From Gillisia sp. Hel1_33_143 (GTDB lineage: Bacteria > Bacteroidota > Bacteroidia > Flavobacteriales > Flavobacteriaceae): a stretch of 64,000 nt of DNA. Shown here one piece after another: positions 1 to 64,000 of this stretch. Each line of letters opens with the position of its first letter. The stretch's first letter is position 1. The notes under the pieces are model-generated. The model did no database searches and was not told where the DNA came from. It worked only from the letters and a program-made list of their open reading frames with translations. A program made the translations under genes and the position numbers. The DNA is taken from positions 1,116,001-1,180,000 of the forward strand of contig NZ_LT629737.1 of assembly GCF_900104765.1 (NCBI RefSeq), in the 5' to 3' direction.

Positions 1-1
1 T

Positions 2-802
2 GATGTGTATGCAATGAATGGAATTGCGTCCCAAATTACTGTGGGAATTGCCTGTTCCAATCGTTTTCCTGTAGAGGCTTTAGAAGAATTATATGCAGGA
101 ATAGAGCTGGCGGCTAAAATATATAATATAGATGTGGTTGGAGGAGATACTACTTCTTCTACCAAGGGACTTTTAATTAGCATTACTGCTATTGGGAGTG
201 CGGCTAAGGAAGATGTAGTGTATAGAGATGGTGCAAAACCCAATGATCTTCTAGTGGTAACCGGAGATCTTGGTGCAGCATATATGGGATTGCAGATCTT
301 GGAGCGTGAGAAGGAAGTTTTTAAGGTAAATCCAAATTCTCAGCCAGACCTAGATGCATATACCTATTTAATTGAAAGACAGTTGAAACCGGAAGCGCGT
401 AGAGATATTTCTGGATTGTTGAAAGGCTTGGAAGTGAAGCCTACATCTATGATAGATATAAGTGATGGTCTATCTTCTGAAATTATTCATCTATGTAAGA
501 ACTCTAAAGTAGGAGTAAACCTATTTGAAGATAAAATTCCATTAGATCCCGCTGTGATTGCAGCGTGTGAAGAATTTGAAATAGATAGTACCACAATAGC
601 TCTTAGCGGTGGAGAAGATTACGAATTACTGTTTACAGTTGCTCAAGAGGATTTTGAAAAAATTAAAGGCAATCCAAATTTTAGCATCATCGGCCACATG
701 ACAGAGGAGAGGGAAGGTATGCACTTAATAACTCGAGGCAATACTAAGATCCCTTTAATAGCTAAAGGTTGGAACGCGTTAGAAAGAGAAGACGAAGCCT
801 AA
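2..802 (+). CDS. thiL: Thiamine-monophosphate kinase, C-terminal part (cut by window edge)
   Basis: ThiL phosphorylates thiamine monophosphate to thiamine pyrophosphate with ATP, the last step of thiamine cofactor synthesis in the cytoplasm. The frame is open from the first bases of the window, so about 80 N-terminal residues lie upstream; the family is usually near 350 residues and about 266 are seen here. Family motifs visible are GGDTTSS, the MIDISDGLSSE segment in the middle and SGGEDYELLFTV near the C-terminus, all typical of the PurM/ThiL ATP-binding fold. The stop lies one base from the stop of the convergent small gene that follows. The call is confident; the true start is not in the window. 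Confidence 0.95.
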   Translation, partial: DVYAMNGIASQITVGIACSNRFPVEALEELYAGIELAAKIYNIDVVGGDTTSSTKGLLISITAIGSAAKEDVVYRDGAKPNDLLVVTGDLGAAYMGLQILEREKEVFKVNPNSQPDLDAYTYLIERQLKPEARRDISGLLKGLEVKPTSMIDISDGLSSEIIHLCKNSKVGVNLFEDKIPLDPAVIAACEEFEIDSTTIALSGGEDYELLFTVAQEDFEKIKGNPNFSIIGHMTEEREGMHLITRGNTKIPLIAKGWNALEREDEA

Positions 803-803
803 A

Positions 804-1061
804 TTAAGAAGTAGCGTGGTTGGCATATACTCTCTGGCAACGCTTTTTGTGAATCTTTCTTATATATTCATTGGTTTCTTTGAACTTTGGGGTAAGTCTT
901 GCTATAAAGCCATTCGCTGTATCTGTAAGTTCTAAGCCGCATTTAGCACATTTATATTCGTGAATGTGATCTGTTACATTTTTTGAGACCTCTAATTTGT
1001 GGCCAAATATTTTGCAGATCGCGTTTGCAAAGGAAAATGACTTAAGATTTTTGTTCTCCAT
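804..1061 (-). CDS. Small Cys-pair protein, DUF1660-like, unknown function
   Basis: An 85-residue basic protein with no signal peptide or membrane segment. It has an FGHK motif near residue 20 and a single CxxC pair (YKCAKCGLE) near residue 40, followed by a basic tail ending in KKRCQRVY. The FGHK plus CxxC layout resembles the small DUF1660 zinc-ribbon-like proteins, but one Cys pair alone may not bind zinc unless His residues or a dimer supply ligands. It converges on thiL with one base between the stops. I do not recognise a function. ATG start, A-rich leader and clean frame support a real gene. Confidence 0.6.
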   Translation of the reverse strand: MENKNLKSFSFANAICKIFGHKLEVSKNVTDHIHEYKCAKCGLELTDTANGFIARLTPKFKETNEYIRKIHKKRCQRVYANHATS

Positions 1062-1132
1062 AAAAGGTTGATTTGCTTGATTGTAAGTGTAAAATTATAA
1101 AAAAAAGTTAAATAATTGGTTAAAAGGTATAA

Positions 1133-1903
1133 TTAATCGATTAAGTGCAGAAAACTTTTTATCTCATCCCTATTTTCTAAATAAGACAAGTGACCGTCAT
1201 TTAAACTCAAGAGTTCGCTCTTACAATGATTAGCGATCTCTTTTATGCTATGATAATCTAATATTGGGTCATTTTTACCTGCTATAAGATATTTTGGAAT
1301 TTTTAGATTCGTTAAGATCTCTAATCTATTTGTACGAATTTTCATCCCTTTTATTGCGGCTATAATTCCTGTGGTAGAAAACTTTAGAGCCTCTTTTTTC
1401 AGCTCATCTAATTCATTCTTGAACTTCAAGCTATTTTCTTCTGATATCAAATTAGAAATTGCCATGTTTATAAAGGCTGCTTTATTTCGCTCAACCAAAG
1501 ACGCTGCTCTGTCTCTAGTTTCCTTTCGTTCTTCAGAATCTTCATCTGGAGTAGAATTCATAAGAACCAAGCCAGAAATTTCTGAAGGATACTTTTCCGC
1601 ATAAGCTAAGCTTACATATCCACCCATAGAGTGTCCTACTAATGTTGATCTACTAACTTTTAAATAAGAAAGGATATAATGAACGGCCTCCGCCATTAAT
1701 TCCATACTATGCACTTTCTCTAAATTTCCCGACCGCCCGTGACCCGGTAGGTCAATGCATATTACCTGTCTTTTTTCTGAAAGGGAAGGAATGAAAGATT
1801 CCCACATATTGCTGCTTTCTAAAAATCCATGTAAGAAAACTATTGGATTTCCAATACCTTTGGAGGTATAATATAACTGCGTATTTCTGTAGTTTAGCGT
1901 CAT
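1133..1903 (-). CDS. Alpha/beta-fold hydrolase
   Basis: A 256-residue soluble alpha/beta hydrolase of the MenH/esterase type. The oxyanion motif FLHGF is near residue 24, the nucleophile elbow GHSMGG gives Ser92, the acid is probably the Asp in GKNDPILDY near residue 212, and the His lies in NDGHLSYLEN near residue 238, so the catalytic triad is complete. The substrate cannot be told from sequence; carboxylesterases and small-molecule hydrolases share this form. It is transcribed divergently from brnQ, with only 34 bp of AT-rich DNA between the two starts, so the two promoters must overlap. No matching TAnnTTTG element was seen there. Confidence 0.85.
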   Translation of the reverse strand: MTLNYRNTQLYYTSKGIGNPIVFLHGFLESSNMWESFIPSLSEKRQVICIDLPGHGRSGNLEKVHSMELMAEAVHYILSYLKVSRSTLVGHSMGGYVSLAYAEKYPSEISGLVLMNSTPDEDSEERKETRDRAASLVERNKAAFINMAISNLISEENSLKFKNELDELKKEALKFSTTGIIAAIKGMKIRTNRLEILTNLKIPKYLIAGKNDPILDYHSIKEIANHCKSELLSLNDGHLSYLENRDEIKSFLHLID

Positions 1904-1937
1904 GTAATTAATATATTATAATATTTTAGAATTCAAA

Positions 1938-3227
1938 ATGAAATTTACCAAAGAAACCTTTATTGTAGGATTTGCTTTATTTGCCTTATTTTTTGGAGCC
2001 GGTAATTTAATACTACCCCCATATTTAGGCTTTTTTGCCGGGAGAGAATGGTATTTGGTAGCATTAGGATTTGTGATCTCTGGGATAGGAATTCCGTTAT
2101 TGGGAATCTTAGCCCATGCAAGATTACAGGGAAGTATGTTTAATTTTGCAAATAAGATATCTCCTGTATTTAGTGTTATCTTCTGCATATTGGTATATAT
2201 GATAGCGGTTGCAATTCCTGCTCCAAGAACGGCGGCTGTAACGCACGAAATTGCGATTGCTCCTTTTTTTGATATCACTCCATTAACAACAAGTATTGTA
2301 TATTATTTTTTGGTGTTCATATTCGTGATCAAAAGATCTACAGTTGTGAATAACATGGGGAAATTCTTAACCCCTGCAATCTTGTTATTATTATTGATAA
2401 TCATTTTCTCCGGATTCTTTTCAGAATATTTGCCCATGGATGAACCGGTAACAGAAATGCCTATACTTTCAGGTTTTTTTGAAGGATATCAAACTTTTGA
2501 TGCCATTGCTGCTTTGGTAGTTGGAGGGGTAATCATTATCTCTGTTAAGCTGAAAGGATTTACAAGCCCTTCAGAAATTAGAACTATTATTACCACTTCT
2601 GCTTTCTTAGCTGCTCTCGGATTGCTATTTGTCTATGGCGGATTAATTTATAACGGCGCCATGGTAAATTCAGAATTTCCGGATACCATTACTAGAACCG
2701 AATTACTTTCAGGAATAAGCCTTTTAAATTTAGGAAGTTTAGCTCAAATTGCACTAGCTATTCTAGTAGCATTAGCTTGCTTTACAACCGCAGTAGGCAT
2801 AGTAACAGGAACTGCAGATTTTCTAACTGAAAGAATAGGTAAGCCAATTGTTTATCCTGTTACGGTGGTATTAGCCTGTTTAATGGGGATAGTTATAGGT
2901 GCATTATCTGTTAATGCCATAATAGAATTTGCTTTGCCGGTACTTTTGCTTATCTATCCTGTTACCATTGTTTTAATTATTTTGAACGTGCTTCCGGAGC
3001 ATTGGAGAACCCGATTAATAATGACTACAACTGTAGTTGCAACTATCATCTTCAGTTTGCCGGATGCCTTTAAATATTTGATATCTCCAGAATCTTTCGA
3101 TAATGTAAAGCGTTTAATTCCACTTGCAGATTATGGATTGGGATGGGTAATTCCTGCGCTACTAGTATTTCTTGCAGCATTATTATATCAGAATTTTATT
3201 CAAAAGAAATCTGAAATTAGCGCATAA
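1938..3227 (+). CDS. brnQ: Branched-chain amino acid transporter BrnQ (LIVCS family)
   Basis: A 429-residue inner-membrane carrier that imports leucine, isoleucine and valine with a sodium or proton gradient. Family marks include the N-terminal segment FALFFGAGNLILPPYLG, the usual first helix of BrnQ proteins, and about twelve hydrophobic helices over the whole length with short loops. Size agrees with the family (about 430-450 residues). ATG start at 1938 follows an A/T-rich leader without Shine-Dalgarno sequence. It is monocistronic; a REP-like inverted pair lies directly downstream. Confidence 0.93.
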   Translation: MKFTKETFIVGFALFALFFGAGNLILPPYLGFFAGREWYLVALGFVISGIGIPLLGILAHARLQGSMFNFANKISPVFSVIFCILVYMIAVAIPAPRTAAVTHEIAIAPFFDITPLTTSIVYYFLVFIFVIKRSTVVNNMGKFLTPAILLLLLIIIFSGFFSEYLPMDEPVTEMPILSGFFEGYQTFDAIAALVVGGVIIISVKLKGFTSPSEIRTIITTSAFLAALGLLFVYGGLIYNGAMVNSEFPDTITRTELLSGISLLNLGSLAQIALAILVALACFTTAVGIVTGTADFLTERIGKPIVYPVTVVLACLMGIVIGALSVNAIIEFALPVLLLIYPVTIVLIILNVLPEHWRTRLIMTTTVVATIIFSLPDAFKYLISPESFDNVKRLIPLADYGLGWVIPALLVFLAALLYQNFIQKKSEISA

Positions 3228-3345
3228 AAAAACTGCCTTAAGTTCCTAAAATCCGTCATTCTGAATTTATTTCAGAATCTTAACTTATAGTTAAAAGCAG
3301 AAACAAGTTCAGCTTAACGAAAAAAATATGCTTAAGGCAGCTTTA
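3228..3345. repeat. REP-like inverted repeat pair between brnQ and aminopeptidase gene
   Basis: Two copies of a motif of form CTGAAYTTRTTTC face each other, at 3261-3273 on the plus strand and at 3300-3312 on the minus strand, each next to a CGTYA-type flank. The first also forms its own small hairpin (ATTCTGAA at 3258-3265 with TTCAGAAT at 3271-3278). Around them is an outer inverted repeat CTGCCTTAAG (3233-3242) with CTTAAGGCAG (3331-3340), A-rich on the left. It lies between two convergent genes, so the outer pair may end transcription from both sides. I recall the CATTCTGAA...TTTCAGAAT form as common in Flavobacteriia intergenic DNA; genome copy number needs a search. Confidence 0.65.
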
Positions 3346-3357
3346 AAATTCAGAATT

Positions 3358-4650
3358 CTAAGAATTCATAATATCTTCTATCTCGTCTGCTTCAATAGGA
3401 ATATTGCGCATTAAGTTGAAAGGTTCTCCTTTTGGCTGAATTACCAAGTCGTCTTCCAATCTAATTCCAAATCCTTCTGCAGGAATATAAATTCCAGGCT
3501 CTACCGTAAAAACTTGATTCGCCTCCATAGGTTCTGTCAAAATTCCATAATCATGCGTGTCCAAACCAATATGGTGAGACGTACCGTGCATGAAATACTT
3601 TTTATAGGCTGGCCAATCTGGATCTTCATTTTTAACATCGGCTTTATCCAACAACCCTAAGCCAATAAGTTCAGAGGTCATTAATTTTCCCACTTCCACA
3701 TGGTATTCTGCCCACATAGTTCCAGGAACTAACATTTTTTGAGCTTCATTCTTTACTCTATTCACCGCGTTATAAACTTCTTTCTGTCTTTTAGAGAATT
3801 TCCCGGAAACAGGAATTGTTCTAGACATATCGCTAGCGTAATTTGCATATTCTGCTCCGGTATCTAAAAGTATAAGATCTCCCGCTTTACATTGCTGATT
3901 GTTCTCTATATAGTGAAGCACGTTCGCATTGTTTCCGCTTGCTATAATTGGAGTGTATGCAAATCCATTAGATCTATTATTTAAAAATTCGTGCATATAC
4001 TCCGCCTCGATCTGATATTCCCAAGTTCCGGGTTTCACAAAATTTAAAGTTCTCCGGAAAGCTTTTTCGGTTATATCACATGCCTTTTGCATAAGATCTA
4101 ATTCTATCTGATCTTTTACAGAACGCAATCTTTGTAATATTGGATTGCTCTTCGCAACCTGGTGTGCAGGATATTTCTTCTTGCACCATTCTACAAATCG
4201 AGCTTCTCGAGTTTCGGTTTCAACATTTGCACGATAATGTTCATTGGTATTGAAATATACGGTCTCACATTGCGTCATCACCTCAAAGAAAACTTTGTCA
4301 AAATCTTTAAGCCAGTATACAGTTTTTATCCCGCTAGTTTCCAACGCTTTTTCTTTGGTTAACTTTTCACCTTCCCAAACAGCAATATGATCATTGGTTT
4401 CTGTTAGGAATAAGATCTCTCTGTGTTTCTCCAAGAGAGCGTCTGGGAATAGCACTAAGATACTTTTATCTTGGTCTACACCGCTCAAATAAAATATATC
4501 TCGCGCTTGTTGAAATGGCATAGTGCTATCTGCACCAATTGGGTAAATATCATTAGAATTGAAGACCGCTAAACTATTAGGCTTCATTCTAGCCATAAAG
4601 TTCTTTCTGTTCTTAATAAAAAGTTTTCGATCTATTTGGTCGTATTTCAT
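3358..4650 (-). CDS. Aminopeptidase P family protein (Xaa-Pro aminopeptidase, M24B)
   Basis: A 430-residue peptidase that removes an N-terminal residue before proline. The N-terminal half is the AMP_N-type domain; the C-terminal half is the creatinase/pita-bread fold. All five metal ligands are present: Asp in LLDTGAEY, Asp in ASDMSRT, His in GTSHHIG, Glu in TVEPGIY and Glu in IRLEDDL, which predicts an active dinuclear manganese enzyme. No signal peptide is seen, so it should be cytoplasmic. It stands alone, converging on brnQ. ATG start chosen because the family N-terminus (about 430 residues) fits and the upstream 137 bp carry no coding signal. Confidence 0.93.
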   Translation of the reverse strand: MKYDQIDRKLFIKNRKNFMARMKPNSLAVFNSNDIYPIGADSTMPFQQARDIFYLSGVDQDKSILVLFPDALLEKHREILFLTETNDHIAVWEGEKLTKEKALETSGIKTVYWLKDFDKVFFEVMTQCETVYFNTNEHYRANVETETREARFVEWCKKKYPAHQVAKSNPILQRLRSVKDQIELDLMQKACDITEKAFRRTLNFVKPGTWEYQIEAEYMHEFLNNRSNGFAYTPIIASGNNANVLHYIENNQQCKAGDLILLDTGAEYANYASDMSRTIPVSGKFSKRQKEVYNAVNRVKNEAQKMLVPGTMWAEYHVEVGKLMTSELIGLGLLDKADVKNEDPDWPAYKKYFMHGTSHHIGLDTHDYGILTEPMEANQVFTVEPGIYIPAEGFGIRLEDDLVIQPKGEPFNLMRNIPIEADEIEDIMNS

Positions 4651-4787
4651 GAAATTGAATTTAATTTTTTTAATCTATTCTACCTCTGTCAGGACATAAT
4701 TCCCGTGAGATTTTCAAAATTAGGAAAGCTATTTTCAAAAGCTGTTAAACTAACTTTAAAAGATTTTAGATTTCTTTAACAAATGGC

Positions 4788-5078
4788 TTATTCATATAAA
4801 TTCAATCTATTTCTAAGCTGAAGATTAGATTTTTGAAGTTTTTTAACCTGATTAAGTAAGTTCTCTACAGCCTCCAAGCCTTCTATGTTTATATGAAGAT
4901 CATAATGCATTCTACGCAATTTTTCAAAATCGGAGATATTATCGCAATGCACATATTCTGTCTTTTCAACAGTTATAATTTCTAGCAATCCGCTATCATT
5001 CAAGCTCCTAATAAAAGTGCCTTCTACGCTGTATTTGGTGCATAAGTCTTCTGTGGCTACTAATTCTTCTAAATTCAT
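4788..5078 (-). CDS. cbpM: Chaperone modulator CbpM
   Basis: A 96-residue protein of the CbpM/MerR-like modulator family, which binds the J-domain of CbpA and restrains it. The N-terminus ([18 protein letters not shown]) resembles a degenerate MerR-type helix-turn-helix, followed by an [16 protein letters not shown] segment typical of CbpM and a coiled C-terminus rich in Leu, Lys and Gln. The ATG overlaps the cbpA stop by four bases, so translation is probably coupled and the two proteins made in fixed ratio. Small size and context make the call good; direct DNA binding is not implied. Confidence 0.85.
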
Positions 5079-5995
5079 GATCGTAATTTTTGAAGTTCTT
5101 GAAATAGTTCTTTTTCTTTAGCTGAAAGATCGGAAGGCATTTTAATTTGGTAGGTAATATACAAGTCTCCAAATTGTGCTTCTTTCTTGTATTTAGGAAA
5201 ACCTTTTCCTTTTAACTTAACCTTGGTGCCAGATTGGGTTTCAGGTTTTACTGTTAATTTTACTTTACCGGTAAATGTATCAACAGTAATTTCTCCTCCC
5301 AATAATGCTGTATAGAAATCTAGGTCTACCGTTGCGTATAAATTCTCTTTCTCTCTTTTAAAATTGGTGTTGTTTCGAATATTGAACGTTATTAAAAGAT
5401 CTCCTTTAGGTCCTCCCTGAACTCCTGGGCCTCCATGACCTTTAATTTTTATTGTTTGTCCATTTTCTACCCCGGCAGGGATAGTTAACCTAATATTTTT
5501 ACCATTAACAGTGATGGTTTGTTTTTGGCTGGTATAGATATCTTTTAAATTAAGCTGAAGTTCTGCGTTAAAATCCTGTCCTTTAAAATGAGTGGTTCTA
5601 CCTCTTCCTGTACCTCCTGCGCCAGCTCTTCCGCCGAACATTTCTTCAAAGAAATCTGAAAATCTATCATCATCAAAATTTCCGGAGTATTGTTGCTGGC
5701 CTCCGCCAAATCCACCAAAACCGCCTCCACCTTGAGAACGTTGCTGCTTAGCTTGTTCAAATTGGTCTGCATGTTTCCAGTCTTTCCCATATTCATCATA
5801 TTTCTTTCTGTTCTCCGGGTCGCTCAAAACTTCATTTGCTTCATTGATTTGCTGAAATTTTGCCTGAGCGGTCTTATCATTCGGATTCAGGTCTGGATGA
5901 AATTTGCGTGCTAATTTTCTATATGCTTTTTTGATGTCTGCTTGGGTGGCAGATTTATCAAGTTCGAGAATTTTGTAATAGTCTATAAAATCCAT
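5075..5995 (-). CDS. cbpA: DnaJ-class co-chaperone CbpA
   Basis: A J-domain co-chaperone that hands unfolded clients to DnaK. From the ATG at 5995 the protein is 306 residues and opens [16 protein letters not shown], the usual J-domain start; a longer frame from 6040 adds 15 residues unlike the family, so I reject it. The HPD tripeptide is in KFHPDLNP, then comes a Gly/Phe-rich linker ([14 protein letters not shown]), then the two C-terminal beta domains with no CxxCxGxG zinc finger, which marks CbpA rather than DnaJ. It is followed by cbpM with a four-base overlap, the usual operon order. Confidence 0.9.
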
Positions 5996-6219
5996 GGATG
6001 TTTTTTCTGCTCTTGAAATTACTAAAAATGACGCTGCCAATGGGTTAAGCTTTTCAAAAATGTTGATATTTTAATATTTGATCAATTTTGAATATCAATT
6101 TGGAGGTTGGATAGTGAAGGGAATTAAAGATTGTGTTGCCAACTTTTGATAATCAAACTTCAACAATTATTAAAGTACTTTGAATTAGTTCTAAATTGAG
6201 GGTAAAATAGTTGCTAAAG

Positions 6220-6251
6220 TTTGTGAGTAACTATTTTCAGATGTATTTTTG
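6220..6251 (+). promoter_or_regulatory. Bacteroidota-type promoter of sdhCAB
   Basis: TTTG at 6220-6223, a 20-base spacer and TAttTTTG at 6244-6251 match the Bacteroidota housekeeping promoter (TTTG, 17-23 bases, TAnnTTTG). The start of transcription would fall near 6256-6258, giving a leader of about 25 bases to the sdhC ATG at 6282. This also argues against the longer sdhC frame that begins with TTG at 6249, inside the -7 box. Confidence 0.75.
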
Positions 6252-6281
6252 CTGTTAAAATTTTATAAAATAATCAAACCA

Positions 6282-6944
6282 ATGGGTGGATTACTAAAAT
6301 CTTCAGTAGCGAAAAAGTTTGCTATGGCCTTATCGGGACTTTTTCTAGTTCTATTTTTAGCTCAGCATTTCACGATTAACTTAACTTCGGTGATAAGTCC
6401 GGATGTTTTTAATGAGCTTTCTCATTTTATGGGAACCAACTTTTTAGTACAGGCGCTATTGCAGCCGGTATTAATATTTGGAGTTTGTTTTCACTTTATA
6501 ATGGGATTTGTATTAGAGATCCAAAACAGAAAGGCGAGAAGTATAAACTACGTACGTTATAATGGAAGTGCTAACTCTAGCTGGATGTCTAGAAACATGA
6601 TCTGGTCTGGGGCGGTGGTATTAGCTTTCTTAGGACTTCACTTTTATGATTTTTGGGTACCAGAATTAGTTCACAAATATGTAGAATCTAATCCTGAAGA
6701 TGCAACAAGATATTATGGAGAATTGGTAGAAAAGTTTCATAGTCCGGTTAGAACAGGACTTTATGTGTTGTCATTCATCTTTTTAATGCTTCACTTATTA
6801 CACGGTTTCTCATCTTCTTTCCAATCTGTTGGTTTCAACAATAAATATTCTAAAGGATTAAGAGGCTTTACTGTAGCATACGCTATAGTTATTCCGTTAG
6901 GCTTTATTTTTATAGCACTTTTCCATCATTTTAATAACGTTTAA
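6282..6944 (+). CDS. sdhC: Succinate dehydrogenase cytochrome b558 subunit
   Basis: The membrane anchor of complex II in the single-subunit, di-haem (type B) form used by Bacteroidota; it passes electrons between the Fe-S subunit and menaquinone. From ATG at 6282 it has 220 residues (start MGGLLKSSVAKKF) with five hydrophobic helices; several His in or next to helices (AQHFTINL, VCFHFIMG, GLHFYDFW, HLLHGFSS) can serve as haem ligands. A longer frame from TTG 6249 overlaps the promoter and is rejected. sdhA follows after 12 bases. The protein keeps the cytochrome b558 family length and layout. Confidence 0.92.
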   Translation: MGGLLKSSVAKKFAMALSGLFLVLFLAQHFTINLTSVISPDVFNELSHFMGTNFLVQALLQPVLIFGVCFHFIMGFVLEIQNRKARSINYVRYNGSANSSWMSRNMIWSGAVVLAFLGLHFYDFWVPELVHKYVESNPEDATRYYGELVEKFHSPVRTGLYVLSFIFLMLHLLHGFSSSFQSVGFNNKYSKGLRGFTVAYAIVIPLGFIFIALFHHFNNV

Positions 6945-6956
6945 TAGGAGAGATTT

Positions 6957-8960
6957 ATGTCAGTTTTAGATTCGAAAATACCGGAAGGGCCATTATCAGA
7001 TAAATGGACGAACTATAAGAATAACATTAACCTGGTAAATCCTGCCAACAAGCGTAATATAGATGTTATTGTAGTAGGAACAGGACTTGCTGGTGGTAGT
7101 GCAGCAGCAACTTTAGCAGAGCTAGGCTATAATGTAAAAACATTTTGCTACCAGGATTCTCCAAGACGAGCGCATTCTATTGCAGCTCAAGGAGGAATTA
7201 ACGCATCAAAAAATTACCAAGGAGATGGTGACTCAGATTACAGATTGTTTTACGATACTGTGAAGGGTGGGGATTACCGTTCTCGTGAAGGAAACGTTTA
7301 CCGTTTGGCAGAAGTTTCTGGAAATATAATAGACCAGTGTGTGGCACAAGGAGTTCCTTTTGCTCGCGATTATGGTGGATACTTAGACAATCGTTCTTTT
7401 GGTGGAGTACTTGTTTCACGTACATTTTATGCAAAAGGACAAACAGGACAACAATTATTATTAGGAGCGTATTCTGCAATGAACCGCCAGATTAACCGTG
7501 GAAAGATCCAATCTTTTAACCGTCATGAAATGATGGATGTAGTATTGGTAGGCGGAAAAGCTCGTGGTATTATTGCTAGAGATATGGTAACCGGAGCAAT
7601 AGAGCGTCATTCTGCTCATGCCGTAGTATTAGCTTCTGGTGGATACGGTAACGTATTCTACCTTTCTACAAATGCTATGGGAAGTAATGTAATGGCTGCA
7701 TGGAGAGCTCACCGTAGAGGTGCTTACTTTGCAAACCCTTGTTACACTCAAATTCACCCAACTTGTATCCCGGTTTCTGGAGATCATCAGTCTAAATTAA
7801 CATTGATGTCTGAGTCTTTAAGAAATGATGGACGTATCTGGGTTCCGAAGAAGAAAGAAGATGCTGTAGCAATTAGAGAAGGAAAACTTAAGCCTACAGA
7901 GCTTAAAGAAGAAGATAGAGATTATTACTTAGAACGTCGTTATCCTGCGTTTGGTAACCTTGTTCCTCGTGATGTTGCATCTAGAGCAGCTAAAGAGCGT
8001 TGTGATGCCGGTTTTGGAGTAAATAAAACAGGAGAAGCAGTATTCTTAGATTTTGCAAGTGCAATTGAGCGTTACGGAAAAGAAAAGGCCTTTACAATGG
8101 GTCATAAAGATGCTTCTAAAGAAGAAATATATAAATTAGGTAGAGATGTTGTTGAAGCTAAATACGGAAACTTATTCCAGATGTATGAGAAGATCGTAGA
8201 TCAAAATCCGTATAAAACTCCAATGATGATCTATCCTGCAGTTCACTATACCATGGGTGGTCTTTGGGTAGATTATAACCTTCAAACTACCATCCCTGGA
8301 TGTTATGCGGCTGGAGAAGCAAACTTCTCAGACCATGGAGCAAACAGACTTGGAGCTTCGGCTTTAATGCAAGGTTTGGCAGATGGATATTTTGTACTTC
8401 CTTATACTATTGGAGATTATCTTTCTAAAGATATTAGAACAGGTAAGATTCCAACAGATACATCAGAATTTGATGCTGCAGAAAAAGAAGTTACAGATAG
8501 AATTAATAAGTTGATGAATGCTTCTGGGCAACATTCTGTAGATTCTTACCATAAGAAATTAGGGAAGATCATGTGGAATAAATGTGGGATGTCTAGAAAC
8601 GCTACAGAACTTAGAGAAGCTATTGATGAGATAGCTGCTTTGAGAGAAGATTTCTGGAAGAATGTGAAAATTCCAGGTGCTGCAAATACTAAGAATGCCG
8701 AATTAGAAAAAGCAGGAAGAGTTGCAGATTTCTTAGAACTAGGAGAACTTTTTGCTAAAGATGCCTTACATAGAGAAGAATCTTGTGGAGGTCACTTTAG
8801 AGAAGAGTATCAAACTGAAGATGGAGAAGCATTAAGAGATGATGAAAACTTCAAATATGTAGCTGCGTGGGAATACACAGGGAAACCGGCCGATGCTATC
8901 TTGCATAAAGAAAACCTAGTATTTGAGAACATTGAATTGAAAACAAGAAGTTATAAATAG
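6957..8960 (+). CDS. sdhA: Succinate dehydrogenase/fumarate reductase flavoprotein subunit
   Basis: The catalytic subunit of complex II, oxidising succinate to fumarate with covalently bound FAD. The 667-residue length fits the Bacteroidota form. The dinucleotide fold [19 protein letters not shown] is near residue 41, the covalent-FAD region [14 protein letters not shown] follows near residue 75, and the substrate-site segment [13 protein letters not shown] is near residue 265. The C-terminal helical domain contains the conserved [10 protein letters not shown] segment. It lies between sdhC (12 bases upstream) and sdhB (70 bases downstream, with a repeat in the gap). Confidence 0.96.
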
Positions 8961-8973
8961 TAATGAGATAGTA

Positions 8974-9020
8974 GTATTGAGCAATTAGATCTCAATACCA
9001 AATACTCAATACTCAATACT
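8974..9020. repeat. TACTCAATACT-type repeat cluster between sdhA and sdhB
   Basis: The 70-bp gap inside the sdh operon contains GTATTGAG (8974-8981) paired with CTCAATAC (8991-8998), a possible 8-bp hairpin, followed by AATACTCAATACTCAATACT at 9001-9020, in which the 7-mer TACTCAA is repeated in tandem. A related cluster lies between atpD and atpC at 34286-34340. It could be a dispersed repeat or an mRNA stability element; only a genome-wide search can tell. Confidence 0.7.
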
Positions 9021-9030
9021 TTAAAACATT

Positions 9031-9777
9031 ATGAAGCTTACATTAAAAATATGGCGTCAAGAAAGTGCCGGAGCTAAAGGGAGAATGGTAGATTATCCAA
9101 TTGATGGAATAGACGGTGATATGTCTTTTCTTGAAATGTTGGATGTTCTAAATGAAGATCTTGTTAACAAGGGAGAAGAACCGGTAGAGTTTGATCATGA
9201 CTGTCGTGAAGGTATTTGTGGATCTTGTTCTTTACAGATCAATGGAGAGCCGCACGGTCCTGATAGATTTATTACTACGTGCCAGTTACACATGCGCACT
9301 TTTAAAGATGGAGATACCATCGTTATAGAGCCGTTTAGAGCAAAGGCATTTCCTGTTATAAAAGATCTTATAGTAGATAGAACTGCTTTTGATAGAATTC
9401 AACAAGCCTATGGATATGTTTCTGTAAATACTTCAGGAAATACTGTAGATGCTAATACTATCCCTGTACAGAAAGAGAATGCAGATGATTCTTTTAATGC
9501 AGCAACGTGTATTGGTTGTGGAGCTTGTGTAGCTGCTTGTAAGAATGCAAGTGCTATGTTGTTTACCTCTGCTAAAGTTTCTCAATATGCTTTACTTCCT
9601 CAAGGAAAAATTGAAGCTACAGAGAGAGTTCAGGCTATGGTAAGACAAATGGATGAAGAAGGATTTGGTAACTGTAGTAATACGGGTGCTTGTGAAATAG
9701 AATGTCCTAAAGGAATTTCTTTAGAGAACATCGCTAGAATGAATAGAGAATATATGGCAGCCTCTACAAAAGGTTAG
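9031..9777 (+). CDS. sdhB: Succinate dehydrogenase/fumarate reductase iron-sulfur subunit
   Basis: The electron-transfer subunit of complex II. At 248 residues it has the plant-type [2Fe-2S] motif [11 protein letters not shown] near residue 59 with the fourth Cys in TCQLHM, then the ferredoxin-like half with [11 protein letters not shown] near residue 154 and [14 protein letters not shown] near residue 212 for the [4Fe-4S] and [3Fe-4S] clusters. The ATG at 9031 follows an AT-rich leader. A strong hairpin terminator lies 23 bases after the stop and closes the sdhCAB operon. Confidence 0.96.
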
Positions 9778-9800
9778 AAAATAGTATCATTATAGATCAA

Positions 9801-9835
9801 AAAAATCCCGGATTCTAAAAGAGTCCGGGATTTTT
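9801..9835. terminator. Bidirectional rho-independent terminator after sdhB
   Basis: AAAAATCCCGGA at 9801-9812 pairs perfectly with TCCGGGATTTTT at 9824-9835 around an 11-base loop. A on the left and T on the right let it end sdhCAB on the plus strand and the converging DUF1440-like gene on the minus strand. Confidence 0.9.
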
Positions 9836-9870
9836 ATTTATTTCTAATACTTAGCGTATAGTGATGTTAC

Positions 9871-10374
9871 TTATCGTTTTAATCTATTGTTTACGTAACC
9901 ACGAACCAATTCTGTAGTAAGTCCAAACATAACATGTGCAAATAACTCATTGGCCTGCATTCTTAAAGGAATATCATTTGGCTTAGCTTCTAAGCCAACT
10001 ATTGGTAAAGCAGTTTCATGAGTAGATGCCCAAGTGGTCGCTCCAAAAATAGCTCCATCTATTAACTTCATCTCATCTTTATTGCGCTTACCATACCCAT
10101 AGGCAGCACCTAAACTTCCACCAAAAGGGAAATTAACTAATTGCTCTGCTAAGGCTTCGTTTTGAACAGAAATAGGACTTCCTGTGATCTTTGTAGAAAG
10201 ATCATCAACTATCTTTAGCTGAGCAGATTTGTGTTCAATCTTTCTTACAGGCAAGAATTGTTCTATAGCACTTTTTACTGCTGTACCTGCCAAACCACCA
10301 ATAAAACCTGCAACTAATCCGCGGGTAGTGTTGGAAGCAAAACTATTTTTTTCTAAAAAACTGTCAAGACTCAT
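9871..10374 (-). CDS. DUF1440/YagU-like membrane-associated protein
   Basis: A 167-residue protein if the ATG at 10374 (MSLDSFLEKN) is used; an in-frame ATG at 10422 would add 16 Ser/Asn/Thr-rich residues. The segment TTRGLVAGFIGGLAGTAVK is a glycine-rich hydrophobic helix, and further Gly/Ala-rich stretches (GGSLGAAYGYG, AIFGATTWASTH) and a late HVMFGLTTELVRGYV segment give the look of the YagU (DUF1440) inner-membrane family. E. coli YagU has been linked to acid resistance, but nothing here confirms that role. Monocistronic, ended by the shared terminator after sdhB. Confidence 0.6.
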   Translation of the reverse strand: MSLDSFLEKNSFASNTTRGLVAGFIGGLAGTAVKSAIEQFLPVRKIEHKSAQLKIVDDLSTKITGSPISVQNEALAEQLVNFPFGGSLGAAYGYGKRNKDEMKLIDGAIFGATTWASTHETALPIVGLEAKPNDIPLRMQANELFAHVMFGLTTELVRGYVNNRLKR

Positions 10375-10473
10375 AATTGTAGAATTTGAAGTAAAACTAT
10401 TTATATTCCTTTTTTCAGACAATCTTTTAACAGCTATTTAGCAAAGAAGCTTTTAGATTTTTTAAATTTACCT

Positions 10474-11256
10474 ATGGCAAATATTTTAAGAACAGCAGTT
10501 ATTCAGGCAGATCTTCATTGGGAAGATACTGCTAAAAATCTAGAATTATTTTCAGCTAATATAGCGACCTTAGATGATGGGATAGATCTTATAGTACTAC
10601 CTGAAATGTTTAGTACAGGATTTTCTATGAATGCTGAAAAATTAGCAGAAGCTACAGATGGCCGAACTTTTAAATGGATGCAGAAAATAGTAAAAGATAG
10701 AAATACCGCTATAACAGGTAGTGTGATAATTAAAGATGGAGGAAACTATTATAACCGATTGTACTTCGTATATCCTGATGGCGCTTTCGAAAAATATGAT
10801 AAGAGGCACACCTTTACTTTGGCGAAAGAAAACCTTACTTATACTGCCGGTAAAGAACGATTGGTAGTAGAATACAAAGGATGGAAGATCTGCCCACTTG
10901 TATGTTATGATCTAAGATTTCCTGTTTGGGCACGAAATACAGAAGATTATGATCTTTTAATTTACGTTGCCAACTGGCCGGAAACCAGAATTCATGCGTG
11001 GGATGTTCTATTACAAGCCAGAGCCATTGAGAATATGTCTTATTGTATTGGAGTGAATAGAACAGGACTTGATGGTAACAGTTATAAATACAATGGGCAC
11101 ACGGCTGTATATGATGGCTTAGGGGAACCTTTGATCGATTCTACTTCAGCTGAAGAGTTTATTAAAATTGTAGAACTTAATAAGTCTAAAATTGAAGAGC
11201 TGAGAAGTAAATTAAAATTTCTTCAGGATCGAGATCAGTTCAGCATAAAAGACTGA
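10474..11256 (+). CDS. Nitrilase-superfamily amidase (omega-amidase-like)
   Basis: A 260-residue cytoplasmic C-N hydrolase. The Glu-Lys-Cys triad is visible: Glu in VLPEMFSTGF near residue 43, Lys in YDKRHTF near residue 110 and Cys in PLVCYDLRFP near residue 144. Closest in form to YafV-type omega-amidases, which hydrolyse alpha-ketoglutaramate or ketosuccinamate and so repair products of glutamine transaminases; the substrate is inferred from the family. The ATG lies directly after an AT-rich stretch. The last 22 bases overlap the 3' end of the convergent lipoprotein gene. Confidence 0.85.
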   Translation: MANILRTAVIQADLHWEDTAKNLELFSANIATLDDGIDLIVLPEMFSTGFSMNAEKLAEATDGRTFKWMQKIVKDRNTAITGSVIIKDGGNYYNRLYFVYPDGAFEKYDKRHTFTLAKENLTYTAGKERLVVEYKGWKICPLVCYDLRFPVWARNTEDYDLLIYVANWPETRIHAWDVLLQARAIENMSYCIGVNRTGLDGNSYKYNGHTAVYDGLGEPLIDSTSAEEFIKIVELNKSKIEELRSKLKFLQDRDQFSIKD

Positions 11257-12845
11257 TTAATATCCCAGTTCGCACGTACATCTATGAGATCGGGAAAATA
11301 AATAATCTGCTCCGGTTTAGTCTTCTTTAAATAATTTCCGGTATCCCATTTTCTGTTCTCGTTGGTATCATAAATAACTCTAATAAGATATTTTGCAGGA
11401 TTCAGATAATCAAAACGAAGGGTGCTTTCAGAGTCTGAGAACTTTTCTGCTTTTACAACTCCTTTTTCATCTGTGAGTTGTACCAGAATAGGAAAAGATC
11501 TTACATTTTGAAGGTTTAGTGTTACATTCCCGTAATCTGAAAGTGCTTTTGTTCTAACAGTTTTTACAATACTATCATTCGTGCCATTATAAAAGTCTGT
11601 TACAGCACCCGGTAAAATACTCAGGTAATAGGTTTGATTTTCTGTCTTTTCAAATTTTACATGAAGGCTACTTTCTTTAGGTCTCAGTTCTGAGATAAAA
11701 TCTACAGCTACAGAATCCTGATCTAAAACAGTGATCATGTCCTTATTAAAATCTACCAATGGAGTGGAAGACCTTAATATAAAGTCTTTTCCGAAATCTA
11801 TATTGCCCGATGGCTCTGTGTTTATGCTTAAAGAGTCTTTTGGCAATTGAGTTATTCTTGTTAGCAGAGTATCTAGCGTTTCTGGGGTTTTTAGCGTAAA
11901 CTTTAAAGTGTCAGAATCTATTTTAGGCTGAAACCAAAGGTTTAAACTGTCTTTGCCTTCCACCTTTGTCAGCGTGGTTTTAAAATCTGCAGGAGCTCCA
12001 AATATAGGTTCAATTTGAATACTATCTAGTTCTACATCACCTCGATATCCAATAAGAAGTTTTTGTAATCCTGTTTGTTTCGGTCTTTCAGGCTTAAAAC
12101 TTAGAACTTCTTTAAATAGATTTAGTTCATAAATAGTATCTGTAGGAATTGTAATTGGCCTATCTAAAAATGCGATCTTTTCTTTTCCTGGGTCATATTT
12201 ATAATTATTGTTTAGATCTTTTACAGCTACTAATTGATAGGTGCCTTCCTTTAAATTAGAAAGCTCAAATGTCTTTAAACTATCTAAGGTATTGGTAATA
12301 TATCTTGGAGGTTGATTGTAGACCAAGGAATCTGAATAATTTTCGTCAATTTCATAAAGCATAACAGAGATAAAAGGATCTGCATCTTTAAGCAAAGCAT
12401 CCTTCACGCTCCCCGAAACAGATAAAGAATCTATATAGCTTCCGGTTGAAAATACATATTTAAAGAAGGGTTGAGGGTTACCTTCATTATTATCTACTAC
12501 ACTTTGACCAAAGTTAAAGGCATACGTTGTATTCTCTTGTAAGGTATCTTTAATAATTATCTTGATGTATTTGCTGGGAGATCCCAAGGGTGTAATATCT
12601 GGTTTGGGATCCATTGGAGGAGAAACTATAATTTGTTTCTGTGCATTTTGAAGTTTTATATATTCATCAAAATAAATTCTAATTTCTTTCTGATCAAAGT
12701 TTACAGAGAAATTCTCTGGAGTTGCACGTACAAATTTTGGTGGGTCATTATCTTCAGGGCCTCCTGTAGGATTTCCCCTTTTTGCACATTGAACAAAAAG
12801 TAAAGCTATCGCCATTACTAATAATACAGATGCTTGCTTTTTCAT
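11235..12845 (-). CDS. Lipoprotein with SbsA Ig-like domain
   Basis: A 536-residue predicted outer-membrane lipoprotein from the ATG at 12845 (MKKQASVLL); a longer frame from 12872 adds nine residues before the signal peptide and is rejected. The lipobox is LLFVQC with Cys near residue 20, followed by GNPTGGPEDNDPPKF, the usual opening of this Bacteroidota family. Residues 40-125 form an SbsA-type Ig-like domain (PENFSVNFDQKEIRIYFDEY), with further beta-rich repeats after it and a FDPGKEK/NRKWDTGNYL pair of calcium-site-like loops. Function unknown, likely structural at the surface. comF lies 42 bases upstream and is probably cotranscribed. Confidence 0.8.
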   Translation of the reverse strand: MKKQASVLLVMAIALLFVQCAKRGNPTGGPEDNDPPKFVRATPENFSVNFDQKEIRIYFDEYIKLQNAQKQIIVSPPMDPKPDITPLGSPSKYIKIIIKDTLQENTTYAFNFGQSVVDNNEGNPQPFFKYVFSTGSYIDSLSVSGSVKDALLKDADPFISVMLYEIDENYSDSLVYNQPPRYITNTLDSLKTFELSNLKEGTYQLVAVKDLNNNYKYDPGKEKIAFLDRPITIPTDTIYELNLFKEVLSFKPERPKQTGLQKLLIGYRGDVELDSIQIEPIFGAPADFKTTLTKVEGKDSLNLWFQPKIDSDTLKFTLKTPETLDTLLTRITQLPKDSLSINTEPSGNIDFGKDFILRSSTPLVDFNKDMITVLDQDSVAVDFISELRPKESSLHVKFEKTENQTYYLSILPGAVTDFYNGTNDSIVKTVRTKALSDYGNVTLNLQNVRSFPILVQLTDEKGVVKAEKFSDSESTLRFDYLNPAKYLIRVIYDTNENRKWDTGNYLKKTKPEQIIYFPDLIDVRANWDINQSFMLN

Positions 12846-12887
12846 TGAAGATAATTTTAGACAAAGAAACAATTATTTTTTATTTTC

Positions 12888-13568
12888 TTATTCAGTAAAC
12901 GCCATACTTACAACGCTTATCTTTATTCCTGGAATGTCTGCAAGGATATTTGCGCAAGCTTCTATGGTTGCTCCTGTGGTAATTAGATCATCTACTAATA
13001 ACACATGTTTATTTTTTAGTAATTCAGGATTCTGAACAACAAAGGTTTCCTCTATATTATTCCATCTTGCAAGCCTGCTCTTTAAGGTTTGGGTAGCTGT
13101 AAAAGATGTTTTTAAAAGAACATTATCAATATATTGAGCACTTATCACGTTAGCTATTTCTTTTCCAAAGTCTTCTACTTGATTGTAGCCTCTGCTTTTG
13201 AGTTTCTTTTTATGTAAAGGAACAGGTATAATGATATCAATATTCTTAAAATTGTCTACACTAGCTAGAGTATTCCCTGTCCAAATCCCTAAATACCCTC
13301 CAATTTCTTTTCTTCCTCTATATTTTAATTGATGGATTAAGGTTTGTACATTGCTTTTCTTATGGAAAAGAAGCAGGGAAGTTGCACTTTCTAGGCTTAT
13401 CCTTCCATAAAATACTTTTGCAACAGGATTGTCGTTATGGAGATGATAATTGCTTACAGGAAGTTCATGAAGGCACTTTGTACAGATAACCTGTTCATTT
13501 TTAATGAGAATCTCTTCACAGATAGCACAATCTTTGGGATAAAATAGATTAATCAAATCGTGAAACAT
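12888..13568 (-). CDS. ComF family phosphoribosyltransferase-like protein
   Basis: A 226-residue protein of the ComF/GntX family. The N-terminus carries a four-Cys zinc ribbon (CAICEE near residue 15 and CTKCLHE near residue 31) and the C-terminal half a type I phosphoribosyltransferase fold with the PRPP-binding motif VLLVDDLITTGAT near residue 188. In competent bacteria ComF helps natural transformation; in Bacteroidota the role is less clear. It is transcribed ahead of the Ig-like lipoprotein and divergently from the coiled-coil gene at 13630, with 61 AT-rich bases between starts. Confidence 0.9.
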   Translation of the reverse strand: MFHDLINLFYPKDCAICEEILIKNEQVICTKCLHELPVSNYHLHNDNPVAKVFYGRISLESATSLLLFHKKSNVQTLIHQLKYRGRKEIGGYLGIWTGNTLASVDNFKNIDIIIPVPLHKKKLKSRGYNQVEDFGKEIANVISAQYIDNVLLKTSFTATQTLKSRLARWNNIEETFVVQNPELLKNKHVLLVDDLITTGATIEACANILADIPGIKISVVSMAFTE

Positions 13569-13629
13569 ATGTTAATGAATTATAATTCTCTTTATTAAAC
13601 TCTTAAATTTACAAACTAAATTACATTTT

Positions 13630-14514
13630 ATGATGACTGAAACTAAAAGCAATACTGCTTTAAAAATATTAACAGGAATATTGGCTGTTGCGCTTATAGC
13701 GTTAGGGATATACACTGTAAAATTCTATAATGAAGAGAAGGAAAATAAAGCGATTCTTCAGAAAGAAAAAACCGTTATAGAAGATGAACTAAATGATCTT
13801 ATAGTTAAGTACGATGAAGCTATTGCTAGCAACGATGTAATGGATCAGGATCTTGTAGAGGCAAGACAACGTATTGCAGTATTATTAGATTCTGTAAAGG
13901 ATAATGATGCTAATCTTGTAATGATCTCTAGATACAGAAGAGAAATAGGAAACTTAAAGAGTGAAAAAGAAAGACTCTTTAGAGTGGTAGATAGCTTAAG
14001 CAATCAGAATAGAAGATTATCTACAGCTATAGATAGCACTAATACTATCTTGGCAGAACGCGTAAGAGTTTCAGATTCCCTGCAAGTTACCAATCAATCT
14101 CTTTCAACAAAAGTAGATCGTGCATCTCAATTAAAAATAACTTCACTTAAAGGAGAGGGTGTTATCGTGAGAAATAGCGGTAAACTGGTAGAAAACGATA
14201 AAACCGGAAGGATAGACCAAATTAGAACATGTTTTACTATTACAGAAAATGCTCTTGCAGAAGCTGGTGAAAAAATGATTTATGTGCAGGTTTATAATCC
14301 TAAGAATGAATTGGTGGGAGATCAAATAGCAGTTAATCATGACGGAGGAACTATGGTATACAGTGCACAATCTAAAGTTTTCTATGAGAATGAAGAATTA
14401 GATGTTTGTATACTATCAAAAACTAAAGAAGAAAAGTTAAAAGAAGGTACTTACAAAGTTTATGTGTATTCTGGTGCACAATTAATTGGAACCTCATCTT
14501 TTAGTTTGAGATAA
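13630..14514 (+). CDS. Single-pass membrane protein with long coiled coil, unknown function
   Basis: A 294-residue protein: a short cytoplasmic N-terminus, one membrane helix at about residues 12-29 (LKILTGILAVALIALGIYT), then a heptad-rich coiled coil to about residue 170 (repeats of Glu, Lys, Leu and Ser such as EARQRIAVLLDSVKD), and a compact beta-rich C-terminal domain of about 110 residues with TCFTITENALAEAGEKMIYV. No family name can be given safely. A periplasmic protein tethered by its N-terminus seems likely. ATG at 13630 with a second at 13633; the choice is not important. A strong terminator follows. Confidence 0.7.
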   Translation: MMTETKSNTALKILTGILAVALIALGIYTVKFYNEEKENKAILQKEKTVIEDELNDLIVKYDEAIASNDVMDQDLVEARQRIAVLLDSVKDNDANLVMISRYRREIGNLKSEKERLFRVVDSLSNQNRRLSTAIDSTNTILAERVRVSDSLQVTNQSLSTKVDRASQLKITSLKGEGVIVRNSGKLVENDKTGRIDQIRTCFTITENALAEAGEKMIYVQVYNPKNELVGDQIAVNHDGGTMVYSAQSKVFYENEELDVCILSKTKEEKLKEGTYKVYVYSGAQLIGTSSFSLR

Positions 14515-14536
14515 TTAATTTATTAAAAATCAGGAG

Positions 14537-14567
14537 CCGCCTTGATCATTATCAAGGCGGTTTTTTT
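14537..14567 (+). terminator. Rho-independent terminator whose T-tract touches the glyS promoter
   Basis: CCGCCTTGAT (14537-14546) and ATCAAGGCGG (14551-14560) pair perfectly around a CATT loop and are followed by seven T. The last T and next A begin the TAttTTTG box used for glyS. Confidence 0.92.
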
Positions 14568-14574
14568 ATTTTTG
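14567..14574 (+). promoter_or_regulatory. -7 element of glyS, four bases from the start codon
   Basis: A perfect TAnnTTTG (TAttTTTG) ends at 14574, and the glyS ATG is at 14579. In Bacteroidota transcription starts a few bases after this box, so the mRNA would begin at or next to the ATG, that is, be leaderless or nearly so. The -33 site would lie inside the terminator hairpin. Confidence 0.65.
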
Positions 14575-14578
14575 CGAT

Positions 14579-16114
14579 ATGGCAAAACAAGAAGATTTAT
14601 TTAAAAATGTGATTTCCCATGCAAAAGAGTATGGATATATATTCGCATCTAGTGAGATTTACGATGGTTTAAGTGCTGTTTATGACTATGGTCAAAACGG
14701 AGCTGAACTAAAAAAGAACATCAGAGATTACTGGTGGAAGAGTATGGTGCAGCTAAACCAAAATATTGTTGGTATAGATGCTTCTATCTTAATGCATCCG
14801 AAAACCTGGAAAGCATCTGGGCACGTAGATGCGTTTAATGATCCTTTAATTGATAATAAAGATTCTAAGAAGCGATATCGTGCCGATGTTCTTGTAGAAG
14901 ATCATGCCGAGAAATTATTACAAAAAGCTCAAAAAGAGATAGACAAAGCGAAGAAGCGTTTTGGCGATTCTTTTGATGAGGAACAATATATTGCAACCAA
15001 CGATAGAGTAAATAGATATCTTACTCAGCGAAAAGAGATCTTAGCACGTTTGGGATCTTCTTTAACTAAAGAAGATCTTAAAGATGTAAAAGCTTTAATT
15101 GAAGAGTTGGAAATTGCAGATCCTGACACTGGTTCTAAGAACTGGACAGATGTGCGTCAATTCAACCTGATGTTTGGTACTAAAATGGGCGCTTCAGCAG
15201 ATTCTTCTTCAGATCTTTATTTAAGACCTGAAACTGCTCAGGGTATTTTTGTGAATTTCAGCAATGTTCAAAAAACCGGAAGAATGAAGATTCCTTTTGG
15301 AATTGCACAAACTGGAAAAGCTTTTAGAAATGAGATCGTAGCTCGCCAGTTCATTTTTAGAATGAGAGAGTTCGAACAAATGGAAATGCAATTTTTTGTG
15401 CGTCCTGGGGAAGAATTGAAATGGTATGAGCATTGGAAAGAAGCTAGATTAAAATGGCACCATTCCCTTAAACTTGGAGAAGAAAATTACCGTTTTCATG
15501 ATCATGATAAATTGGCTCATTATGCCAACGCTGCGGCAGATATAGAATTTGATTTCCCATTTGGATTTAAAGAACTTGAGGGAATTCATTCCAGAACAGA
15601 TTTTGATTTAAAAGCTCATGAAGAGCATTCGGGTAGAAAACTTAGATTCTTTGATCCAGAATTGAATGAAAATTATGTGCCTTATGTTGTAGAGACATCT
15701 ATTGGACTTGATAGAATGTTCTTGGCAGTATTGTCATCATCTTTAAAAGAAGAAACTTTAGAAGATGGTTCTTCACGTACAGTTCTTAAATTACCTGCAG
15801 TATTAGCGCCAACGAAAGCGGCAATTTTACCTTTGGTTAAGAAAGATGGTCTGCCAGAATTAGCTAATGAAATTATTGAAGAGTTGAAATGGGATTTCAA
15901 TGTTCAATATGATGAAAAAGATGCTATTGGAAGAAGATACCGCCGCCAGGATGCAGCCGGAACACCTTTGTGTATCACTGTAGATCATGATTCTTTAGAA
16001 GATAAAATGGTTACTGTAAGATATAGAGATACTATGGAGCAAAAAAGAGTAGCAATTTCAGAACTTGCCAGCATCATTCGTAAAGAGGTAGATTTTAAGA
16101 ATTGGATGAAATAA
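14579..16114 (+). CDS. glyS: Glycine--tRNA ligase (dimeric, class II)
   Basis: Charges tRNA-Gly. A 511-residue single-chain alpha2-type enzyme, as in most Bacteroidota, not the bacterial alpha2beta2 form. Class II signatures are RPETAQGIFVNF near residue 217, motif 2 FRNEIVARQFIFRMREFEQM near residue 257, and motif 3 ETSIGLDRMFLAVL near residue 372; a HGH-type anticodon-binding domain occupies the last 100 residues (ILPLVKKDGLPELANEI). An inserted charged segment at residues 100-170 is normal for this form. Monocistronic, with terminators on both sides. Confidence 0.95.
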   Translation: MAKQEDLFKNVISHAKEYGYIFASSEIYDGLSAVYDYGQNGAELKKNIRDYWWKSMVQLNQNIVGIDASILMHPKTWKASGHVDAFNDPLIDNKDSKKRYRADVLVEDHAEKLLQKAQKEIDKAKKRFGDSFDEEQYIATNDRVNRYLTQRKEILARLGSSLTKEDLKDVKALIEELEIADPDTGSKNWTDVRQFNLMFGTKMGASADSSSDLYLRPETAQGIFVNFSNVQKTGRMKIPFGIAQTGKAFRNEIVARQFIFRMREFEQMEMQFFVRPGEELKWYEHWKEARLKWHHSLKLGEENYRFHDHDKLAHYANAAADIEFDFPFGFKELEGIHSRTDFDLKAHEEHSGRKLRFFDPELNENYVPYVVETSIGLDRMFLAVLSSSLKEETLEDGSSRTVLKLPAVLAPTKAAILPLVKKDGLPELANEIIEELKWDFNVQYDEKDAIGRRYRRQDAAGTPLCITVDHDSLEDKMVTVRYRDTMEQKRVAISELASIIRKEVDFKNWMK

Positions 16115-16148
16115 AATAACTTTATTCTAGGATCTAAATATCATAGAG

Positions 16149-16186
16149 AGAGGCAATTAATCAATTTATTAATTGCCTCTTTTATT
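16149..16186 (+). terminator. Rho-independent terminator after glyS
   Basis: AGAGGCAATTAAT (16149-16161) pairs with ATTAATTGCCTCT (16168-16180) around a six-base loop, followed by a T-rich tract. Confidence 0.9.
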
Positions 16187-16250
16187 TATTTTATTTTTTA
16201 AATGACTATTTTTAATAATTATAATAGCTACAGGCACTTTTAACAAGAAT

Positions 16251-19226
16251 ATGACTAAAATTTTACCATTTTTAATTCTAATGCTTTTTTTGGTCTCTGT
16301 CCAAATATCGGCACAAAATAGAGAGATCTCCGGGCCGGTATTTATAGATTCTGCACAAGCCATTTCTACTTCTTCTTTCTCAAGTAAGAGATTAAGGATG
16401 GTGCCTCCGGTAGATGAATTTAAAATGTATAATCCTAGAAATAGAGGGATTAATAAGGTGGTTCCTGGTAAAGGCTTGCCAACTACCAAAAGCCCACTTA
16501 CTCAGGTAAAAATGGGGAAAGTGCCGGGTAAAAATCCTAGTATTTCTTTTGATGCGGTAAGCTCAAGATCTACACCAACAGATCCTACAGGAGTTGCAGG
16601 ACCTAATCATTATTTGAATGCCTGGAATTCTGCATTTTCAATCTTTGATAAAAGCGGAAATCAAATTGTCCCTCCAGCTTCCTTAGCAAGTTTGGGTGGA
16701 GAATTTACCAATGAAACCCTAGGAGATCCAATTGTGGTATATGATGAATTTGCAGACAGATATCTTATTTCACAATTTAGCGATACCCCAGAAAGTTTCC
16801 TCGTTGCCATATCTCGTGGACCAGACCCAACAAGTGATGGTTGGTTTACCTATAGATTCTCTACCAATGGGGCGTTACCAGATTATCCTAAAATCTCTGT
16901 ATGGAGTGATGGTTATTATGTAACTACAAATAAGAACACCAACACCGCAAGTACAAGTCAGGTTATTTATGTGTTTGAAAGAGATAAGATGCTGGTAGGG
17001 GAAACAGCAAAAGTTATGTCTTTTCCACTTCCAGGTATTAATACTAACGGATTTTATAGTCCTGCAGGTTTTAGTGCAGAGGGTTCTGAAATGCCACCTA
17101 GGGGTAATTCTCCGATTATATACTTTCAGGATGATGCATGGGCAGGAGTTTCCGAAGATCATTTAAAGTTATGGAGTGTTAACGTAGATTGGAATACTCC
17201 AGATAATTCAATTATTAGACAATCTCAAGATCTAGGTGCAGCAAATGGAGTAACACCTTTTACTGCTACTTTTGATGGAGGTAGTTTTGTAAATCTTTCT
17301 CAACCTGGAGATGCTTTAGATATAGATGTGTTACAAGGCGCTATGATGTATATGACGCATTATAGAAGATTCTCCGGTTATAATTCTGCAGTTATGAACT
17401 TTGTGGTAGATGTAGATCCTACTTCTGCAGAGCATGCAGGTATAAGATGGTATGAATTGCGTCAAGAAAGTGGCGGCGGCCCTTGGAGCGTTTATCAAGA
17501 AGGGACCTATGCTCCAGATAAGAGTGATAGATTTAGCGGAAGTATAGGAATGGATAAAGAAGGAAATATAGGTTTAGGATATACAGTTTTAGATGATAGT
17601 CCTGCAGCTCCTATATTTCCTTCTATAAGATATACCGGAAGATTTGCAAATGATGAGTTAGGTAAAATGACGGTACAGGAAACTAGTATTGTAGAGGGTA
17701 CTTCTCCCAATCCGGCTTCGCGATATGGAGATTATGCCCACTTAACCGTAGATGCCGCAGATGGATTAACTTTTTGGCATAATGCGGAATATTTTAGTGG
17801 TATAGAAAGGAAGAATAGAGTTGCAGCTTTTAAACTATCTCCAGATTTTGGTAATGACGTGGGAATTATAGCAGTAGTAGACCCATTTAATTCCAGCCTA
17901 TCTAGTAGTGAACAAGTAACAGTAACAATTAGAAATTTTGGTAGAAATACCCAAACTAATATTCCTGTTACATACACTTTAGACGGAGGAACAGAAATTA
18001 CAGAGACTTTTACTGGTACGCTTGCAGGAACAAGTTCTATGAATTTCACATTTTCTGTTCCGGCAAATTTGGGTAATGTAGGGCAAATCTATGAGATCAC
18101 AGCCACTACAAATCTAGATGGAGATCAAGACAATACAAATGATAGTTTTACTACAGAGATAAAGAACTTATTCCCTAACGATGTGGGGGTAACTTCAATA
18201 GATGCACCTTCCACAGGATTAAAATTGTCTACTGCAGAAGATATAACAATTACCATAGAAAACTTTGGAGGAGAGGCTCAAACTAATGTTCCAGTTTCAT
18301 ATAAAGTAAGTAATAATACCACTGTGAATGAGATTTACGGAGGTACAATTCCTGTTGGAGAAAATGTGGTGTATACATTTTCGCAAAAAGCTAATCTATC
18401 ATCATTTGGAAGATATCTAATTACCGCCAGAACAATTTTATCATCAGATAACAATCCAAGTAATGATGAGACATCTAAATCTGTTGCAAACCTAAACTGC
18501 ATTCCTACCGGTTCTGACTGTGCATCGTTTGGAGATGGGATAAGCTATTTTGAACTGGGAGATATTTTGAATGAAAGAATTCCATGTGGAAATGGATATG
18601 CAGATTATATAGGTTTTTCTACAAATCTGGATAGATCTAAGTCTGGATTTGAAGTTACAGTAAAGACATTAACTGATGCCACTCCTAGCGAGAAGTTTTC
18701 ACTTTGGATAGATCTAAACGATAATGGTGTTTTTAATGATGATGAAAGATTTATAACATCACAACCTATCCCACGGCCAAATACTCCTTTTTCGTATAAT
18801 TTTGATCTACCAAAAAATGCAGCTTTAGGTCAGCATTTAATGAGAGTAAGAGCCGGGGATACAGATTTTGGTGGGGAGCTGGATAATCCATGTAGTGTTA
18901 TGGATTATGGTACTACTCATGATTATTCAGTTAAAGTTACAGATAGTAGCATCAGCATAAAAGATTTTCTATTGAATGATGCCGATCTGGAAATTACCAG
19001 TCAAGAAAATGGTGTTTACAATATCTTCTTGGAAACAGATTTTGATCAAACTTTAAGGCTTACAGTTCATAACATTCTTGGTCAAAAAATGTTAGAGAAT
19101 AAAGTAGAGAATGTTGGCGGTGGGTATTCTTATGATCTCGATATGTCTTACGCAGCAACCGGCGTTTATTTACTAAGAATAGGGACCCGAGATTTTGGAC
19201 TCGTGAAACGCTTTATAGTAAAATAG
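16251..19226 (+). CDS. Secreted T9SS type A cargo protein with CARDB and GEVED-type domains
   Basis: A 991-residue secreted protein. Signal peptide MTKILPFLILMLFLVSVQISAQ, then a large beta-rich domain (residues about 90-540) with repeated Trp/Gly/Asp loops (YFQDDAWAGVSEDHL) that resembles propeller-like exoproteins. Two CARDB-like adhesion repeats follow (NDVGIIAVVDPFNSSLSSS and NDVGVTSIDAPSTG), then a GEVED-like domain with SLWIDLNDNGVFNDDERF, and a type A T9SS sorting domain at the end (LTVHNILGQKML ... GVYLLRIG ... KRFIVK). It should be secreted and attached to the cell surface. Binding partner or enzyme activity is unknown. ATG at 16251 fits the signal peptide. Confidence 0.85.
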   Translation: MTKILPFLILMLFLVSVQISAQNREISGPVFIDSAQAISTSSFSSKRLRMVPPVDEFKMYNPRNRGINKVVPGKGLPTTKSPLTQVKMGKVPGKNPSISFDAVSSRSTPTDPTGVAGPNHYLNAWNSAFSIFDKSGNQIVPPASLASLGGEFTNETLGDPIVVYDEFADRYLISQFSDTPESFLVAISRGPDPTSDGWFTYRFSTNGALPDYPKISVWSDGYYVTTNKNTNTASTSQVIYVFERDKMLVGETAKVMSFPLPGINTNGFYSPAGFSAEGSEMPPRGNSPIIYFQDDAWAGVSEDHLKLWSVNVDWNTPDNSIIRQSQDLGAANGVTPFTATFDGGSFVNLSQPGDALDIDVLQGAMMYMTHYRRFSGYNSAVMNFVVDVDPTSAEHAGIRWYELRQESGGGPWSVYQEGTYAPDKSDRFSGSIGMDKEGNIGLGYTVLDDSPAAPIFPSIRYTGRFANDELGKMTVQETSIVEGTSPNPASRYGDYAHLTVDAADGLTFWHNAEYFSGIERKNRVAAFKLSPDFGNDVGIIAVVDPFNSSLSSSEQVTVTIRNFGRNTQTNIPVTYTLDGGTEITETFTGTLAGTSSMNFTFSVPANLGNVGQIYEITATTNLDGDQDNTNDSFTTEIKNLFPNDVGVTSIDAPSTGLKLSTAEDITITIENFGGEAQTNVPVSYKVSNNTTVNEIYGGTIPVGENVVYTFSQKANLSSFGRYLITARTILSSDNNPSNDETSKSVANLNCIPTGSDCASFGDGISYFELGDILNERIPCGNGYADYIGFSTNLDRSKSGFEVTVKTLTDATPSEKFSLWIDLNDNGVFNDDERFITSQPIPRPNTPFSYNFDLPKNAALGQHLMRVRAGDTDFGGELDNPCSVMDYGTTHDYSVKVTDSSISIKDFLLNDADLEITSQENGVYNIFLETDFDQTLRLTVHNILGQKMLENKVENVGGGYSYDLDMSYAATGVYLLRIGTRDFGLVKRFIVK

Positions 19227-19270
19227 AATTTTTTCAATTTTACGTTTAAAGTAAAAACGTGTTCAATTTA

Positions 19271-19300
19271 TTTGAAACCTCTATGTAATCCTTATTTTTG
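19271..19300 (+). promoter_or_regulatory. Promoter of the exodeoxyribonuclease III operon
   Basis: TTTG at 19271-19274, an 18-base spacer and TAttTTTG at 19293-19300 match the Bacteroidota consensus at both boxes; the ATG at 19318 is 17 bases downstream. Confidence 0.75.
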
Positions 19301-19317
19301 AGGAAATTTAAACTTGC

Positions 19318-20091
19318 ATGAAAATTATATCTTATAATGTTAACGGGGTTAGAGCGGCTATTAGAAAAGGGTTTATAGAATGGTTACAGCAAGCCAATCC
19401 AGATATTATTTGTTTACAAGAGATAAAAGCTAATCCAGATCAATTTGATGCGACACCTTTTGAAGAGATAGGATATAAATACCATTATTGGTATCCTGCT
19501 CAAAAGAAAGGATATAGCGGGGTGGCTATCTTGAGTAAATATGAGCCTAATAAGGTGGAATATGGTACAGGAATAGATTACATGGATTTTGAAGGGAGAA
19601 ATATAAGAGCAGATTTTGATGGATTTTCTGTGATGAGTCTTTATTTACCCTCAGGAACTAATATTGCTAGATTAGAACATAAACTACAATATATGGCAGA
19701 TTTTCAGGTTTATATTAATGAGCTAAAAAAGGAACTACCAAATTTAGTAATCTGTGGCGACTATAACATTTGCCATGAAGCCATAGACATTCATGATCCT
19801 GTAAGACTTAAGAACACTTCCGGTTTTTTGCCAATAGAGCGAGAGTGGATAGATGGTTTTATGAAAAACGGATTTATTGATTCGTTCAGGCACTTTAATC
19901 AAGAGTCAGATCAATACTCATGGTGGAGCTATAGAGCAAATGCCCGAGCTAATAACAAAGGATGGAGAATAGATTATAACTTGGTGTCCCAGCCTTTAAA
20001 AGATAAATTAAAACGAGCAGTGATCCTGCCAGAAGCCAAACATAGCGATCATTGTCCGATCTTAGTTGAATTAGAATATCCTTCAAATTAG
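19318..20091 (+). CDS. xth: Exodeoxyribonuclease III (AP endonuclease)
   Basis: A 257-residue Mg-dependent DNA repair nuclease that cuts at abasic sites and trims 3' ends in base-excision repair. Family motifs: SYNVNGVRAA at the start, the metal-binding Glu in CLQEIKA near residue 37, the catalytic Asp and Asn in CGDYNICHEAIDIHDP near residue 147, and SDHCPILVELE at the C-terminus with the catalytic Asp-His pair. Length is the norm for ExoA/Xth. An OmpA-like gene starts five bases after the stop, so the two form an operon despite unrelated roles. Confidence 0.94.
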   Translation: MKIISYNVNGVRAAIRKGFIEWLQQANPDIICLQEIKANPDQFDATPFEEIGYKYHYWYPAQKKGYSGVAILSKYEPNKVEYGTGIDYMDFEGRNIRADFDGFSVMSLYLPSGTNIARLEHKLQYMADFQVYINELKKELPNLVICGDYNICHEAIDIHDPVRLKNTSGFLPIEREWIDGFMKNGFIDSFRHFNQESDQYSWWSYRANARANNKGWRIDYNLVSQPLKDKLKRAVILPEAKHSDHCPILVELEYPSN

Positions 20092-20096
20092 TTAAT

Positions 20097-21053
20097 ATGA
20101 TAAAAAAGTTCATTTTCCTAAGTCTGCTATGTGGGCTTTCTCTTACCTCTTGTGTATCTTCAAAAGTTCACAAAGATCTTCAGTCACAATACGATGCATC
20201 TCAGGCAAAGAATAAAAAGCTTTCCGAAGATCTTAAGGCTACAAAATCTAAATATGATGGCGAGCTCAATGTAGCACGTGCAGATTTTAATAAGCTTTCT
20301 TCAGATAGAGACCTTCTAAAAAGAGAGTTGGATCTATTAAATGAGAACTATGAGAACCTAAAGAAATCTTATGATGCTTTAGATGCAAATAGTTCTAGTG
20401 CACTTTCTGAAAATTCTAAAAGAAACAGAGAGCTTTTATTAGCTTTAGAAGAAAAGGAGAGAAAATTAGCTACAGAGCAAGATCGATTAACTAAACTTCA
20501 AAAAGATCTAAACTCAAGATCTAAGAGAATTGAGGAGCTTGAAGGTTTGATAGCTGCCAAGGATGCTAAAATGAATGCGCTAAAAACAGCTGTTTCCAAC
20601 GCGCTTACCAATTTTGAAGGGAAAGGGCTTACCGTAGAGCAACGTGATGGGAAGGTGTATGTTTCTATGGAAAATAAATTGCTTTTTAGCTCTGGGAGTT
20701 GGACTGTAAATTCTGAAGGTAAGAAAGCCGTGCAGCAATTAGGTAGTGTGCTGGGTCAAAATCCAGATATAGCGGTACTAATAGAAGGGCATACAGATAA
20801 TGTACCTTATGGAGGCAGTGGGCAACTTACAGATAACTGGGATCTTTCTACAAAAAGGGCTACTACAATAGTTCAGATCTTAAGAGAGAATTCTAAAATA
20901 GACCCACAAAATTTAACCGCAGCAGGACGTGGAGAATTTGCTCCTGTTACAAGTAATTCTACAGCAGAAGGAAAAGCTAAGAATAGAAGAATAGAAGTTA
21001 TACTTACTCCAAAATTAGACGAAATAAGCAAAATGTTGCAAGAGGTAGATTAA
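20097..21053 (+). CDS. OmpA-family peptidoglycan-binding lipoprotein
   Basis: A 318-residue outer-membrane lipoprotein. The signal peptide ends in a lipobox LTSC (Cys19), residues 25-160 form a long coiled coil, and residues 190-310 are an OmpA C-like domain with the peptidoglycan-contact motif IEGHTDNVPYGG and the paired ENWDLST-type segment (DNWDLSTKRATTIVQ). It probably ties the outer membrane to the wall, with the coiled coil spanning the gap, in the way of Pal-like proteins. Cotranscribed with xth. Confidence 0.9.
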   Translation: MIKKFIFLSLLCGLSLTSCVSSKVHKDLQSQYDASQAKNKKLSEDLKATKSKYDGELNVARADFNKLSSDRDLLKRELDLLNENYENLKKSYDALDANSSSALSENSKRNRELLLALEEKERKLATEQDRLTKLQKDLNSRSKRIEELEGLIAAKDAKMNALKTAVSNALTNFEGKGLTVEQRDGKVYVSMENKLLFSSGSWTVNSEGKKAVQQLGSVLGQNPDIAVLIEGHTDNVPYGGSGQLTDNWDLSTKRATTIVQILRENSKIDPQNLTAAGRGEFAPVTSNSTAEGKAKNRRIEVILTPKLDEISKMLQEVD

Positions 21054-21097
21054 GCTCTAGTGCACGCTTATCAAGGTTTCTTATTAAATTTAAACAA

Positions 21098-22132
21098 ATG
21101 AAATATACCAAGCTTCCACAATCAAACATTCAGGTAAGTAAGATATGTTTAGGCTCCATGACTTGGGGACAGCAGAATACAGAAAGTGAAGGGCATGCGC
21201 AAATAGAGTATGCCTTAGATCAAGGAGTTAATTTTATAGATACCGCAGAGATGTATTCTATTCCTTCCAGAAAGGAAACTCAGGGTAGCACAGAAAAGAT
21301 TATTGGATCCTGGTTTAAAAAGACCGGGAATAGAGATAAAGTGGTATTAGCTACTAAAGTTGCAGGTCCAAATCCATCAATGTCTTACATTAGGCCGAAA
21401 CTTGGATTTAGCAAAGAAGCACTAAATGAGGCGGTGAACAAGAGTTTAGATCGTTTACAAACAGATTATATAGATCTATATCAATTGCATTGGCCGGAGC
21501 GTAATTCTAATTTCTTTGGGCAACGCGGATATAAAAGAGAGAAAGACGATGCTTGGGAAGATAATTTTCATGAGATTTTGGTTAATCTAGATGAATTGAT
21601 TAAAGATGGAAAGATCAGAAAGATTGGGCTATCTAATGAGACTCCATACGGGGTGATGCGCTGTGTTGAGGAATCTAGAAAAGGCCTGCCTGCAATAAGT
21701 ACTGTTCAAAATCCATATAGTTTATTAAATAGAAAAGATGAGATTGGCTTAACAGAGATTTATCATAGAGAAGATATTGGGCTTTTACCATACTCTCCAC
21801 TTGGAATGGGAACTTTAAGTGGAAAATATTTAAAAGGAACTCCAAGCAATACAAGATTAGAACTTTTTCCTCAGTACAAAAGATATTCTAATAATAAAGC
21901 TATCGAGGCCACTGAGAAATATCTTCAAATTGCAGAAAAGCACGGCCTTAGTTTAACTCAAATGGCTTTGGCCTTTATAGAAAAGCAAGCCTTTGTTACA
22001 AGTACAATTATTGGCGCTACGACTATGGACCAGCTTAAAGAAAATATTAGCTCTATACACGTAGATCTTTCCGAAGAGATAATTAATGAGATAGAGGCGG
22101 TACAGGAATTAATTCCTAATCCTGCTCCTTAA
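21098..22132 (+). CDS. Aldo/keto reductase, Tas-like
   Basis: A 344-residue NADPH-dependent oxidoreductase with the (beta/alpha)8 fold. The catalytic Asp-Tyr pair is in FIDTAEMYS near residue 47, Lys in ATKVAGP near residue 85, and His in YQLHWPER near residue 125. The segments AEMYSIPSRKETQGSTE and GSMTWGQQNTE closely follow E. coli Tas, a protein found as a suppressor of tyrosine auxotrophy, whose natural substrate is not settled. The 3' end overlaps the convergent M23 peptidase gene by four bases. Confidence 0.9.
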   Translation: MKYTKLPQSNIQVSKICLGSMTWGQQNTESEGHAQIEYALDQGVNFIDTAEMYSIPSRKETQGSTEKIIGSWFKKTGNRDKVVLATKVAGPNPSMSYIRPKLGFSKEALNEAVNKSLDRLQTDYIDLYQLHWPERNSNFFGQRGYKREKDDAWEDNFHEILVNLDELIKDGKIRKIGLSNETPYGVMRCVEESRKGLPAISTVQNPYSLLNRKDEIGLTEIYHREDIGLLPYSPLGMGTLSGKYLKGTPSNTRLELFPQYKRYSNNKAIEATEKYLQIAEKHGLSLTQMALAFIEKQAFVTSTIIGATTMDQLKENISSIHVDLSEEIINEIEAVQELIPNPAP

Positions 22133-23262
22133 TTTAGGGGAGTTGCTAATGAAGAGTGAAGAAAGGAGGTATTCTTAGAGGACGTTGCCTTTATGTGATA
22201 CCATTCTGAAGATCTTCCTAAGATCTGAATGGTATCTCCTTGCGCTAATTTTTGTATGATTTCTGAATTTTTTACAGAATTAGAATTGCGAAGATTCGCA
22301 TTTCTTGTTACTAATCCATTCAAATGATTTGGATAGAAATTTTCATTATTCAGTGGCTTTACATCATTCTGTTTAATAAAATGATAGGGATTAATTGCTC
22401 CCCGGTTGCTACGATAAATACCAAAATGCAGGTGAGGTGGTGTGGTTCTGGCATTACCGGTATTTCCCACAAATCCTAAAGTGTCTCCAGCCTTTACTTG
22501 GTTTTTATTAATAGAAGCAATACTGTCTAAATGCGCATAATATAAAGATTGACTTCTTTTTAGATCTCTCAACCAAACCTGTTTTCCACCTAATCCTTTT
22601 TCGCCCATGTAGGTTATTCGGCCTGCGGTGCTGGCAATTACAGGTGTACCTCTTTTAGCAAAAATATCAACCCCTTCATGAGCTCTTTTTCCACCATCTC
22701 TTTGGGCACCCCAAAAACTTTGTGCGTCCCGATTCTTACCACCAGCCACAGGAAATAGGTATGCTGGAGATCTATTTATTTTTATGTTGAAATAGGAGCC
22801 AGCATCTATCTCTGGTTGAATAATCACCTTGTAAAGCTTATCTTCAGCAATTTCTAATTGAAGTTTTTGCTTCCCGAATTCTGAACCTATTATATTCTTA
22901 AACCCTGAAGTTTCTAATGTGAATATATCGATGAAAGCAAGGGATGAGGTAGAATCTAGCTTAACTTCAACAGAGAGTAAATCTCCTCGATGCAATTCTA
23001 TTAAATAAGAATATACAGAAAAGCTCTTCGGAAAAAATCTTCCAGATTCCTGATAGGGGAGATCTATCGCCACGCTATCATAAACCAATGCTTTTTGCTT
23101 CTCATTTTCCCAGATCTTAAAAATATCATCATTAATATATAGATCTCTTTTATAAATTTCTTGGGCAGAAGAATGAGTGAGTAGGTCTTTAGCTTTATTA
23201 ATTTTAGAGCAGCTTGCCAGCACCAAAATCAAAAAGAATAAAAATAAGATCCTATCGTTCAT
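22129..23262 (-). CDS. M23-family peptidoglycan endopeptidase lipoprotein with SH3-like tail
   Basis: A 377-residue lipoprotein: signal peptide with lipobox LASC near residue 18, a beta-rich domain to about residue 170, the LytM/M23 domain with zinc ligands HEGVDIF near residue 196 and PHLHFGIY near residue 276, and an SH3-like C-terminus (GDTIQILGRSSEWYHIK). All M23 zinc residues are present, so it should cut peptide cross-links in the wall at the periplasmic side. It may remodel the wall for growth or surface machines. The next gene upstream, radA, is 42 bases away on the same strand. Confidence 0.88.
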   Translation of the reverse strand: MNDRILFLFFLILVLASCSKINKAKDLLTHSSAQEIYKRDLYINDDIFKIWENEKQKALVYDSVAIDLPYQESGRFFPKSFSVYSYLIELHRGDLLSVEVKLDSTSSLAFIDIFTLETSGFKNIIGSEFGKQKLQLEIAEDKLYKVIIQPEIDAGSYFNIKINRSPAYLFPVAGGKNRDAQSFWGAQRDGGKRAHEGVDIFAKRGTPVIASTAGRITYMGEKGLGGKQVWLRDLKRSQSLYYAHLDSIASINKNQVKAGDTLGFVGNTGNARTTPPHLHFGIYRSNRGAINPYHFIKQNDVKPLNNENFYPNHLNGLVTRNANLRNSNSVKNSEIIQKLAQGDTIQILGRSSEWYHIKATSSKNTSFLHSSLATPLN

Positions 23263-23304
23263 TAACTAAAATTTTGGAATGAAAATGCAGTAATTATGCC
23301 AGAC

Positions 23305-24669
23305 TTAACTGAATAGAAAGCTTACCACATCTTCAATTCTCGAAACTTTTTGAACTTTTATACCGTAGTTGTTGTTTGGAAGCTTGGATTGTTTTGAGAT
23401 CATAATGGTGGAGAATCCCAGTTTTTCTGCTTCCAGAATGCGTTGCTCTGCACGTGGTACTGGCCTTATTTCTCCGGCAAGACCTACTTCAGCCGCAAAA
23501 CAAATATCTTTTTCTATGGCTACATCTTCGTTAGAAGATAAAATTGCAGCAATAACAGCGAGGTCTATAGCAGGATCATCCACAGAAATTCCCCCGGTAA
23601 CATTTAAGAATACATCTTTTGCACCTAATCTAAATCCAGCTCGCTTTTCCAGAACAGCCAGAAGCATGTTCAATCTTTTAGCATTATAACCTGTGGTAGA
23701 ACGCTGAGGTGTTCCATAAACCGCTGAACTTACCAAAGCTTGTATCTCAATCATTAAAGGTCTCATTCCTTCCAGAGTAGAAGCAATGGCGGTACCACTA
23801 AGACCTTCTTCATTTTTAGAGATAAGGATCTCAGATGGGTTAGCTACCTCCCTAAGTCCGCTTCCTTGCATTTCATAAATTCCAAGTTCATGGGTAGATC
23901 CAAATCTGTTCTTATGAGCTCTTAAAATCCTGTACACATGATTTCTGTCTCCTTCAAACTGCAAAACAGTATCTACCATATGTTCCAGCACCTTTGGCCC
24001 GGCAATACTACCTTCTTTGGTAATATGTCCAATAAGTATAACAGGCACTCCGGTTTCTTTAGCGAATTTAATAAGCTCTGCCGTACATTCTCTAACTTGG
24101 GAGATACTTCCCGGAGAACTTTCTATATAATCGCTATGAAGCGTTTGTATGGAATCTATAATAACTATTTCCGGCTGTAACTCTTCTATCTGTTTAAAGA
24201 TATTCTGAGTTTTGGTCTCTGTGAGTATATAACAATTTGCCGGCTCTGGATTGATTCTTTCTGCACGCATTTTTATTTGCTGCTGACTTTCTTCTCCAGA
24301 GACATATAGGGTTTTATGAGGCAGATGTAACGATATTTGTAAGAGCAGGGTGCTTTTTCCAATTCCGGGTTCCCCACCAAGTAAGGTAAGTGATCCTGGT
24401 ACAATTCCTCCTCCTAAAACCCGGTTAAGTTCAGCGTTACGTGTATCTAACCGGGGTACTTTAGAATATTCTATTTCTGCAATCTTTAATGGCTTAGCAG
24501 TTCTTTTAACTTCTCTAGTAGCTTGAGGTTTCCAATCTTTTTGATCTGGCTTTTGTACAACTTCTTCAACTAAAGTATTCCATTCTTTACAGGAAGTGCA
24601 TTGGCCTTGCCATTTGGAATGTTGTGCACCGCAATTCTGACAATAAAAGGTAGTTTTAGTCTTAGCCAT
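23305..24669 (-). CDS. radA: DNA repair protein RadA
   Basis: A 454-residue RecA-like ATPase that helps branch migration in recombination. The N-terminal zinc finger CQNCGAQ...GQCTSC is at residues 9-31, Walker A GGEPGIGKST near residue 98, Walker B EIVIIDSIQT near residue 170, the RadA-specific KNRFG motif near residue 255, and a Lon-protease-like domain at the C-terminus (EVGLAGEIRPV). Every expected domain is complete. It lies at the end of a five-gene minus-strand run starting with panC. Confidence 0.96.
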   Translation of the reverse strand: MAKTKTTFYCQNCGAQHSKWQGQCTSCKEWNTLVEEVVQKPDQKDWKPQATREVKRTAKPLKIAEIEYSKVPRLDTRNAELNRVLGGGIVPGSLTLLGGEPGIGKSTLLLQISLHLPHKTLYVSGEESQQQIKMRAERINPEPANCYILTETKTQNIFKQIEELQPEIVIIDSIQTLHSDYIESSPGSISQVRECTAELIKFAKETGVPVILIGHITKEGSIAGPKVLEHMVDTVLQFEGDRNHVYRILRAHKNRFGSTHELGIYEMQGSGLREVANPSEILISKNEEGLSGTAIASTLEGMRPLMIEIQALVSSAVYGTPQRSTTGYNAKRLNMLLAVLEKRAGFRLGAKDVFLNVTGGISVDDPAIDLAVIAAILSSNEDVAIEKDICFAAEVGLAGEIRPVPRAEQRILEAEKLGFSTIMISKQSKLPNNNYGIKVQKVSRIEDVVSFLFS

Positions 24670-24703
24670 AGAAATGATAACAGAATTTAATTTTTAACAG
24701 GGA

Positions 24704-25849
24704 TTAATACCCAAAGTCTTTTTTGATCTGATCTGCCTTATCTAGCATATAATCTACCGTTAAAAAAGAGATAGGCTTTTGGCCATACCCTTTTTGATAG
24801 TTTCTCATAGCTCTTTTCGGGTTTCCGGTTTCTTCATCATATCTAGCTTCAAAAAATGCCGCAAGCATAGTACCAGGATAATTTTTATCTGCTAGTTTAG
24901 AAAGTTTTTCAAGATCGTCCCATTTTTCGGTTTTTTCCATAGCCTTATAAACGGCCATCAAATCATTAAGCCTAATGGTTTTCTCTATTCTATAAAGCGT
25001 TTCAATATCCTCGTATTTTTCAACTAAATAATCATAAGAAGACACAGAGGTCTGCAAAAGTACGCGGTTATAATCTAAAATAGAAATTGGTCTGTAAACA
25101 TTAAATATTTGCTCTATTGCTTTTGGAATAGCATTTCCAACAAGCGAGTAATGAGTAGCATTTTCAAAATTGTCGAAATTATAGTGAAGTTGTTTGTTAT
25201 CTATTGCCTTCAGCTTTGTGTTAAAACTTAAGATCTCATCTTTTAAATTTGGAATATCTTCTGAAGAAGTTGTGAGATAATACCACACCGGAGTTTCAGT
25301 TTTACTTAGAGCGCTTACTACTCTTTCCTGCATCTCTGGGGCCAGATCTGGGCTTAGATTTATATAACCTTGAAATAATGGGCTTTCTTTTAAAAGATAG
25401 TAATTGATGAAATTGGATGTGAAATCATGTCCCATGGCTACCCTAAAAGGTACAGTTCTATAATTAGAGTCTAAGAAGGGCATAAGCTCCATTCCTATAA
25501 ATTCAAAAAAGGCAGCACCGGTATCTGAAGGTAAAAATGTTTTTTCATTATAGAAAGCATCGGCATTGCGTGTGTCTTGTTGATTTATTCCAACAACGAT
25601 CATTTCAGGAATATCTTCCCAATAGGAGTAATAATCAACATTTCCTGCAACAGGCTCAAACAGATAATCACCATCCAGAACTATAAGTACCGGATATGCT
25701 TTTTCTTTGTTTTGATCGTAATTTCTTGGGAGTTGAATTTTTAATTCACGGTCTTCCCCTAATTTAGAGGATTTGATTGTCTTGTAGATTGTTTGTGCTG
25801 AAAGTAGGGTTGGCATCAGCAGTACCAATAATAGTAGTTTTTTTAGCAT
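24704..25849 (-). CDS. Exported esterase-like alpha/beta protein lacking the nucleophile Ser
   Basis: A 381-residue protein with signal peptide (MLKKLLLLVLLMPTLLSAQ) and a Fes/esterase-D-like domain (residues 20-255): VLIVLDGDYLF, EMIVVGINQ and FQGYINLSPDLA segments are typical. The nucleophile elbow, usually GHSxGG, reads MGHDFTSNF, so position 142 is Asp, not Ser, while the presumed catalytic His (ATHYSL, His233) remains. Residues 265-380 form an alpha-helical, TPR-like tail. Either it is a non-catalytic binding protein or it uses other chemistry. It is 34 bases after the flippase-like gene and ahead of radA. Confidence 0.75.
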   Translation of the reverse strand: MLKKLLLLVLLMPTLLSAQTIYKTIKSSKLGEDRELKIQLPRNYDQNKEKAYPVLIVLDGDYLFEPVAGNVDYYSYWEDIPEMIVVGINQQDTRNADAFYNEKTFLPSDTGAAFFEFIGMELMPFLDSNYRTVPFRVAMGHDFTSNFINYYLLKESPLFQGYINLSPDLAPEMQERVVSALSKTETPVWYYLTTSSEDIPNLKDEILSFNTKLKAIDNKQLHYNFDNFENATHYSLVGNAIPKAIEQIFNVYRPISILDYNRVLLQTSVSSYDYLVEKYEDIETLYRIEKTIRLNDLMAVYKAMEKTEKWDDLEKLSKLADKNYPGTMLAAFFEARYDEETGNPKRAMRNYQKGYGQKPISFLTVDYMLDKADQIKKDFGY

Positions 25850-25884
25850 AGGTTAAGTTTAAAATACTGAACACAAGATACTTA

Positions 25885-26850
25885 TTATTTCTTACCATTT
25901 AAAATAGGAAGGAAGAGGAAAGAGAGTCCTCCAACTATCACAATTAAAAGGGTTTGTGTTCCCCATGCTATCCATCCAAAAGCCTCTCCATCTTGCTTAT
26001 CTATCCCAAAAAGCATCATACTCGCACCTATGGCAATGGGATAGACCCCAATTCCGCCGTTTGTTGCAGAAATAGCAAAAGATCCAACTACAAATGCTAC
26101 CATCACTATTCCAAAGGAGGTGTTGGCAAGTTCTGGAACGGTGAAAATGATCACATAGAACATGAGCACGTACATAATCCAAATAAATAAAGTGTGGAAT
26201 AGAAAACCCCACTTATTCTTCATTTTTAAGATGCTACGCATTCCTTCTAACAATCCTTTTGCGAAATTCTTAAATTTCACAAAGATGCCATGTTTAGATC
26301 TTTTTATAAGTTTAAGAGCGATCACCCCAAAAGCTAAGATTGCCAATAGAACTCCAAATGTAAGAATTGGGTTTATTTGATTGTTCTGAAAGTAGGCTAA
26401 AAGGTCATCGGTTTGCATGATCATGGCTATTCCAACCACTAATAATAGCATTATAAAATCTGCTATTCTCTCTGATATGATTGTACCGAAAACTTTTTCA
26501 AACGGAATATCTTCATAAGTAGAAAGACTTACTCCTCTTAAGATCTCTCCCGATCTAGGCACTCCAAAATTGGCCAGATAAGCTACCATTACCGCCATGA
26601 ACTGATTGGAGAATTTAGGCTTATAGCCCATAGGCTCTAAGAGATAGCTCCATCTATATGCTCTAGAGAGGTGAGATAACAAACCAAACAGCATAGAAAG
26701 TAGGATAAACCATGGGTTTGCAGCAGTAATATTGTCTAGAAGGTCTTGTCTTTCTTGAGGAGTGGCACTATTCAATGAGTACCAGATCAAAAAAACTCCC
26801 AGTGTTAGTGGGAGTATGATCTTTAAAATTTTTATGATAGATTTTTTCAA
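25885..26850 (-). CDS. Flippase-like membrane protein (LPG synthase transmembrane / UPF0104 family)
   Basis: A 321-residue polytopic protein of about eight helices, with the family marks GLLSHLSRAYRW near residue 60, NFGVPRSGEILRG near residue 95 and a Gly-rich NGGIGVYPIAIGASM near residue 265. It matches the transmembrane part of MprF-type proteins (flippase-like domain) without the synthase domain, so lipid movement is possible but the cargo is unknown. It starts four bases after panD ends and belongs to the panC-panD run. Confidence 0.85.
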   Translation of the reverse strand: MKKSIIKILKIILPLTLGVFLIWYSLNSATPQERQDLLDNITAANPWFILLSMLFGLLSHLSRAYRWSYLLEPMGYKPKFSNQFMAVMVAYLANFGVPRSGEILRGVSLSTYEDIPFEKVFGTIISERIADFIMLLLVVGIAMIMQTDDLLAYFQNNQINPILTFGVLLAILAFGVIALKLIKRSKHGIFVKFKNFAKGLLEGMRSILKMKNKWGFLFHTLFIWIMYVLMFYVIIFTVPELANTSFGIVMVAFVVGSFAISATNGGIGVYPIAIGASMMLFGIDKQDGEAFGWIAWGTQTLLIVIVGGLSFLFLPILNGKK

Positions 26851-26854
26851 GAAG

Positions 26855-27205
26855 TTAAATCAACAAATTATTTTCTTCATTTGGGAATACTAAAGAAGGC
26901 TTGAAAGATTTTGCTTCTTCAAACTCCATAATAGCATAGGTTATTAAAATTAAAATATCCCCTTGTGCAACTCTTCTTGCGGCGGCACCATTTAAAGTGA
27001 TCTCTCCAGAATTTCGTGGTCCCGGAATAGCATAGGTCTCAAGACGTTCCCCGTTGTTATTATTAACGATTTGAACTTTCTCCCCTTCAATTATATTTGC
27101 AGCATCCATAAGATCTTCATCTATGGTAATACTTCCAATATAATTAAGATCTGCCCCGGTACATTTTACGCGGTGTATTTTAGATTTTACTACGTGAACT
27201 TGCAT
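26855..27205 (-). CDS. panD: Aspartate 1-decarboxylase precursor
   Basis: Makes beta-alanine from aspartate for pantothenate synthesis. The 116-residue proenzyme has the self-cleavage site Gly24-Ser25 in NYIGSITID, which gives the pyruvoyl cofactor, and the conserved [16 protein letters not shown] segment. panC is directly upstream (10 bases), so both precursors of pantothenate joining are made from one mRNA. Confidence 0.95.
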
Positions 27206-27215
27206 TGGTTTTAAT

Positions 27216-28067
27216 TTAATAATTGAGAGCTATATTATCTATAAGCCTTACATCTCCTGCGTACACAGCTATAAAGGCACGATATTGTGCTCCAGATACT
27301 TGTTTGTTTATGGTTTTTAACGTGTTGCTATCTGCAATTTCAAAATACTCTAACTTTAAAAATGAGTGAGAATTAAACTGCTTTTGCACCCATTCTGTTA
27401 TGTTCGAGGCATTTTCTGTGCCAAACTTTTCTTTAACCGTTTGAAGGATCTTGTATATGATAGCTGAATTTTCACGTTCTTGAGCCGTTAGTCGTTCATT
27501 TCTAGAACTCCTTGCTAAACCATTATTTTCCCTGTCTATTGGGCATCCAACTACATTTACGGGTAAATTGTGTTTCTCAGTAAGTTTTTTAATGATCTGA
27601 AATTGCTGATAATCTTTCTCACCAAAAAATGCCATATCTGGTTGTACCAGTTCAAATAGCTTTTTAACTACAGTTCCTACTCCGTTAAAATGTCCGGATC
27701 TAAATTTTCCTTCCATTTCAAATTCAAGTCCATCATATTCAAAATGTTCAGCCTTAACAGAATCTCCATATAATTCAGATGCATTTGGAGCAAATACAAT
27801 TACATTTAGATTTAATTCTTCTAAAAGAGCTACATCAGAATTTAATGTTCTGGGATAGTTTTGAAGATCTGAAGGATTATCAAATTGGGTTGGATTAATA
27901 AAAATACTCACCACAACTAGGTCACATTTTCTTGCTGCTTGTATCACCAAAGACAAATGTCCTTGATGTAAAGCACCCATGGTAGGCACGAATCCTATGG
28001 TAGTTTCGTTAGATTTAAATCCTGAAATTACCTGTTGTAAGGCGGCTTTCTCTTTAATTATCTGCAT
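27216..28067 (-). CDS. panC: Pantothenate synthetase
   Basis: Joins pantoate and beta-alanine with ATP. A 283-residue cytidylyltransferase-fold enzyme with the HIGH-like site [14 protein letters not shown] near residue 27, the [13 protein letters not shown] pantoate loop near residue 58, FGEKDYQQ near residue 148 and the KMSKS-like SSRNERL near residue 187. First gene of the panC-panD-flippase-like-esterase-like-radA run, with its own -7 element. Confidence 0.96.
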
Positions 28068-28090
28068 TTTGTTGTAAAATTAACAGCGTG

Positions 28091-28098
28091 CAAACTTA
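28091..28098 (-). promoter_or_regulatory. -7 element of panC
   Basis: On the minus strand this reads TAagTTTG, a perfect TAnnTTTG, 23 bases before the panC ATG at 28067. No clear -33 TTTG was found at the usual distance. Confidence 0.55.
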
Positions 28099-28129
28099 AT
28101 ATAATACTAGCAAACTGCATAAAATTTTG

Positions 28130-28137
28130 TAATTTTG
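28130..28137 (+). promoter_or_regulatory. -7 element of the GT5-like / DUF4270 / glmS operon
   Basis: TAatTTTG, a perfect TAnnTTTG, lies 31 bases before the ATG at 28169 and 31 bases from the panC box on the other strand, so the two operons share one divergent promoter region. Confidence 0.6.
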
Positions 28138-28168
28138 CGTGTTTTTTATTCGCAAAAGCAAAAAATTT

Positions 28169-28981
28169 ATGAAAGATAAGAGGATATTGTACGTATCATC
28201 TGAAGTAATTCCTTACCTGCCTGAAACCGATATATCATCTATGTCTTTTGAAGCCGCTAGAATGGTAAATGGTCTTGGAGGTCAGATAAGAATTTTTATG
28301 CCTCGTTATGGCAATATCAATGAAAGGAGACACCAACTGCACGAAGTAATAAGATTATCTGGGATGAACCTTGTAATTGATGATCTTGATATGCCATTAA
28401 TTATTAAAGTTGCCTCTATTCCAAAAGAGAGAATGCAGGTTTATTTTATTGATAATGAGGATTACTTTAAGAGAAAAGCGACATTAACAGATGAAGATGG
28501 AAAATTATTTTCGGATAATGATGAAAGAGCTATTTTCTTTGCAAAAGGAGTGATCGAGACTGTGAAAAAATTGAACTGGTCACCAGATATTATTCACGTT
28601 CATGGCTGGTTGTCTTCACTTTTACCACTGTACCTTAGAAACTACTACGGGAATGAGCCGTTATTTTCTGGCGCAAAAATTGTAACATCGGTATACAATC
28701 AAAGCTTTGATGAGACGTTAGATAAGGATATGTATAAAAAAGTGCTTTTTGATGGTTTAGAAGATGATAGTGTAAGTCATCTTAAAAAACCGAATTACGT
28801 CAATCTTATGAAAACAGCTGTAGATAACTCTGATGCTGTTATTACAGGTGGGGATAATATTCCAGACGAATTGAAGAAGTATCTTGAAAAGTTAGACAAG
28901 CCGGTTCTTGGATATAAATCGCCAGAAGAGTTTTCTTCTGCTTACCAAGAATTCTACACTACCAAAGTATTATCAGAATAA
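28169..28981 (+). CDS. GT5 N-terminal-domain protein (glycogen/starch synthase-like half)
   Basis: A 270-residue protein from the ATG at 28169; a longer GTG frame from 28139 begins two bases from the -7 box and is rejected. It matches only the N-terminal Rossmann domain of GT5 glycogen/starch synthases: RILYVSSEVIPYLPETD at the start, GLGGQIRIFMPRYGN near residue 43 and PDIIHVHGWLSSLLPLYLR near residue 147. The ADP-glucose motif KxGGL is replaced by ETDISSM and the whole second GT-B domain is absent (full enzymes have about 470 residues). Such short proteins are often named glycogen synthase in flavobacteria, but activity is doubtful. Operon with DUF4270 and glmS. Confidence 0.75.
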   Translation: MKDKRILYVSSEVIPYLPETDISSMSFEAARMVNGLGGQIRIFMPRYGNINERRHQLHEVIRLSGMNLVIDDLDMPLIIKVASIPKERMQVYFIDNEDYFKRKATLTDEDGKLFSDNDERAIFFAKGVIETVKKLNWSPDIIHVHGWLSSLLPLYLRNYYGNEPLFSGAKIVTSVYNQSFDETLDKDMYKKVLFDGLEDDSVSHLKKPNYVNLMKTAVDNSDAVITGGDNIPDELKKYLEKLDKPVLGYKSPEEFSSAYQEFYTTKVLSE

Positions 28982-28996
28982 ATTAATCAATTTCGA

Positions 28997-30607
28997 ATGA
29001 TTTTATTGAAACGCTTACGCTTTATGCCGTTAATGCTATTAACGGTTTTGGCTTTTATATCTTGTGATGAAGATTATAATACTATTGGAGGAGATCTTAT
29101 TGGAGGTCAATTAGATTCACTTCCAAGATACAATCCTGGAGTAATTGCTTATTCTAAAAAATTAGGACCGGTACAAACTAACAATCTTCCGGTTAATCTT
29201 TTAGGAGTTTATAAAGATCCGGTATTTGGTTTGCAATCTGCAAATGTACTTACTCAAATTTCTTTAGCTACATTGAATCCTAACTTCGGAACAGAACCTG
29301 TTTTGGATAGTGTGATCCTTACGTTGCCTTACTTTAGTACTCAGATAGATACAGATGAAGATGGGGGTGCGGTGTATCAATTAGATTCTATTTATGGAAC
29401 CTCACCAGTTAAATTAACAGTTCGAAGATCTAATTATTTTTTAAATGATTTTGACCCTACTGATAATTTTCAAAATCGCCAGAAATATTTCTCCAATCAG
29501 GCAGATGTGTTTTCTTCATCCTTAATTGGAGACCCGTTATATTCTAATGATAGCTTTAGACCTACTAACAATAGAGTGAGTTATGCTGAAGTTAACAGTA
29601 GTACAGGGAATTTAGATACTGTTCAAAAATCACCAAGATTAAGGGTTGCTTTAGATAAAGACTTTTTTCAGCAAAATATTATAGATAAACAAGGTTCTCC
29701 AGAGTTATTTAATAATAACAACTTTAAAAATTATTTTAGAGGATTATATTTTTCTGCGGAAGCTGTAAACGGAGATGGTACTTTGATGTTGCTTAATTTT
29801 GCAAATAGCGATGCTAATATCAAATTGTATTATAGGTCTAAAGTAGCAGATACCAATGATTCAAATGAAGATGGAGATACAACAGATCTAATTTACTCGC
29901 CTGCTTCCTTTACGTTAGATTTTAATGCAAATAGAGTTAACACGTTATCTCAGGATTTTCCTGCAGAATTCCTTCAGTTAATAGAAGGTTCTAGCGAAGA
30001 CTTAGGAAGTAAGAACCTAGTTTTAAAAGGTGGTGCTGGTAGTATGGCTGTTATTGAGCTATTTGAAGATGAGGAAGAAATACAGCTAATACGTGATAAT
30101 AATTGGCTTATTAATGAGGCAAGTTTGGAGTTCTATGTAGATCAAAGTAAAATTACAGGTGGAGATGTAGAGCCAGAAAGAATTTATGTGTATGATATCG
30201 AGAATAATATTTTCTTGCTAGATTATCAGATCGATCTAACATTAGATGCAGATAGACCTTTAAATTCTGGAACTACTTTTGCATCTAGATTAGTGAGAGA
30301 TGAAGATGGCAATGGAGTGAAATATAAAATAAGAATCACAGAACTTGTGAAATCTATTTTAGACGAAAATTCAGATGTTAGAAAATTAGGTGTTGTAGTA
30401 ACTCAAAATATTAATTTAACGAGCAATGCCAGTTTAAAAAATTCTATAGCTTTAAGTGATGATGATATATCTACAGATCTTGTTATAGATAGGATCCCTA
30501 CAGGTTCTGTTATTAGCCCAAAAGGTACCGTGTTATATGGTAATCTTGCTGATGATGAAGACAAGAGATTAAAGTTTAATATTTATTATACAGAAACAAA
30601 CAATTAA
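28997..30607 (+). CDS. DUF4270 lipoprotein
   Basis: A 536-residue outer-membrane lipoprotein of a Bacteroidota-specific family. The signal peptide reaches a lipobox FISC near residue 23, followed by DEDYNTIGGDLIGGQ, the family opening. The rest is beta-rich with repeated Asp/Asn loops; no catalytic motif is seen. It lies 15 bases after the GT5-like gene and five before glmS. I recall this family next to glmS and a glycogen-synthase-like gene in other flavobacteria, which hints at a role in surface glycans, but that is inference. Confidence 0.85.
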   Translation: MILLKRLRFMPLMLLTVLAFISCDEDYNTIGGDLIGGQLDSLPRYNPGVIAYSKKLGPVQTNNLPVNLLGVYKDPVFGLQSANVLTQISLATLNPNFGTEPVLDSVILTLPYFSTQIDTDEDGGAVYQLDSIYGTSPVKLTVRRSNYFLNDFDPTDNFQNRQKYFSNQADVFSSSLIGDPLYSNDSFRPTNNRVSYAEVNSSTGNLDTVQKSPRLRVALDKDFFQQNIIDKQGSPELFNNNNFKNYFRGLYFSAEAVNGDGTLMLLNFANSDANIKLYYRSKVADTNDSNEDGDTTDLIYSPASFTLDFNANRVNTLSQDFPAEFLQLIEGSSEDLGSKNLVLKGGAGSMAVIELFEDEEEIQLIRDNNWLINEASLEFYVDQSKITGGDVEPERIYVYDIENNIFLLDYQIDLTLDADRPLNSGTTFASRLVRDEDGNGVKYKIRITELVKSILDENSDVRKLGVVVTQNINLTSNASLKNSIALSDDDISTDLVIDRIPTGSVISPKGTVLYGNLADDEDKRLKFNIYYTETNN

Positions 30608-30612
30608 AGAAT

Positions 30613-32463
30613 ATGTGTGGAATTGTTGGATATATTGGATTTAGGGAAGCTTATCCAATTGTATTAAAGGGATTACAAAGATTAGAGTACAGAGGTTATG
30701 ATAGTGCGGGTATTGCACTTTATGATGGAGAAGAGCTTAATCTATGTAAGACAAAAGGAAAGGTAGCAGACCTTAAAGCAAAATTTGAAGAGACCGGAAC
30801 TTCTACGGAAGGACATGTTGGAATAGGGCATACCAGATGGGCAACTCATGGAGTTCCTAATGATGTGAACTCTCATCCTCACTATTCAAATTCAGGGAAC
30901 TTGGTGATCATTCATAATGGGATTATTGAGAATTACTCTGCATTAAAGAAAGAACTTGTAAAAAGAGGGTATACTTTTCAGTCTGATACAGATACAGAAG
31001 TTTTAGTGAATCTTATTGAAGATGTAATGTCTAAAGAAGATATAAAGCTAGGAAAAGCTGTTCAGATCGCATTAAATCAAACTGTTGGAGCTTACGCAAT
31101 CACAGTTTTTGATAAGAGAAAACCTAATGAGTTAGTTGTAGCAAGATTAGGAAGTCCTTTGGCTATTGGAATTGGTGAAAATGAATACTTTATTGCATCA
31201 GATGCTTCACCATTTATTGAGTTTACGAGTAATGCTATCTATCTTGAAGATGGAGAGATGGCAGTGGTAAGATTAGATAAAGAGATCAAGGTTAGAAAAA
31301 TTCAGGATGATACACTAGTAGATCCTTATGTACAAGAATTACAACTTAATCTTGAGCAAATTGAAAAAGGTGGTTATGATCATTTCATGATGAAAGAGAT
31401 CTACGAACAACCTAACGCAATTACAGATACTTATAGAGGTAGAATGCTTGTTGACGAGGGCATCATTAGAATGGCTGGTGTAGATGATAATATAGATCGT
31501 ATTGCCAATGCTAAAAGAATTATTGTTGTTGCTTGTGGTACTTCATGGCATGCCGGTTTAGTATCAGAATATATCTTCGAAGATTTAGCAAGAATACCTG
31601 TAGAGGTAGAATATGCTTCAGAATTTAGATATAGAAATCCTGTTATTTATGAAAATGATGTGGTAATTGCTATTTCTCAAAGTGGAGAAACTGCAGATAC
31701 TATGGCAGCTATTAAATTAGCTAAAGAAAAAGGGGCTTTCGTATTTGGAGTATGTAATGTGGTTGGATCATCTATTTCTAGAGAGACAGATGCAGGTGCT
31801 TATACACATGCCGGACCAGAAATTGGTGTAGCTTCAACCAAAGCATTTACAACGCAGATCACCGTTTTAACCTTAATGGCTTTAAAGCTTGCTAAGTATA
31901 AAGGTACTATCTCAGATTCAGACTTTAGAATGCACTTGCAAGAGTTAGATAGAATTCCTGCTAAGATCACTAAGGTGTTAGAAGAGAACGAACATATTAA
32001 AGTAATTGCAGATAAATATAAAAATGCTCCAAACTGTCTTTACTTAGGTAGAGGTTATAATTTCCCGGTAGCACTAGAAGGAGCGCTTAAGTTAAAAGAG
32101 ATCTCTTACATTCATGCAGAAGGTTATCCTGCTGCAGAAATGAAGCATGGTCCTATTGCTTTAATAGATGAATTGATGCCGGTAGTTGTTATTGCAACTA
32201 AGAAAGGACATTATGATAAAGTGGTAAGTAATGTACAGGAGATCAAATCTAGAAAAGGTAAGATCATAGCTGTTGTTACGGAAGGTGATGAAGAAGTAAG
32301 AAGCTTAGCAGATTATGTAGTAGAGATTCCTGAAACCTTAGAATCTTTAACTCCATTATTAACTACTATTCCATTACAATTGTTGTCTTACCATATAGCA
32401 GTAATGTTAGGTAAGAACGTAGATCAACCAAGAAACTTGGCTAAATCTGTTACTGTTGAATAG
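30613..32463 (+). CDS. glmS: Glutamine--fructose-6-phosphate aminotransferase
   Basis: Makes glucosamine-6-phosphate from fructose-6-phosphate and glutamine, the entry to peptidoglycan and lipopolysaccharide sugars. The 616-residue protein begins MCGIVGYIG with the catalytic Cys next to the initiator, has the GAT2 glutaminase domain to about residue 240 (GHTRWATHG), and two SIS sugar-isomerase domains (VACGTSWHAG, AISQSGETADT and GRGYNFPVALEGALK). The C-terminus RNLAKSVTVE is standard. No glmS ribozyme-like leader is expected because it is in an operon. A hairpin terminator follows. Confidence 0.97.
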   Translation: MCGIVGYIGFREAYPIVLKGLQRLEYRGYDSAGIALYDGEELNLCKTKGKVADLKAKFEETGTSTEGHVGIGHTRWATHGVPNDVNSHPHYSNSGNLVIIHNGIIENYSALKKELVKRGYTFQSDTDTEVLVNLIEDVMSKEDIKLGKAVQIALNQTVGAYAITVFDKRKPNELVVARLGSPLAIGIGENEYFIASDASPFIEFTSNAIYLEDGEMAVVRLDKEIKVRKIQDDTLVDPYVQELQLNLEQIEKGGYDHFMMKEIYEQPNAITDTYRGRMLVDEGIIRMAGVDDNIDRIANAKRIIVVACGTSWHAGLVSEYIFEDLARIPVEVEYASEFRYRNPVIYENDVVIAISQSGETADTMAAIKLAKEKGAFVFGVCNVVGSSISRETDAGAYTHAGPEIGVASTKAFTTQITVLTLMALKLAKYKGTISDSDFRMHLQELDRIPAKITKVLEENEHIKVIADKYKNAPNCLYLGRGYNFPVALEGALKLKEISYIHAEGYPAAEMKHGPIALIDELMPVVVIATKKGHYDKVVSNVQEIKSRKGKIIAVVTEGDEEVRSLADYVVEIPETLESLTPLLTTIPLQLLSYHIAVMLGKNVDQPRNLAKSVTVE

Positions 32464-32484
32464 GCAGAGTATAGCATAAAAGTT

Positions 32485-32518
32485 AAAACCCTTTCGGAAT
32501 ATTCCGGAAGGGTTTTTT
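32485..32518 (+). terminator. Rho-independent terminator after glmS
   Basis: AAAACCCTT at 32485-32493 pairs with AAGGGTTTT at 32508-32516; the inner CGGAATATTCCG extends the stem. A T-run follows, starting inside the right arm. Confidence 0.9.
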
Positions 32519-32559
32519 ATTTTTAAATAATAGGAATTTATATTTTCTTCAACCCTATT

Positions 32560-32567
32560 TACATTTG
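32560..32567 (+). promoter_or_regulatory. Possible distal -7 element before atpD
   Basis: TAcaTTTG matches the consensus but lies about 200 bases before the atpD ATG, so it would give a long leader. A second, better-placed box is at 32662-32669. The rest of the 300 bases between glmS and atpD holds the terminator and AT-rich DNA in which I see no gene. Confidence 0.35.
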
Positions 32568-32661
32568 GCGTAGTTAAGTTGAATGATTTTAATGAATAGA
32601 GAAGATTTTAATTTCTCGAAAAAAGTTGCGTAAGAGCCTGTTTTATTTTATAAAGAAAAAC

Positions 32662-32669
32662 TATCTTTG
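32662..32669 (+). promoter_or_regulatory. -7 element of atpDC
   Basis: TAtcTTTG is a perfect TAnnTTTG, 94 bases before the atpD ATG. The implied leader of about 90 bases is long for this genome and is A/T-rich; no clear -33 box was found. Confidence 0.6.
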
Positions 32670-32760
32670 CAGCCTGAAAATGAATTTTGGTATATTCTTA
32701 TTTATAGGAGATTATCAAATAGAATTATAAAGATTTTAATATTAAACTTTAAAGAATTAG

Positions 32761-34275
<1,515 letters not shown>

Positions 34276-34285
34276 AATAGAATTG

Positions 34286-34340
34286 AGTATTGAGTAGTTA
34301 GTATTTAAAACTCACTACTCAATACTAATTACTCAATACT
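34286..34340. repeat. TACTCAATACT-type inverted repeat between atpD and atpC
   Basis: AGTATTGAGTAGT (34286-34298) pairs perfectly with ACTACTCAATACT (34314-34326), a 13-bp stem with a 15-base loop; ACTCAATACT occurs again at 34331-34340. The same 10-mer is in the sdhA-sdhB gap. The stem lacks a T-tract, so it does not look like a terminator and atpC is still likely to be cotranscribed. Confidence 0.75.
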
Positions 34341-34348
34341 GAAAAAAT

Positions 34349-34639
34349 ATGTATTTAGAAATTGTTACTCCTGAAGCAGTAGTATTTGGCGCAGAAGTAG
34401 AAGCTGTGAAAGTTCCCGGAATAGATGGGGAATTTCAAATGCTTAATCATCATGCTGCTATTGTTTCTCTTTTAGTGGAAGGAGAAGTGAAGATCAATTT
34501 AGCATCTTCTGCAAATCCAGAAATGATAAAGAGTCTTTCTAAAGATTTTAGACAAGAAGGTTCTAATGTTTTTTTCTATCCTATTAAAGGAGGAGTGCTT
34601 GAAATGAAGGATAATAAAGCCATTGTTCTAGCAGATTAA
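34349..34639 (+). CDS. atpC: ATP synthase F1 subunit epsilon, short form
   Basis: A 96-residue protein that holds only the N-terminal beta-sandwich of epsilon (LEIVTPEAVVFGAEVEAVKVPG at the start, GEFQMLNHHAAIVSLL near residue 30, and GGVLEMKDNKAIVLAD at the end). The C-terminal helical hairpin that inhibits ATP hydrolysis in E. coli and Bacillus is missing, yet the frame ends normally and a terminator follows, so this is not a broken gene. The short form is usual in Bacteroidota as far as I recall. Confidence 0.92.
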   Translation: MYLEIVTPEAVVFGAEVEAVKVPGIDGEFQMLNHHAAIVSLLVEGEVKINLASSANPEMIKSLSKDFRQEGSNVFFYPIKGGVLEMKDNKAIVLAD

Positions 34640-34658
34640 ATAGCATAACACAATATTT

Positions 34659-34695
34659 AAAATCCCAAATTCTAATATTTAGAGTTTGGGATTTT
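34659..34695 (+). terminator. Rho-independent terminator after atpC
   Basis: AAAATCCCAAA (34659-34669) pairs with TTTGGGATTTT (34685-34695), and more T follow. Confidence 0.88.
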
Positions 34696-34741
34696 TGCTT
34701 TTATAGATTTTATATAGCGATTTTCTTATCATTACCACAAA

Positions 34742-34774
34742 AAAAAAGCCAGCTCCAATGAAACTGGCTTTTTT
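34742..34774 (-). terminator. Terminator after the M61 peptidase gene
   Basis: AAAAAAGCCAG (34742-34752) pairs with CTGGCTTTTTT (34764-34774) around an 11-base loop, 14 bases after the stop of the minus-strand M61 gene; flanking A and T make it usable in both directions. Confidence 0.88.
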
Positions 34775-34787
34775 AATAGTTATAATT

Positions 34788-36560
34788 TTACTTAGATTTT
34801 AACCAAGTTTCTCTCATTTTTACCGCTTTCTTGTCTGCCTTTGCGTCTATGCTGATGGTGTAAGCGGGATCCTCTTCTAAAGTAACTTCCGTTTTTTGTT
34901 CTTGTCTATTTCTAACTATTACAAGTTGAAGTTTATCACCAGACTTTTTTGATTTTAAAAGCTCTGACCATGCTTTTTTGCTTGAGATAATTGAATCGTT
35001 TGCTGCTTTTATTTCATCTCCTTCAGATAAAAATGCTTTATAAGCAGGGCTTTCATTTTTCGGATTACTTGAAATAATTAATTTATTATCATCTTCTTTT
35101 ACCGACGCCCCGAAGTATGCCGATTCTTTAAGCTGTTCTAATTTTAGTCCTACAGTTTTTAGGAGATCAGCATATTTAGGCATTTCGCTTTTGTAGATGT
35201 AATTACTAAAAAACTCATCTGCAAATTCTTGCCCTGCATACTTAGCTAATGTTGTTTGAATATCTTTAATAGTGTAAGCAACTTCTGGTTTCCCATAAGT
35301 TATCCACATCAATTTCATGAAATCGTCCAGATTAAGGTTATTTTCTCTTAATTTCAGATCTAATGCTAATCCTAAAATACTTCCGTAGGAATAATAAGAT
35401 ATAAAAGTATTTTCTCTATTTACCGCATCTACAGAAGTTGCAGCATCTACAAAGGGAGCCTGATAGCTCATCTCTATAGGGTTAAAATATTTGTGAGCAG
35501 GAGAATTCCAAACATAATTAAAAGTGCCGTTTAAGCTCTTTATATAATCTTCAGGACTAATGATTTTAGCTCGAGTTAAAACAAGATTGGTGTAGTAGCT
35601 TGTAAAACCTTCTGCAAACCATAAAGAACCAGACATGTTTGCTTTTGTGAAATCAAAAGGTTCTAGATCTGCAGGTCTAATTCTTTCCACATTCCAGGAA
35701 TGAAAATATTCGTGAGATACGGTGCCAATATTTCCTTTCATTCCTCCTTCAGCTAAACTTTCTACATCGGTTAAAATAGTGCTGTTTCTATGTTCCATTC
35801 CGTCGCCTGTAACATTTGGCATATAGCAAGCCAAAAAAGTGTAGTTCCCAAAGTCATATTTTGGTAATTCTCCAAAAATCAACTTTTGCTGTTCAACTAT
35901 TTTTTTGACCTTTTCAAAATACTCATCGAATTCTTGCTTAGTACCTGGATGATGTAGTGCAAAACGAATGTCTTGACCATCTATATTAAATGATCTCAAA
36001 TCAAAATCACTAATTTCCATAGGACTATCCATAAAATAATAAAGATCTGGAGCAGCATATTTTGTGGCAGAAAGCTCTTTTAATTGAGTTGCGACTTTCC
36101 AGTTTGAATTTGCTGGAATATCAATGGTAACTTCAATAGGTCTATGCTCTAAAGTTTTGCTGAAGATGAAAGTAGCTGGAATATTTAAATGTGCATGGGT
36201 GTTGTCTACTTGAGAATACGTTCCGTCTCCATGATTGGCAAAGAGCGTATAGGAGATATTTACGGTTCCATCATGATCAGAAATTTCCCAAGAATAAGGG
36301 TCCGGTCTTGAGGTGGTAAGTTCTTCCCCTTTGCCATTGGTGGCTTTTAAGTTGTAAACGTTTTTAGCAAATTCATGAACCGCATATCTCCCGGGAGAAG
36401 ATCTGCTCATTTCAACTTTTAAAGTATGACTTTTAATGTTTGGAAATGTGGCGTTTACTGTAGCTTCATGATGTGCTGCATTTTCAAATGATATTTGATA
36501 AGTATTGGTTTGGCCGAAGGATACTGCTGTAATAAGCAGGAAAAAAAGAAATTTATACAT
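34788..36560 (-). CDS. M61-family metallopeptidase with PDZ domain
   Basis: A 590-residue exported peptidase of the glycyl aminopeptidase family. Signal peptide MYKFLFFLLITAVSFGQ; a beta-rich N-terminal domain; the gluzincin core with zinc motif HEYFHSWNVERIRP near residue 284 and GSLWFAEGFTSYYTNL about 25 residues later, which supplies the third ligand Glu; a helical domain; and a PDZ-like domain near residues 470-560 (GASVKEDDNKLIISS ... SEGDEIKAAND). All zinc residues are present. Probably periplasmic peptide turnover; substrate preference for N-terminal Gly/Ala is inferred from the family. Confidence 0.9.
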   Translation of the reverse strand: MYKFLFFLLITAVSFGQTNTYQISFENAAHHEATVNATFPNIKSHTLKVEMSRSSPGRYAVHEFAKNVYNLKATNGKGEELTTSRPDPYSWEISDHDGTVNISYTLFANHGDGTYSQVDNTHAHLNIPATFIFSKTLEHRPIEVTIDIPANSNWKVATQLKELSATKYAAPDLYYFMDSPMEISDFDLRSFNIDGQDIRFALHHPGTKQEFDEYFEKVKKIVEQQKLIFGELPKYDFGNYTFLACYMPNVTGDGMEHRNSTILTDVESLAEGGMKGNIGTVSHEYFHSWNVERIRPADLEPFDFTKANMSGSLWFAEGFTSYYTNLVLTRAKIISPEDYIKSLNGTFNYVWNSPAHKYFNPIEMSYQAPFVDAATSVDAVNRENTFISYYSYGSILGLALDLKLRENNLNLDDFMKLMWITYGKPEVAYTIKDIQTTLAKYAGQEFADEFFSNYIYKSEMPKYADLLKTVGLKLEQLKESAYFGASVKEDDNKLIISSNPKNESPAYKAFLSEGDEIKAANDSIISSKKAWSELLKSKKSGDKLQLVIVRNRQEQKTEVTLEEDPAYTISIDAKADKKAVKMRETWLKSK

Positions 36561-36611
36561 AGATATTTTTGAATTTGGACTCTAAATTAATCAATTCCTA
36601 AAACCTTGAAC

Positions 36612-36821
36612 TTAATCTTCATTTATATATTCTAAAATATCCCCCGGCTGACAATCTAATGCTTTACAGATTGCTTCCAAAGTGGAGAATCTTACTGCTT
36701 TTGCCTTCCCTGTTTTAAGGATCGAAAGATTTGCAGTGGTAATTCCAATAAGTTCAGCCAGCTCATTGCTTTTCATACCTCTTTTCTCAAGAACTGAATC
36801 TAGATTTATGTTTATAGACAT
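36612..36821 (-). CDS. Cro/C1-type HTH regulator of the DUF2975 operon
   Basis: A 69-residue one-domain regulator (HTH_26/YozG-like): ELAELIGITTANLSILKTGKAKAVRFSTLEAICKALDCQPGDILEYI is the helix-turn-helix and dimer part. It is the last gene of an operon with two DUF2975 membrane proteins and starts two bases after the stop of the second, so it is translationally close. In Bacillus the yoaS-yozG pair has the same two families. It probably represses its own promoter through the two near-palindromes upstream of the operon; any input signal is likely to come from the membrane partners. Confidence 0.88.
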   Translation of the reverse strand: MSININLDSVLEKRGMKSNELAELIGITTANLSILKTGKAKAVRFSTLEAICKALDCQPGDILEYINED

Positions 36822-36823
36822 AC

Positions 36824-37348
36824 TTAAACGGTTAGATCGTTTTCTTCTTGAAGGGATTTAGCCTTTTTGAAAATATAGCTCAAGTATATCATAAACAGTC
36901 CAAAACAAACTGCCATAAAATTGGAATCAAATGAAAATATATGTATACCTATATCTCCACTTTTTCCACAAACTATATTTGAAAACATGGTATAGATAGA
37001 TTTTAAAATTACCAGAAGAATAATCAATTGTCCTAATAACTTTAGACTGGAAATTTGAAAACGATTAAATAATTCAGATTCGAAAAGGGAACTAACAATT
37101 TTTTTAAATACATATAGGCTAAAAATAAAACCTAGATTTAAAAGTATGGAGGTAATTATTAAAGCAATTACTGGAAATTCCCATCTAAAAAATGTTACAC
37201 CTAAAAAGTCTAAGAGAAATTTTGATTCAGGGAAAAATGGTATAAAAAAGATTCCAATAATATTTAATAAGACAGAGGCAATGACAACTATAAAGACAAA
37301 GTTCAGGAAAAATTTTAACGGTTTTAATGGTGTTGTAAATGGACTCAT
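36824..37348 (-). CDS. DUF2975 membrane protein, copy 2
   Basis: A 174-residue integral membrane protein with four helices (residues about 12-35, 50-80, 105-125 and 145-165) and a short charged tail SLQEENDLTV. The family is DUF2975 (YoaS-like), of unknown function, usually paired with an HTH regulator. It is a paralogue of the gene directly upstream; the last nine codons plus stop are identical at base level (31-base repeat at 36824-36854 and 37367-37397) while the rest has diverged widely. Confidence 0.85.
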   Translation of the reverse strand: MSPFTTPLKPLKFFLNFVFIVVIASVLLNIIGIFFIPFFPESKFLLDFLGVTFFRWEFPVIALIITSILLNLGFIFSLYVFKKIVSSLFESELFNRFQISSLKLLGQLIILLVILKSIYTMFSNIVCGKSGDIGIHIFSFDSNFMAVCFGLFMIYLSYIFKKAKSLQEENDLTV

Positions 37349-37366
37349 ATTGATGATTTATATAAA

Positions 37367-37885
37367 TTAAACGGTTAGATCGTTTTCTTCTTGAAGGCTT
37401 CTAGATTTTTTAAAGAGCTTACTCATATAAATAAAAAACAAACCTATTGATAGAATAAAAAGACTGCTATAATAACCAGAATCTACGGAAACGCCAATTT
37501 CCAATCTTTTTTCTAGTAGCATCGTGGAGAAAAAGTGAACTATAAACTGCAGTACTACAGATAGAACAATAAGCTGACCAATTAGTCTGAACAAAGCAAT
37601 CTGTAATTTTGTGAAAAATGAATTCTTAAAAAAACTTCTTATCAATTTTCTCAAGAGGTATATAGCATAAGTGCTTAATAGTGTAACAGCAAAATTGCTA
37701 ATTATTAACAAGCCTGACGAGAAGCTCAAATCCACAATTTCCTTTTGACTATCATTTATGGTAACCGTAAAAGGTTCTCCATAGAGTATAAGCATCAAAT
37801 AAGTAAAAAAAGAGAAAATAACGTCAATTATCAGTATGATAAAACAAATGTCAATGCTCAGTTTAAGAAGTTGTAAAGATTTCAT
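37367..37885 (-). CDS. DUF2975 membrane protein, copy 1
   Basis: A 172-residue, four-helix membrane protein of the same family as its neighbour, with the same tail SLQEENDLTV. It opens the three-gene operon DUF2975-DUF2975-HTH; 18 bases separate its stop from the next ATG. Two homologous membrane subunits suggest a heterodimer. The tail faces the cytoplasm if the N-terminus does, and could be the part the HTH protein reads; that is inference. Confidence 0.85.
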   Translation of the reverse strand: MKSLQLLKLSIDICFIILIIDVIFSFFTYLMLILYGEPFTVTINDSQKEIVDLSFSSGLLIISNFAVTLLSTYAIYLLRKLIRSFFKNSFFTKLQIALFRLIGQLIVLSVVLQFIVHFFSTMLLEKRLEIGVSVDSGYYSSLFILSIGLFFIYMSKLFKKSRSLQEENDLTV

Positions 37886-37895
37886 CTCTATTAAA

Positions 37896-37945
37896 TTATC
37901 GTTTTACAATAACAAACATAAATATTAATTATCGAAAAACAATAA
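37896..37945 (-). promoter_or_regulatory. Promoter with twin operator-like near-palindromes of the DUF2975 operon
   Basis: On the minus strand, a -33 TTG (37940-37942), a 19-base spacer and TAtgTTTG (37913-37920) form a consensus promoter. Two 17-base sites of form TTATCG-N5-CAATAA lie at 37896-37912 and 37929-37945, centres 33 bp apart, close to three helical turns. One covers the expected transcription start directly after the -7 box, the other covers the -33 box, ideal places for repression by the HTH protein of the operon. Confidence 0.7.
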
Positions 37946-38108
37946 TTTATTATTATTTTAATTTTATAGATTTACTGTATGCATAATTTTTTAAGAAACC
38001 AATTAGCATAATACAGGTAATTTCATTTTTAAGATTGTAACCGTTTAATGATCTAAATAGTGTTGCATTAAAGTAATATTTACCTACACAAACCTCAATA
38101 ATTCCTAT

Positions 38109-38116
38109 TATATTTG
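38109..38116 (+). promoter_or_regulatory. -7 element of the mrp operon
   Basis: TAtaTTTG, a perfect TAnnTTTG, 26 bases before the mrpA ATG at 38143. No TTTG at the -33 distance was found. Confidence 0.6.
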
Positions 38117-38142
38117 CGAAGAACTGATTTTTAGATTCACTC

Positions 38143-40449
38143 ATGCTAATAGCAATACTTTTAGGGTTTATATTTTCTCTGTTCTTGGTAGTTGCCGGAA
38201 AGATTTTTAAAGGCAAACTAGCAGTACTTTCGGCTGCAATCCCTTTATCATTATTTGTTTATTTCATTCAATTTATTGGTAGAATAGCCGATGGAGAAGT
38301 GATTAGACAGAACTTTGAATGGATTCCATCATTTGGAGTTAATTTGGGTTTTACACTAGATGGTTTATCGCTCCTCTTTTCTTTGATGATCACAGGAATT
38401 GGTTTTCTCGTTTTTGTGTACTCATCGGTCTACCTCAAAAATCATAAATATTTAGATAGATTTTATGGTTATCTCAGTATGTTCATGGCTGCAATGCTTG
38501 GCTTGGTACTTTCAGATAACTTAATTTCATTATTTGTATTCTGGGAACTTACCAGTATAAGCTCCTTTTTTCTAATTGGATTTAATAACTCTAATCCGGC
38601 ATCTAGAAAATCTGCAATTACTGCATTGGCTATAACCGGATTAGGAGGAATGTCATTATTAGCAGGAGCTATTTTCTTAGGATCAGTTACTGGTACTTAT
38701 AATATTTCAGAAATGTTGGCTATGAGCAGTGATATTGCTGCCAGTCCTTTTTATGCCCTTATCGTTATATTAATGTTTGGTGCGGCATTTACTAAATCTG
38801 CTCAGTTCCCATTTCATTTCTGGTTGCCAGGAGCTATGAAAGCTCCAACACCGGTTTCTACTTATTTGCACTCGGCAACTATGGTAAAAGCTGGGATTTA
38901 TTTGTTAATGAGATTAACACCTGTACTGGGTAATCAAGAATTATGGAATTCTACCTTGATCATTATTGGGGCGATTACAATGGTTTATTCTGCTATCCAT
39001 ATAATTTTTAGAACAGATCTTAAAGGAATCTTAGCGTATTCTACAATCTCAGCCTTGGGTATCTTGGTTTTCTTAATAGGTCAAGGTACGGTAGATGCTT
39101 TGTTTGCTGCTGCTGTTTTTATAATAGTTCATGCTTTATATAAAGCAACATTATTCCTTATCACCGGAATTATTGATCTCAAAACTGGAACTCGAGACGC
39201 AACCAAATTAAGAGGATTAGGAAGGGTTTTATTTCCTGTTGCTATCGCCGGATTCTTAGCTGCAATATCTAGTGCGGGAATTCCTCCAAGTATTGGTTTT
39301 ATAGGAAAAGAACTTACTTATGAGTCTACTCTGCATTTGGTTAACAGCCCGGTATTGTGGGTAGCACTTATTATTATTACTAAAATATTGTTGCTTTATG
39401 GTGGATTTGTTGCCGGAATAAGACCTTTTGCCGGTAAACTTCCTGATGATTATAAAGATCTAACTTTGCCAAGCATTCTATTATGGTTACCTCCAGTAAT
39501 TTTAGCATTTGCTGGAATCTTATTTGGTATAGTGCCAAGTTTAATAGATGAATCTCTTATTAAGCCAGTAGTATCTGCAATGGGTGTAGATGGAGCAGAG
39601 GTTCATTTAAAGTTATGGCATGGCTTTAGTACGGTGCTATGGTTAAGCTTATTCACTATTACCATAGGGACTATCATGTATTTTACCATGAAGCCTACCA
39701 AGGCATTAGAAGCTAAGATTGCTCGTTTAGAGTTTATATCTCCACACACTATTTCTACAAAATTATGGGTATTTGCAAATTTCTTTGCTGCCAAATGGAC
39801 TAAATTTTTTCAAAACGGATATCTAAGAAATTATGTATCAACCATTATAGTAGTTCTTATAGGGCTGCTAGGATATGCCCTGTTTAGAATAGCCACTTTT
39901 TCTGTTAATTATTCTAATCTTTCTGAGATTACTTTTTATGAAGCTTCTCTTTGTGCAATCATGCTGGTAGCCGTTCTATATACTGTATTTACAAAATCTA
40001 GATTAGCTGCGGTGGCTGCAATGAGCATAGTTGGATATTCCATTTGTATGCTGTTTGTAATCTATAGTGCACCAGATCTGGCAATGACTCAGTTTTCTAT
40101 AGATACCTTAACCGTAATATTATTTGTATTAGTACTTTATAGATTGCCTAAATATTTGATACTTTCAGATTATAAAGTCCGAATTAAAGATGGGATCATA
40201 TCATTAACTTTTGGAGCTATAATTACCATACTAATTCTAGAAATACTTGCTGAGCCTATGAATACTGAGGTAAGCGATTTCTACGCTAAAAACGCTTATC
40301 TTTTAGCTCATGGAAAAAATGTGGTAAATGTGATACTTGTAGATTTTAGAGGGGCAGATACCATGATAGAGATTTCCGTACTGGCAATAGCAGCCATAGG
40401 AGTTTTTGGATTGCTTAAATTGAGATTGAAAAAAAGTGACAAACGATAG
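38143..40449 (+). CDS. mrpA: Mrp Na+/H+ antiporter subunit A
   Basis: The largest subunit of the Mrp (Mnh/Sha) antiporter, related to NuoL of complex I. 768 residues with about twenty helices: the NuoL-like core with LVLSDNLISLFVFWELTSISS near residue 128 and HFWLPGAMKAPTPVSTYLHSATMVKAG near residue 225, and the MrpA-specific C-terminal part with SAPDLAMTQFSIDTLTVIL near residue 645. Mrp complexes exchange cytoplasmic Na+ for protons and matter for salt and alkali tolerance, which fits a marine species. First of seven closely packed subunit genes. Confidence 0.94.
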   Translation: MLIAILLGFIFSLFLVVAGKIFKGKLAVLSAAIPLSLFVYFIQFIGRIADGEVIRQNFEWIPSFGVNLGFTLDGLSLLFSLMITGIGFLVFVYSSVYLKNHKYLDRFYGYLSMFMAAMLGLVLSDNLISLFVFWELTSISSFFLIGFNNSNPASRKSAITALAITGLGGMSLLAGAIFLGSVTGTYNISEMLAMSSDIAASPFYALIVILMFGAAFTKSAQFPFHFWLPGAMKAPTPVSTYLHSATMVKAGIYLLMRLTPVLGNQELWNSTLIIIGAITMVYSAIHIIFRTDLKGILAYSTISALGILVFLIGQGTVDALFAAAVFIIVHALYKATLFLITGIIDLKTGTRDATKLRGLGRVLFPVAIAGFLAAISSAGIPPSIGFIGKELTYESTLHLVNSPVLWVALIIITKILLLYGGFVAGIRPFAGKLPDDYKDLTLPSILLWLPPVILAFAGILFGIVPSLIDESLIKPVVSAMGVDGAEVHLKLWHGFSTVLWLSLFTITIGTIMYFTMKPTKALEAKIARLEFISPHTISTKLWVFANFFAAKWTKFFQNGYLRNYVSTIIVVLIGLLGYALFRIATFSVNYSNLSEITFYEASLCAIMLVAVLYTVFTKSRLAAVAAMSIVGYSICMLFVIYSAPDLAMTQFSIDTLTVILFVLVLYRLPKYLILSDYKVRIKDGIISLTFGAIITILILEILAEPMNTEVSDFYAKNAYLLAHGKNVVNVILVDFRGADTMIEISVLAIAAIGVFGLLKLRLKKSDKR

Positions 40450-40482
40450 ACGGAGAAGATCTGAATTAAAAACTAAGAAGTA

Positions 40483-40896
40483 ATGAAAACCATTATATTA
40501 AGAACAGCAGCTACCTACCTTTTGCCGGTTCTCTTGCTGTTTTCTGTATTTATTCTTTTAAGAGGACACTATTCTCCTGGAGGAGGGTTTGTGGGAGGCT
40601 TAATTGCTTCCATAGCATGGGTGCTTCATGCATTTGCTCACGGTCTGGAAAGAACTAAACCTTTAATTAGAATACATCCTGGATTTTTAATGCCGGTAGG
40701 ATTAAGTCTTGCTTTTTTAAGCGGAATTTTTCCAATCATATTTGCAGACATGCCGTTTATGACGGGAATGTGGTATCCTCATCATATCCCGATACTAGGA
40801 TCTCTAGGAACTGCTATGTTCTTTGATACTGGAGTATATCTAGTAGTGGTTGGAGTTACCCTTACCATTATTTTTACAATTACAGAATCTGCTTAA
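40483..40896 (+). CDS. mrpB: Mrp antiporter subunit B
   Basis: 137 residues with four helices and the MrpB signature [16 protein letters not shown] near residue 27 and [16 protein letters not shown] near residue 112. It follows mrpA by 33 bases and precedes mrpC by three. Here MrpA and MrpB are separate proteins, unlike the fused forms in some genomes. Confidence 0.93.
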
Positions 40897-40899
40897 ATT

Positions 40900-41253
40900 A
40901 TGGAAGTACTTTTAGCTATTATGATTGGAGTGCTTTATGCGGCAGGTATCTATATGATCCTTCGCCGAAGCCTCGTAAAACTTATCTTAGGAATTATCAT
41001 TCTTGGGAATGGTGCCAATCTGCTTATATTCTTATTAGGAAGAATTGTAAAAGGGCATCCTCCAATTATTCCTGGAACAGATAAGATCTTTCATGATGTT
41101 TACGCAGATCCGGTGCCGCAGGCATTAATATTAACTGCTATTGTTATTAGTTTTGGATTACAATCCTTTGCTATCATTCTTATTAAAAGGGCGTATAAAG
41201 TGGTTAAGACTGATGATTTAGATGAAATGAACGCCATAGACCAAGATTCATGA
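40900..41253 (+). CDS. mrpC: Mrp antiporter subunit C
   Basis: 117 residues, three helices, NuoK-like: [28 protein letters not shown] at the start, [14 protein letters not shown] near residue 35 and [17 protein letters not shown] near residue 70. The stop overlaps the mrpD ATG by four bases. Confidence 0.93.
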
Positions 41254-42773
41254 CAGAACAAATAGTTTTATATCCTCTATTGCTGCAGTTGTTTTTAAGC
41301 ATTCTATTGATGTTCTTTTGGAACAAGATAGAGGTGCAAAAGATAATTAGTATAGTAGGAAGTGTTATAAGTGTAGCAGTATCCATTTGGTTATTTGCTT
41401 ATATTATTGATGGGGGAACACAAACAGTGCAAGCGGGTAATTGGAAAGCTCCGTTTGGGATCATCTTTGTTGCAGACACACTCTCTGCTACATTAGTGCT
41501 TCTTACCGCAATATCTGGTCTGGCGGTTGCCAGTTTCTCTTCTGCCTCTGTTGTTGCAGCGAGGCTTAGATTTGGATATTTCCCAATACTCCATTTTCTT
41601 TTATTAGGACTTAATGGAGCGTTCTTAACTGGAGATATTTTCAACTTATACGTATGGTTCGAGATCATAATTATTAGCTCATTTGTGCTTATTACATTGG
41701 GAGGAGAAAAGGCTCAGGTGGAAGGCGCAGTAAAGTATTTTACACTGAATATCTTGGCTTCAACCATCTTTTTAACTGCAATTGCGGTGCTATATGGTTT
41801 AACTGGAGCTTTGAATATGGCAGATCTTTCTGTTAAGGTTGCAGCTATAGAAAATAGAGGTCTGGTAGAGATTACAGCCATTTTATTTCTGATAGCGTTT
41901 GGTACCAAAGCTGCAGCATTCCCATTGTATTTTTGGCTTCCGGCGTCCTACCATACACCGCCATCGGCAGTTTCTGCGATCTTTGCAGGTTTACTTACCA
42001 AGGTTGGGGTATATGCCCTTTTAAGGGTATTTACATTGATATTTGTTGGAGATGTATTTCTTCAAAATACCATCATTGTAATGGCAGTGTTAACGCTATT
42101 TAGTGGAGGTCTTGGTGCCTTAGTGCAAAATAACCTAAGAAAAGTATTCTCATATCTCATAATCTGCCATATAGGGTATATGATTGCAGGACTTGGATTG
42201 TTTACTGAAGTTGCTATAGCAGGAACGATCTTTTATCTTATACATGATATTGTTGTAAAAACAAATTTGTTCATGGTAAGTGGTTTAATGTATAGAATTC
42301 GAGGAACCAATAGCGTGCAGGCAATGGGTGGATTGTATAAAGATTATCCAAAATTAAGCTTACTAATAGCAATACCATTATTTTCATTGGTAGGGATTCC
42401 TCCATTATCTGGATTTTGGCCAAAGATATCCTTGTTAAAAGCTGGTTTTACAACGCAACAATGGTGGCTGGTAGGAGCAATTCTCTTTGCTAGTTTAATT
42501 ACTTTATTTATTATTGCCAAGATCTGGGCTGCGGTAGTATGGAAAGATAAACCGGAATCTGAATTGAAAACTAATTTCAGATATTTTGCGAATCTTTCGA
42601 ACGTCAAAAAAACTCAGATGATCGCTCCTATTATATTTCTATCTCTGGTATCTTTATATATAGGTTTTGGAGCAGAGCATATACAACAGCTTTCCTCTAG
42701 AATCGCAACAGAACTTATGGATAATCAGCAATACGTAGAAGCAGTATTGCATAATACTCAAATCTTGAAGTAA
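41250..42773 (+). CDS. mrpD: Mrp antiporter subunit D
   Basis: 507 residues and about fourteen helices, the NuoM/NuoN-like proton-channel subunit. Marks: [21 protein letters not shown] near residue 130 with the buried Glu, [30 protein letters not shown] near residue 218 with the channel Lys, and [11 protein letters not shown] near residue 380. The last base overlaps the start of mrpE (TAATGA). Confidence 0.94.
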
Positions 42774-43249
42774 TGAAGAATAGGTTCTTATCTAACATAA
42801 TGCTTACAGTGATCTGGGTAGCGCTAACGGGAGATTTTACCTTCCCTAACTACCTGTTTGGATTTGCTCTTAGTTTCTTATTGCTTAGAATGATCACCAC
42901 GGGTAGAACTAATACTAAGTATTTTAGAATAGTTCCCAAGGCCATAGCCTTTGTATTCTTCTTTTTATACGAGCTCTTAAAAGCGAATTTAGAGGTAGCA
43001 TATGAAGTGATGACGCCCAATTATAATATGACTCCGGGTATTGTAAAGATACCGTTAGATGTAAGAACTAATATAGAGATCACCTTGTTGGCAAATCTTA
43101 TTACACTAACTCCGGGTACCTTAAGCTTAGATGTTTCTAATGATAAAAAGGTACTTTACGTACATTCTATGTATATTAAGGATAGAGAAAGTTTTATTGC
43201 CAGCATTAAGAACGGATTTGAAAAACGTATACTGGAAATTTTTAGATGA
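42773..43249 (+). CDS. mrpE: Mrp antiporter subunit E
   Basis: 158 residues, two or three N-terminal helices and a cytoplasmic C-terminal part with the family segments LLKANLEVAYEVM near residue 65 and LANLITLTPGTLSLDVSNDK near residue 108. Its end overlaps mrpF by four bases. Confidence 0.9.
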   Translation: MKNRFLSNIMLTVIWVALTGDFTFPNYLFGFALSFLLLRMITTGRTNTKYFRIVPKAIAFVFFFLYELLKANLEVAYEVMTPNYNMTPGIVKIPLDVRTNIEITLLANLITLTPGTLSLDVSNDKKVLYVHSMYIKDRESFIASIKNGFEKRILEIFR

Positions 43250-43515
43250 CATTAATAGATTTTTTAAGCTACTTTGTAATTCCGGTCCTTACAGTTTCGG
43301 TTATTTTAATAGTGATAAGATTCATTAAGGGTCCTAGCATTATAGATAGAATAATTGCGGTAGATTTAATTATTACCACAGGGATTGGATTTATTGGAAC
43401 GTATTCTATACTAACCAATCAGCCGGCATTTTTAGATGTTGCCATGATCCTTGCGCTTATTGCGTTCTTGGGGACGGTAGCATTTTCATACTATATTCAA
43501 AAAAGAAATAAATAA
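43246..43515 (+). CDS. mrpF: Mrp antiporter subunit F
   Basis: 89 residues, three helices; family motif RFIKGPSIIDRIIAVDLI near residue 25, followed by FLDVAMILALIAFLGTVAFS. The stop touches the mrpG ATG (TAATG). An overlapping reading of the mrpE end in another frame is not a gene. Confidence 0.92.
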   Translation: MTLIDFLSYFVIPVLTVSVILIVIRFIKGPSIIDRIIAVDLIITTGIGFIGTYSILTNQPAFLDVAMILALIAFLGTVAFSYYIQKRNK

Positions 43516-43919
43516 TGACAGAAATTGCTGTAGGTGTATTGGCTTTCTTTGGGACGATCTTTGTTTTCCTTGCTGCAGTAGGGATCATTAGAATGCCAGA
43601 CACATATTTACGAATATCGGTGACTACTAAAGCTGCTACCTTAGGGATTGGGTTACTTATGCTAGCTGCAGCCATCTATTTTCAAGAACTTTCTATTACT
43701 ACACGAGTAATGGCTATTATCTTATTCATTATACTTACAGCACCTGTGAGTGGTCATCTTTTGGGGAGAACCTCTTATTTTTCTGGGATTAGATTGTGGA
43801 AGAATTCTGTTATGGATGATCTGGATGGGAAATACCAAAAACACTCTCAGATCTTAAAGAGTGAAACAGATGATACACCAGAGAATAATCTCAGTCATAT
43901 TAAAGATGCTGAAGATTAG
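43515..43919 (+). CDS. mrpG: Mrp antiporter subunit G
   Basis: 134 residues, three helices with GIIRMPDTYLRISVTTKAATLG near residue 23, the hallmark of MrpG/PhaG, and a hydrophilic tail. Last gene of the operon. No hairpin terminator was recognised in the 124 bases before bioF, so readthrough into the biotin genes is possible. Confidence 0.92.
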   Translation: MTEIAVGVLAFFGTIFVFLAAVGIIRMPDTYLRISVTTKAATLGIGLLMLAAAIYFQELSITTRVMAIILFIILTAPVSGHLLGRTSYFSGIRLWKNSVMDDLDGKYQKHSQILKSETDDTPENNLSHIKDAED

Positions 43920-44043
43920 GAATATTCTTTAAAAATGATGTTTTGCTATAGTAAACTCAACACATTTACCTTTAAGATAATAGCTACACATTTATTTTCT
44001 TAGCTACGCATGTATAAAATGTAGGTCAATATTAATAAGCAGT

Positions 44044-45201
44044 ATGCAAAGATCTCCTATAAAATTAGTGCGAAGCCTTGAGAGCAGAAAATCTTCTAAT
44101 TCCTTTCGTACACTAAAACCTCAGTCTAGTCTTATAGACTTTTCTTCTAACGATTATTTAGGATTTTCTCAAGATGCACAAATTTATGACGCCTCTCATA
44201 ATTTATTATCAGATCTAGATCTTAAACTAAACGGGGCTACAGGATCTCGCTTGCTTTCAGGAAACCATTTGGTATACGATCTGGCAGAGCAAATGTTGGC
44301 AGATTTTCATCATGTAGAAGCGGGTCTGATCTTTAACTCCGGTTATGATGCCAATATTGGTTTTTTTTCTGCAGTGCCACAACGGGGAGATATTATTTTT
44401 TATGATGAGTTATCTCATGCTTCAATAAGAGATGGGATTGGTAGCAGTAACGCGAGATCTTATAAATTTAAACATAATGATCTCTCTCATCTTAAAGCTT
44501 TAATTGAGAAGAATTCTGGTGATACCAATCAATTTGATATTTATGTAGTTACAGAATCTGTTTTCTCAATGGATGGTGATATGCCAGATCTTAAAAATTT
44601 ATCAAAACTGTGTGAAGAATTTGATTGTTTTTTAATTGTAGATGAAGCCCATGCTACGGGTATCTTTGGAGCCGCCGGAGAGGGCTTAGTGCATAAGCTC
44701 GATCTTCAAGATAAGGTTTTTGCACAGATCAATACCTTTGGAAAGGCTATAGGGTGCCATGGAGCAGTAATATTAGGCAGTAACTTGCTTAGAGAATATC
44801 TTATTAATTTTTCAAGAAGCTTTATTTACACCACTGCTTTAAGTCCTCATGCAGTAGCAACCATCTATTGTGCGTATGAAAAATTGAAAAGTGATGCTTC
44901 AGAAATTGAAAATTTAAAACAGAATATTAAGATCTTTAAGGATGAAATTATCTTCCAAGAACTGAAATTGTATTTTGTAGATAGTCAATCTGCAATCCAA
45001 AGTTGTATCATTCCTGGAAACAGCAATGTTAAATTGATAGCAGAGCATTTAAAAAATAACGGTTTTGAAGTAAAACCTATATTATCTCCAACAGTTCCCT
45101 TAGGAAAAGAAAGACTTAGATTCTGTGTACATAGCTACAATTCAGCAGAAGAAATTAGAACTGTTCTAAATCTCTTAGGTAACTTTGTAAAACGATCTTG
45201 A
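44044..45201 (+). CDS. bioF: 8-amino-7-oxononanoate synthase
   Basis: Condenses pimeloyl thioester with alanine, the first committed step of the biotin ring. 385 residues, PLP-dependent alpha-oxoamine synthase: NDYLGFSQDA near residue 37, NGATGSRLLSGN near residue 60, ESVFSMDGD near residue 180, DEAHATGIFG near residue 205 and the PLP Lys in INTFGKAIGCHG near residue 238. Sequence alone does not rule out other members of the family, but bioD, bioA and bioB follow on the same strand. Confidence 0.93.
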   Translation: MQRSPIKLVRSLESRKSSNSFRTLKPQSSLIDFSSNDYLGFSQDAQIYDASHNLLSDLDLKLNGATGSRLLSGNHLVYDLAEQMLADFHHVEAGLIFNSGYDANIGFFSAVPQRGDIIFYDELSHASIRDGIGSSNARSYKFKHNDLSHLKALIEKNSGDTNQFDIYVVTESVFSMDGDMPDLKNLSKLCEEFDCFLIVDEAHATGIFGAAGEGLVHKLDLQDKVFAQINTFGKAIGCHGAVILGSNLLREYLINFSRSFIYTTALSPHAVATIYCAYEKLKSDASEIENLKQNIKIFKDEIIFQELKLYFVDSQSAIQSCIIPGNSNVKLIAEHLKNNGFEVKPILSPTVPLGKERLRFCVHSYNSAEEIRTVLNLLGNFVKRS

Positions 45202-45267
45202 TCTCACTTGAGATAGAGTGATCTTATTTGTTTATGGCTTGAGATCTTAATTTAATTTGAAACATCA

Positions 45268-45891
45268 ATGTCTACATATTTTATTACAGGAATAGGAACT
45301 GAAATTGGAAAAACCATCGCTTCAGCAATTGTAACAGAAACTTTACAAGCAGATTATTGGAAACCAATACAAGCGGGAGATCTGGATAATTCTGATACCC
45401 ATAAAGTCCAGAATTTGATCTCTAATGAAAATACAATTTTTCATCCTAACAGCTTTTCACTAAACACTCCTATGAGTCCGCACGCAGCTGCAGAGATTGA
45501 TGGAGTTAAAATGACTTCAAAGAATATTAATAGACCGAAGTCTACTAATAGGAATATGGTAATTGAAGGCGCCGGTGGTTTATTAGTACCTATTAGCGAT
45601 AATGAGGTAATTGCAGATTTAATTTCTCCAGAAGATAACGTATTGGTTGTTTCCAGACATTACCTGGGAAGCATCAACCACACCCTGCTAACTCTTGAAG
45701 CACTAAGATCTAGAGGACTTCACATTGCAGGAATTATCTTTAATGGAGAAAAAAAAGAGTCTACAGAGAGCATTATATTAAAAATGAGTGGAGTTCCTTG
45801 TGTGGGTAGAATTGATGTGGAGCCTTATTTCGATAAAAATGTGATTAAAGAATATGCAGAGAAATTTAAGGAGAGTCTTAAAGGTCTCTAG
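45268..45891 (+). CDS. bioD: Dethiobiotin synthetase
   Basis: Forms the ureido ring of dethiobiotin from 7,8-diaminopelargonate, CO2 and ATP. 207 residues with P-loop GIGTEIGKTIAS near residue 8, KPIQAGD near residue 32, PMSPHAAAE near residue 68 and EGAGGLLVPI near residue 99. A small hairpin ATCTCA-TGAGAT lies between bioF and bioD (45201-45214). Confidence 0.94.
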   Translation: MSTYFITGIGTEIGKTIASAIVTETLQADYWKPIQAGDLDNSDTHKVQNLISNENTIFHPNSFSLNTPMSPHAAAEIDGVKMTSKNINRPKSTNRNMVIEGAGGLLVPISDNEVIADLISPEDNVLVVSRHYLGSINHTLLTLEALRSRGLHIAGIIFNGEKKESTESIILKMSGVPCVGRIDVEPYFDKNVIKEYAEKFKESLKGL

Positions 45892-45915
45892 ATCTTTCAT
45901 TTAAATTATTTTAAA

Positions 45916-47226
45916 ATGTCTACTAGTAATATAAAGTCACCTATAATAAATTCAGAATTAAGTGATCTCACTAAAAGGGATCAGAAGCACTTATGGCATC
46001 CCTTAACACAGCATAAGCTATCTTCAGAAATGTTACCTATCGTAAAAGCGAAAGGAGCTATTTTGTATGATGACATGGGTAAGGAATATGTAGATGGTAT
46101 TGCATCATGGTATACTAGTATGTATGGGCATTGTAACCCGGCAATTACCGCTAAGGTGGCAGCACAGATGCAGGAATTAGATCAGGTGGTTTTTAGCGGA
46201 TTTACCCATGAACCGGCAATTAAATTATCTGAAGCGCTCATAGAGATCTTACCGTCTAATCAGCAAAAATTATTTTTTAGTGATAATGGTTCTACTGCTA
46301 CCGAAATTGGAATTAAAATGGCTCTTCAATATCATCATAATCTTGGTAATGATAGAAAGGTAATGTTAGCTTTTGAAGAAGGTTTTCATGGGGACACTTT
46401 TGGTGCAATGTCAGTTTCTGGATTATCGGTATATAATGGAGCTTTTGAAGATCATTTTATTAAAGTGGTAAGAATTCCAGTTCCTACCGGAGACAATAAT
46501 CTGGAGGTTTTGGAATTATTGAAAAGCAGGATCTCAGAATATAATCTTGCAGGTTTTATTTATGAACCTTTGGTACAGGGTGCAGCAGCCATGAAAATGC
46601 ATGATCCAAATGGTTTAAATGAGATCTTAAAGATCTGTAAAGCGAATGATATTATTTGTGTGGCAGATGAAGTTATGACCGGGTTTGGTAAAACTGGAAA
46701 GAATTTCGCGTCAGAATATATGGAGGAGCAGCCAGATGTGATGTGTCTTTCTAAAGCATTAACGGCAGGATTATTACCAATGGCCATTACTACTTGCTCT
46801 CAAAAAGTATATGATGCATTCTATGCAGATGAGATCTCTAAAGGACTTTTTCACGGGCATACTTACAGCGCCAATCCATTGTCTTGTACTGCTGCTATTG
46901 CCGGAATAGAATTACTGAGATCTGAGGAGATCCAAAATGATATCTTAAGAATAACAAAGTCCCACCAAGACTTTAATGCTAAAATAAAAGACCATCCCAA
47001 AGTTACCAATGTAAGACAGCTTGGTGTTATTTATGCGTTTGATCTTAATGTGAAAATGGAGCGATATGGAAATGTGAGAAATATGCTTTTTAAACATTTT
47101 ATGGAAAGTGGCGTTTTTCTGAGGCCACTAGGAAGTACCATTTATATATTGGCGCCATTTGTAACTAATGAACAGGAGCTTAAAAAAATATATAATAGTA
47201 TAGAAGCTGCTCTTGAACTTTTTTAG
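45916..47226 (+). CDS. bioA: Adenosylmethionine--8-amino-7-oxononanoate aminotransferase
   Basis: Turns 7-keto-8-aminopelargonate into the diamino acid with SAM as amino donor. 436 residues, class III aminotransferase: HLWHPLTQHK near residue 25, ASWYTSMYGHCNP near residue 64, DEVMTGFGKTG near residue 251 and the PLP Lys in CLSKALTAGLLPM near residue 280. BioA-specific residues at the start (WHPLTQ) separate it from other class III enzymes. Lies 24 bases after bioD. Confidence 0.94.
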   Translation: MSTSNIKSPIINSELSDLTKRDQKHLWHPLTQHKLSSEMLPIVKAKGAILYDDMGKEYVDGIASWYTSMYGHCNPAITAKVAAQMQELDQVVFSGFTHEPAIKLSEALIEILPSNQQKLFFSDNGSTATEIGIKMALQYHHNLGNDRKVMLAFEEGFHGDTFGAMSVSGLSVYNGAFEDHFIKVVRIPVPTGDNNLEVLELLKSRISEYNLAGFIYEPLVQGAAAMKMHDPNGLNEILKICKANDIICVADEVMTGFGKTGKNFASEYMEEQPDVMCLSKALTAGLLPMAITTCSQKVYDAFYADEISKGLFHGHTYSANPLSCTAAIAGIELLRSEEIQNDILRITKSHQDFNAKIKDHPKVTNVRQLGVIYAFDLNVKMERYGNVRNMLFKHFMESGVFLRPLGSTIYILAPFVTNEQELKKIYNSIEAALELF

Positions 47227-47317
47227 TTCATAATTTCTAAGTTATTAATCTAATGACACTTGTGTTTAGAAGAATCAATTTTATGATTTATAATTTAGGA
47301 GATGCCTTATCACGCCT

Positions 47318-47325
47318 TATTTTTG
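47318..47325 (+). promoter_or_regulatory. -7 element before the ketoacyl synthase gene
   Basis: TAttTTTG, a perfect TAnnTTTG, eight bases before the TTG at 47334 and 17 before the TTG at 47343. It suggests that the synthase can be made separately from bioFDA. Confidence 0.55.
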
Positions 47326-47333
47326 CTTAAAAA

Positions 47334-48497
47334 TTGCGACTTTTGAAAACACCTGTTTATATAGCTGGCATAGCTTCTGTTTCCCCTTTAGGAAATTCTT
47401 CAGAAGAGGTATGGAAGAACTATAAAGACCCTAAGCATCTTATTTCTAAAAAACTTTTTGGAGAACAGGAAACTTTTGCAGCTTATCTTCCAAAGTATGT
47501 AGAGGAAGAGATAGACCTTCTTAGAAATTCTAATCCCGTTTTTCAAAATCTTGATCTTTCAGTGTTGTACGCTATATATACCTCTAGAAAAGTAATAGCT
47601 GAAGCAAATTGGAAGAAGGGAGATGAGATCGGTATAAATATAGGAAGCTCTAGAGGTGCAACCGGACTTTTTGAAAAATATCATAAAAATTTCTTAGAAA
47701 CAGGCAAAGCAGAGACTTTAGCTTCTCCTACAACTACTTTAGGAAATATCTCTTCGTGGGTAGCTCAGGATATTGAAACTACAGGGCCGGAAATATCTCA
47801 TAGCGTAACCTGTTCCACCGGATTACAGGCAGTTTTAAATGGCGTTGCTTGGTTAAATGGTGGAATGGCAGAGAAATTTTTAGTAGGAGGGAGTGAGGCG
47901 GCGTTAACACCTTTTACAATAGCTCAGATGAAGGCTATGAAGATCTATGCTACAGAAGATCTTAATTATCCGTGCAGAGCTTTAGATATTGAAAAACAAA
48001 GAAATACCATGATCTTAGGAGAAGGGGCAGGAGTAATAGCTCTTCAACTTAATTCTGATAATTGTATTGCCAAAATTTCGGGAGTGGGATATGCTACGGA
48101 AAGGCTAAATCATCCGGCTTCTATTTCTAGTAATGGAGAATGTTTCCAAAAAGCTATGAAAATGGCTATTGGAGAGATGGATCTTTCAGAAATTGATGTT
48201 GTGGTAATGCATGCTCCTGGAACTGTAAAGGGAGATCAAGCAGAAATTAATGCTATTAGCGCGCTATTTGGAAATAATTTGCCGGCTATGACTTCTAATA
48301 AATGGAAGATTGGGCACACCTTTGGAGCATCTGGAGTGTTAAGTTTAGAGCTGGCTGTTTTAATGCTTCAACATCAGGAATTCATACCAGTTCCTTTTTC
48401 CACTATCAGCAAAGCCCCGGCACGACTAAAAAATATACTGGTGAATGCAGTAGGTTTTGGTGGAAATGCAGTCTCAATTTTGATCAACAATAGTTAA
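47334..48497 (+). CDS. FabF-like beta-ketoacyl synthase in the biotin cluster
   Basis: A 387-residue thiolase-fold condensing enzyme of the KAS I/II type, slightly shorter than FabF (about 412). Catalytic residues are all present: Cys160 in SVTCSTG, His293 in VMHAPGTVKGD, Lys323 and His328 in SNKWKIGHTFGASG. The first His motif reads HAPGT in place of HGTGT. It has no ATG near the start; TTG at 47334 or 47343 (MKTPVYIAGI) is likely. Its place between bioA and bioB suggests a role in making the pimeloyl precursor, or in another acyl chain linked to biotin, but this is inference. It is not BioZ, which is KAS III-like. Confidence 0.82.
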   Translation: MRLLKTPVYIAGIASVSPLGNSSEEVWKNYKDPKHLISKKLFGEQETFAAYLPKYVEEEIDLLRNSNPVFQNLDLSVLYAIYTSRKVIAEANWKKGDEIGINIGSSRGATGLFEKYHKNFLETGKAETLASPTTTLGNISSWVAQDIETTGPEISHSVTCSTGLQAVLNGVAWLNGGMAEKFLVGGSEAALTPFTIAQMKAMKIYATEDLNYPCRALDIEKQRNTMILGEGAGVIALQLNSDNCIAKISGVGYATERLNHPASISSNGECFQKAMKMAIGEMDLSEIDVVVMHAPGTVKGDQAEINAISALFGNNLPAMTSNKWKIGHTFGASGVLSLELAVLMLQHQEFIPVPFSTISKAPARLKNILVNAVGFGGNAVSILINNS

Positions 48498-48577
48498 ATT
48501 TATACGTTCTCACCGTTTTTGGAGAATATGGAAATAAATCTTTTTAATACAAACATTCAGAAAGACTTAGTTTTAGT

Positions 48578-48585
48578 TATTTTTG
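48578..48585 (+). promoter_or_regulatory. -7 element of bioB
   Basis: TAttTTTG, perfect match, 16 bases before the bioB ATG at 48602; bioB and the two cupin-like genes after it may form their own transcript. Confidence 0.6.
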
Positions 48586-48601
48586 AATACAAATAATTTT
48601 T

Positions 48602-49693
48602 ATGGCAACTAAACACAACTGGACCAAGGAAGAAATTCTTGAGATTTACAATAAGCCTTTTATGGAATTGCTTTATGAAGCAGCAACGATCCATAGATTG
48701 CATCACGATCCTAACACAGTTCAGGTTTCAACATTATTATCAATAAAAACTGGCGGATGTCCTGAAGATTGTGGGTATTGCCCACAGGCAGCCAGATATC
48801 ATACCAATATCGAAGGGAATGATCTAATGAGCGTTAACCAGGTTAAAGCTCAGGCTTTACGTGCAAAAGCATCGGGAAGTTCTCGTGTTTGTATGGGAGC
48901 GGCTTGGCGTAATGTTAAAGATGGAGATGAATTCGATTCTGTTTTAGAAATGGTGAGAACCATCAATAAACTAGATATGGAAGTTTGTTGTACACTTGGG
49001 ATGATCACAGAAAATCAGGCACAGCGTTTAGCAGAAGCTGGATTGTATGCCTATAATCACAATCTAGATTCGTCTGAAGAATATTATAAAGAAGTGATTT
49101 CTACACGTGGGTATCAGGATAGATTAGATACTATTGGAAACGTTAGAAAAACCAATGTAACGGTTTGTAGCGGAGGAATTATTGGAATGGGAGAGTCTAT
49201 AGACGATCGCGCCGGAATGTTGGTAGCGCTTTCTACATTGAATCCTCAACCAGAATCTGTTCCAATAAATGCGTTGGTTCCTGTAGAAGGAACTCCTTTA
49301 GAAGAACAGGCACCGGTTTCTATTTGGGAAATGGTAAGAATGGTAGCTACTACCAGAATTATAATGCCGGAAACTCAGGTTAGACTTTCTGCCGGACGTA
49401 CTCAAATGAGTAGAGAAGGACAAGCTATGTGTTTCTTTGCAGGAGCAAATTCTATCTTTGCAGGAGATAAACTTTTAACCACACCAAATCCTGATGTGAA
49501 TGAGGATATGGAAATGTTCAAAGCTTTAGGCTTAAATCCTCAAAAAGCATTCGAGAAAAAGGCAAAACCGGAAAGTGTTTCTGCAGAAGATTCTAAGTTT
49601 GCTAATTTGGGAGAAAAACCAAAATGGTCTCGTCCAGGGCATCAAATAGAAAAGAACCTACAAGCTCAGGAAAAAGCAAAAACTAAAGTTTAA
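48602..49693 (+). CDS. bioB: Biotin synthase
   Basis: A radical SAM enzyme that inserts sulfur into dethiobiotin. 363 residues with the radical SAM motif CPEDCGYC near residue 53, followed by QAARYHT, the VCMGAAWRN segment near residue 98, YNHNLDSSEEYY near residue 155 and the [2Fe-2S] ligand Arg in RLSAGRTQMS near residue 262. The C-terminal tail of about 40 residues is Lys/Glu/Ser-rich and longer than in E. coli. The first cupin-like gene begins seven bases after the stop. Confidence 0.96.
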   Translation: MATKHNWTKEEILEIYNKPFMELLYEAATIHRLHHDPNTVQVSTLLSIKTGGCPEDCGYCPQAARYHTNIEGNDLMSVNQVKAQALRAKASGSSRVCMGAAWRNVKDGDEFDSVLEMVRTINKLDMEVCCTLGMITENQAQRLAEAGLYAYNHNLDSSEEYYKEVISTRGYQDRLDTIGNVRKTNVTVCSGGIIGMGESIDDRAGMLVALSTLNPQPESVPINALVPVEGTPLEEQAPVSIWEMVRMVATTRIIMPETQVRLSAGRTQMSREGQAMCFFAGANSIFAGDKLLTTPNPDVNEDMEMFKALGLNPQKAFEKKAKPESVSAEDSKFANLGEKPKWSRPGHQIEKNLQAQEKAKTKV

Positions 49694-49700
49694 TATATCA

Positions 49701-50570
49701 TTGAAGCTTGATCTACAAGAAATACCAAGAGTTAAAGGAATTTCTAAACAAGAATTTCTTAAGGAATATTTTATTCCTCAAAAGCCTGTAATTCTTGAAG
49801 AGCTTAGCAAAGATTGGCCTGCCAGACAAAAGTGGGATTTTGATTATTTTAAGCGAGTAGCCGGAGAGGTTGTAGTTCCTGTATATGATGGAAAACCAGC
49901 TAAAGGGAAGCAAAAAAGCCATGCTCCGGCGAAAAAGCTTAAATTTTCTGAATATATAGATATTGTAAAGGCAGGCCCAACAGATTTAAGAATGTTCTTC
50001 TTTAATCTGTTGCAAAACTGTCCGAAGCTTATACAAGACTTTAAATACCCGGAATTGGGGATAAAATTCTTTAAGAAGCTACCTGTTTTATTTGTTGGAG
50101 GTGAAGGTTCTAAGGTAGTGATGCATTATGATATGGATCTTGCCAACAACTTTCATTTTAATTTTGCAGGTAAAAAAAAGGTAATTCTATATGGTCCAGA
50201 GCAAACCAAATTTCTTTATAAAGTTCCCTATTCTATAGTGAGTATGGAGATCATAGATATGGATGACCCAGATTTTCAGAAATATCCTGCGCTTGCAAAA
50301 GCCAAAGGTTTTGAAGCTGTATTGGGTCATGGTGATGCACTGTTTATACCAAGTAAATGGTGGCATTTTATAAAATATCAAACTCCGTGCTTGTCTTTAA
50401 CACTCAGATCCTTACCAAGATCGCCAAAAAAGATATTAGAAGTATTAAATAGTGTAATTTTGCTAAGGAATTTCGACAATCTTATGCGCAAACTTCGTGG
50501 GCAAGATTGGATAGACTATAAAAATAAACAAGCGATAATCAAAACGCATAAAAATTTAGGGATTGAATGA
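49701..50570 (+). CDS. Cupin-like (JmjC-related) protein, copy 1
   Basis: A 289-residue protein of the Cupin_8/JmjC-like family. The iron facial triad is His142 and Asp144 (MHYDMD) and His222 (KWWHF); KKVILYGPEQ and LGHGDALFIPSKWW complete the double-stranded beta-helix. Such proteins are usually 2-oxoglutarate/iron hydroxylases of protein side chains, so a protein target is possible. The start is probably TTG at 49701 (MKLDLQEIPRVK), which aligns with copy 2 (LNLAQIPRVK). It follows bioB by seven bases and overlaps copy 2. Confidence 0.82.
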   Translation: MKLDLQEIPRVKGISKQEFLKEYFIPQKPVILEELSKDWPARQKWDFDYFKRVAGEVVVPVYDGKPAKGKQKSHAPAKKLKFSEYIDIVKAGPTDLRMFFFNLLQNCPKLIQDFKYPELGIKFFKKLPVLFVGGEGSKVVMHYDMDLANNFHFNFAGKKKVILYGPEQTKFLYKVPYSIVSMEIIDMDDPDFQKYPALAKAKGFEAVLGHGDALFIPSKWWHFIKYQTPCLSLTLRSLPRSPKKILEVLNSVILLRNFDNLMRKLRGQDWIDYKNKQAIIKTHKNLGIE

Positions 50571-51436
50571 TGGAAGATAGATTGAACTTAGCACAGATTC
50601 CTAGAGTAAAAAATATCTCTAAAAAAGATTTTGTAGAACAATATGTAAAGACTCAAAAGCCGGTTGTAATTGAGCATTTAATAGAAGATTGGCCTGCTTT
50701 TAAAAAGTGGGATCTAAATTATATTAAAGAAGTTGCCGGTAATAAAACGGTGCCTCTTTACGATGATCGTCCTATTACATCTGAGTTTAAGTTCAACCAG
50801 CCACATATGGAGATGAAAATGTCTGAATATATAGACCTTCTTCAATCTAAACCTACCAATTACAGAATATTCTTATATCACCTTTTAAAAGAGGTGCCTA
50901 AGCTTCAAGAAGATTTTAAGTTCCCAAAAATGGGGCTTCGATTTTTAAAGCAGTTACCAATGTTATTCTTTGGTGGTGTTAATTCTAAAGTGTTTATGCA
51001 TTATGACATTGATTATGCTAATATTCTGCATTTTCAATTCAATGGAAAAAAACAGTGTATCTTATATCCACCTTCAGAAAGTAAATATTTATACAAGGTT
51101 CCACACTCTCTTATCTCTAGGGAAGATATAGATTTCACGAATCCAGATTTTAAAAAATTCCCGGCCCTTAAAAAAGCTAAAGGTTATATTACCGAGCTTA
51201 AACATGGGGAGGCTCTTTATATGCCAGAAGGTTATTGGCATCAAATGACGTATCTAACTGCCGGATTTTCTATGAGCTTAAGAGCAACTTCTAGAGGTTT
51301 GTTGAATATCTCTAAGGCTGTTTATAATTTGGTGGTAATGAGACATTTTGATAATTATATGCGTAAGTGGAAGGGTCAGGATTGGATAGATTATAAAAAT
51401 GTGAAGGCCATGGAGAAAACACATGCCAATATTTAA
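50567..51436 (+). CDS. Cupin-like (JmjC-related) protein, copy 2
   Basis: A 289-residue tandem paralogue of the gene before it, starting at an ATG that overlaps the previous stop (ATGATGG). It keeps the triad His145/Asp147 (MHYDID) and His225 (GYWHQ), the KKQCILYPPSESKYLYKVPH segment and the shared C-terminus MRKxxGQDWIDYKN. Both copies look intact and are of equal length, which suggests two related enzymes or a heterodimer, not a decaying duplicate. Target unknown. Confidence 0.82.
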   Translation: MMEDRLNLAQIPRVKNISKKDFVEQYVKTQKPVVIEHLIEDWPAFKKWDLNYIKEVAGNKTVPLYDDRPITSEFKFNQPHMEMKMSEYIDLLQSKPTNYRIFLYHLLKEVPKLQEDFKFPKMGLRFLKQLPMLFFGGVNSKVFMHYDIDYANILHFQFNGKKQCILYPPSESKYLYKVPHSLISREDIDFTNPDFKKFPALKKAKGYITELKHGEALYMPEGYWHQMTYLTAGFSMSLRATSRGLLNISKAVYNLVVMRHFDNYMRKWKGQDWIDYKNVKAMEKTHANI

Positions 51437-51437
51437 A

Positions 51438-51920
51438 TTAGTTGATAAGGTTATTGCTTAATTCATAGACCAAATTAGATTCAAATCCTCTTTGCAAAAG
51501 GTAATCACTCAACTTTTTTTTCCGCTTGTATGGATCTGATTCTTTAATAAGATTAAGCTTTTTCTCTGCTACCTGTTCCAGAATATTTAAATATTCGTTT
51601 TCATCTATTTCGGTAAGCCCAAGTTTGATTATCGGCGCAGAGATCTCTTTCTTTTTAAGTTCCTGGGTGATCTTTATTTTACCCCATTTTTTAATTCTGA
51701 ACTTACCCCGAACAAAACTTCTGGCAAAGCGCTCTTCATTTAAGAAATCCTCGCTCATCAGTTCAATTATAATCTGTTCACAAGCTTGAGGGATCATTCG
51801 CATTTCCCTTAATTTATCTTCCACTTCTTTTTGGGATCTATCTCTATAGGCACAAAATTGCGCTAATTTGAGCGTCGCCTCTTTAACGGTATAAGATTTT
51901 TGTGATAGATTATCCTTCAT
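51438..51920 (-). CDS. recX: RecX regulatory protein
   Basis: A 160-residue helical protein that modulates RecA filaments. The repeats of the RecX fold are visible: CAYRDRSQKEVEDKLREM near residue 28, DFLNEERFARSFVRGKFRIKKWGKIKI near residue 57 and KLSDYLLQRGFESNLVYELS near the end. recA is not adjacent. The stop lies one base from the stop of the convergent cupin gene. Confidence 0.9.
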   Translation of the reverse strand: MKDNLSQKSYTVKEATLKLAQFCAYRDRSQKEVEDKLREMRMIPQACEQIIIELMSEDFLNEERFARSFVRGKFRIKKWGKIKITQELKKKEISAPIIKLGLTEIDENEYLNILEQVAEKKLNLIKESDPYKRKKKLSDYLLQRGFESNLVYELSNNLIN

Positions 51921-52047
51921 AGAGACAAAGGTATAAAGACAAGCTTAGAAATACAGCTTTATCAATACTAATACTATATATAAAGCATTTAGGCTTTAAG
52001 AATTAAAATATTATAGAAGATATAATCTGCTCATTTATCAAATAAGG

Positions 52048-52055
52048 TATATTTG
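52048..52055 (+). promoter_or_regulatory. -7 element directly before a T9SS cargo gene
   Basis: TAtaTTTG, a perfect TAnnTTTG, ends three bases before the ATG at 52059. As at glyS, transcription would start at or next to the start codon. This also decides against the TTG start at 52053, which lies inside the box. Confidence 0.6.
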
Positions 52056-52058
52056 AGG

Positions 52059-53936
52059 ATGATTCGGTTTTTATTGTTGTTAGCATTAGTGCTTAGTTTT
52101 AATAATTCTTATGGGCAGTTAGGCTTTTGTAATGGAAGTAAAGGTGATCCTATATTTCAAGAAGACTTTGGTACAGGTTCTGGATATGGCCCTAGGTTGG
52201 CTGCAGGAATTACTAATTATAGTTATGTAACTCAAGATCCTCAAGATGGGGAATATACCATATCTAGCATTATTGGGCGTGAAATCCCATCCTGGCATTC
52301 TTATTCTCCAAATTTAACTCCTTCTGGAGGAAAAGCGCTAATTATAAATGCCGGCTTCACTGCAGGACAGTTCTATAGAACAGATATTTCCGGACTTTGT
52401 GAAAATACTACCTATGAGTTTTCGGCTTATCTGATGAATATTTATAATTCTGCAAGTGGTGCTTGTGCTGATGGTGATATTCCTGTAAATGTAAAATTTC
52501 AAATCTGGGATGAAACCAATACTCAGCTTTTGAAAGAAGGCAGTACAGGTGCTATAAATTCTACCGCTTTTCCTTTAGCTGAAGAATACGCTCTAACTTT
52601 TAAAAGCGCACCAGGACAGAATAATGTGATTCTAAAAATGTTTAATAATGGAGAAGGTGGTTGCGGAAATGACCTTGCAATAGATGATATAATTTTTAGA
52701 TCATGTGGAGATCTCACCAGTATAGATGCTGGAAATTCATCAAACATGAATTTGAGAGTTTGCGAGGAAGATACTCCGTACAATGTAGATCTTAAAGCAA
52801 CACCAGATAACACAGTGTATCAAACACATGCTTACCAATGGCAACGAAGTTTAGACGCAGTTAACTGGACAGATATTAGCGGAGCAAATCAGAGTAATTA
52901 TACGGTTGTGAATTTAGTGCAATCCACATATTATCGCGTAAAGGTGGCAGAGGATAGTATAAATCTTACTAATAATTTGTGTAGTTCTTTTTCTGAAGCT
53001 TTTTTTGTACAGATGGTTTCAGTACCAACCGCGCCAGTTAGTAACGGAGATGTGGTGGTTTGCGGTAATTCTGAAATACCTCAAATTTCTGTAAAAGCGG
53101 GGGTAGATGAAATGGTGAATTGGTATGATGCTCCATCTGGCGGAAACTTACTTCAAGCCAAATCTTTTAATTATCAACCAGATGTTGCTGGTATATTTTA
53201 TGCGGAAGCAAAAAGCACCTTAATAGAATGTAAACCAAGTTCCAGAACTGCAGTTAAAATTACTCTAGATAATATCCCAGATGTGGAAGATGAAACAATT
53301 CAGATATGTCCAAACTCAAATATATCTTTAGATGCAGGCGTAAGTGGTTTTAATTATATGTGGTCTACTGGTGAAAATTCCAAGACTATTCAAGTAACGC
53401 AACAAGGCAATTATACCGTGGAAATAGCTACAAATTTAGGATGTGCCGTAACAAGAGAATTTACTGTTAACGATATAGATGATGCGCAAATAAGTGATGT
53501 TAGAACGGATGAGAATTCTATCGAGATCATTCCTGTAAATACCGGAGTTTTTGAATATTCTCTAGATGGAGTCAATTTTCAGGATTCAAATGTATTTTTA
53601 GGAAAGCCCGGCGGAGTTTATACTGCTTATATGAGAGATAAGAGTGGTTGTAATACCGTTAGCTTGCAATTTCCATACATTTCCCCTCTAAAATTTATAA
53701 CGCCCAATGGAGACGGTTACAACGATAATTTTATTTTAAGAGGAGTAGAAACTTTTCCTTCTTCTCAAATTATGATCTATGACAGGTATGGGAAATTATT
53801 GAAAGCTAGCAATGGAAGTAATTTTTCTTGGAATGGGACTTTAGAAGGTAAAGATCTTCCTGCAGCAGATTATTGGTATCATATAAAAATTGAAGGCTTT
53901 GGTGAGCTTAAAGGCCATTTTTCTTTAATTAGATAG
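52059..53936 (+). CDS. Secreted T9SS type B (gliding-associated C-terminal domain) protein
   Basis: A 625-residue surface protein. Signal peptide MIRFLLLLALVLSFNNSYGQ; a jelly-roll-like domain (residues about 25-215, with CGNDLAIDDIIFRSC at its end, as in carbohydrate-binding modules); Ig/PKD-like repeats with paired Cys (VCEEDTPYNVDL, VCGNSEIPQIS, ICPNSNISLDAG); and the type B sorting domain FITPNGDGYNDNFILRG ... MIYDRYGKLL ... YWYHIKIEGFGELKGHFSLIR. Type B cargo is secreted by the T9SS and displayed on the cell surface. Binding target unknown. Confidence 0.87.
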   Translation: MIRFLLLLALVLSFNNSYGQLGFCNGSKGDPIFQEDFGTGSGYGPRLAAGITNYSYVTQDPQDGEYTISSIIGREIPSWHSYSPNLTPSGGKALIINAGFTAGQFYRTDISGLCENTTYEFSAYLMNIYNSASGACADGDIPVNVKFQIWDETNTQLLKEGSTGAINSTAFPLAEEYALTFKSAPGQNNVILKMFNNGEGGCGNDLAIDDIIFRSCGDLTSIDAGNSSNMNLRVCEEDTPYNVDLKATPDNTVYQTHAYQWQRSLDAVNWTDISGANQSNYTVVNLVQSTYYRVKVAEDSINLTNNLCSSFSEAFFVQMVSVPTAPVSNGDVVVCGNSEIPQISVKAGVDEMVNWYDAPSGGNLLQAKSFNYQPDVAGIFYAEAKSTLIECKPSSRTAVKITLDNIPDVEDETIQICPNSNISLDAGVSGFNYMWSTGENSKTIQVTQQGNYTVEIATNLGCAVTREFTVNDIDDAQISDVRTDENSIEIIPVNTGVFEYSLDGVNFQDSNVFLGKPGGVYTAYMRDKSGCNTVSLQFPYISPLKFITPNGDGYNDNFILRGVETFPSSQIMIYDRYGKLLKASNGSNFSWNGTLEGKDLPAADYWYHIKIEGFGELKGHFSLIR

Positions 53937-53950
53937 AGAATTTCTTCTAA

Positions 53951-53982
53951 CAAAAAAACGCCTCTCAAATTAATGAAAGGCG
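53951..53982 (-). terminator. Copy A of the rng-type terminator
   Basis: A7 followed by CGCCT (959-963 of this kilobase) pairing with AGGCG (978-982). On the minus strand the A-run is a U-run after the hairpin, so it ends the 54084 gene. It matches copy C behind rng (55712-55740) over about 31 bases apart from one extra A, but carries no rng coding sequence. Confidence 0.8.
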
Positions 53983-54083
53983 GTAATATGTAAAAAATTA
54001 TAAGAGTATAATTTCAATAAATAAAAATAGATATATACAATAAATCAAAAATCTAATTTCATTCACCACTAATCAATCTTTTT

Positions 54084-54509
54084 TTAATCAAAATCAAAAT
54101 TATCCTCACTTAGTAGAAACGATTGTCCTACTTCAATAATCTTCACTTCATTATTTAAAGAATCTTTTTCAACAATAAATAACTTAGGTAAACCTTTTTC
54201 TTTTTCTATACGCAGATTATCAATGGTGATTTTAGAAAGTTTTTTAATTGCAGTATCTATAGGAGTAATTGTTATTTTCTCTAAATAATCCAATTTTCTG
54301 ACTTTTATCTCTGTTTCCATTCTACTCAGATAGATTGTATCTTTTTCATTGTGAATCATAAAAGATTGATCTTCATTTTTTATATCGAATTGGATATTGG
54401 AATGAAGCACAATCTCATCATAATCCAAGTATATTTTTTCATTATGATCACATCCATATAATAGGACTCCAATAATTAAAACAAAATATTTAAATATTTT
54501 ATTAGACAT
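54084..54509 (-). CDS. Orphan small lipoprotein in the rng-tail island
   Basis: From ATG 54509 (MSNKIFKYFV) a 141-residue lipoprotein with lipobox LLYGC and a beta-rich, charged remainder (DYDEIVLHSNIQFDIK; acidic end SEDNFDFD). An ATG at 54527 would add six residues. I recognise no family. It is more AT-rich than the genes around it and sits between two copies of the rng terminator, which suggests that it arrived by insertion. No catalytic motif is seen. Confidence 0.6.
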   Translation of the reverse strand: MSNKIFKYFVLIIGVLLYGCDHNEKIYLDYDEIVLHSNIQFDIKNEDQSFMIHNEKDTIYLSRMETEIKVRKLDYLEKITITPIDTAIKKLSKITIDNLRIEKEKGLPKLFIVEKDSLNNEVKIIEVGQSFLLSEDNFDFD

Positions 54510-54567
54510 TTTGATGTTTTTAATCATTCCAAATTCATTAGAAAGTTGAGGTAATAAAAATAAGATT

Positions 54568-54738
54568 TCTCAAATTAATGAAAGGCGTTAGTTTTAAGAA
54601 TAATGAGTTTATTCTAATACTTCCCCGTTTTTATCGTGAAAGTGATATTCCATGTACGTGTAAGCGTCTCTTGGTAAAATTTTTACCCAGCGCTTATGGT
54701 CAAAAAACCATTGGGAGCGGGGCGATGGAAAGCCTCTT
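54568..54738 (-). pseudogene. Duplicated 3' fragment of rng with part of its terminator (copy B)
   Basis: These 171 bases match 55723-55893, the last 43 codons and 3' flank of rng. From about 54608 on, the coding part looks identical base for base; differences are confined to the noncoding end next to the terminator. The fragment has no start and ends abruptly at 54738, where similarity to rng stops. The left arm of the terminator (A-run and CGCC) is missing, so this copy cannot form the hairpin. Such identity means recent duplication or gene conversion. With the 54740-54843 stretch, in which I see nothing, it fills the 316 bases between two orphan genes. Confidence 0.92.
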
Positions 54739-54843
54739 TAATTTTCTTTATTTATCGGATTTTTGACAAAAAAACACAATATAATATAGTTGAAATTTAG
54801 TAATACACCCTAATTCAATTATAATCCCTTAGTTACACTTTTA

Positions 54844-55332
54844 TTAATATGCAACGATAGTTACTTCTACTTTATATAAGATATAAGTGTTTTTATTACT
54901 TTTTTTTAGAAAATAAATATCTTTAAATTCAACCGGCTGTTTGGCTACTTTTTTCCAACTTGTAGTTTGAATCCAGTTATAATCTACTAAATTTAATTTT
55001 TTAATTTCATCTTCTTTGATTTTGATTTCTTCTTTTGATATTATTTCAAAAGTTAATTTTGAAACTTTTATTTTAAGATTATCTCTACCACTTTCTGGGT
55101 CAAAATAATAAGTACCATTTTTTTTTGCTTCTTTTATTTTCTTTTGATGGTATTCATACTCTTTTTTGTTCAATAAATTTATGAACCGAATTTTTTCGCA
55201 AAGCATAATATTATTAATGGTATATTCAGAACTACCATTCTCTAACACAAAATACACATCTTCTTTTTTTTGTGAAAAAGATACGAAGGAGTATAAAATA
55301 AAAATTAGTGATACATATTTATTTGCATTCAT
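54844..55332 (-). CDS. Orphan small secreted protein in the rng-tail island
   Basis: A 162-residue protein from ATG 55332 (MNANKYVSLIFILY); an ATG at 55350 would add six residues before the signal peptide. The signal peptide likely ends at SFVSFSQ. The mature part is Lys/Glu/Ile-rich, with many YYFDPESGRD-like polar turns, and no family is recognised. It is strongly AT-rich. The ATG overlaps by 14 bases the 3' end of a headless frame (55319-55522), as if the two were once coupled. It lies between the rng fragment and the true rng gene. Confidence 0.6.
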   Translation of the reverse strand: MNANKYVSLIFILYSFVSFSQKKEDVYFVLENGSSEYTINNIMLCEKIRFINLLNKKEYEYHQKKIKEAKKNGTYYFDPESGRDNLKIKVSKLTFEIISKEEIKIKEDEIKKLNLVDYNWIQTTSWKKVAKQPVEFKDIYFLKKSNKNTYILYKVEVTIVAY

Positions 55333-55522
55333 TGACTTTCGAATTTTCATAATTTATAATTACTTTTCTAATTCTTTTTTTCTCATTCTTTGCATATTCT
55401 GGGTCTACATGTAAAGTAGCGAGTAAATGTGTAGATGACAATCTAGCAAATTTTCTATTAATGATGTTGTTATAAAGCAATACTCTACTTAAGGTTTTAC
55501 CATGTTTAACAGTTTTTCTACA
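55319..55522 (-). pseudogene. Headless open frame, possible gene remnant
   Basis: On the minus strand 67 codons are open between TGA at 55523-55525 and TAA at 55319-55321, with no ATG. The composition looks protein-like: KHGKTLSRVLLYNNIINRKF near the front, then THLLATLHVDPEYAKNEKKR and a basic end. It overlaps the next gene by 14 bases. It may be the C-terminal end of a gene whose 5' part was lost when the island formed; chance is not excluded. No family was recognised. Confidence 0.35.
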
Positions 55523-55710
55523 TCAATCTGCGAAATTCTCTACAGATTTTAAGACGTCTTTTTTGTTATATTTTTATGGGAAGAAGGTGTGATGTGATGC
55601 TGTGATGTAGTGACGCTGTACTCCAATCTCTTTTTTAGAGCGTTTCTCTTTCATTTCTTCGCTTTTTTCCTCCCTTACTTCGCCACTTTGTCATTATTTA
55701 AAAAATAGCA
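55523..55710. other. Noncoding stretch with GTGATG-type low-complexity repeats
   Basis: Between the headless frame and the rng terminator I see no gene. It includes a GTGATG/GTGACG-type repeat (55587-55620) and a CTTCGCTTTT/CTTCGCCAC pair (55655-55690) of the kind often seen in flavobacterial intergenic DNA. Its origin is unknown; together with the headless frame it explains the 413 bases without a complete gene. Confidence 0.4.
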
Positions 55711-55711
55711 A

Positions 55712-55745
55712 AAAAAAACGCCTCTCAAATTAATGAAGGCGTTAC
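55712..55745 (-). terminator. Copy C, terminator of rng
   Basis: A run of A, then AACGCC at 55718-55723 pairing with GGCGTT at 55738-55743. On the minus strand the A-run becomes the U-tract, 19 bases after the rng stop at 55764. Copies A (53951-53982) and B (54568-54590, broken) are related. Confidence 0.85.
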
Positions 55746-55763
55746 TTTTTAAGAATAATAAGT

Positions 55764-57302
55764 TTATTCTAATACTTCCCCGTTTTTATCGTGAAAGTGA
55801 TATTCCATGTACGTGTAAGCGTCTCTTGGTAAAATTTTTACCCAGCGCTTATGGTCAAAAAACCATTGGGAGCGGGGCGATGGAAAGCCTCTTGTTAAAA
55901 AGGCTGCAATAAATGGGTGCGTACTCAAAGTGATCTTTTTATGATTCTTCTTGATCAATCTTTCTAGGTCGGTCTTAATTTTATCAATTACGATAATAGG
56001 TGCCTCAATCTCACCTGCTCCGTTGGGATTTTCTTCCCTGGTTTTGATATTAGTTTCCGGCCTTACGCGTTGTCTTGTTATTTGAATCAATCCGAATTTA
56101 CTAGGAGGAAGTATTTTATGTTTAGCGCGATCATCGCTCATTTCTTCCCTTAAATGATCATAAAGGGCCTTCCTGTTTTCGGGTTTGTTCATGTCTATAA
56201 AGTCTACTACAATAATCCCACCCATATCGCGTAAACGAAGTTGGCGAGCTATTTCTGTAGCGCTTATTAGATTTACTTCTAAGGCTGTATCTTCTTGATT
56301 CTTAGCTTTATTAGACCTGTTGCCAGAGTTCACGTCTATAACGTGCATGGCTTCGGTATGCTCAATAATCAAGTAAGCACCTTTACTCATAGAGACGGTG
56401 CGTCCAAATGAAGTTTTTATCTGTCTTTCGACTCCAAATTTTTCAAAAATGGGAACATTGGTTTGATGCAATTTTACTATAGATTCTTTATTAGGGGCAA
56501 TTTCTGCCAAATAATCTTTAATTTGTACATATAGCGTTTCATCATCTACGCAAATAGAAGTGAAAGTATCATTAAACACATCTCTTAAGATGGATGATGC
56601 TCTATTTAACTCTCCTAATACCTTGGAAGGATGAGGTGCTTTGTATAATTTTTTACACATGACTTTCCAACGATCCATCAAATTTTGAAGATCTTTGTCC
56701 AGCTCTGCTACTTTTTTGCCTTCTGCTACGGTACGTACAATAACACCAAACCCTTTAGGTTTAATACTTTTTACTAATCTTTTAAGTCTATCTTTTTCTT
56801 CTTTGCTCTCAATTTTTTGAGAAACCGAAACCCGGTTAGAAAAAGGAACTAAAACTATATACCTACCCGGAAGAGAAAGCTCGGAGCTAATTCTCGGACC
56901 CTTAGTAGATATAGGTTCTTTCATGACCTGTACCAATAGCGACTGATTTGATTTTAAGACTTCAGCAATGCTGCCGTCTTTATCAATGTCTTTTTCAAAA
57001 GTAAAATTCTGTAAAGAATAGTCTTTTAATTTACCTGTGCTTACACGTTTTACGAATTTCAACAATGAAGAGACTTGAGGTCCCAGATCATGATAGTGTA
57101 AAAAACCATCTTTTGTGTAGCCTACATTTACAAATGCGGCATTTAATCCGGGAACAGCTTTTCTTATCTTGGCAATAAAGATATCGCCAACAGCAAAATT
57201 ACTGTCGTCTTCTTCCTTGTGTAATTCAACTAGTTTTCCATCTTTTATTAAGGCAAAATCTACAGCAGAAGAACTGGTTCTAATAATCAATTCTTTATCC
57301 AC
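55764..57302 (-). CDS. rng: Ribonuclease E/G family endoribonuclease
   Basis: An S1-domain endonuclease for rRNA maturation and mRNA decay. I choose GTG at 57302, giving 512 residues beginning (M)DKELIIRTSSSAVDFALIKDG, because this is the family N-terminus; an upstream ATG at 57359 adds 19 Asn/Arg-rich residues of doubtful reality. S1 domain near residues 20-110 (VGDIFIAKIRKAVPGLNAAFVNVG), the catalytic Asp pair in MHVIDVNSGNRS near residue 318 and IIVVDFIDM near residue 362, and an RNase G-size C-terminus without the RNase E scaffold tail. Its last 43 codons are duplicated at 54609-54738. Confidence 0.92.
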   Translation of the reverse strand: MDKELIIRTSSSAVDFALIKDGKLVELHKEEDDSNFAVGDIFIAKIRKAVPGLNAAFVNVGYTKDGFLHYHDLGPQVSSLLKFVKRVSTGKLKDYSLQNFTFEKDIDKDGSIAEVLKSNQSLLVQVMKEPISTKGPRISSELSLPGRYIVLVPFSNRVSVSQKIESKEEKDRLKRLVKSIKPKGFGVIVRTVAEGKKVAELDKDLQNLMDRWKVMCKKLYKAPHPSKVLGELNRASSILRDVFNDTFTSICVDDETLYVQIKDYLAEIAPNKESIVKLHQTNVPIFEKFGVERQIKTSFGRTVSMSKGAYLIIEHTEAMHVIDVNSGNRSNKAKNQEDTALEVNLISATEIARQLRLRDMGGIIVVDFIDMNKPENRKALYDHLREEMSDDRAKHKILPPSKFGLIQITRQRVRPETNIKTREENPNGAGEIEAPIIVIDKIKTDLERLIKKNHKKITLSTHPFIAAFLTRGFPSPRSQWFFDHKRWVKILPRDAYTYMEYHFHDKNGEVLE

Positions 57303-57439
57303 TTTAATTAGATTTTTGTCCCGATTGTGTCGGGATGGATTAAACATTAAATTTTTCACAGGGTTTTTAAATCCTGAAGAAACACTTAATTACTTTATAA
57401 ATAATAAAGGTTTCATTTTCAAAGAACGTCTTTTACTAA

Positions 57440-57465
57440 AAAAAGTAGTGCGAGCACTACTTTTT
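57440..57465 (-). terminator. Terminator hairpin that includes the stop codon of the 29-residue gene
   Basis: AAAAAGTAGTG (57440-57450) pairs with CACTACTTTTT (57455-57465) around CGAG. On the minus strand the stop codon TAG (57457-57459) is inside the first arm and a T-run follows the second, so transcription would end right after the small gene. Confidence 0.85.
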
Positions 57466-57546
57466 CTTATGGCGGTTAGCTCTACTTCTTTTCTTTCTTT
57501 TGTGAGTAGCTACCTTATGTCTTTTTCTTTTTTTACCACTTGGCAT
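57457..57546 (-). CDS. 29-residue very basic protein (candidate ribosomal or RNA-binding peptide)
   Basis: A short gene too small for usual ORF cut-offs: ATG at 57546, 29 codons, TAG at 57457. The product begins MPSGKKRKRHK, goes on VATHKRKKRSR and ends ANRHKKK; more than half of its residues are Lys, Arg or His. It lies between HU and rng on the same strand. I recall near-identical peptides in many Bacteroidota at this place. The composition is that of tiny ribosomal proteins; a small Bacteroidota ribosomal protein (bL38) is known from the Flavobacterium johnsoniae ribosome, but I cannot say that this is the same one. Confidence 0.8.
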   Translation of the reverse strand: MPSGKKRKRHKVATHKRKKRSRANRHKKK

Positions 57547-57603
57547 AGTGTTAGTTTTTAAGATTAATAATTCTATTATCCTTCTTTAATATTAAGAAGT
57601 GTT

Positions 57604-57894
57604 CTATTTTACGTCTACATTACTTTTAACTCCATCTACAAACACTCTTGCTGGTTTAAAAGCAGGGATGTTGTGAGCTGGAATCTTGATAGTCGTATTC
57701 TTTGAGATGTTTCTTCCGGTTTTCTCAGCTCTTGTTTTAATAACAAAGCTTCCAAATCCTCTTAAATATACATTATCTCCGCTTTCTAAAGAAGTCTTTA
57801 CTTCTTCCATAAATGTTTCAACAGTAGCTTGAACATCACCTTTTTCCATTCCTAATTTCTCTGAAATTCGGGCTACGATATCTGCTTTCGTCAT
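57604..57894 (-). CDS. HU family DNA-binding protein
   Basis: A 96-residue nucleoid protein. The fold is complete: MTKADIVARISEKLGMEKGDVQ at the start, the GDNVYLRGFGSFVIKTRAEKTGRNI core near residue 40, and the DNA-clamp arm KNTTIKIPAHNIPAFKPARVF near residue 65. It bends DNA as a dimer. The gene has its own promoter and is followed by the 29-residue basic gene, 57 bases after its stop. Confidence 0.94.
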   Translation of the reverse strand: MTKADIVARISEKLGMEKGDVQATVETFMEEVKTSLESGDNVYLRGFGSFVIKTRAEKTGRNISKNTTIKIPAHNIPAFKPARVFVDGVKSNVDVK

Positions 57895-57934
57895 TTTAGT
57901 GCTATTTATTGGGGTTTCTTAATTTTCAAGGGGG

Positions 57935-57966
57935 CAAATATAAGAATTAAATCTCCAATAAATCAA
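57935..57966 (-). promoter_or_regulatory. Promoter of the HU gene
   Basis: On the minus strand TAtaTTTG (57935-57942) is a perfect -7 element, with a TTG at 57964-57966 after a 21-base spacer; the HU ATG is 40 bases downstream. Confidence 0.65.
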
Positions 57967-58027
57967 TCCTAATTCATTAAATAGTAACCAAATAAAGAAT
58001 TATTATTGCAATCAAACATCTATATCT

Positions 58028-59074
58028 GTGGTATTTCATAAAAGTCTGACATACTGGTACTTAAATAATAAAAGAGAGCTGCCTTGGCGAGAAACCAGTG
58101 ACCCATATTGTATTTGGCTGAGTGAAATTATGCTTCAACAAACAAGAATAGAGCAAGGATTACCCTATTATTTGGCATTTACTAGTGCTTATCCTACCGT
58201 TTTTGATCTTGCAAAAGCTTCAGAAGAAGATGTTTTAAAACTATGGCAGGGACTTGGATATTATTCCAGAGCTAGAAATTTACATACCACTGCTAAACAT
58301 GTAGCTTTTGATCTTAATGGAGTCTTTCCAAAATCTTATGAGAGTTTACTAAAATTAAAGGGAGTAGGAGATTACACGGCAAGTGCTATAGCTTCTATCT
58401 CTTATAATGAACCAGTAGCTGTAGTAGATGGAAATGTTTATAGAGTGCTAGCGCGTTATTTTGATATAGATACCCCTATTAATAGTTCTTCCGGAATTAA
58501 AGAATTTAAACAGTTGGCTCAAGAATTGTTAGATAAAGAAGATCCTGCTACTTATAATCAGGCAATTATGGAATTTGGAGCCTTGCAGTGTAAGCCACAA
58601 TCTCCATTATGTACATCTTGCCCTTTAAGTGATAGTTGTTTAGCTCTTCAGAACAACAGAATAGCAGAGTTGCCGGTGAAGATCAAGAAGACTAAAATTA
58701 AAAAACGGTATTTTAATTACCTGGTATTTCAATCTAGTGAGAATAAGACACTACTTGAGAAAAGAACAGGAAAGGGAATTTGGGAAGGATTGTATCAGTT
58801 TCCCTTAATAGAAACAGAAGGACTTAAAGAAGCTTCAGAAATTGAATCGCACATGGAATTTTCTGAATTTTCTAAAAATGAACCTTTAGGGGTTACCTTA
58901 TATAATGATGCCCCTATTTTACATAAATTATCTCATCAACATATTTACACAAGGTTTTGGATTGTAGATAAAAATGAACTTCCAAATACTGCAATCTCTA
59001 TATCGTCTGTAGCGGAATATCCGGTTCCGGTGCTTATTGCAAATTTTTTAAATGACTATAGTTTCTCTTATTAA
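58028..59074 (+). CDS. mutY: A/G-specific adenine glycosylase
   Basis: Removes adenine paired with 8-oxoguanine. 348 residues: LPWRETSDPYCIWLSEIMLQQTRI near residue 18 with the catalytic Glu, helix-hairpin-helix LKGVGDYTASAIAS near residue 108, catalytic Asp in VVDGNVYRVLARYF near residue 137, the [4Fe-4S] motif Cys-X6-Cys-X2-Cys-X5-Cys (QCKPQSPLCTSCPLSDSC) near residue 190, and the NUDIX-like C-terminal domain that reads 8-oxoG. Start is GTG at 58028, since no ATG fits. It opens the mutY-ssb-gldE-gldD order typical of Flavobacteriia. Confidence 0.95.
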   Translation: MVFHKSLTYWYLNNKRELPWRETSDPYCIWLSEIMLQQTRIEQGLPYYLAFTSAYPTVFDLAKASEEDVLKLWQGLGYYSRARNLHTTAKHVAFDLNGVFPKSYESLLKLKGVGDYTASAIASISYNEPVAVVDGNVYRVLARYFDIDTPINSSSGIKEFKQLAQELLDKEDPATYNQAIMEFGALQCKPQSPLCTSCPLSDSCLALQNNRIAELPVKIKKTKIKKRYFNYLVFQSSENKTLLEKRTGKGIWEGLYQFPLIETEGLKEASEIESHMEFSEFSKNEPLGVTLYNDAPILHKLSHQHIYTRFWIVDKNELPNTAISISSVAEYPVPVLIANFLNDYSFSY

Positions 59075-59172
59075 TAGTGACTTTAAGATTTAACCCTCCA
59101 GATTTATAATTTTGTTAAACATAGACTTAATAATTTTATCTATTTTTAAAATGTTAATCAATCAAATAGCGG

Positions 59173-59180
59173 TAATTTTG
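59173..59180 (+). promoter_or_regulatory. -7 element of ssb-gldE-gldD
   Basis: TAatTTTG, perfect match, 20 bases before the ssb ATG at 59201. Confidence 0.6.
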
Positions 59181-59200
59181 CGCATTAAATTTATTCAATT

Positions 59201-59683
59201 ATGACAGGCACACTTAACAAAGTAATGTTGATAGGGCATACAGGAGATGATGTAAAAATGCATTATTTTGAAGGTGGAGGTGCTATAGGTAGATTTCCTT
59301 TGGCAACAAATGAAGTATATACCAATAAATCTACCGGTCAACGTGTAGAAAATACAGAGTGGCATAATATAGTTGTAAGAAATAAAGCAGCAGAGATCTG
59401 TGAGAAATATCTTAAAAAAGGTGATAAGGTCTATGTAGAAGGAAGGTTAAAGAATAGAAAATGGACAGATGAAAAAGGCTTGGAAAGATATTCTGTAGAG
59501 ATACAGTGTACAGATTTCACTTTTTTAACTCCTAAAAATGAAACATCAGCACCTTCATCACAGCCTCAATCTCAATCTCCTCAAAATGGAGGTTATTCAC
59601 AACCTAATACAGCTGTAAAAAACGATACCGCCTCAGGGCAATCAATGAATAATCAAGAAGAAGAGGACGATTTACCCTTCTAA
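59201..59683 (+). CDS. ssb: Single-stranded DNA-binding protein
   Basis: A 160-residue SSB: OB fold to about residue 112 (MTGTLNKVMLIGHTGDDVKMHY at the front, TEWHNIVVRNKAAEICEKYLKKG in the middle, EIQCTDFTFL at its end), then a Ser/Gln/Pro/Asn-rich linker and the acidic tip EEEDDLPF, which recruits replication and repair partners. gldE starts 21 bases after the stop. Confidence 0.96.
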   Translation: MTGTLNKVMLIGHTGDDVKMHYFEGGGAIGRFPLATNEVYTNKSTGQRVENTEWHNIVVRNKAAEICEKYLKKGDKVYVEGRLKNRKWTDEKGLERYSVEIQCTDFTFLTPKNETSAPSSQPQSQSPQNGGYSQPNTAVKNDTASGQSMNNQEEEDDLPF

Positions 59684-59704
59684 GTTTAACTAAAATCATA
59701 GCCA

Positions 59705-61027
59705 TTGGATCCAGATCCTCCCAGTTTAATTTCGTTATTTTTCTCTTTAGATATATCGCAAATATTCAGTTTTGTGATGATATTTGTGTTACTAATTTTC
59801 TCTGCTCTCATTTCTGGGGCAGAAGTTGCTTTCTTTTCGTTAACACCTTCCAACTTTATAACAGAAAATGGTAATAGAAGCAACAGCCAGAAGATAGTTG
59901 TAAAACTTCTTGAAAAACCTAAAAAGCTACTTGCAACCATACTTGTTGCTAACAATGCTATTAATATTGCTATAGTTCTATTGTTTAATGCCCTTACAGA
60001 TGAGTTCTTTGGAAGAATGAATGCTGTGTTGTTTGGTGTTAACTTTAAATTTGTGGTAGAGGTAGGATTGGTAACTTTCTTAATCTTGCTCTTTGGGGAA
60101 ATTCTTCCTAAAGTTTATGCTAGCCGGAATAATGTGAAATTTTCTAATTTCATGGCATATCCTTTAAACGTTCTCGATTTTATTTTTTCTCCCTTAAGTA
60201 TTCCTATGCGCGCCATTACCATCTTTATTCATGAAAGATTGGGGAAGCAACGAAGTTATATAAGTGTAGATCATCTATCTCAGGCGCTAGAACTTACCAG
60301 AGATGAAGATACCACCCATGAGGAGCAAAAGATTTTAAAGGGAATTGTCTCTTTTGGGAATACAGATACAAAACAGGTTATGAAACCTAGAATGGATATT
60401 TTCGCCTTAAATGAAAGTCAGCCATTTAAAGATATCATACCAGAGATCATAGAAAATGGTTATTCAAGAATTCCTGTGTATAAAGAAAATGTAGATCAGG
60501 TTACAGGGATTCTATATGTAAAAGATATTCTGCCCTATCTTGATAAAAAAGAGTTTGACTGGACAAGTCTAGTAAGAGATCCTTACTTCATTCCTGAAAA
60601 TAAAAAGTTGGATGATCTGCTTAATGAATTTAAGGTTAAGAAGATACATCTCGCTATTGTAGTAGATGAATATGGAGGAACCAGCGGATTGATCTCTTTG
60701 GAAGATATTATAGAGGAGATAGTAGGAGATATAAGTGATGAGTTTGATGATGAGGACTTAATATTCTCGAAATTAGACGATAAAAACTTTGTTTTTGAAG
60801 GTAAGACCCCTTTAAAAGATTTTTATAAGATCATTAAGCTTGAAGATGCTTCTAAATTTGAAGAGAATAAAGGAGAATCTGAAACTCTGGCTGGTTTCTT
60901 ATTAGAGATCTCTGGAGGGTTTCCAAAAAAGAATGAGATCATCTTCTTTTCAAATTATAAATTTATAATTGAAGTGATAGATGATAAAAGGATAAAACAG
61001 ATTAAATTGAGCATAGAAGACGTATGA
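59705..61027 (+). CDS. gldE: Gliding motility-associated protein GldE (CNNM/CBS family)
   Basis: A 440-residue membrane protein: CNNM-type transmembrane region to about residue 190 (FSALISGAEVAFFSLTPSNF, VANNAINIAIVLLFNA), a CBS pair (VMKPRMDIFALNES, GYSRIPVYKENVDQVTGILYVKDIL, VVDEYGGTSGLISLEDIIEEIVGDI) and a CorC/HlyC-type C-terminal domain. Start is TTG at 59705 (MDPDPPSL). In Flavobacterium gldE lies before gldD and raises the efficiency of gliding; CNNM relatives transport magnesium or cobalt. The stop overlaps the gldD ATG by four bases. Confidence 0.93.
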   Translation: MDPDPPSLISLFFSLDISQIFSFVMIFVLLIFSALISGAEVAFFSLTPSNFITENGNRSNSQKIVVKLLEKPKKLLATILVANNAINIAIVLLFNALTDEFFGRMNAVLFGVNFKFVVEVGLVTFLILLFGEILPKVYASRNNVKFSNFMAYPLNVLDFIFSPLSIPMRAITIFIHERLGKQRSYISVDHLSQALELTRDEDTTHEEQKILKGIVSFGNTDTKQVMKPRMDIFALNESQPFKDIIPEIIENGYSRIPVYKENVDQVTGILYVKDILPYLDKKEFDWTSLVRDPYFIPENKKLDDLLNEFKVKKIHLAIVVDEYGGTSGLISLEDIIEEIVGDISDEFDDEDLIFSKLDDKNFVFEGKTPLKDFYKIIKLEDASKFEENKGESETLAGFLLEISGGFPKKNEIIFFSNYKFIIEVIDDKRIKQIKLSIEDV

Positions 61028-61584
61028 GAAAGTTGATTTTTAGCATATTCATTCTATTGGCTGTTTTGAGTTGTAAAGATGAGGAACAGCCAAAGCCAAA
61101 TGCTTTTCTGGCGCTAAATTATCCGGAAGCTAATTATACTACCATAGATCTTAATTGCTCCTATAGCTTTGAAATGAATCAAATTTCAAATATAATACAA
61201 GCACAAAATAATAAACCGTGTTGGATAAATATTAAATACCCATTGCTTGATGCGGCAATATTTCTAACATATCAGCCAGTTAATAACAACTTAGATTCTT
61301 TATTAACAGACGCTCAAAAACTTCCTTTACAGCATACCATAAAGGCAGATTTTATTGAAGGAGATATCTATGAAAATAAAGAACATAGAGCTTATGGTAT
61401 GTTCTACGAAATAGATGGGAACGCTGCATCACAGGCAGAATTTTATATTACAGATAGCACGAAGCATTTTCTTACCGGATCTCTTTACTTCAACCAAAGA
61501 CCAAATTTTGATTCTATTATGCCTGCAGCTGCCTATATAAAGAAAGATATGAGACATCTTATGGAAACTTTAAAGTGGAATTGA
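61024..61584 (+). CDS. gldD: Gliding motility lipoprotein GldD
   Basis: A 186-residue lipoprotein (lipobox AVLSC, Cys near residue 17) needed for gliding in Flavobacterium johnsoniae. Conserved segments NAFLALNYPEANY near residue 27, NKPCWINIKYPLLDAAIFLTYQP near residue 64, RAYGMFYEIDGNAASQAEFYITDSTKHFLTGSLYF near residue 120 and DMRHLMETLKW at the end are family marks. It couples to gldE by a four-base overlap. GldD is linked to the gliding/T9SS machinery. Confidence 0.93.
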   Translation: MRKLIFSIFILLAVLSCKDEEQPKPNAFLALNYPEANYTTIDLNCSYSFEMNQISNIIQAQNNKPCWINIKYPLLDAAIFLTYQPVNNNLDSLLTDAQKLPLQHTIKADFIEGDIYENKEHRAYGMFYEIDGNAASQAEFYITDSTKHFLTGSLYFNQRPNFDSIMPAAAYIKKDMRHLMETLKWN

Positions 61585-61717
61585 GTTGTTAATATTTTAA
61601 GTTTTAAAATTACAATCTTTCAATGTTTGGTGTTTAAACAAACACATTTCTCTATATAATAACTGTTTGTTTGTTATTAATTCATATTTTAGTTAAACTA
61701 ATTATAAAATATGAGTT

Positions 61718-64000
61718 ATGAGGCAAATTCAATTACGATGCGTTAGGTTGATATTTTTGCTATTTGTGTTTCCGTCAATATTAATGGCTCAGGAAACGCT
61801 TAACGGTAAAATTATTGACGAATCTACGGGAGAACCGGTGCCCTTTGTGAATGTTATTCAAAAAGGTACTTCTAATGGAACCACAAGTGATTTTAATGGT
61901 GTTTTCTCTTTAGAAGTCAATGCTCTCCCTACAATCTTGGTCTTTTCTTATATTGGTTTTGAGACTCAGGAGATTAATGTAACCAGTAATTCCCCCATGG
62001 CTATTAATTTTGCTCAATCTGCCGCAGCTTTAGACGAAGTTGTAGTAACAGGTTTGGCAACTTCTGTAAAAAGAACCAATTCAGCTAACGCTGTAGCTTC
62101 TATATCTGCTGCAGAACTTGTTGGAACTACCACACCACCAACTTTGGATGGTGCGCTATACGGTAAATTTCCAGGTGCTATTGTAAGTGCAAACTCCGGA
62201 GCTCCGGGAGGAGGACTTTCAGTTAAATTGCGTGGAGCTACATCTATACAAGGAAATACACAACCTCTCTATATTGTAGATGGAGTTTATGTAGATAACT
62301 CTTCTATAGCAGCAGGTTTAAACGCTGTATCTGGCGCCGCGGCGGGAGGTAGTGCTTCCAATCAAGATAACCCATCCAACAGGATTGCAGATATAAATCC
62401 GGAAGATATCGCAAACATAGAGATTTTAAAAGGGGCGTCTGCCGCCGCTATCTATGGTAGTAGAGCTGCAGCAGGGGTAGTTATTATTACTACCAAACGT
62501 GGAGTTGCAGGAGAAACTTCTTATAGATTTTCACAATCTGTAGGATGGACGGAAGTAATTAATCTATTAGGTGTTAGAGATTATAATGAAGATAGAGTAA
62601 GAGAATCTTTTGGAGATGCCGCTGTTCAGGATTTTATAGATGCCAGAGATGGTAATAGACTTGTAGATTATGAAGAGGAACTATTTGGGAATAAAGGGCT
62701 GCTTACTATAACTAACTTTAGTACTAGTGGTGGTGGAGAGAAAACCAAGTTCTTTGCCGGAGTAACGCACAATAGTGAAGATGGAATTGTTGCCAATACC
62801 GGATATGAGAAAATATCTTTGAGATTGAATGTGGATCATCGTGCTAATGATTTCGTGAAATTAGCGCTGAGTACTAATTACATTCATTCTTCTTCTGATA
62901 GAGGGTACTTTAATAATGATAATACAGGAACCTCAGTGGGAGTTGCTTTAACAGGAACTGTGCCTTGGTTGCAATTATTTCCAGACGAAAACGGGAACTA
63001 TCCTGATAACCCATTAGGATCTTCCAATATCTTACAAACTAGAGATCTGGTAACTAATAATGAAAAGATCAATAGATTGATCATGGGAGGTTCTGCTAAC
63101 ATAGATCTTTACAGGAATGATAAGTCTAACTTAGAACTAATTTTACGTGGTGGTTTAGATTTTTATGGGTTTAATACATTGGCATTTTTTCCAAAAGAAC
63201 TTCAATTTCAAAAACCTTCTAATGGAGGACAGAATGGTGTATCTGTGCAGGGAAGTACTCAAAATAAGAACTATAATCTATCTGCATTCTTAGTACATAA
63301 TTACTTTACAGACAATAATATCAATTTTAGAACTCAGGCAGGTTTAACCAGAGAATATTTTGACAGAAATGGTTATTTAATTACCGCTACAGATCTTGTC
63401 GCTTCAGAAACAAATGTAGATCAGGCTACTAATACCGGTGTAGATCAAAATAGATTGAAGCAAGAAGATGCAGGTTTCTTTGCGCAAGAAGAAGTAAATT
63501 TTCAAGATAAAGTAATTGCAACAATTGGGGTGAGGGGTGATAAATCTTCGAACAATGGAGATGCTAATAAACTTAACTATTATCCAAAAGCTTCGGTTGC
63601 TTTAAACTTAAATGAGTTTGGCTTTTGGAATCAGAATTCAAAATTTAACCAATTAAAATTAAGAGCTGCTTATGGTGAGGCGGGTAACTTTCCACCAATT
63701 GGAGCATTGTTTACATCTTACAACAGTTTTACCAATGTAGGACAGGGCGGTGTAACATTAAAAGGAATTAGCCTTATTGGAACCAGAGGTAACCCAGATC
63801 TGAAGTCGGAAAGACAAAAGGAATTTGAAACAGGGGTAGACTTTGGATTTTTTAATGACAGGTTAACAGGATCTCTTACTTATTATATCAAAACCGTAGA
63901 CGATCTTATCTTAAATGCTTCTAAAGAACCTTCCTCAGGATTTACTACAGAATTTGTAAATGCAGGTAGTCTTGAGAATAAAGGGGTAGAGATCGCGTTA
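61718..64000 (+). CDS. SusC/RagA-family TonB-linked outer-membrane transporter (cut by window edge)
   Basis: The first 761 codons of a gene open at the window end; family members have about 1000 residues. Signal peptide MRQIQLRCVRLIFLLF to AQETL, a carboxypeptidase-regulatory-like domain (NGKIIDESTGEPVPFVNVIQ ... VFSYIGFETQEI), a TonB-box-like ALDEVVVTG near residue 107, a plug with the SusC signature LRGATSIQGNTQPLYIVDG and GASAAAIYGSRAAAGVVIITTKRG near residue 247, then barrel strands. It imports a glycan or peptide with a SusD lipoprotein, probably encoded next. The ATG at 61711 in another frame stops after 11 codons. Confidence 0.92.
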   Translation, partial: MRQIQLRCVRLIFLLFVFPSILMAQETLNGKIIDESTGEPVPFVNVIQKGTSNGTTSDFNGVFSLEVNALPTILVFSYIGFETQEINVTSNSPMAINFAQSAAALDEVVVTGLATSVKRTNSANAVASISAAELVGTTTPPTLDGALYGKFPGAIVSANSGAPGGGLSVKLRGATSIQGNTQPLYIVDGVYVDNSSIAAGLNAVSGAAAGGSASNQDNPSNRIADINPEDIANIEILKGASAAAIYGSRAAAGVVIITTKRGVAGETSYRFSQSVGWTEVINLLGVRDYNEDRVRESFGDAAVQDFIDARDGNRLVDYEEELFGNKGLLTITNFSTSGGGEKTKFFAGVTHNSEDGIVANTGYEKISLRLNVDHRANDFVKLALSTNYIHSSSDRGYFNNDNTGTSVGVALTGTVPWLQLFPDENGNYPDNPLGSSNILQTRDLVTNNEKINRLIMGGSANIDLYRNDKSNLELILRGGLDFYGFNTLAFFPKELQFQKPSNGGQNGVSVQGSTQNKNYNLSAFLVHNYFTDNNINFRTQAGLTREYFDRNGYLITATDLVASETNVDQATNTGVDQNRLKQEDAGFFAQEEVNFQDKVIATIGVRGDKSSNNGDANKLNYYPKASVALNLNEFGFWNQNSKFNQLKLRAAYGEAGNFPPIGALFTSYNSFTNVGQGGVTLKGISLIGTRGNPDLKSERQKEFETGVDFGFFNDRLTGSLTYYIKTVDDLILNASKEPSSGFTTEFVNAGSLENKGVEIAL

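Follow-up and report, generated by a model that had tools for sequence, protein, structure and literature searches.

A duplicated rng end frames two orphan genes

We analysed a 64,000-nt stretch of Gillisia sp. Hel1_33_143 (contig NZ_LT629737.1, positions 1,116,001 to 1,180,000), hereafter the window; it falls in the Flavobacteriaceae, to which Gelidibacter also belongs. Two orphan genes lie here between rng, HU and mutY on one side and a CHU_C gene and recX on the other. The name rng follows an earlier reading of the sequence and the gene's conservation in 14 of 16 genomes of the genus; the gene at the far border is one that we take to be recX-like. In window coordinates, the locus comprises:

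51438..51920, minus strand: recX-like gene, the conserved border at the far end of the variable interval
52053..53936, plus strand: gene for a CHU_C type IX secretion protein, ancestral far-side neighbour
53959..53982, minus strand: terminator copy A, by pattern the sole complete hairpin in the genome
54084..54527, minus strand: orphan 2, 147 aa, lipoprotein-like, possibly (weakly) a second orphan immunity gene
54568..54587, minus strand: terminator B, truncated, 20 nt in common with copy A
54609..54738, minus strand: displaced rng tail, coding part of copy B, from repeat alignment
54844..55350, minus strand: orphan 1, 168 aa, candidate orphan immunity gene, 56–65% identical to four proteins from three loci
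55319..55480, minus strand: frame with the 3' remnant of a putative toxin gene of the HExxH lipoprotein type (its final 43 codons, 55322–55450, plus stop)
55719..55741, minus strand: terminator copy C, altered, one T lost
55764..55893, minus strand: coding tail copy attached to rng, 130 nt including the stop, from repeat search and self-comparison
55764..57359, minus strand: rng, ribonuclease G/E family, with a putatively rebuilt 3' end (longest frame, start codon not fixed)

Self-comparison of the window aligned 54568–54738 with 55723–55893 at 97.7% identity over 172 columns (E 2.8e-77), which excludes a chance origin. The coding tails, 1155 bp apart, are identical at 130/130 positions, and all differences between the two copies are confined to the 3' flank. 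A repeat search extended the match to 183 nt at 93% identity (54556–54738 and 55711–55893). The duplication and its coordinates are thus as originally predicted, and so is the order in the sense of rng: rng, terminator C, orphan 1, tail with terminator B, orphan 2, terminator A. A whole-genome search for further copies of the 171-base tail found none beyond these two places. We rejected a widespread repeat or uptake sequence, as the tail and the complete hairpin occur only at the rng locus of this genome. Another repeat in the window, at 36824/37367, is a tandem paralogue pair.

The hairpin also recurs a third time, as the original prediction had it. A pattern search allowing up to three mismatches gave a single complete form for the genome, copy A, and copy B ends after CGCCTTTCATTAATTTGAGA. 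On the rng strand, a consensus scan accepted copy A only as terminator-like, suggesting that termination at copy C may be weaker. In one same-genus relative (G005), the terminator contains B and A of the window as its two halves, overlapping by 20 nt. A genus-level terminator pattern matched 9 of 16 genomes at 10 places, leaving seven unmatched, and all 10 places adjoin rng or the far end of its cargo.

The interval behind rng varies among relatives

Across the genus the gap on the 5' side of rng is constant (276–302 bp, 14/14). The interval from rng to recX ranges from 543 to 6194 bp in the 12 measurable of 13 same-genus relatives with rng. G005 has an empty site behind rng, and the cargo differs among the others, where it includes what we take to be S41-peptidase-like or toxin-antitoxin-like genes; empty sites and variable cargo were what the original prediction had expected of an insertion hotspot. 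None of the 13 relatives with rng carries the window's two orphan genes at this site, and none has the coding tail repeat. The pattern that would have spoken for an old arrangement, with the same genes and repeats in all relatives, is therefore not what we see (0/13 for the two genes). A recent local duplication would yield identical coding tails, but an old fixed arrangement, or a plain local duplication without transfer, fits poorly with these 13 relatives and with the unrelated cargo between the tail copies, and we consider it highly improbable.

In two relatives, G010 and G003, an rng end of the native type lies beyond the cargo and rng itself bears another end type. The rng of G010 is mosaic: window-type and group-type sites stand at 9:121 before and 6:3 after alignment column 1400, a boundary picked after inspection of the data (p 3.9e-5), and at 3:0 after it when coding sites alone are counted (p 6e-4). 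G003 shows the same pattern (1:133 before, 4:11 after). These signals rest on few sites because the rng tail is conserved, the relatives of the G010 group differing from the window at 3–5 of 130 positions and G010 at 1 of 130.

Tails beside cargo recur in other genera

Copies of the rng tail beside cargo were found in 5 of 386 matching genomes of the Flavobacteriaceae, in four genera, and one genome (G155) has three. Half of the ten genomes with two matches were set aside as chance matches (E 0.002–0.01) elsewhere in the genome, and weak repeat matches in L083 and L145 were discounted as AT-rich or generic terminator matches. The displaced native-type ends in G010 and G003 and the tails with cargo in other genera support the proposal that repeated insertion rebuilds the rng end.

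In one genome (G028) the last 140 bases of the tail copies are almost the same, with divergence further upstream, and in this genome and another (G258) tails and rng have terminator features in common. Both observations fit gene conversion, as expected if a circular or tandem piece with an rng tail and cargo integrates by homologous recombination of the Campbell type, after which tails swap cargo and conversion keeps them alike. Such integration produces the same end structure, but it requires a circle closed within rng every time, and no circular form was found: in the Polaribacter contig, the one checked, terminal overlap is absent. We regard this route as unlikely.

Orphan 1 probably encodes an immunity protein

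Both orphan genes are AT-rich, as predicted, with 23.1 and 24.3% GC compared with 34.9% in the window. Their predicted secretion stands less firmly, since the signal sequences were assessed by eye; orphan 2 carries LLYGC by eye, and the pattern used for lipoboxes did not accept it. No family above cut-off was found for either protein in Pfam, NCBIfam or PADLOC, and comparison with solved structures yielded nothing useful. Searches for a phage or plasmid source gave no match for orphan 1 in phages and none, as an alignment, in viral contigs, and no match for orphan 2 in plasmids. The earlier description of both genes as lacking a recognisable family nonetheless holds only in part, because orphan 1 has relatives.

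These relatives, in Gelidibacter (behind rng) and Polaribacter, directly follow and overlap genes for putative toxins of the HExxH lipoprotein-like type. Orphan 1 has no intact toxin gene beside it and is preceded by only the last 43 codons of one (49% identity over 43 aa, E 3e-9 against a 983-base target). The remnant frame, 55319–55480, was overlooked in the original prediction. It overlaps orphan 1 by 32 bp, the same overlap as in Polaribacter. As its relatives adjoin such HExxH genes and a toxin end with this overlap is kept, orphan 1 probably represents an immunity gene left without its toxin. The toxin-family partners show an HEAIH motif and a lipobox, both judged by eye. Their similarity to SprT-like proteins cleared the Pfam cut-off in a 195-aa Gelidibacter protein (5.1e-6), but it fell short in the Polaribacter protein (E 0.0064) and in the 284-aa Gelidibacter protein (4.6e-4). 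The Hel1_33_143 genome held no match to the toxin domain at E 1e-5. The HExxH toxin family occurs in 42 of 397 genomes, also away from rng, for example 60 kb off in G059, and we rejected a tie between this family and rng; this wider spread counts against capture anchored in rng, the model discussed below.

For orphan 2 the sole likeness is a similarity of 24 residues, which weakly suggests that it is possibly a second orphan immunity gene. Alternatively, both genes might be ordinary accessory envelope proteins without immunity function, leaving an interest in insertion history only. This would agree with the S41-peptidase-like and toxin-antitoxin-like genes presumed at this site in other relatives, with the absence of family matches and with the shortness of the orphan 2 similarity. 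Nor is lipoprotein enrichment behind rng established: we counted 26 lipoproteins among 139 ORFs within 3 kb and 18 among 238 beyond 4.5 kb (p 0.0015), and make no claim from it since a single conserved OmpA-like neighbour accounts for 9 of those 26 and leaving it out raises p to 0.096. Against the envelope reading stand the HExxH lipoprotein-like genes that the orphan 1 relatives follow and overlap and the toxin end kept in the window, and we judge it unlikely.

Junctions vary and no linked recombinase was found

Measured back from the stop, the left borders of the tails lie at 36, 86, 87, 104, 130, 131 and 471 nt; no common motif was seen among them and no constant crossover core was found at the rng end. 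All but one fall within ~130 nt of the stop. Two pairs coincide (130/131 and 87/86), which random joining does not predict. A crude motif scan for tyrosine recombinases found none at 56 rng loci, up to 9.5 kb behind rng and less at some loci. In the Hel1_33_143 genome, a family search placed the nearest of 11 integrase-family matches 64 kb away. Of the two routes originally considered, variable junctions tentatively favour recombination anchored in rng over an unknown element.

Prophage e14 in E. coli icd is an integrase-type element with a fixed core, whose insertion supplies a new gene end and leaves the native end as a remnant. The displaced native ends in G010 and G003 resemble this outcome. 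An integrase-type element using the rng 3' end as its attachment site, of which the present copies would be decayed or satellite forms without the integrase, would explain the rebuilt gene end and the reuse of the site in several genera. However, the core in icd is fixed and an integrase is present, whereas borders at rng vary and no integrase was seen, in the 56-locus scan with its limits or within 64 kb in the Hel1_33_143 genome. We consider such an element improbable.

Discussion

The best explanation, which we hold with about even confidence, is repeated one-sided homologous capture anchored in rng. The rng 3' end would be a recurrent landing site for foreign genes, including toxin-immunity modules. 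Incoming DNA from a related strain would use its homology to the rng end as an anchor and thereby provide the gene with a new end and terminator; on the other side it would be joined, without need of homology, within or directly after the resident rng end, leaving the old end as a truncated tail. Repeated rounds would stack tails. At least two would have occurred in the window: the first, with orphan 2, would have split the old terminator into B and A, and the next would have delivered the toxin remnant and the putative immunity gene orphan 1 with the new end C. The joint itself is unseen because the donor sequence is absent from the data. As the borders cluster within ~130 nt of the stop, the model needs a further step, in which looping out may remove long tails, so that surviving tails are mostly short. 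We count in favour of capture the empty site in G005 with its terminator equal to B plus A, the constant 5' gap beside a variable 3' interval, and the toxin 3' end kept beside orphan 1, as in the Vibrio arrays for which the same mechanism has been put forward (PMC5361080). More tentatively, the rng 3' end might be a recombinase-free capture site throughout the Flavobacteriaceae, at which every capture would replace the gene end and add one tail; stacked tails would then record past conflicts, with the weapon lost and the antidote kept.

This bears on how bacteria gain single antidote genes without a linked recombinase. If a tail is left per capture, event order, donor type and junction become testable by strain comparison, and duplicated housekeeping gene ends may serve as a search rule that flags orphan immunity genes of unknown families.

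In Vibrio cholerae T6SS clusters, homology-facilitated illegitimate recombination has been proposed for arrays of orphan immunity genes (PMC5361080). In both systems an immunity gene, putative at rng, stays beside the 3' remnant of an effector gene that was displaced, additions seem to stack, and no integrase is seen. In Vibrio the anchor lies upstream of the effector-immunity module, within a secretion cluster (PMC5361080), whereas the proposed anchor here is a duplicated housekeeping gene end; no secretion-system cluster with a resident effector was seen, and no secretion gene is adjacent to the orphan genes. Two co-directed genes are stacked at rng, a possible immunity role of orphan 2 being only faintly suggested by the 24-residue similarity. 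Integrase-less integration hotspots likewise vary in content between their core genes, carry no mobile-element genes and show recombination in the core gene at the flank; their model is double recombination at both flanks, which leaves no gene-end copies (PMC5635113), unlike the rng locus, which keeps them. The HExxH partners resemble polymorphic toxins, which have predicted C-terminal HExxH (zincin) metallopeptidase domains, but their lipoprotein-type N-terminus matches no class in the part of that source available (PMC3482391). rAID, from the same phylum, has short, co-oriented, low-GC orphan immunity genes in a row (PMC12247911), an arrangement that the two genes here may share. It differs in its predicted tyrosine recombinase and in the conserved motifs between its genes (PMC12247911); at the present locus no linked recombinase was found, and what is repeated is the end of rng. 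How genes are gained in the rAID systems is, by that paper's own account, still not clear (PMC12247911); at the present locus the orphan genes are separated by copies of the rng tail and terminator, repeats of rng origin rather than the published rAID motifs.

The end of rng is repeated behind the gene

The repeats of the rng tail and terminator described in the original prediction were borne out in position:

55711-55893: end of rng and its 3′ flank, with terminator C
54556-54738: repeat of this end and flank, with terminator B
53959-53982: terminator alone, repeated a further time (copy A), behind orphan 2

As claimed, the coding part of the duplicated tail is identical (0 differences in 130 coding bases); the flank has some differences. 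A search of the strain's own genome (one contig, 3,475,961 bp) for other copies of the 171-base tail returned the two known places and no further one. Copy A was the sole match in this genome to the hairpin pattern with ≤3 mismatches, and the only copy called terminator-like on the rng strand by a consensus scan. The cargo is indeed AT-rich, with a GC content of 25.8% (cargo 1) and 23.0% (cargo 2) versus 34.9% for the window. When 340 kb of the same genome was screened as a control, no 50-400-bp repeat at ≥90% identity appeared; a 1.2-kb repeat (98.9%) and several others below 85% were present. The 1.2-kb repeat (piece L124, 5002-6234 and 18768-20000) touches the end of the piece and is perhaps an insertion sequence. 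A partly tandem repeat family (53-282 bp, 75-85% identity) lies at L131 3875-4239 and 12361-12639, and at 36824-37440 the window has a tandem pair of paralogous membrane-protein genes whose ends are near-identical (74-nt repeat, 78%).

Cargo behind rng differs between relatives

Matches to rng were present in 14 of 16 genus genomes, own included. The distance from HU to rng on the 5′ side was 276-302 bp in 14/14, and that from rng to a gene we take to be recX-like on the 3′ side was 543 to 6194 bp among 12 relatives (the G015 piece stops short of recX); the window's own interval measures 3843 bp. The CHU_C gene, the ancestral neighbour, is the sole cargo in G005 and G008 and adjoins rng in G015; G006 and G007 carry a single short secreted-type gene and G002 an 817-aa protein. 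Further cargo presumably comprises an S41-peptidase-like gene (G003, G004, G010, G013), toxin-antitoxin-like genes (G010, G012) and lipoprotein-like genes (G001, G011, G013). Behind recX, G013 has a ∼430-bp repeat at 90% identity (L028 6598-7271). Both the empty site and the variable cargo expected of a hotspot were found; the empty site is that of G005, where a single complete terminator separates rng from the CHU_C gene. The same two orphan genes at this place in all relatives would have indicated an old, fixed arrangement; they had matches in 0/13 relatives in the fetched stretches.

Copy B corresponds to the left part of the G005 flank with one mismatch and copy A to its right part, 20 nt being common to both; copy C, now on rng, is a changed terminator version. 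In the simplest reading, orphan 2 would have inserted into the old terminator, splitting B from A, and orphan 1 would have arrived with a new rng end, the old end staying behind as B. We infer this sequence of the two insertions.

Rng tails recur in the family

A search with the C-terminal 59 aa of rng matched 386/397 Flavobacteriaceae genomes, 10 of them twice. In five of these 10 (own, G028, G258, G059, G155) the second match is a tail behind rng; the tails of G028 and G258, from one genus, may reflect one shared event. In the other five the second match was rejected as chance. Tail pairs are 95-98% identical, terminator included; a second G155 copy is 85% identical, and therefore three copies are stacked there. 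In G410 the cargo is followed by a 165-bp internal fragment of rng (95.8%; L139 4052-4216), which lies behind a DUF6973 lipoprotein-like gene and next to two genes (L139 4298-6615) that we take to be an IS21-type transposase pair. Local alignment across 56 loci, namely the window and 55 fetched pieces, four of which were retrieved for their tail, detected tails or terminator copies at nine: own, G028, G059, G155, G258, G010, G003, G013 and G011, with two weak hits discarded. The left borders are 36, 86, 87, 104, 130, 131 and 471 nt upstream of the stop codon, and, by eye, ∼12 nt upstream of it in G003 and G010. No common motif was seen at these borders; they nearly coincide twice.

A changed rng end in two relatives

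Over most of its length, G010 rng resembles that of G003, G006, G007, G008 and G015, but the final bases and the flank belong to the window type. Positions that distinguish the window from all five gave window-type:group-type counts of 9:121 before alignment column 1400 and 6:3 after (p 3.9e-5), a boundary picked after the data had been seen; with G005 as the other parent the counts were 5:120 and 6:7 (p 7e-5). Past the boundary, the count was 3:0 for coding sites alone (p 6e-4) and, gaps excluded, 3:3 for the flank. Few sites carry this mosaic signal because the rng tail is conserved: in the 130-base tail, group members differ from the window at 3-5 positions and G010 at 1. Beyond the G010 cargo stands a native-type end (GTTTTAGACTAA plus the terminator that G003 rng carries). 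G003, run as a control, proved to be a second case (1:133 before, 4:11 after; p 3e-4); beyond its cargo, too, lie an end and a terminator, here resembling those of G006. The other four group members, without such a remnant, showed 0:11 after the boundary.

Orphan 1 has relatives beside predicted toxin genes

Orphan 1 (168 aa) matched with certainty only itself among 397 family genomes; three further matches were marginal (E 2.5e-4 to 9.5e-4). A genome-collection scan found relatives at at least three loci, in Gelidibacter japonicus, G. pelagius and Polaribacter marinus. The two Gelidibacter genomes, members of Flavobacteriaceae, correspond by identical sequences to G412 (G. japonicus) and G415 (G. 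pelagius), and in both the relatives lie behind rng; the Polaribacter contig, only 3259 bp, is too short to place its locus in the genome. In Polaribacter, a 472-aa lipoprotein-like protein with HEAIH precedes the orphan 1 relative, the genes overlapping by 32 bp; the Gelidibacter overlap is 41 bp if the first start codon is used. Ahead of orphan 1, the window retains the final 43 codons of such a predicted toxin gene, at 49% identity (E 3e-9 against the 983-base target and 8e-9 against the Gelidibacter protein); this remnant overlaps orphan 1 by 32 bp, as in Polaribacter. The toxin domain had no match in the strain's own genome.

Behind G. japonicus rng (L141 7212-12227), three HExxH toxin-like genes and putative immunity genes stand in a row, an assembly gap falling inside a repeated part. 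On the Polaribacter contig (L161 1-3259; coverage 409 per record), complementary repeats bound genes (70-88/494-512, 1066-1081/3050-3065, 626-640/930-944) and a 35-nt repeat occurs in three copies, a layout like a gene-cassette array.

Orphan 2 (147 aa) matched only itself in the 397 genomes; a 24-residue similarity links it to a lipoprotein-like protein behind G. japonicus rng (E 4e-5, for that pair alone). Other loci hold an AHH nuclease domain (G258; E 9.7e-8), an astacin domain (G059; E 2.3e-39) and DUF6973 (G410; E 2.1e-13).

A possible route of insertion

The duplicated rng end with cargo is a real finding. In each repeat, one side stops where homology with the old flank stops, and the other is a variable, non-homologous border inside rng. 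A crude motif scan of up to 9.5 kb behind rng, covering 56 loci of which some were truncated, revealed no tyrosine recombinase. Homology-facilitated illegitimate recombination would leave this combination of features. Nearly as likely is a Campbell-type route followed by gene conversion: the G028 tail pair, nearly identical in its 3′ part and diverged upstream, speaks for it. Loop-out of longer tails may be why those that survive are mostly short.

Within the literature searched, we found no earlier report of the rng 3′ end as an integration or genomic-island site, the one match dealing with toxin-antitoxin expression, and no paper on orphan immunity and toxins in flavobacteria. Homology-facilitated illegitimate recombination is proposed for immunity arrays in a Vibrio study (PMC5361080). 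The proposal that the rng 3′ end is a spot for accessory cargo is supported, and our data extend it to a housekeeping gene end that would anchor an immunity-type array.
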